Shown: piece by piece, positions 1 through 20,336 of the stretch
Layout of the letters: the number at the start of each line of letters is the position of its first letter
Numbering within the stretch: the first letter of the stretch is position 1
Origin: a virus
DNA length: 20,336 nucleotides
Virus record (IMG/VR): IMGVR_UViG_3300037246_000100
Coordinates: 1 to 20,336 of that record
Strand: one strand, 5' to 3'
The notes under the pieces: generated by a model
Seen by the model: the letters and a program-made list of their open reading frames with translations, nothing else
Databases searched by the model: none
What the model was told of the DNA's origin: nothing
Position numbers and translations under genes: made by a program

Positions 1-1
1 A

Positions 2-247
2 ATAAAAACAGCATTAGACAATACTGATGTGGCTTTATCTGTTGGCGATACCGTTGCAACAATTACATTGCCCGCCTTTGCTACTTACGACACAGACGAA
101 ACAGAAACAATAACATGGACCATACCGGCGGCAAGTTTAACAACTGGCACTAGTGAGATAGTCGGAACGCCAACTTTTACAGTTACCGAAGTTGCTTCAG
201 GGTTTCAGGTGGCATGGGCCAGAAGTGCAAACGTTTTACTAAACTGA
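2..247 (+). CDS. C-terminal part of a beta-rich phage structural protein (5' truncated)
   Basis: The frame is open from the first complete codon at base 2 to a TGA at 245-247, so this is the end of a gene that begins outside the window. A GTG at 29 exists but has no convincing SD site, and the frame reads on upstream of it. The visible 81 residues alternate hydrophobic and Thr/Ser-rich positions (for example GDTVATITLPAF and ETETITWTIPAA), the pattern of an immunoglobulin-like or other beta-sandwich domain in phage tails and decoration proteins. It has no cysteines and no catalytic motif. It lies 33 bases before the next structural gene, so a virion role is likely. The family is not identified. 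Confidence 0.6.
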   Translation: MKTALDNTDVALSVGDTVATITLPAFATYDTDETETITWTIPAASLTTGTSEIVGTPTFTVTEVASGFQVAWARSANVLLN

Positions 248-280
248 TACAATTAACAGAATTTACAAAAGGACATTACA

Positions 281-1246
281 GTGAAAAAAAATGTAGCTTC
301 TCAATCAATAGGCGCTGAAATGATAACGGCGGCAGATGGTACAGCCTTTACTGGTTCGGTGTCTGTTTTGGTAACTAAAGATAATGGAACTCAAACGGCA
401 GGTGGTGCAACGGCTCCGGCTCATGAGGGTAATGGTTATCATAGTTACTCACCGACACAGGCGGAAACTAATGCCGATCATATAGCCTTTACCTTTACCG
501 GTACTGGGGCGATACCTTCAACAGTTCAATTATTTACCAACTTTCCGCAAACCGTGGATAATAATACTGCCATAGTAGCGCTAAATGACTTTAATCCGTC
601 AGTCGATACGGTTGCTAATGTCACACTAGTAGCCACAACTACCACGAACACGGATATGGTTGGGACTGATAACGCGCTATTAGCTTCAGGGTATACAGCG
701 CCAGACAATGCAAGTATATCGGCAATATTAGTAGATACTAACGACCTTCAAACTAATCAGGGTAATTGGTTAACAGCCACGGGCTTTGCGACAACAGCAG
801 AAATTGCAGACGTTCCGACAGTGGCAGAATTTAACGCGAGAACCTTATTGAGTGCTAGTTACTTCGACCCGGCGACGGATGCAGTGGCAAATGTTACGCT
901 AGTTGCGACAACTACAACTAATACTGACATGGTAGCAGCAGCACCAAGCGCGGCGGCCATAACTTCTTCGGTATGGACAGCTTCCACAAGGATATTAACA
1001 GCAAGCACTAATTTTAATGATGTTTCAGTAGCTGATATATTAACTACTCAAATGACAGAGAGTTACAGTGCTGATGGAGTGGCCCCGACACTAGCGCAGA
1101 GTTTATTCTTGACAATGCAAAACCTACAAGACTTTAGCTTTGCCGGCACAACACAAACAGTCAAGAAGATCGACGGAAGCACAACAGCGGCAACATACAC
1201 CTTAGATGACGCGGTAACTCCTACCAGTAAAACAAGAGCTAGCTAA
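281..1246 (+). CDS. Phage structural protein with a duplicated internal segment
   Basis: This 321-residue protein starts at GTG 281, supported by AAGGA at 269-273 with 7-base spacing. It is rich in Thr, Ala, Val and Asn and has no cysteine or enzymatic motif. A 17-residue segment (VANVTLVATTTTNTDMV) occurs twice without change, at residues 111-127 and 202-218, each preceded by a related F-[ND]-P-x-x-D lead-in. The second copy is followed by an Ala-rich stretch and VWTASTRILTAS. The last 40 residues (GTTQTVKKIDGSTTAATYTL and on) resemble a C-terminal domain I associate with structural proteins of many tailed phages; that is from memory. Its exact virion position is unknown. The stop overlaps the next start (TAATG), indicating coupling. 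Confidence 0.65.
   Translation: MKKNVASQSIGAEMITAADGTAFTGSVSVLVTKDNGTQTAGGATAPAHEGNGYHSYSPTQAETNADHIAFTFTGTGAIPSTVQLFTNFPQTVDNNTAIVALNDFNPSVDTVANVTLVATTTTNTDMVGTDNALLASGYTAPDNASISAILVDTNDLQTNQGNWLTATGFATTAEIADVPTVAEFNARTLLSASYFDPATDAVANVTLVATTTTNTDMVAAAPSAAAITSSVWTASTRILTASTNFNDVSVADILTTQMTESYSADGVAPTLAQSLFLTMQNLQDFSFAGTTQTVKKIDGSTTAATYTLDDAVTPTSKTRAS
611..934 (+). repeat. Two copies of a 51-base coding repeat, identical in protein but diverged in DNA
   Basis: Copies lie at 611-661 and 884-934 inside the 321-residue structural gene, 222 bases apart. Both encode the same 17 residues, yet I count 12 of 17 codons using a different synonymous triplet. The pair therefore represents protein-level conservation rather than a recent DNA duplication. 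Confidence 0.85.
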
Positions 1247-1539
1247 TGAGCATCGGCACTTTAGTAACAAGAGGCTTTGCTATTGGATCCATATCAAGCA
1301 TTGTCACTATGGGTTATAATATAAGTGACTTTGTTGCAACTGTTGGTAATGGGGTAGGGTTTAATTCAAGTATAAGCAACAGCGGATTAGGGTTTGACGG
1401 GGCAGTAAATAACAACGGCGTAGGTCAAGACGGCTTAATAGATTTTAGTTTTGGGGTAAATGGTACGATTACAAATAACGGGATCGGAAGTAACGGTCTT
1501 ATTAATAATTACGGTATTGGTGTGGATGGTGATTTATGA
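1246..1539 (+). CDS. Small glycine-rich repeat protein, solenoid-like
   Basis: This 97-residue protein starts at ATG 1246, sharing a base with the upstream stop. After about 30 hydrophobic N-terminal residues the sequence becomes a run of roughly 11-residue repeats with the consensus G-[VLI]-G-x-[DN]-G-x-[IV]-x-N-N (GLGFDGAVNNN, GVGQDGLIDFS, GIGSNGLINNY, then a partial GIGVDGDL). Regularly spaced Gly, Asn and aliphatic residues suggest a beta-solenoid or a glycine-rich sandwich such as those in some phage adhesins. The next gene overlaps by ATGA. I do not recognise a named family. A place in the tail or adhesion apparatus is inferred from its neighbours. Confidence 0.6.
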   Translation: MSIGTLVTRGFAIGSISSIVTMGYNISDFVATVGNGVGFNSSISNSGLGFDGAVNNNGVGQDGLIDFSFGVNGTITNNGIGSNGLINNYGIGVDGDL

Positions 1540-1889
1540 CAATTAAAGTAGGTGAGAAAGGTCAACCCTTTAGAATTGCAACAGGGTTCGATATGTCAGG
1601 AAGTACAGTGCTAAGCATAGTATTCGTAGCTCCAACAAACGGCACTAGCTTCACAAAGACAAATGCAACAACTCCAGCGGTGACGGCTCCGGCTGTAACG
1701 TTAACTAATGACCCTGGGTTCACTCCTGCACAAACAGTCCCAGCAAGCACGTATTTTGAATACATAACCGATGGCACTGAGTTTGATGTTTCTGGGCAAT
1801 GGACAGCTTGTGCGGTTTATGCTGACGCCTCAGTAACTTTAAACGCTAACAAAGTAACCTTTACTATTGGCGGTTCGTGCAGTAATTAA
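1536..1889 (+). CDS. Small beta-structured phage virion protein
   Basis: The 117-residue product starts at ATG 1536, overlapping the previous stop by four bases. The N-terminus (IKVGEKGQPFRIATGFDMSG) followed by alternating beta-type segments, and a C-terminal half with the pattern FDVSGQWTACAVYADAS, match a widespread class of small phage proteins with a BppU-like or Ig-like beta-sandwich, found near tail or baseplate genes. That assignment is from memory of the pattern. Two cysteines lie at about residues 92 and 115. It is the last gene before a terminator/promoter overlap, so it closes its transcription unit. Confidence 0.6.
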   Translation: MTIKVGEKGQPFRIATGFDMSGSTVLSIVFVAPTNGTSFTKTNATTPAVTAPAVTLTNDPGFTPAQTVPASTYFEYITDGTEFDVSGQWTACAVYADASVTLNANKVTFTIGGSCSN

Positions 1890-1895
1890 ATAAAC

Positions 1896-1919
1896 GGGGC
1901 ATTTGACACATGCCTTTTT
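1896..1919 (+). terminator. Probable Rho-independent terminator overlapping a promoter
   Basis: GGCAT (1898-1902) pairs with ATGCC (1910-1914) across a 7-base loop, can be extended by two G-U pairs (1896-1897 with 1915-1916), and is followed by five Ts and then ATT. The stem is short, so termination may be partial. The loop contains most of the -35 box of the next promoter, so the structure sits at the boundary of two transcription units. Confidence 0.5.
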
Positions 1920-1931
1920 ATTGGTTATATT
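1903..1931 (+). promoter_or_regulatory. Strong sigma70-type promoter for the packaging/head operon
   Basis: A perfect -35 box TTGACA (1903-1908) and -10 box TATATT (1926-1931) are separated by exactly 17 bases. Transcription would start near 1938, leaving a leader of about 25 bases before AAGGA (1951-1955) and ATG 1963. It is the best promoter match I found in the window and sits directly after the end of one gene block and before the terminase-proximal small genes. Confidence 0.8.
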
Positions 1932-1962
1932 GCTAAAACTAGTTTTAATTAAGGAAATAAGG

Positions 1963-2070
1963 ATGAGTAAGCTTAAAAGTAAATTTGAGGTGGTGGGGTT
2001 TTCAATAGTCCTTGCGTTATCGGCTATAGGTTGGCTGTATGTGTTTAGTTTATTGGGGTGGTTATCATGA
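1963..2070 (+). CDS. 35-residue single-pass membrane peptide
   Basis: ATG 1963 is preceded by AAGGA at 1951-1955 with 7-base spacing. The peptide begins with a short basic stretch (MSKLKSKF) and continues with a hydrophobic segment of about 22 residues (VVGFSIVLALSAIGWLYVFS), so it would span the inner membrane with the basic end inside. It is the first gene after the strong promoter, and its TGA overlaps the next ATG (ATGA). The function is unknown. It is too short for a holin of usual size and lies far from any lysis gene. Confidence 0.6.
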   Translation: MSKLKSKFEVVGFSIVLALSAIGWLYVFSLLGWLS

Positions 2071-2297
2071 AGTTTAAATCTGTTGGCGCTCATATACCAA
2101 GCTACCAATGCTATATAATCAATATAGATTGCAGCACAACAAGGATAGCTAGGATTGATGCACCACACGAAATCAAGGATAGAGGGTGCGTTAATTTTTG
2201 GAAGGTTACTTTTGCTAAAGGCCATGCCAACGGGCGAGTACATAACTTACTTGCAATAATAAATAAAATAAAAAGACTGACTAAGGAGTATCGTTAA
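2067..2297 (+). CDS. Small phage protein of unknown function
   Basis: I chose ATG 2067 because it overlaps the upstream stop as ATGA; a GTG at 2058 lies inside the preceding gene. The 76-residue product has a compact alpha/beta look with two cysteines near residues 14 and 20, a central D-A-P-H-E-I-K-D-R-G segment and a basic C-terminus (KIKRLTKEYR). No known domain is recognisable. It belongs to a run of tiny genes between the promoter and the terminase, a place where phages keep rapidly changing accessory genes. Confidence 0.55.
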   Translation: MKFKSVGAHIPSYQCYIINIDCSTTRIARIDAPHEIKDRGCVNFWKVTFAKGHANGRVHNLLAIINKIKRLTKEYR

Positions 2298-2298
2298 A

Positions 2299-2499
2299 AT
2301 GAATAACATAGAAAAGAAATTAGACGCTCACCCGTTACAAGGGTTGTCGGGTATGAGTGATAACAGTGACGCAATGCTATCTCAGGCTAAATCATTAGGT
2401 GCTGGCGATACATTAAAAAACACAGCTAGCAAAGGTGAGCTTCGTAGCGGTAGTGATATTAATGAATTGTTTGGAGGTTCTACTAATGAAAGTCTTTGA
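2299..2499 (+). CDS. Small hydrophilic phage protein of unknown function
   Basis: The 66-residue product starts at ATG 2299 with a strong AAGGAG site at 2283-2288. It is rich in Ser, Gly, Asn and Asp (KSLGAGDTLKNTASKGELRS) and has no cysteine or membrane segment, so it is probably partly disordered. Its last 14 bases overlap the next gene, whose SD site GGAGG lies inside this coding region. I recognise no family. Confidence 0.6.
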   Translation: MNNIEKKLDAHPLQGLSGMSDNSDAMLSQAKSLGAGDTLKNTASKGELRSGSDINELFGGSTNESL

Positions 2500-2806
2500 G
2501 TGGAAGGCTAGGGTTGAACTATTAAAGCAATTAAAGTTTTTCAAGGCCAAGAGGCAGAAGTTTATTAGTTGCTATGCTGGAAAGCCAAGAATAAGAATTA
2601 GCGCCGCCGTTAAGGTGGCGAGGGGAAGTGTAGATATGCGCTCTAGGTATGACGCAATGGTTGCCCTGCATCAGGACCAGTTAAATATGGGCATGTCGCG
2701 CACATCAATAGGGTATCAGCAAATGAATGCGGCTCAGAATGCAGCGAGTCAATTTTCAGGCGGTTCAGGCGGTTCAGGCGGTGTTTTAGGTGGGAGCTTC
2801 CTATGA
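2486..2806 (+). CDS. Small basic phage protein with a Gly-Ser tail
   Basis: The frame is open from further upstream, but ATG 2486 with GGAGG at 2473-2477 (8-base spacing) is the likely start, giving 106 residues. The N-terminal half is very basic (KARVELLKQLKFFKAKRQKF). The middle is helical and Gln/Met-rich (MVALHQDQLNMGMSRTS), and the C-terminus is a flexible GGSGGSGG segment ending in hydrophobic residues. The layout could suit a nucleic-acid-binding or small virion protein, but this is a guess. The stop overlaps the next ATG. Confidence 0.55.
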   Translation: MKVFEWKARVELLKQLKFFKAKRQKFISCYAGKPRIRISAAVKVARGSVDMRSRYDAMVALHQDQLNMGMSRTSIGYQQMNAAQNAASQFSGGSGGSGGVLGGSFL

Positions 2807-2880
2807 ATAGCCAGTTACCAAAAGAGCTAAAGGATTCATTTAGAGATATATTCGGGAGTGATGAAGATGAAGACCTATAA
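2803..2880 (+). CDS. 25-residue acidic-tailed peptide
   Basis: ATG 2803 overlaps the upstream TGA (ATGA) and has a GGGAG-type SD at 2792-2796. The peptide (MNSQLPKELKDSFRDIFGSD followed by EDEDL) looks like one amphipathic helix with an acidic tail. Its last 14 bases overlap the next gene, whose SD lies inside it. Tight coupling on both sides is the main evidence that it is translated. The function is unknown. Confidence 0.4.
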   Translation: MNSQLPKELKDSFRDIFGSDEDEDL

Positions 2881-3058
2881 AAGCTCAGACCTAACCCATA
2901 AGCGTGCCGAGGTATTGAAAGAGGCTCGTATTGCTCCCGTTATTATTGCTCATTGTCGGACTAATGGCGATATAATGGATGTGTTCGTGCTAACTCATCA
3001 GCCAGCAATGAGTGATGATGACGTTAAAAAGTTAATGTTAGATATAAAGAAGAGGTAG
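2867..3058 (+). CDS. Phd/YefM-like small protein (orphan antitoxin-type fold)
   Basis: I chose ATG 2867 (63 residues) because GGGAG at 2854-2858 gives 8-base spacing; GTG 2858 and ATG 2861 are too close to it. The sequence follows the Phd/YefM pattern: an N-terminal strand and S-x-L helix (KTYKSSDLTHKRAEVLKEA), then P-V-I-I and a short N-G turn followed by the strand D-V-F-V-L. In that family this half forms the DNA-binding dimer, and a variable C-terminus neutralises a partner toxin. Here the C-terminal part is short and no toxin gene is adjacent. It may act as a repressor or block a host toxin. The assignment rests on pattern only. Confidence 0.45.
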   Translation: MKTYKSSDLTHKRAEVLKEARIAPVIIAHCRTNGDIMDVFVLTHQPAMSDDDVKKLMLDIKKR

Positions 3059-3061
3059 GTC

Positions 3062-3223
3062 ATGATTGCATATATATTTATAAGCTATGTGGTAATGCTA
3101 ATTTGGTGTATTAAGTGGTTAATGTTTGATCCATACGTAGGGTTTAAGTTCGCCTTTAAGCAGTTGCTAATAGCTCCTATATCTATGCCGTGCAACATAA
3201 TCAGAAAATTCAACGAGTGGTAA
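3062..3223 (+). CDS. 53-residue protein with an N-terminal membrane segment
   Basis: ATG 3062 follows GAGG at 3052-3055 by 6 bases. Residues 2-21 (IAYIFISYVVMLIWCIKWLM) form a hydrophobic helix, followed by an amphipathic second half with basic residues (FKFAFKQ, RKFNEW) and two further cysteine/proline positions. It is probably anchored in the inner membrane. No family is recognised. It is too short for the ordinary gene-length threshold but well supported by spacing and SD. Confidence 0.55.
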   Translation: MIAYIFISYVVMLIWCIKWLMFDPYVGFKFAFKQLLIAPISMPCNIIRKFNEW

Positions 3224-3232
3224 GGGTAATTT

Positions 3233-3403
3233 ATGAAAAAGATGAGAATATTCAAATGTAAACCATGCGATAAAGACAGTGAAAACCTAGTAAACGACGG
3301 TGATATCGTTATATGCCCCGATTGTGGCGAAGAATGCGTAAAAATGATATCATCACCTAGGTATTTTGGAAACTCAACGGGTAGAAGTCCCGCGGCAAAG
3401 TAG
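3233..3403 (+). CDS. Small zinc-ribbon protein (FmdB-like)
   Basis: ATG 3233 is preceded by AAGGG at 3222-3226. The 56-residue product carries two CxxC pairs, C9-x2-C12 and C28-x2-C31, separated by about 15 residues, in the arrangement F-K-C-K-P-C and I-C-P-D-C-G. This is a classic zinc ribbon that would bind one Zn. The hydrophobic and ISSP continuation after the second pair resembles FmdB-type small zinc ribbons often seen in phage genomes. Its partner is unknown. It sits 29 bases ahead of the small terminase, but I see no evidence of a role in packaging. Confidence 0.65.
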   Translation: MKKMRIFKCKPCDKDSENLVNDGDIVICPDCGEECVKMISSPRYFGNSTGRSPAAK

Positions 3404-3410
3404 AGTAAAT

Positions 3411-3430
3411 ATTAACTGAGAGGGTTAATT
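3411..3430 (+). promoter_or_regulatory. Structured ribosome-binding region of the small terminase gene
   Basis: ATTAAC (3411-3416) and GTTAAT (3424-3429) form a 6-bp hairpin whose 7-base loop holds most of the SD sequence GAGAGGG used by ATG 3433. The same stretch is also complementary to the sequence just after the small terminase stop (3935-3952): nine consecutive pairs (one G-U), a one-base bulge, then five more pairs. The two structures are mutually exclusive, and the long-range one would bury the SD. The pairing was worked out by hand and no energy was computed. Confidence 0.45.
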
Positions 3431-3432
3431 GT

Positions 3433-3933
3433 ATGACTAAAGTGAAAGAGAAAACCAAAGTAAAGGCCAAAGTAAAAAAGAAAATAGGAAGACCTACCGA
3501 TTATACGCCAGAGTTAGCAGATAATATTTGCTCACAACTCGCTGATGGCTTATCTATGCGAACAGTATGCAAACCAAAGGCTATGCCTAACAAGGCTACG
3601 GTCTTTAAATGGTTAAGAACTAACGAAGAGTTTAACGACCAATACGTAAAGGCTAAGGAAGAATCAGCCGACGCTTTAACCGATGAAATCCTTGATATTG
3701 CTGATAATTGTAATAATGATTGGATGGAAAACGAGGGCGATAGCACGGGATACAAGATCAACGGTGAGGCTGTTCAGCGCTCACGACTAAGAATAGACTC
3801 GCGCAAATGGCTAGCATCAAAACTAAAACCTAAAAAATACGGCGACAAGATTCAGCAAGAGATTACTGCACCCGAAGGAGTCACGTTTAATATGGACTTT
3901 GGCGTAAAAAAAGACTCTAGCAATATCAGTTAG
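3433..3933 (+). CDS. terS: Terminase small subunit (Sf6 gp1-like)
   Basis: This 166-residue DNA-recognition subunit of the packaging motor binds phage DNA at the pac site and hands it to the large subunit. After a lysine-rich tail (residues 1-17), residues 18-70 hold the helix-turn-helix region with G-R-P-T-D-Y, L-A-D-x-I-C, MPNKATVFKWL and a D-x-Y-V-K-A helix. A central oligomerisation segment (TDEILDIADN) and a C-terminal RSRLRIDSRKWLASKLKPKKYGDK follow. This order and many residues match Shigella phage Sf6 gp1, so the assignment is strong. The gene starts at ATG 3433 and ends with TAG at 3931-3933. The large subunit follows in the same reading frame, and the gene is bracketed by an imperfect inverted repeat. 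Confidence 0.9.
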   Translation: MTKVKEKTKVKAKVKKKIGRPTDYTPELADNICSQLADGLSMRTVCKPKAMPNKATVFKWLRTNEEFNDQYVKAKEESADALTDEILDIADNCNNDWMENEGDSTGYKINGEAVQRSRLRIDSRKWLASKLKPKKYGDKIQQEITAPEGVTFNMDFGVKKDSSNIS

Positions 3934-3934
3934 T

Positions 3935-3952
3935 TAGTTAACTTCTCTCAGT
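3935..3952 (+). repeat. Downstream arm of the inverted repeat bracketing the small terminase gene
   Basis: TTAACTTCTCTCAGT (3938-3952), together with 3935-3937, is the near reverse complement of 3415-3431, the ribosome-binding region of the small terminase gene. Pairs 3415-3423 with 3944-3952 and 3424-3428 with 3938-3942 form around one bulged base (3943), with weaker pairs beyond. It lies between the small-terminase stop and the large-terminase coding sequence. Confidence 0.5.
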
Positions 3953-3969
3953 ACAGATATAAGGCGCTA

Positions 3970-5601
3970 ATTATCACAACAATTAATTACATAGCATCAC
4001 CAACCGGTGCAAAGTTTCACGCCTCTAATAAAATAGTTAGAGGCTTTCTTGGTCCTGTTGGTAACGGTAAGTCAGTAACTTGCATCAACGAAATGCATAG
4101 GATGGCAGTAACTCAAGAGCCAAATTGTGACGGTGTACGTAAAACCAAGTTTGCAATAGTTCGTAACACTTACGACATGCTAGAAACTACAACCCTTCAA
4201 ACATTTATTCAATGGATACCTCACGAAATATGCGGTATCACCTTAAAGCCTATGCGCGGCAATATGACTTATCCTTTACAGGATGGGACAAAGGTAGAGG
4301 CTAAGTTTATATTTCTGGCACTAGATAGGCCTGATGATGTTAAAAAACTATTGTCGTTAGAGGTTACTTGCGTGTTTATGAATGAAAGCCGTGAATTACC
4401 CTATGCAGTTGTTAAAGGTGCGCGTGAACGTATTGGGCGTTATCCTTCACAAATTGACGGATACACTGATGTTTACAAAGAGGGCCAGCTAGTTTATTCG
4501 GCACCAAAAGAATTAGACGAAGACGGTAACGAGTTGTTTAATGATGACGGGACGCCACAATACAAGCCATGTACTCGCAAAGGCTTGTTAATGGACACTA
4601 ACCCGCCAGAGGATGACCATTGGTGGTATCAGCTCGCAGAAGATGGGCATTTAAGAACAAACGATTCATTAGAGGCTAAAAAGGCAGTTGCTGAGATATT
4701 TGATTTCTTTCGTGGCCCCGCTCCATTTACAAGAAGTGGCGAGGAATACATTGACAACCCACTCGCGGAAAACGTTAGGTTTTTACCTGGTGGATTCAAA
4801 TACTATCGAGATATGTTAGCCGGTAACACTGAAGACCATATCAACGTGATGGTGATGGGCAACTACGGCACGATTAAAGATGGAAAGCCTGTTTACCCTC
4901 AATACAATGACAGGATTCATTGCCCTGAAAAGCCTATAGGAATCATTGAAGACTTGCCGATCGGACTTGGTTGGGATGGTGGGTTAACTCCTTCATGTAT
5001 TATCGGTCAGCAAACTAAGCGCGGCCAATTAAGAGTTATTGCTGAATTGGTCAGTGAAGATATGGGTGTTAGGCAGTTTGCAAGAGATATTGTTAAGCCA
5101 TTTTTGCAGCGTAATTTCTACGGTATAAAGGTTGCGTTCAGTTATATTGATCCCGCTGGTCGTGGTCGCGGTGAAGCAGAAGCTAAAAGCGCTATGGGCA
5201 TACTTAACGATGATTACATTGAAGACAATGCTGATGGTGATATCATTCAGCCATTGAGCTTAGGCTTTGAGACTGAACCAGCACCAACGAATGACCCCAC
5301 AAAACGAATAGATGCGGTTAACTCTTACATAATTAAACTAGTAGACGGTGAGCCTGGTTATTTAGTGAGCCGTAAATGCCCTATGATTAGAAAGGGTAAG
5401 ATTGGCGGATATCAATACAAGCGTATGCAGGTTTCAGGTGAAGATAAATTTAAAGATAAGCCTGATAAGAATAAATACTCTCATCCTGCTGATGCTGAGC
5501 AATACATGGCTTTAGGTTTTGCTGGTGGTTATGTGGTAGAATCTCAGGATGACTATGATGAATATGATGACTTTAAAGAAGTCGGTGTAATGGGATATTA
5601 A
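3970..5601 (+). CDS. terL: Terminase large subunit, start codon non-canonical or uncertain
   Basis: This is the ATPase/nuclease motor that cuts concatemeric DNA and pumps it through the portal. Numbered from ATT 3970 (543 residues), Walker A GPVGNGKS is at 28-35. A Walker B-like VTCVFMNESRE lies near 132-142, and the coupling motif MDTNPP near 208-213. RNase H-type nuclease acidic residues are near D336 (GLGWDGGL), D394 (YIDPAGRG) and D508 (SHPADAEQY). The first ATG in frame is 4093, inside and beyond the Walker A region, so that start would delete the ATP site. The frame is open back to the small-terminase TAG with no ATG, GTG or TTG. I chose ATT 3970 because TAAGG lies just upstream (3960-3964) and the protein then begins about 27 residues before Walker A, a length I recall as usual for relatives. 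ATC 3973, ATT 3982 or stop read-through are alternatives. Confidence 0.85.
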   Translation: MITTINYIASPTGAKFHASNKIVRGFLGPVGNGKSVTCINEMHRMAVTQEPNCDGVRKTKFAIVRNTYDMLETTTLQTFIQWIPHEICGITLKPMRGNMTYPLQDGTKVEAKFIFLALDRPDDVKKLLSLEVTCVFMNESRELPYAVVKGARERIGRYPSQIDGYTDVYKEGQLVYSAPKELDEDGNELFNDDGTPQYKPCTRKGLLMDTNPPEDDHWWYQLAEDGHLRTNDSLEAKKAVAEIFDFFRGPAPFTRSGEEYIDNPLAENVRFLPGGFKYYRDMLAGNTEDHINVMVMGNYGTIKDGKPVYPQYNDRIHCPEKPIGIIEDLPIGLGWDGGLTPSCIIGQQTKRGQLRVIAELVSEDMGVRQFARDIVKPFLQRNFYGIKVAFSYIDPAGRGRGEAEAKSAMGILNDDYIEDNADGDIIQPLSLGFETEPAPTNDPTKRIDAVNSYIIKLVDGEPGYLVSRKCPMIRKGKIGGYQYKRMQVSGEDKFKDKPDKNKYSHPADAEQYMALGFAGGYVVESQDDYDEYDDFKEVGVMGY

Positions 5602-5602
5602 A

Positions 5603-7786
5603 ATGGCTGAACCAGTGATTGAGTTAATTGAAAGAGAAGATAATAGCGAACTAGAAGGCGTTAAGCTTCTGGCTAGTTATTTTGATATTGTAGCCACAGA
5701 TACCGGCCAAGGTCAGCGAGTGGTGTTTATACCAAAAGCTAATATTGCCGATATGTTCTCTAATGATACTTTGATGCAAGTCGGTCAAAGTGTTATGGAG
5801 GGTTATAGCGCTGATTTAGATTCCATGGAAGAGTGGAATGATTATGCTGAACGAGGGTTAAAGCTTGTTAAGCAGGAGAAAGAGGCTAAATCCACCCCGT
5901 GGGATGGTGCAAGTAACTTTAAATCTCCTACGCTTATGCAGGCGGCACTTAAATTTAGTGACCGTGCATCTACTGAGTTATTACGCCAAGAAGATATTGC
6001 AAAGACTGCTGTAATCGGTAGAGACCAGAACGGCGAAAAGGCCAAAAGCGCTCAGCGTGTTTCTGAATACTCGAATTATCAACTGAATGTCGAGATGGAA
6101 GAATGGCGCGACGAACACGAAGGATTACTTTACAAGCTCCCTTATGACGGTTGCGCATTTAAGAAAACATTCTTCGATCAACGCTTAGGTCGTCCAGTAT
6201 CAAACACTATTCTTTACCCTGATTTCGTAGTTAACAACGCAACTAAAAGTATTTCTCGGTTACGTAGATTCAGTGAGACAATATCACTAAGTAAAAACGA
6301 GGTATTAGAGCGTCAAGCGCAGGGTTTATGGTTAGATGTTGAGCTGGCATTAGGTGGTCAAGTTGAAGAGGATGGCCAAGAACAAGCTAAGGCTGATAAA
6401 TTCACCACGTTCATTGAGCAACAAGGCTTTTATGATTTAGATGGTGACGGCTACGAAGAGCCATACACTTTCGTCGTTGAAAAGAATTCTATGCAGATAG
6501 TTAGGATTACACCAAGATTTGAACCATCTGACGTATTAATTAAAGACAAATCAAACATGGTAGTAAGTAATCTAGGCAAGCTATTATCACCAGAGGGCTT
6601 AACAGGATCTATTGGTGATCGTGAAGTGGTGAGGATTAAACAAGTTGATACTGTAACCAAGTACGGCTTCTTACGTGATCCCGAAGGTGGTTTTTTAGAT
6701 ATCGGTTATTCTTACATACTCGGCTCATTAACTCATGGCATTAACACGACCACAAACCAATTGGTTGACGCTGGCACATTAGCCAATAGACAAGGCGGTT
6801 GGCTGGCTAAAGGCTTTAGACGTAAAATGGGCGACTCTGCCTTTACGCCTGGCCAATGGAAGCAAACAGGTATTTCTGCACAAGACTTGCATAGCGGTAT
6901 CGTTCCTTTGCCCGTTAAAGAGCCAAGCACCACTTTATTTAGCTTAATGCAGTTCATGATCAACTCATCACAAGAGTTATCAGCAAGTGCAGACTTAACG
7001 CAAGCACTAGGCGCTAACGCACCAGCAACAACTACACTCGCATTAGTTCAAGAACAACAGCAATCAGCCGGTGCAATTATATTGCGCATTTACCGGGCTA
7101 TGACTTCAGAGTTCAAAAAGATATTTGTATTAAATGCTAAATTCTTAGACCCTGAAGAGTATCAAAACATACTCGATGATCAAGAAGCTAACTTTGAAGT
7201 TGATTTTGATTTACGAGCAATGAATATAACACCGGTTGCTAACCCTGAAATATCTAGTAAGATACAGCGTATCCAACAGGCACAAGCTGAATTGAGTCAG
7301 GTTGAAATGGTTCTGGCTGTCGGTGGCGATGCTAGAGTTATCGTCAAAAGCTTTTATGAGTCTATTGGGGCGCAGAATATTGATGAAATATTCCCAGACT
7401 TAGGGCCACAAGAGCAATTACAAAAACTATTGTCAGAGAATCCTGATTTAGCTGATATGATAATGGGCGAACAAGAAAGGATTGACTTGATTGCGGCATC
7501 ACAAGCCGATGCATTAGAGCGAGAAGAGGCGCGCAAAGATGCAGAGACAGCAAGTAAGTTAGACAAAGAAGAAAGCGAAGTTAAGAAAAACAACGCTACA
7601 ACAATTAAAACTCTTGAGGAAGCAGAGACTGAAGAGTTAAACAATTCAATATCTACCTACACAGCGTCGTTAGATTTGGATAACAAAGAGTTGCAAAACG
7701 AGCAAGCTTTGCGACAACTACAACAACCTGAGATACAGGGATTAAATAATGGTAATAACCAAGCAAGAGTTGCAGGAGTGGAATAG
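5603..7786 (+). CDS. Portal protein (podovirus type)
   Basis: Twelve copies form the ring at one capsid vertex through which DNA enters and leaves, and which nucleates head assembly. At 727 residues it is almost the length of the P22 portal. Residues 90-115 hold the signature S-T-P-W-D-G-A-S-N-F-K-x-P, common to this portal class. The middle carries the clip/wing region, with a D-L-D-G-D-G-Y-E-E-P-Y segment and NITPVANPEISSK. The last 120 residues are strongly helical and charged (DAETASKLDKEESEVKKNNA), suiting the barrel that projects into the head. ATG 5603 lies one base past the large-terminase stop, and the 3' end overlaps the next gene by 38 bases. Confidence 0.9.
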   Translation: MAEPVIELIEREDNSELEGVKLLASYFDIVATDTGQGQRVVFIPKANIADMFSNDTLMQVGQSVMEGYSADLDSMEEWNDYAERGLKLVKQEKEAKSTPWDGASNFKSPTLMQAALKFSDRASTELLRQEDIAKTAVIGRDQNGEKAKSAQRVSEYSNYQLNVEMEEWRDEHEGLLYKLPYDGCAFKKTFFDQRLGRPVSNTILYPDFVVNNATKSISRLRRFSETISLSKNEVLERQAQGLWLDVELALGGQVEEDGQEQAKADKFTTFIEQQGFYDLDGDGYEEPYTFVVEKNSMQIVRITPRFEPSDVLIKDKSNMVVSNLGKLLSPEGLTGSIGDREVVRIKQVDTVTKYGFLRDPEGGFLDIGYSYILGSLTHGINTTTNQLVDAGTLANRQGGWLAKGFRRKMGDSAFTPGQWKQTGISAQDLHSGIVPLPVKEPSTTLFSLMQFMINSSQELSASADLTQALGANAPATTTLALVQEQQQSAGAIILRIYRAMTSEFKKIFVLNAKFLDPEEYQNILDDQEANFEVDFDLRAMNITPVANPEISSKIQRIQQAQAELSQVEMVLAVGGDARVIVKSFYESIGAQNIDEIFPDLGPQEQLQKLLSENPDLADMIMGEQERIDLIAASQADALEREEARKDAETASKLDKEESEVKKNNATTIKTLEEAETEELNNSISTYTASLDLDNKELQNEQALRQLQQPEIQGLNNGNNQARVAGVE

Positions 7787-7970
7787 TCACCCGGTAACAA
7801 AAGTTATATTTGCTCAAGTAAAAGATCAGTTGAATGAATTACGCGCAGAGTCGACATTAAGATCGACAGTTGATGAAACTGCAATGGCTACAGCTAAAAA
7901 CGAAGGTATAGCCGAAGGTGCTTTATCTTTATTTGATGCTTATGAGTTGCAAGCGGAGAATGCCGAATGA
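7749..7970 (+). CDS. Small acidic protein between portal and co-chaperonin
   Basis: The 73-residue product starts at ATG 7749, inside the portal gene in another frame, with CAGGG at 7736-7740 (8-base spacing). It is helical and acidic; residues 1-30 (TKQELQEWNSHPVTKVIFAQ) and a later helix (AMATAKNEGIAEGALSLFDA) suggest a coiled-coil-like bundle. Similar small helical proteins commonly follow portal genes and may assist assembly, but the role is unproved. It ends in ATGA overlap with the GroES-like gene. Confidence 0.65.
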   Translation: MVITKQELQEWNSHPVTKVIFAQVKDQLNELRAESTLRSTVDETAMATAKNEGIAEGALSLFDAYELQAENAE

Positions 7971-8491
7971 ATAGGCTAGCAATTAAAGATAATCCGCTGG
8001 GTTTTGATCATAACAAACTATCCACTGCTCTTAGTGATCCTTATAGCGAGATGGAATGTAAGTCTAATCCGTTAGTAAAACCAGAGGATGCTATTAATTT
8101 ATTGGTGGCGGATGTACCCGATTTAATCCCAGTAAGACCATTGGGTCATCACGTATTGGTAGAAGTCGTCCCAGTTAGCTTTAAATCTACAGGCGGCATT
8201 ATACTGCAAACCGAAACCGAAAACGAACGTGAACGTAAGGGCCGTGATTTAGCGAAAATTATCGCGTTTGGCCCCACTGCTTACAAAGGTTTTTCAGGTT
8301 GCGAGTCTCCGAAGGATTGGGGCGTTGAAGTCGGTGATACTGTAGAGTTAACCGGCCGTTATGATGGCAAATTCAGTTCAGTACATGAGTTTGACAAGAA
8401 GTATAAAAGCCTGCGCTACGTGTCAGACAGTGACATTATTGGTGTTCTTAACAAAGAAATAGTTAAACAACTTATTAACGAGGATAAGTAA
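7967..8491 (+). CDS. GroES-like co-chaperonin
   Basis: GroES-type rings cap the GroEL folding chamber; phage versions such as T4 gp31 let host GroEL fold the coat protein. The Cpn10 fold is visible from residue 53: IPVRPLGHHVLVEV (first strand), a mobile loop with the GroEL-contacting GGIIL at 76-80, charged loop residues to about 93, AKIIAFGPTAY, GVEVGDTVEL at 119-128, and the C-terminal YVSDSDIIGVL. At 174 residues it is longer than bacterial GroES (about 97), owing to a 50-residue N-terminal extension and a longer loop with G-C-E-S-P-K-D-W. It lies between portal and scaffold genes and overlaps its neighbour by ATGA, so it is made with the procapsid proteins. Confidence 0.85.
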   Translation: MNRLAIKDNPLGFDHNKLSTALSDPYSEMECKSNPLVKPEDAINLLVADVPDLIPVRPLGHHVLVEVVPVSFKSTGGIILQTETENERERKGRDLAKIIAFGPTAYKGFSGCESPKDWGVEVGDTVELTGRYDGKFSSVHEFDKKYKSLRYVSDSDIIGVLNKEIVKQLINEDK

Positions 8492-8492
8492 A

Positions 8493-9341
8493 ATGAATAT
8501 AGCAGCAAATGAAACCAACGAAGAGATCGTTGATATTGATTTAGAAGCGTTAGCAGCCGCTGAAGATTTACCAGAAAATAAGCAGGAAGAAGAACAGCTT
8601 CCCGAATTAACAGCAACCGAGCAAAAAGCATTTGATCAAGGCTGGCGACCACAAGAAGAATTTAGTGGGCCAGAGGATAACTGGAAAACTGCAAAGGAAT
8701 ATGTACGTGATGGTGAGTTCTTGGCGACAATAAGAGAGCAAAACCAAAAAATTGAACGTATGAATAACGAGTTCAACACCCGCTTAGAAAACTCAAACAA
8801 ATTGCATGATGCTAGGCGAGAGCAAGAGATTAAAAGCCTAAAATTAGAGCAGCGCGAAGCAGTGTCAGAAATGGACACCGACGCTTATGATTCAGCACAA
8901 ACCAAAATTGAACGCCTTGAGTCTGAAACAACAACTACCACTACCACTGAAGCAGCTCCTAACGAAGATCCCGCAATTACATCATGGCGCACTGGTAAAG
9001 ATTGGCTGAATGATGATGACGACGACAGAACAATTTTTGCTGTGGGTGTCTGGAATCAATACATGAACAAAAACCCTAAAGCAACGGCTCAGCAGGCTTT
9101 AGAACATGTTGACGGCAGAATAGGTAAAAGCAAGTTATTCGCTACAAACAAAGAAATCAACCCTCGAAGAAATCAACCCAACGTAACCGAGAACAATCAG
9201 CGACCAGCTAAAAGACAAAGTAAAGAATTGTCTATGGCCGATCTAACTGTGGCAGAAACGAACCAATGGAATCAGTTTGGCTCTACCATGTTCACTGAGA
9301 AAGAATTCCTAAAAACAGTTAAAGATACGAGGGTTAAATAA
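8493..9341 (+). CDS. Scaffold-like protein
   Basis: This 282-residue, highly charged and mostly helical protein has the position and composition of an internal scaffold, which guides coat-protein assembly and then leaves the head. It has an acidic N-terminus (ALAAAEDLPENKQEEEQ). The conserved-looking G-W-R-P-Q-E-E-F-S-G-P-E-D-N-W segment near residues 50-64 is typical of scaffolds in this type of head cluster. A coiled coil of about 70 residues follows (IREQNQKIERMNNEFNTRLE). Then come a Thr-rich linker of seven threonines, a DDDDD run and a basic C-terminus that could contact coat protein. ATG 8493 follows the co-chaperonin stop by one base. Confidence 0.75.
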   Translation: MNIAANETNEEIVDIDLEALAAAEDLPENKQEEEQLPELTATEQKAFDQGWRPQEEFSGPEDNWKTAKEYVRDGEFLATIREQNQKIERMNNEFNTRLENSNKLHDARREQEIKSLKLEQREAVSEMDTDAYDSAQTKIERLESETTTTTTTEAAPNEDPAITSWRTGKDWLNDDDDDRTIFAVGVWNQYMNKNPKATAQQALEHVDGRIGKSKLFATNKEINPRRNQPNVTENNQRPAKRQSKELSMADLTVAETNQWNQFGSTMFTEKEFLKTVKDTRVK

Positions 9342-9739
9342 TGACTAACAAAAACCAAAACAGAACAGATAACGCGCACGCAAATAAAGGCCGTCCCGCA
9401 CGAATCCCAATGACAGCCGGTAATAAATTACATGTACCTGATAGCTTAAAAAAAGAAGGTCATCAGTATTACTGGCAAACAAACCGCCCAGGCTCTATTG
9501 AGCAAATGGAAGCCGCATGGTGGGTGAAAGTCAAGAATGATCGCGGTGATTACGTCACGGTTCCTAGTGGTGCTGATACTCTTTATCTAATGGAGATAGA
9601 GAAAAAGTATTATGATGAAGATATGGAGCGCCAGCAAAAACTTAATATTGACGCTACCGCTAAGCAAGCTCAAGAGCTTGGCGATAATGAATACGTGCCA
9701 ATGGGTAAGGATGCAGTTACAGAAAGAGAGATAATTTAG
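9341..9739 (+). CDS. Conserved capsid-region protein of unknown role
   Basis: This 132-residue protein starts at ATG 9341, overlapping the scaffold stop (TAATG). The N-terminus is basic and disordered, followed by GRPARIPMTAGNKLHVPD, then Y-Y-W and G-S-I-E-Q-M-E-A-A-W-W, then a beta segment and LYLMEIEKKYYDEDM. It ends in NEYVPMGKDAVTEREII. I recall this arrangement from proteins encoded between scaffold and coat genes in other podovirus-like genomes, where the function is not established. An accessory assembly role is inferred from position. It is the last gene before the structured intergenic region. Confidence 0.6.
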   Translation: MTNKNQNRTDNAHANKGRPARIPMTAGNKLHVPDSLKKEGHQYYWQTNRPGSIEQMEAAWWVKVKNDRGDYVTVPSGADTLYLMEIEKKYYDEDMERQQKLNIDATAKQAQELGDNEYVPMGKDAVTEREII

Positions 9740-9764
9740 CATTTTTACTGAATCGTGGTAATAT
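9736..9764 (+). promoter_or_regulatory. Candidate promoter for the cement/coat genes
   Basis: An extended -10 element TGG-TAATAT (9756-9764) follows a 17-base spacer from a partial -35 box TTAGCA (9736-9741, four of six consensus bases). Transcription would start near 9771, giving a leader of about 175 bases before ATG 9948. The match is moderate, but the site lies in the largest noncoding gap of the window, directly ahead of the coat gene, where extra expression is expected. Confidence 0.45.
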
Positions 9765-9774
9765 AGACTAAAAT

Positions 9775-9810
9775 AAGGTTGCTATGTTAAAGAAAACGCA
9801 TACCAACCTT
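9775..9810 (+). promoter_or_regulatory. Hairpin at the start of the capsid leader (or weak terminator)
   Basis: AAGGTTG (9775-9781) pairs with CAACCTT (9804-9810), followed after one C-C mismatch by TATG (9783-9786) with CATA (9799-9802), around a 12-base A-rich loop. Only four Ts end the structure, so it is a weak terminator. It begins a few bases after the predicted start site, a location where a 5' hairpin would protect mRNA. Hand-derived pairing. Confidence 0.45.
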
Positions 9811-9857
9811 TTAAGATTATTGATAAGCGGCCTTTTTTGTAGAAGCAAATTACGCCC

Positions 9858-9918
9858 CAAATCAAAAAACAAGAAAGAAACTCTTGATTGATTTGTAAAA
9901 CTGAAGCTCATTTTGAGC
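9858..9918 (+). promoter_or_regulatory. Two further hairpins in the capsid leader
   Basis: CAAATCA (9858-9864) pairs with TGATTTG (9889-9895), enclosing CAAGA (9870-9874) with TCTTG (9882-9886) and a 7-base loop. A second small hairpin, GCTCA-TTT-TGAGC, lies at 9906-9918. They precede an unstructured AT-rich stretch and the SD AGGAG (9936-9940) with 7-base spacing to ATG 9948, leaving the SD open. Confidence 0.4.
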
Positions 9919-9947
9919 ATATTTACTTTTTAATTAGGAGAATTGTC

Positions 9948-10487
9948 ATGAGTGGTGGATTTCGCCCCGTGCAAGATATTTCTGGACACCCTTACTGTGG
10001 TAAAGTCCAAACCTTCGCTGTCGCAGCAGCGCATTCAACATTGTTAGCTGTTGGTGACTTAGTTCGTATTACTGGTACTGCTCGCGCATCAGATGGTATG
10101 GCAGAAGTTGACGCAGCAGCAACCGCACAAACATTAACAGGCGTTATCGTCGGGGTTGACTTTGATATGTCAAACCTTGAGCGTAAAGGCTTGCCTGCAT
10201 TATCTGCTGGCACTGTTAAAGTTGCTACTGATAGAGATATGATATTAGAAGCTGAGGCAAGCACTACCGTAGCATTGGTAGATGTTGGCGCTAACGCTGA
10301 TATCGTAGCAACCGCAGCAACCGCTTCAGGTGGATTAGTTAACTCGAATATGACAGTTAACACAACCTCACCAGCAGCAGCAACCGCGCAAATCCGAATC
10401 ATGGGATTAAAGGATGGTTTAACCGCTTCAGGTTCAACTATTTATTGTCGCATTAATGAATCAACCAACGATGTAGTGGGAGTATAA
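9948..10487 (+). CDS. Capsid cement/decoration-like protein
   Basis: The frame is open from 9888, but ATG 9948 with AGGAG at 9936-9940 is clearly the start, giving 179 residues. It starts SGGFRPVQDISGHPYCGKVQ, a pattern I associate with small proteins encoded just ahead of coat genes and thought to decorate or stiffen the shell. The rest is beta-rich and high in Ala, Thr and Val (AVGDLVRITG, TLTGVIVGVDFDMSN, GTVKVATDRDMILEAEA), and the end (STIYCRINESTNDVVGV) forms terminal strands. It precedes the coat gene by one base, so the two are co-translated. The exact virion role is inferred. Confidence 0.65.
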   Translation: MSGGFRPVQDISGHPYCGKVQTFAVAAAHSTLLAVGDLVRITGTARASDGMAEVDAAATAQTLTGVIVGVDFDMSNLERKGLPALSAGTVKVATDRDMILEAEASTTVALVDVGANADIVATAATASGGLVNSNMTVNTTSPAAATAQIRIMGLKDGLTASGSTIYCRINESTNDVVGV

Positions 10488-10488
10488 T

Positions 10489-11412
10489 ATGTCTGGTGTA
10501 ATAACAACTGGTAATATCAGCCGCCTACTACAAGAAGGCGTAAAGAACGTATTTGGTCAGGCTTATGAAAAGCATGATACTCAGTGGGATAAATTATTCA
10601 CCACTGAAGACTCACGTAAAGCATTTGAGCAAGATCAACAATTCGAAGGTTTCGGTTTAGCTCCGGTTAAGCAGGAAGGTTCTGGCATTGCATATGATTC
10701 ACAACAAGAAGGTTTTAGCCCTAAGTATCAAAACTTAACTTACGCTAAAGGCTTTATTGTTACGAAAGAAGCAATGGACGACAACCTTTATAATTTATTT
10801 GCCACTCGCGCCCGTGCGCTTGCTTTCTCTATGCAACAAACAAAAGAGAATGTTGGTGCTAACATTTATAACCGTGGGTTTAACTCTGCGTTTACTATGA
10901 TTGGCGGTGATGGTAAGGAATTATTCGCAACTGATCACATTAACGGCCCTTCAGACTCAACCACATTCAGTAATGAATTGGCAACGCCTGCGGCTTTATC
11001 GGAAGCATCTTTAGAGGACATGTTAATTCAGATTAATGAAGCAACTGACCCTCGCGGCTTACGTATTGCTTTACGCGGTCAACGTTTGATTGTTCCGCCT
11101 AAATTAGGTTTCGAAGCTGAGCGTATTCTTAAGTCTGTATTGCAAAACGATACGGCTAACAATGCAATCAACGCGGTTCGTAACATGGGCATGCTGCCTG
11201 AAGGCCATATGGTTAACAACTACTTAACATCTAATACAGCATGGTTTATTAAAACCAATGCTCCAGATGGTGTTAAGCACTTTAACCGTCAAAGTGTTGA
11301 CTTCGATCAAGATATGGACTTCGGCACTAGCAACGCAAGATTTAAAGCTGATGAACGTTACGCGTTCGGCTGGTCTGATCCTCGCGGTGCTTACGGTTCA
11401 GCAGGCGTATAA
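10489..11412 (+). CDS. Major capsid protein (Mu gpT-like HK97-fold type)
   Basis: This 307-residue coat protein has the features of the Mu gpT-like class. It has an N-terminal helical arm (SRLLQEGVKNVFGQAYEK) and the segment WDKLFTTEDSRKAFEQDQ. The E-loop-like region is GFGLAPVKQEGSGIAYDS, and a long spine helix covers about residues 96-130 (MDDNLYNLFATRARALAFSM). A-domain strands include RIALRGQRLIVPPKLGFEAE and GMLPEGHMVNNY. The C-terminus (FGTSNARFKADERYAFGWSD and a Gly-rich end) matches that class. It has no cleavable N-terminal scaffold domain, consistent with the separate scaffold gene upstream. A stable UUCG hairpin lies just after the stop. Confidence 0.88.
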   Translation: MSGVITTGNISRLLQEGVKNVFGQAYEKHDTQWDKLFTTEDSRKAFEQDQQFEGFGLAPVKQEGSGIAYDSQQEGFSPKYQNLTYAKGFIVTKEAMDDNLYNLFATRARALAFSMQQTKENVGANIYNRGFNSAFTMIGGDGKELFATDHINGPSDSTTFSNELATPAALSEASLEDMLIQINEATDPRGLRIALRGQRLIVPPKLGFEAERILKSVLQNDTANNAINAVRNMGMLPEGHMVNNYLTSNTAWFIKTNAPDGVKHFNRQSVDFDQDMDFGTSNARFKADERYAFGWSDPRGAYGSAGV

Positions 11413-11417
11413 ATAAC

Positions 11418-11429
11418 GGGCTTCGGCCC
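11418..11429 (+). terminator. UUCG-tetraloop hairpin after the coat gene (3'-end stabiliser or partial terminator)
   Basis: GGGC-TTCG-GCCC begins five bases after the coat stop. UUCG loops closed by C-G pairs are exceptionally stable in RNA. No T-run follows, so a full terminator is doubtful; protection of the coat mRNA from 3' exonucleases is the likelier role. A perfect -10 box TATAAT lies at 11438-11443, but no -35 box stands at the right distance. Confidence 0.5.
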
Positions 11430-11500
11430 ATTCAACCTATAATTGCGTTCCTGATGGGTAAATCACTGTTTGAATCAGTGGCAGCGCTTTGGAGAATAAA

Positions 11501-11911
11501 ATGTCAGAACTTTCAAAACTACGTTTAAGTGTTTATCCAAACGGCTTGGCGTCCTTCTTAGTAGATAATAACGCAGAAATCAAAACAGCAAATTACACTG
11601 TTGTAATCACTACCGATTCAGGCAAAACAATCACATCAACGCTTGACGGTATTGTTTATACATTGCCATCTATCGCTATTGGTAACACTATCACTTTTGT
11701 TAACATGGCTGAAGATGGTCAGGCTGCTTTAAATATTAGCCCGGCAGCAGCGGACGGCATTACTTATGCTGGCAGCTCTACCGATGACAAAGATATTATT
11801 AACACCAAAGCAACAGCTAAAAAAGGTGATTTTGTTACCTTGTCTAGTTTAAATGGCACTGTTGCGTGGCAGGTTGTTGACGTTCGAGGTGTTTGGGCTA
11901 AAGGGGCTTAA
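11501..11911 (+). CDS. Small beta-structured virion protein
   Basis: ATG 11501 is chosen because GGAG at 11491-11494 gives 6-base spacing; the upstream in-frame TTG overlaps that SD. The 136-residue product shows regular beta strands: YTVVITTDSGKTITSTL, YTLPSIAIGNTITFVNMAED, LNISPAAADGITYAGSSTDD and a terminal VTLSSLNGTVAWQVVDVRG. This order resembles the small beta domains used in phage head fibres and tail proteins. Position after the coat gene favours a head-surface or neck protein. A 5-bp hairpin (11464-11480) lies just ahead of the SD. Confidence 0.6.
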   Translation: MSELSKLRLSVYPNGLASFLVDNNAEIKTANYTVVITTDSGKTITSTLDGIVYTLPSIAIGNTITFVNMAEDGQAALNISPAAADGITYAGSSTDDKDIINTKATAKKGDFVTLSSLNGTVAWQVVDVRGVWAKGA

Positions 11912-11913
11912 TC

Positions 11914-12204
11914 ATGAGATCATCATTAGTATTTACCGCTGAAACAACAAAGCAGTTTGCTGCAAATGTTCGCCGTGGTGACACTTACAATGCCACCATA
12001 CAGAACTTGTCTGGTCAGTCTATAACTATCACAGTTACCAACCAGGACATACAGAGTGCAAGCCCTGTTTTTGATACTCCTGGCGCTGGTGCTTTAGTTA
12101 TAGCTAACGGGGCCATCGGCGTAATGATTCATCCGTATGATGGGTGGTTAGTTACTGCTGGTGGTTCAGCAACTGGTACGGTAGAAATAACAGAGGCAGG
12201 ATAA
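11914..12204 (+). CDS. Small beta-rich virion-associated protein
   Basis: The 96-residue product starts at ATG 11914, two bases past the upstream stop, with an AAGGGG site inside that gene. It consists mainly of short strands (QNLSGQSITITVTNQDI, GALVIANGAIGVMIHPYD, GWLVTAGGSATGTVEITEAG) with no cysteine and no charged core, which fits a single beta-sandwich or fibre-like domain. The family is unknown; a head or neck accessory role is inferred from position. The stop shares a base with the next start. Confidence 0.55.
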   Translation: MRSSLVFTAETTKQFAANVRRGDTYNATIQNLSGQSITITVTNQDIQSASPVFDTPGAGALVIANGAIGVMIHPYDGWLVTAGGSATGTVEITEAG

Positions 12205-12449
12205 TGAAAGGGAAACTTAGACTTGGCGATCACTGGGCTATTAGTGACATATCTGGGTTTAAGTTCCCAGCCTCTGAAATGAAAAAATTGACCGGCGAAC
12301 AAGCTGGTCTTTTATGTCACTTCTCAGAATGGAATCCATCACATCCACAATTAAAAATAAGAGCCAGAAAGGACGAGCAAAACGTTAAAAACGTCAGGCT
12401 TCGCACTGCAGATGAATTTCCAGCACAAATAACACAGGACGATTTATAA
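12204..12449 (+). CDS. Small hypothetical protein before the tail adaptor
   Basis: The frame extends upstream to 12144, but ATG 12204 overlaps the previous stop (TAATG) and has GAGG/AGGA just ahead, giving 81 residues. It is basic, with the segments HWAISDISGFKFPASEM, CHFSEWNPSHPQLKIRARKD and VRLRTADEFPAQITQDD. W-N-P-x-H-P-Q looks like a conserved turn of the kind seen in small neck-region proteins that follow coat genes in podovirus-like genomes. The function is not established. The stop overlaps the next ATG. Confidence 0.6.
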   Translation: MKGKLRLGDHWAISDISGFKFPASEMKKLTGEQAGLLCHFSEWNPSHPQLKIRARKDEQNVKNVRLRTADEFPAQITQDDL

Positions 12450-13393
12450 TGACAACAAGCGGCAGCACATCATTCAACTTAACCGCGATAGAAATCGTCA
12501 ACCGAGCATTCGCAAAAATACACGTAAAAAAAGCCGAAACACCTTTAGAGCCCGATGAGCTTCAAGACGGCATTGACTCGCTAAACATGATGATAAAAGC
12601 GTGGAGCGCTCAAGGTTTGCATTTATGGGCAAAAGATGAGGGTATTACGTTCTTATCTGTCGGTAAATCTAGCTATAACCTTGGTGAAACTGGCGACGAG
12701 TCTTGTCAATTCGATGACTTTATCGGGACTACCACCACATCAGACAAGATAGCCACCGATACTATATTTCCCGTCTCATCTAGCGACGGAATGATTGCCG
12801 GAGACAAGGCAGGCGTCGAGCTTGATGATAACACTAGATTCTGGACAACAATCAAGAGTGTTGATAGCGATACGCAAATTACACTATCCGCTGGTATACC
12901 ATCACCAGCATTAACAGGTAGCACCCTATTTACATTCACCAACTTAATCCAGCGACCTAATAGAATATTGTCATACAGAAGAAAAACGTTTAATGACGAC
13001 AATGAGATACCTGTTTTATCGTGGAGTCGCCAGCAATATTTCAACCAAGTCAATAAATTATCTACAGGTACGGTTGTAAACTGTTACTACTCGCCACAAT
13101 TGGTCGATGGTAGATTGTACGTATGGCAAACAGCAAGTAGCGTTAATGATTTTGTTAGGTTTACTTTTGAAAGACCTTTACAGGATATATTAACAGGCGA
13201 TGATAGCGTGGATTTTCCTAACGAATGGTTAGAGGCTATTATTTACAATCTAGCCTTTAGGCTTGCAGATGATTACACAGTGCCCCCTCAAAAGGTTGTT
13301 CAGGTTGGTCAAAAGGCCGTTCAATTCCTTGATGATTTATTGGGTTGGGATGAAGAAATGGAATCATTAAACTTACAACCGGACTTTGACTAA
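12449..13393 (+). CDS. Head-to-tail adaptor, P22 gp4-like tail accessory factor
   Basis: This protein would bind beneath the portal after packaging and extend the tail channel. The 314 residues have the gp4-type frame: an N-terminal helical part (TAIEIVNRAFAKIHVKKAET, then LQDGIDSLNMMIKAWSAQGL, residues 12-60) and a C-terminal helical part (FPNEWLEAIIYNLAFRLADD, then VVQVGQKAVQFLDDLLGWDE, residues about 248-303). Between them lies a beta region of some 150 residues (FPVSSSDGMIAGDKAGVELD, LFTFTNLIQRPNRIL) not in P22 gp4, which is about half as long. The gp10-like gene follows directly by overlap, the usual gp4-gp10 order. Confidence 0.75.
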   Translation: MTTSGSTSFNLTAIEIVNRAFAKIHVKKAETPLEPDELQDGIDSLNMMIKAWSAQGLHLWAKDEGITFLSVGKSSYNLGETGDESCQFDDFIGTTTTSDKIATDTIFPVSSSDGMIAGDKAGVELDDNTRFWTTIKSVDSDTQITLSAGIPSPALTGSTLFTFTNLIQRPNRILSYRRKTFNDDNEIPVLSWSRQQYFNQVNKLSTGTVVNCYYSPQLVDGRLYVWQTASSVNDFVRFTFERPLQDILTGDDSVDFPNEWLEAIIYNLAFRLADDYTVPPQKVVQVGQKAVQFLDDLLGWDEEMESLNLQPDFD

Positions 13394-14862
13394 TGCCTAG
13401 AACTCCCTTACCAATACCATTAGGCTCTTATCAAGCAGAAAGCCAAACCTCATCTATTCAGCGTGTGATTAACTGGCGTCCTGTTGTTATGCAGAAAGGC
13501 GCATTAAATAACATTAACCTTTTGCAACCTTCCGGTATTAGTCAAGTTATTGACACTGAATTAGGTGTTTGTCGTGGCGCATGGGAAATGAAGGGAATAC
13601 CCTATTTTGTCATGGGTAACTCATTAGTTTCACTAAATGAAAGCGGAGTGGTGACTAATCATGGCGTTATATCTGGCGCAGTTAGGGTTTCCATGGCTAG
13701 CAATAACCCCGTTGGCGCTGGCGCTAGCTTGGTTGTCGTTGTTCCAGGTGGCAATTCTTACGTATTTAATGAGGGATTGCAAACCCTAACACAGATAACA
13801 GACGTGGATTTTCAGGTATCCGATAGTGTGGCGTTTTATCGCGGAGTTTTTACATTTACAGCAAGTAACGGGGGTCAGCTTTTTGTTTCAAACCTTAATC
13901 AGCCCTTGGTTTTTGATGCTTTGGATACAGGCACAGCAGAAGGTAATCCAGACAGAATAATTACACAAGTCGTTGACCACGACGAGCTATCAATTATCGG
14001 CTCAAAAACAACAGAGGTGTTTAGATTTGTTGGTGGAGTAGGTTTTCCGCTTCAAATTATACCTGGCGCATTTACTCAAAAAGGCGCTCACTCTAAATAC
14101 GGTGTAATTAAATTTGACAACACCTATATGTTTATCGGCGGCGGAGAGAATGAATTAACAGCGATTTGGCGTCAATCATCAAGCTCATCAGCCGTGAAAG
14201 TTTCGGATGATGCAACAGATTTCGCTATTCAACAATTTAACAAAGATGAAATTGCCCAGGCCTTCACAATGACTTTTGCAGAAAAAGGGCAGTTCTTCGC
14301 AATATTTACATTTAACTCCACACGCATTCCGAGCAGAACATTCATATATAACGGTACAGCTTCGGCACTGTCTGGAACATCGGTGTGGTTTGAGGCTCAA
14401 ACGGGCTTGACAGATAACTCTTGGCGCGTTAACGCAATAGTAAAGGCAAACGGCAAGCTTTATGTTGGCGATGCTATTGATGGCCGTATAGGGCTTTTAG
14501 ATGATTCTGTTTTAACTGAGTATGGTGATACAATAATGAGACAGGCAGCTTTTAAGCCTTTCTCACAAGATGGAACAACTATTTTTGCCGGTGAATTAGA
14601 GGCGACGTTTCAAGCGGGTGTTGGTTTAACTACTGGTCAGGGTTCCGACCCTGTAGTTATTTATGATTACACTGATAATAATAGAATATGGTCAAACGAA
14701 TTCAAAAGAGATATCGGCAAGATTGGCGAGTATGGACTAGAAACCGTATGGCGTAGACAGGGAAGATTCCCAAACTTTAGGACCGTTCGCCTTACTGTTA
14801 CCGACCCAGTTATTGCGAATTTAATCAGGGTAGCGGCAACGCCAGAATTAGGGAGTCAATAA
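13393..14862 (+). CDS. Packaged-DNA stabilisation protein, P22 gp10-like tail hub
   Basis: P22 gp10 forms the lower ring of the tail machine, seals the filled head and holds the fibre or spike and needle. The 489-residue product, close to the P22 length (about 470), begins PRTPLPIPLGSYQAESQTSS and continues QRVINWRPVV, the gp10-family opening. Repeated blade-like strands follow: YFVMGNSLVSLNESG, SYVFNEGLQTLTQI, GQLFVSNLNQPLVFDA, ELSIIGSKTTEVFRFVGG and YMFIGGGENELTAIWR. The end has the motif G-L-E-T-V-W-R-R-Q-G-R, then a final beta strand pair. The start overlaps the gp4-like stop. Confidence 0.82.
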   Translation: MPRTPLPIPLGSYQAESQTSSIQRVINWRPVVMQKGALNNINLLQPSGISQVIDTELGVCRGAWEMKGIPYFVMGNSLVSLNESGVVTNHGVISGAVRVSMASNNPVGAGASLVVVVPGGNSYVFNEGLQTLTQITDVDFQVSDSVAFYRGVFTFTASNGGQLFVSNLNQPLVFDALDTGTAEGNPDRIITQVVDHDELSIIGSKTTEVFRFVGGVGFPLQIIPGAFTQKGAHSKYGVIKFDNTYMFIGGGENELTAIWRQSSSSSAVKVSDDATDFAIQQFNKDEIAQAFTMTFAEKGQFFAIFTFNSTRIPSRTFIYNGTASALSGTSVWFEAQTGLTDNSWRVNAIVKANGKLYVGDAIDGRIGLLDDSVLTEYGDTIMRQAAFKPFSQDGTTIFAGELEATFQAGVGLTTGQGSDPVVIYDYTDNNRIWSNEFKRDIGKIGEYGLETVWRRQGRFPNFRTVRLTVTDPVIANLIRVAATPELGSQ

Positions 14863-14863
14863 A

Positions 14864-15136
14864 ATGGCAGCACCAATAGTTGTACCTAGACGCCGAGAGG
14901 ATTTTTTTAATGATAAAGGCGATCCCACATTAAGATTTATTAAGTTTTTAGAATCATTAACCGAAGTGAGCAATACGCAAAGTAACGACATAGAGAGCAA
15001 TAATTTTAACTCTAGCTTTAGTGCAAATATACAATGGTTAGAGGCTAGATTGGATGGCTTACCTGAATTAACCATTGATACTAGCGGATTCACAACGGAC
15101 ACAACATTCATAACAACTGATAAGGTCATAGCGTAA
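14864..15136 (+). CDS. Small protein linking tail hub and fibre genes
   Basis: This 90-residue protein begins AAPIVVPRRREDFFNDKGDP and continues T-L-R-F-I-K-F-L-E-S-L-T. A basic opening followed by a D-F helix and an amphipathic helix is common in short proteins between gp10-like and fibre genes of podovirus-like genomes, where they may be fibre-attachment or assembly factors (from memory). The C-terminal third is Thr-rich and polar. It starts one base after the gp10-like stop and overlaps the fibre start (TAATG). Confidence 0.55.
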   Translation: MAAPIVVPRRREDFFNDKGDPTLRFIKFLESLTEVSNTQSNDIESNNFNSSFSANIQWLEARLDGLPELTIDTSGFTTDTTFITTDKVIA

Positions 15137-16416
15137 TGACACAGCAAAATATAATTATAGGCGCTCAAGATGCTAAAGCTGGTGATAATTTATTTTCTGC
15201 TTTCACAAAAACAGAATCTAATTTTACCGAGTTATACGCGGGACTATCTGCTCAACCTCAAAACGAACTCACTATAAATCAAGAGTCTGATTTTCCGACG
15301 CAAGACGCTACAACGATAACTCTTGACGCTAATATTCGCTATTTTATAGGCGCGGCCTTTTCAACTGCAAAAACTTTTACCGTACTGGCTGGTGTTGACA
15401 TTTCATCCATCGGCCCCTTCTCTGTAGTAATTACATATACTGGTACGGGTGTAATGTTTAACAGCTCCGGTGTTAGTTGGTCCATGACAAACTTGGGCTA
15501 CTCTTGCGCTAACGGGACAATATTTGGCTGCTCTGGTGCTGGCGCTATACTGACAATGTTTAATTCTCTTTGTGTTGCATGTGTCAACGTAGGCTCATTT
15601 ACTAATATGAGCGTAGGATTTACGAACAGCGGTTATTTTGGAGTTACGGGACAAGGTTTAACATTATTTGGAGCTATCAACTCGGTATCTATAGTTAGGC
15701 TTTTGCAGGCGTCAACTAATGCGGCACATGTAGCGGTTAATCTCGGTACAGCAACAATAGACAACTTAGAAATAAACAACTTCGAGCCTGAAGGCCCGTT
15801 AGGTTCTGTGGCGATTAGTGGGTTAGCAAACAGCGGAAATATAAACTCTGGTAGAGTTGCTTCAGTAACGGATTCAACGCTAAATGGTGATGCTATGGTT
15901 GCCACGTCCGGAGTGTTAAAAAATGATATTAGATGGGACTTTGAAGGGAATTCAGGCATAGGTAATTCACAAGATGCTGGCGATTTGTATTTATCCGGTG
16001 GTAGCGAAACAATCACGGTGGCGAATTCAGGCGAGTGGTACGAGATAGGCACGCCATCAGTTGCTACATGGCTGGGGGATATTGCGGACAGGTTTGAAAT
16101 AAATAGCGCGGGGTATCTTGTGTATATTGGGGAGGGTGAAGTTGACCTGCGCGTTGCAGGAAGAGTAACGCTTGAGAAGGTTGGCGGGGGTTCTAACGTA
16201 TTAGAATGTAGAATAGCTAAAAACTGGACAGGTTTGATTACTGATTCAGGAATGGAGAAAAGCAGATCGCAAACACAAAGCGCAGACCCAACGACGCTAC
16301 CTGTTGGCGCTCTTGTTTCAGCCGTAAATGGTGATAACTTCAGGGTGATATTCTCAAACATAACAGGATCATCAAATATAACAGCGACAGTAACCAGTCT
16401 GGAGGCTACAGGCTAA
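15136..16416 (+). CDS. Tail fibre or spike-like protein
   Basis: The 426-residue product opens with IIIGAQDAKAGDNLFSAFTK and then E-S-N-F-T-E-L-Y, the N-terminal motif that many phage fibre proteins share and that probably joins the virion. Residues 45-270 are beta-repetitive with Gly, Asn, Ser and Thr at turns and a cysteine-containing patch (FGCSGAGAILTMFNSLCVAC), suiting a beta-helix or similar trimeric shaft. The last 135 residues form a beta-rich terminal domain (GEWYEIGTPSVATWLGDIAD, LRVAGRVTLEKVGGGSN), a candidate tip that faces the host surface. No enzymatic motif is visible. It is shorter than the P22 tailspike (about 667 residues). Confidence 0.65.
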   Translation: MTQQNIIIGAQDAKAGDNLFSAFTKTESNFTELYAGLSAQPQNELTINQESDFPTQDATTITLDANIRYFIGAAFSTAKTFTVLAGVDISSIGPFSVVITYTGTGVMFNSSGVSWSMTNLGYSCANGTIFGCSGAGAILTMFNSLCVACVNVGSFTNMSVGFTNSGYFGVTGQGLTLFGAINSVSIVRLLQASTNAAHVAVNLGTATIDNLEINNFEPEGPLGSVAISGLANSGNINSGRVASVTDSTLNGDAMVATSGVLKNDIRWDFEGNSGIGNSQDAGDLYLSGGSETITVANSGEWYEIGTPSVATWLGDIADRFEINSAGYLVYIGEGEVDLRVAGRVTLEKVGGGSNVLECRIAKNWTGLITDSGMEKSRSQTQSADPTTLPVGALVSAVNGDNFRVIFSNITGSSNITATVTSLEATG

Positions 16417-16745
16417 TGGCAACATCACAGATAGTTGATAACTTTAAAAACACAATAGTTGATACTGTTCAAACGGCATTTACGGCGGGAATTTACCCTG
16501 TAGTTATAGAGGCGTTAACAGCGGCAAACAACAGCACAGTAAACGCTAACTATAAAGCGTACATTGTCTCTGCTTCAGGTGTTGAACAACCGCTACGACC
16601 CTTTAAAATTGTTGTGTGGGGCGAATTAGATTTAGGTATAGGTGTTGTAAATCAGGTTATCCCCATTGGCGGCACATTAAGGTTTGAAACATCAGCGTTA
16701 GACTCTATTTACTTTACCGTTACTGGTAGGGAAATTATCACTTAA
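16416..16745 (+). CDS. Small beta-rich protein after the fibre
   Basis: This 109-residue protein starts at ATG 16416, sharing a base with the fibre stop. The N-terminal half is helical (SQIVDNFKNTIVDTVQTAFT), followed by a beta half (FKIVVWGELDLGIGVVNQVI, then TLRFETSALDSIYFTVTG). It could be a fibre chaperone or a separate capping subunit, as small proteins directly downstream of fibres sometimes are, but no family was recognised. Confidence 0.5.
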   Translation: MATSQIVDNFKNTIVDTVQTAFTAGIYPVVIEALTAANNSTVNANYKAYIVSASGVEQPLRPFKIVVWGELDLGIGVVNQVIPIGGTLRFETSALDSIYFTVTGREIIT

Positions 16746-16765
16746 TTAATAAGCAAGGTGCTACA

Positions 16766-17245
16766 ATGGATATAACAACGATTCACAATCAAGACATAGC
16801 AGATAATAGGCAAGTAATAACTAATGCCGCAAATGATATGTTAAGCAAAATAGAGTCTGGCGAGTTGATTCATCAAGATTGCCCGGTAACTCATAGATTT
16901 ACAAAAGGGTGTTACTTGCGTGAAATACTAATGCCGAAAGGCACTAGAATAATCGGAAAGATACACGCAACCGAACATTTTAACATACTGTTAACAGGCT
17001 CGGTCACAGTAATAACCGCTGAAGGTGTTGAGGATATGAAAGCTCCTTATACATTTACTTCAAAAGCAGGGGTTCAAAAGGTTGTTATTGTCCATGAGGA
17101 CTGTATATGGCAAACCGTACACATTACAGATAAAACAGATTTAGAAGAAATAGAGAAAGACGTGATTGTTGAAAGTTACGATCAATTAGCAATTGATGAT
17201 TTATTGAGTCAAGGTGAAGGGGTTTTATTATGTCGTGGGGTTTAG
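16766..17245 (+). CDS. Cupin-like small phage protein
   Basis: The 159-residue product starts at ATG 16766 with AAGG about 8 bases upstream. The core is a double-stranded beta-helix: H-R-F-T-K-G-C-Y-L-R-E-I (residues 43-54), then G-T-R-I-I-G-K-I-H-x3-H. H67 and H71, with E70 between them, and H110 and H119 are candidate metal ligands, and strand turns such as LLTGSVTVITAEG fit the cupin pattern. Small cupin-like proteins of this kind lie near tail and ejection genes in other podovirus-like genomes, function unknown. It overlaps the next gene by 16 bases. Confidence 0.6.
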   Translation: MDITTIHNQDIADNRQVITNAANDMLSKIESGELIHQDCPVTHRFTKGCYLREILMPKGTRIIGKIHATEHFNILLTGSVTVITAEGVEDMKAPYTFTSKAGVQKVVIVHEDCIWQTVHITDKTDLEEIEKDVIVESYDQLAIDDLLSQGEGVLLCRGV

Positions 17246-18159
17246 TAGCAGTAGCAGGCGCGACGCTTGTCGGTGGGGTTATAGCTAGCAATAAAGCAGG
17301 AGACGCAGCAGATGCACAGGCAGAAGGTGCAGCGGCCGCAACAGCAGAGCAGCGCAGACAGTTTGATATAACTCAACAAAACTTACAGCCTTTTCAGCGT
17401 GCTGGTGAGTCTGCACTAGAGCAGCAGCGTATATTACTGGGCTTAGGTGGCACAGATCCAAACGCAGCACAAAGAGCCGATCTAGAATCTCAATTGGCCG
17501 CATTCGGTTCCGAAGTTCAGCCGCAACAGTCACAGCAGCAAAATACACCTATAAGTGATTTAACCCTGGGTCAGCGTGCAACTTTAAACCAGCCGCAACA
17601 GCAAGCAGGTACAATAAGCCAAAGAGCCAATATACAAGCACAACTTGACGCGCTACCACAATTTAACCCTGGAACAAATGCAGAGCAACAGCAATCAGCA
17701 TTCGACCAGTTTAATCAATCACCAGGGCAGCAGTTTTTACGAGATAGAGCGCAAAAAAATCTATTACGTAATTCGGCGGCAATTGGTGGATTAGGTGGCG
17801 GTAATGTTCGGAGTGCTTTAGTTGAGCAAGCAGTTGGTTTTGCGCAACAAGATTTTAACAATCAATTTGGTCGATTAGGTCAGTTAGCCGGACAAGGTCA
17901 AAATGCAGCAACTAACGTCAGTCAGCTTGGGCAGCGATCAGCTAATACTATCGGGAATAATTTAATGGCAAGCGGTAACGCTCGAGCTAGTGGATTAATC
18001 AACCAAAGTAATGCCATGCAAAACACCATAGGCGGATTAACTAACGTAGCAGGTCAATTCTTTAATAGACCTGCATCACAACCCCCAGTGCAAACAGGCT
18101 CTTTTCAGCAAACAGGCCAGTTTTCAGGAAATATAAACCCATTTGCGAGGACATCATAA
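17230..18159 (+). CDS. Ejection protein, P22 gp7-like DNA transfer protein
   Basis: Ejection proteins sit inside the head and pass into the cell envelope with the DNA. The 309-residue product starts at ATG 17230 with AAGGGG just upstream. It has an N-terminal hydrophobic segment (WGLVAVAGATLVGGVIASNK), then a helical Ala/Gln-rich stretch with QRRQFDITQQNLQPFQRAGE, characteristic of this family. A Gln-rich central region (about residues 95-150) and F-L-R-D-R-A-Q-K-N-L-L-R-N-S-A-A-I-G-G-L-G follow. The tail is Asn, Gln and Ser-rich. Low-complexity Gln content and small size match gp7-type proteins. It overlaps the next start (TAATG). Confidence 0.78.
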   Translation: MSWGLVAVAGATLVGGVIASNKAGDAADAQAEGAAAATAEQRRQFDITQQNLQPFQRAGESALEQQRILLGLGGTDPNAAQRADLESQLAAFGSEVQPQQSQQQNTPISDLTLGQRATLNQPQQQAGTISQRANIQAQLDALPQFNPGTNAEQQQSAFDQFNQSPGQQFLRDRAQKNLLRNSAAIGGLGGGNVRSALVEQAVGFAQQDFNNQFGRLGQLAGQGQNAATNVSQLGQRSANTIGNNLMASGNARASGLINQSNAMQNTIGGLTNVAGQFFNRPASQPPVQTGSFQQTGQFSGNINPFARTS

Positions 18160-19271
18160 TGCCACAATTTCAATTTGCAAATGTACCAGGACAGTTTCAG
18201 CAGGGCCACCAATTCGCAGCAGCTAACGCACAGCAAGCGGAAAACCTAAAGCAATCACAATTTGCAGGTAAACAGGCTACTGATTTAGATGCTTTACGTA
18301 AAAACATACGCTCAGCCGTTGAGCTTAAATCAGTTCCTGACGATCAAAAGGCGGCGTTTTTAAGCAATAAAATAGCAACTGGAGAATCTGAACGTCGAGA
18401 CATGACCCAAAGCAGACAGGCGCTAGAGCTTGTTTCTTCAGGTAGATTCGATGAGCTCAATCAAGGTACGGAGCAATTGCTTCAGGTAGCTACTCGCATG
18501 GGTGACATTAGACCCGTTAGTGACGGTATATCATCAGAAGGTCGTACATTTAACCGTAATATCGCTGGGCTGTCTGAAGAAGATCAAGAAAAGGCTTTGC
18601 GTATTAAGTTACGACTTGACCCAGGCGCGGTAGGCTCAGCAACCCAAACTATTGCAGGTAGTGAGGGTTTAACTGATACAGTAGCAACGAGCGAGGCCAC
18701 TATTGCAGGAGCTAAAGCAGAAGCTACAGAGGGTAAAAAACTAGAGCAGCAACTCAAACATAAACCAGCAATAACACGCGCCATTAAATTGGCAGAAGCG
18801 GCGGCAAAAGAACAAGGCGAGGTACTAACTGATTTAGCTAGAGCTAAAGCGGGTATGCCAGGGCTTATAGAGGCCACCAATAACCTGAAAGAGTTAGCGG
18901 TAATTTCAACTAGTACGTTGGGTGGTAGGGTTTTTGATACGTTGGTTAAAGAATCAGGATGGGGGTCAACTGAAGGTGCAAACGCCAAAGTTAAATTTAA
19001 AGCGATAATAGATAACCAAGTATTACCATTGCTTAAACAGATTTTTGGCGGGGCGATGACTGAAGGTGAAGGGTTAAGACTATCCAATACACTAGGTGAC
19101 CCAGACGCTTCTCCTGAGCAAAAAATGCTACAAATAGAGGCATTCATGGAGCATCAGCAGAGACAAATGGAAACATTAACAAGGCAAGCTGAAGCGGGTG
19201 AAAAACCACAGGATATACAGGGCGAGCTATCTTCAGAAGATGCGGCTATATTTTCTAAATATGGAATTTAA
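18159..19271 (+). CDS. Ejection protein, P22 gp20-like position
   Basis: The 370-residue product is Ala, Gln and Glu-rich with long helices. The N-terminal part is extended (PQFQFANVPGQFQQGHQF), and the middle is helical (KLEQQLKHKPAITRAIKLAE). The C-terminal part contains the segment LARAKAGMPGLIEATNNLKE, then V-F-D-T-L-V-K-E-S-G-W-G and F-K-A-I-I-D-N-Q-V-L-P-L-L-K-Q-I-F-G, then LGDPDASPEQK. I recognise this C-terminal block from DNA-transfer proteins of other podovirus-like phages. It is the second of three consecutive ejection-type genes, the usual set for gp7-gp20-gp16. The assignment to gp20 is by position. Confidence 0.72.
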   Translation: MPQFQFANVPGQFQQGHQFAAANAQQAENLKQSQFAGKQATDLDALRKNIRSAVELKSVPDDQKAAFLSNKIATGESERRDMTQSRQALELVSSGRFDELNQGTEQLLQVATRMGDIRPVSDGISSEGRTFNRNIAGLSEEDQEKALRIKLRLDPGAVGSATQTIAGSEGLTDTVATSEATIAGAKAEATEGKKLEQQLKHKPAITRAIKLAEAAAKEQGEVLTDLARAKAGMPGLIEATNNLKELAVISTSTLGGRVFDTLVKESGWGSTEGANAKVKFKAIIDNQVLPLLKQIFGGAMTEGEGLRLSNTLGDPDASPEQKMLQIEAFMEHQQRQMETLTRQAEAGEKPQDIQGELSSEDAAIFSKYGI

Positions 19272-19273
19272 TC

Positions 19274-20336
19274 ATGGCAACTGAAAATGAACTAAGAGGC
19301 GCGTTAATAAAGGCCGATAAGGCTGGTGATAGCGTGGCCGCTAATCTTTTTGCGTCGAAAATAAAAGAAATGCGAACAATGCAGCCACCTCAGCAATTCA
19401 ATAACGAGGATGTACCAACCGAGGCTAATTTAGCCTTGGAGCAAGAAAGACGTGAGGCACGCCCGAAACCTTCATTTATGGATAAGGCTGATGCGGTGGC
19501 TGATGCGGCTTTCGGGTTTGTTGGCGCTATACCTGGGGCGGTAGGCTTTGGTTTAGGCAGTATAGAGGGTGCGGTAGGTGAATTAACAGGAAGGATACCA
19601 AAAGGCGAAGGTCTAGAGGTGGCAAAAAGTTTCGCTGAAGATTTAACATTCTTTCAGCCAAAAACCAAAGAAGGCCAACGAAACTTAAAATTTATTACTG
19701 ATAAGCTTGGTGTATTACCCCCTGTTCTTGGTACTGGGCCAGTGGGTATTGCTGGTCGGCTGAATATTGACAAATCTAATTTAGCAAGAGCTAGCGCTCG
19801 AATTCCTAAAAGCAAAGCTAGACAGGTTAGAGGTGTATTATCTGACGAGTTAAACGCTGGAAATGTAAACGCCGGTAATATAGCTAAAGCACTTGATGCT
19901 GATGGGAGTTTAATTAACAACCCAAGAACAAAGGCGGCTATAAAAATATTGGGCGATAATGATGCGGCATACAGCACAGCTATAAACTTTGAAAAAATGA
20001 ACAAAGCTACTCGTATTCAGTTTAATAAGATGCTTGATAAAATACAAAGCAATAAAGACTCTGGGGATCCTGTTTTGGTTACTGAAAACAGGCCTGTTAA
20101 TGTTATAGGTGAGCGGATAGCAGAAAGAGCGATTAGGCTTGATGATAAAAAATCAGCCGCCAGTAAAAAGCTTGGTGAGATTGTTAATGGTGAGCAAGGT
20201 AAGCAACGAATAGATGTATCGCAGGCTAGAAGTGAGTTTATAAATGCGCTTTCAGAGTCGGATATAAGTGTGTCAAAAATCGACGGTTCATTTAAAGCTG
20301 ACACATCAAGAACACTAACCAACATTAATGAAGTTG
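19274..20336 (+). CDS. Large ejection protein, P22 gp16-like position (3' truncated)
   Basis: ATG 19274 follows the previous stop by two bases. The frame is open for 354 codons to the right edge with no stop, so the gene continues outside. The N-terminus (ELRGALIKADKAGDSVAANL) matches the short opening repeat common to large internal virion proteins of podoviruses. It is followed by a hydrophobic, Gly-rich segment of about 30 residues (AAFGFVGAIPGAVGFGLGSI near 78-97) and a second one near 146-160 (GVLPPVLGTGPVGIAG). These could insert in a membrane during ejection. The rest is helical and charged. No lysozyme or transglycosylase motif is visible in this part; one may lie further on. Confidence 0.72.
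   Translation, partial: MATENELRGALIKADKAGDSVAANLFASKIKEMRTMQPPQQFNNEDVPTEANLALEQERREARPKPSFMDKADAVADAAFGFVGAIPGAVGFGLGSIEGAVGELTGRIPKGEGLEVAKSFAEDLTFFQPKTKEGQRNLKFITDKLGVLPPVLGTGPVGIAGRLNIDKSNLARASARIPKSKARQVRGVLSDELNAGNVNAGNIAKALDADGSLINNPRTKAAIKILGDNDAAYSTAINFEKMNKATRIQFNKMLDKIQSNKDSGDPVLVTENRPVNVIGERIAERAIRLDDKKSAASKKLGEIVNGEQGKQRIDVSQARSEFINALSESDISVSKIDGSFKADTSRTLTNINEV

Follow-up and report, generated by a model that had tools for sequence, protein, structure and literature searches.

How is a phage large terminase subunit translated if its reading frame offers no ATG, GTG or TTG codon ahead of the ATP site? The question is raised by terL, the gene of the large subunit of terminase, a usual phage marker gene, in a virus record that is 20,336 bases long, was analysed over its whole length and is designated the window in the following. 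We describe the locus, compare it with related terminase genes and present a proposal for its start codon.

The terminase genes of the window

The small terminase subunit is encoded by terS (3433..3933, plus strand, as are terL and its features described below), which ends in TAG and was assigned by Pfam (PF20901, Sf6_terminase, E 2.4e-43) and PHROG (1482, terminase small subunit, E 2e-49). It is followed by terL, which, counted from an ATC codon proposed here as its start, covers 3973..5601 and comprises 542 codons and a TAA stop. The deduced TerL gave no match to Pfam, PHROG or NCBIfam models at the thresholds used; it was identified as a phage large terminase by its Walker A ATPase motif, by its relatives in IMG/VR, by its homology to annotated terminases, and by the location of its gene, which adjoins terS on one side and the portal gene on the other. 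Matches to terminases of isolate phages show 22-40% identity, those with an annotation extending over at least 90% of the length with up to 39% identity. Elsewhere in the window, a gene for a GroES-like co-chaperonin (7967-8491; PHROG 3188, E 8e-10) is located between the portal and capsid genes, and the stretch 2299-2806 contains the overlapping frames 2299-2499 and 2435-2806, which have no relatives in the fetched loci and could represent either two small genes or one frameshifted gene.

A reading frame without a canonical start codon

As stated in the original prediction, the frame behind the terS stop codon TAG (3931-3933) is open, it encodes the Walker A motif GPVGNGKS at 4051-4074, and its first ATG (4093..4095) follows downstream of this motif; the frame extends to a TAA at 5599-5601. 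A codon-by-codon scan of positions 3934-4092 in the terL frame detected no ATG, GTG or TTG, which confirms that canonical starts are missing ahead of ATG 4093. The further statement that such codons are absent from every frame between 3931 and about 4045 turned out to be wrong: GTG 4007, outside the terL frame, is the sole canonical codon in this stretch. A start concealed in another frame was rejected, since use of this GTG would require a frameshift. A run of 53 codons without a start has a probability of about 0.07 at 42% GC and is not unusual per se; what is unusual is that a conserved gene has this run ahead of its essential motif. Among 174 TerL-like frames collected, a canonical start upstream of Walker A is missing only in the window and in one relative, L019, and a third frame flagged for a missing start (L231) has an ATG farther upstream. 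Gene callers limited to ATG, GTG and TTG would begin the window TerL past the ATP site, as had been anticipated for a gene call at 4093, and the same would happen to the TerL of L019.

The homologous start position in relatives

A first scan of IMG/VR yielded 48 relatives, the best of which is 87% identical to the window TerL; with later scans, the comparison set, the window counted, grew to 61 distinct TerLs that contain GPVGNGK and have a sufficient length of upstream sequence. GPVGNGK is invariant in the alignment of relatives, and in most of them the tblastn match starts at the 13th or 14th residue encoded by the open frame, which corresponds to codon 3970 or 3973. Codon 3973, located 26 codons before Walker A, is ATG in most relatives, GTG in L020, L030, L032 and L037, and TTG in L025, and a few relatives start one or two codons off this position. 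The annotated isolate phages Ss1, Rollin and Pmp11 likewise have an ATG start at or beside it. In the window, the homologous start position is thus occupied by a near-cognate codon, ATC (3973..3975), behind the Shine-Dalgarno-like sequence TAAGG (3960..3964). The earlier conclusion that terL requires a rare start, with this ATC as one candidate, is supported.

Where TerS was traced in relatives, the interval that separates terS from terL varies widely in length and content, and homology therefore stops at the start codon. Alignment with the relatives, suggested as a check of the original prediction, shows homology from codon 3973 onward, no homologue of the residues encoded ahead of it after the TAG, and a missing canonical start in one relative only, L019. 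In close relatives, the terS-terL junction carries differing short open reading frames or spacers of 39 to about 640 nt (L019, 2865-3000; L002, L004 and L007, upstream of terL), as if it were a hot spot of insertion or recombination.

Codon constraint ahead of ATG 4093 was determined by comparison of the window with 19 relatives. For the 39 codons before this ATG, pN was 0.092 and pS 0.658, a ratio of 0.14 obtained by a test that is blind to a very recent loss; for the 48 codons after it, the ratio was 0.24. Coding constraint thus starts upstream of the first canonical codon, and because purifying selection acts on these 39 codons, they appear to be translated. A start at 4093 is therefore disfavoured, as a gene beginning there would not show such constraint.

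Relatives with isoleucine codons at the start position

The window apart, L019 is the only one of the 61 TerLs without a canonical start. Its codon matching 3973 is ATT, AGGAGG is located 8 nt upstream of the ATT, and the frame contains no canonical codon from its preceding stop up to Walker A; the first one is a GTG located after the beginning of this motif. The pairing of this AGGAGG with the anti-Shine-Dalgarno sequence (-10.9 kcal/mol) is the strongest of the 61 and is equalled at 0.6% of the positions in its own locus. ATT is also present at the matching codon of L028, the sister of L019 in the tree with a support of 88/89, which is below the usual threshold. The start of L028 is ambiguous because GTG and TTG codons, with little Shine-Dalgarno sequence of their own, are located 3-4 codons upstream. 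As judged from the sequences, the ATC of the window and the ATT of L019 and L028, which belong to different clades, look like separate changes.

In L014 and L164 (from a Colwellia MAG), ATA is found at the matching codon and ATG two codons earlier. The arrangement is ATG ATT ATA in both (L014, 1094-1102; L164, 1995-2003), and since the ATG directly follows AAAGGTGA, so that the Shine-Dalgarno sequence is unusually close, the true terL start may likewise be the ATT or the ATA. A degenerate scan for isoleucine-codon starts returned L014, L019 and L028 again, together with four distant TerLs that each have an ATG nearby, and scans with L019 and L028 yielded no new members with ATT.

Strength of initiation in the family

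The predicted pairing of the window TAAGG with the anti-Shine-Dalgarno sequence is moderate (-4.0 kcal/mol), 19.5% of random positions doing as well, and the distance from its AGG to ATC 3973 is 8 nt, the spacing found in L019. The portal genes served as control. A canonical start is fully missing in 2 of 61 TerL frames and in none of 66 portal frames, a difference too small for significance alone. With the longest-frame rule and the same contigs, non-ATG starts were counted in 20 of 52 TerLs versus 6 of 52 portal genes (p 0.003), and Shine-Dalgarno pairing was weaker in TerL (median -3.0 versus -4.0 for portal, p 0.007); a second rule for start choice gave the same direction (15/52 versus 4/52 non-ATG starts, p 0.01), all these p values being optimistic, as the sequences are related. 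The TerL starts of the family are weaker than those of portal, which fits weak TerL initiation throughout the family as far as sequence comparison can tell. For the suggestion that TerL is kept scarce relative to the small subunit, this offers indirect support only.

A hairpin of 9 bp (4021..4044; arms GCCTCTAAT and GTTAGAGGC) is located in the 5' coding sequence of terL. About half of the window's clade (for example L002, L005, L007, L008, L011 and L029) keeps all of its base pairs, whereas it is absent elsewhere, and codon conservation is high in its carriers. A role as initiation element was rejected, as the hairpin starts 48 nt downstream of the ATC, does not form in L019 or L028, and exhibits weak covariation.

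Proposed initiation at ATC 3973 and alternatives

The homologous position of the ATC, the absence of a canonical alternative, the constraint upstream of 4093 and the ATT at the matching codon of two sister relatives are established. Initiation at the ATC, its coupling to terS, a low yield and any benefit are what we infer from them. We consider it likely that terL is translated from ATC 3973 as a genuine near-cognate start. The initiator fMet-tRNA would read the ATC as a near-cognate codon, the TAAGG 8 nt upstream would position the ribosome on it, and ribosomes terminating at the terS TAG, 39 nt upstream, would probably assist initiation. The predicted product is a terminase of 542 residues with an intact Walker A motif and the N-terminus fMet-TTINYIASPTGAK, beginning where the TerLs of relatives begin. 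Because a near-cognate start initiates poorly, initiation would be low and TerL would probably be made in small amounts. Against this proposal stand the moderate Shine-Dalgarno sequence of the window, the great rarity of switches from AUG to AUU in bacteria and the fact that the ATC is private to the window contig, its nearest relatives having ATG at 3973; an exact 30-base search of IMG/VR, a collection that may omit records very near the window, found no second contig with this region.

Another explanation is a consensus error in a metagenome contig whose true codon at 3973 is ATG, terL then being ordinary: ATC is one base away from the ATG that all the closest relatives have at this codon, and the Shine-Dalgarno sequence of the window is only moderate. 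However, the main reading frames of the window otherwise show no defect and have ATG or GTG as start codons, and ATT occupies the matching codon in L019 and L028, which come from other samples, with an exceptional Shine-Dalgarno sequence in L019. Three separate errors at one codon would be required, as against none in 66 portal frames. A sequencing error, named from the outset as the alternative, may on this comparison be regarded as less probable than for an isolated case, and we consider it possible but unlikely. A real mutation that is damaging, with terL decaying or yielding only a truncated product from 4093, would account for the missing canonical start and for a 4093 product without Walker A, but the whole terL frame is open and constrained, including its N-terminal part (only a very recent lesion would escape the test), and the neighbouring genes appear intact, which leaves this explanation very improbable.

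The rare start might also be real and located at another near-cognate codon. ATT 3970, originally proposed beside ATC 3973, and ATT 3982 are both in the terL frame, and L014 and L164 share ATT and then ATA at the matching two codons, after their ATG; yet the conserved position is 3973, and ATT 3970, one codon upstream of it, is only 5 nt from TAAGG, whereas ATC 3973 has the 8 nt of L019. ATT 3970 is thus less likely than ATC 3973, and a start at any such neighbouring codon is improbable. Read-through or recoding of TAG 3931 to give a TerS-TerL fusion, also put forward originally, is hardly credible. Both genes are in one frame, which remains open for 555 codons past the TAG, but in relatives the two subunits frequently do not share a frame, as in L007, where a TerS of about 90% identity ends in TAA, and the 13 codons between the TAG and 3973 are without homologue. 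Recoding was rejected, as TAG is an ordinary stop within the window, where it ends other genes as well (7784, 9737 and 17243).

Beyond initiation at ATC 3973, it is conceivable, though rather doubtful, that the family keeps TerL scarce by selected weak initiation, with non-ATG starts and weak Shine-Dalgarno sequences and, as the extreme, a sole AUU or AUC start that has arisen at least twice. If TerL were selected in this manner, its output would be sensitive to the IF3 level and the growth state of the host. If the start is real, a phage structural operon here uses a near-cognate codon, which is a rare case, and does so in a family whose terminase starts are generally weak; the question of how phages set the ratio of small to large terminase would thereby become testable. 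These results are of use mainly in urging care in gene calling and in offering a testable lead on the terminase subunit ratio.

Comparison with known near-cognate starts

Rare AUU, AUC and AUA starts are known in bacteria, as had been noted originally for AUU. The infC gene of E. coli and others, encoding IF3, resembles terL in that an essential gene starts solely at a near-cognate codon of the isoleucine family; the infC start serves IF3 feedback, whereas TerL has no known link to IF3 or, to our knowledge, to translation initiation in general. In Listeria, the ATT start of infC and the ATC start of rnhC were confirmed experimentally, and rare or flexible starts were found in less than 0.3% of the core genes (PMC13068326). 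The rnhC start is the same codon as in the window terL and is fixed across that one species (PMC13068326), whereas the ATC of the window occurs in one contig whose relatives have ATG or ATT. In S. aureus, AUU and AUA starts reach about 10% of AUG and all possess extended Shine-Dalgarno sequences, cvfC1 (AUU) and ccpN (AUA) being examples of such low-yield starts (PMC13009471). L019 likewise pairs a weak codon with a very strong Shine-Dalgarno sequence, whereas that of the window is only moderate. Excess IF3 inhibits initiation at non-canonical starts (PMC2268962). A switch from AUG to AUU was reported for 1 of 61,358 ancestral AUG starts of bacteria, a rate derived from annotated genomes, in which annotation disfavours such starts (PMC5622118).

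Among phages, the TerLs of Cronobacter phage vB_CsaP_Ss1, Pasteurella phage Pmp11 and Burkholderia phage BcepC6B are homologous to that of the window (34-39% identity) and, unlike it, start with ATG. A search of the open literature returned no phage terminase reported to start at a near-cognate codon. The terL gene of the window probably has a near-cognate start of the kind known in bacteria, and as such would be a new case in a phage gene.
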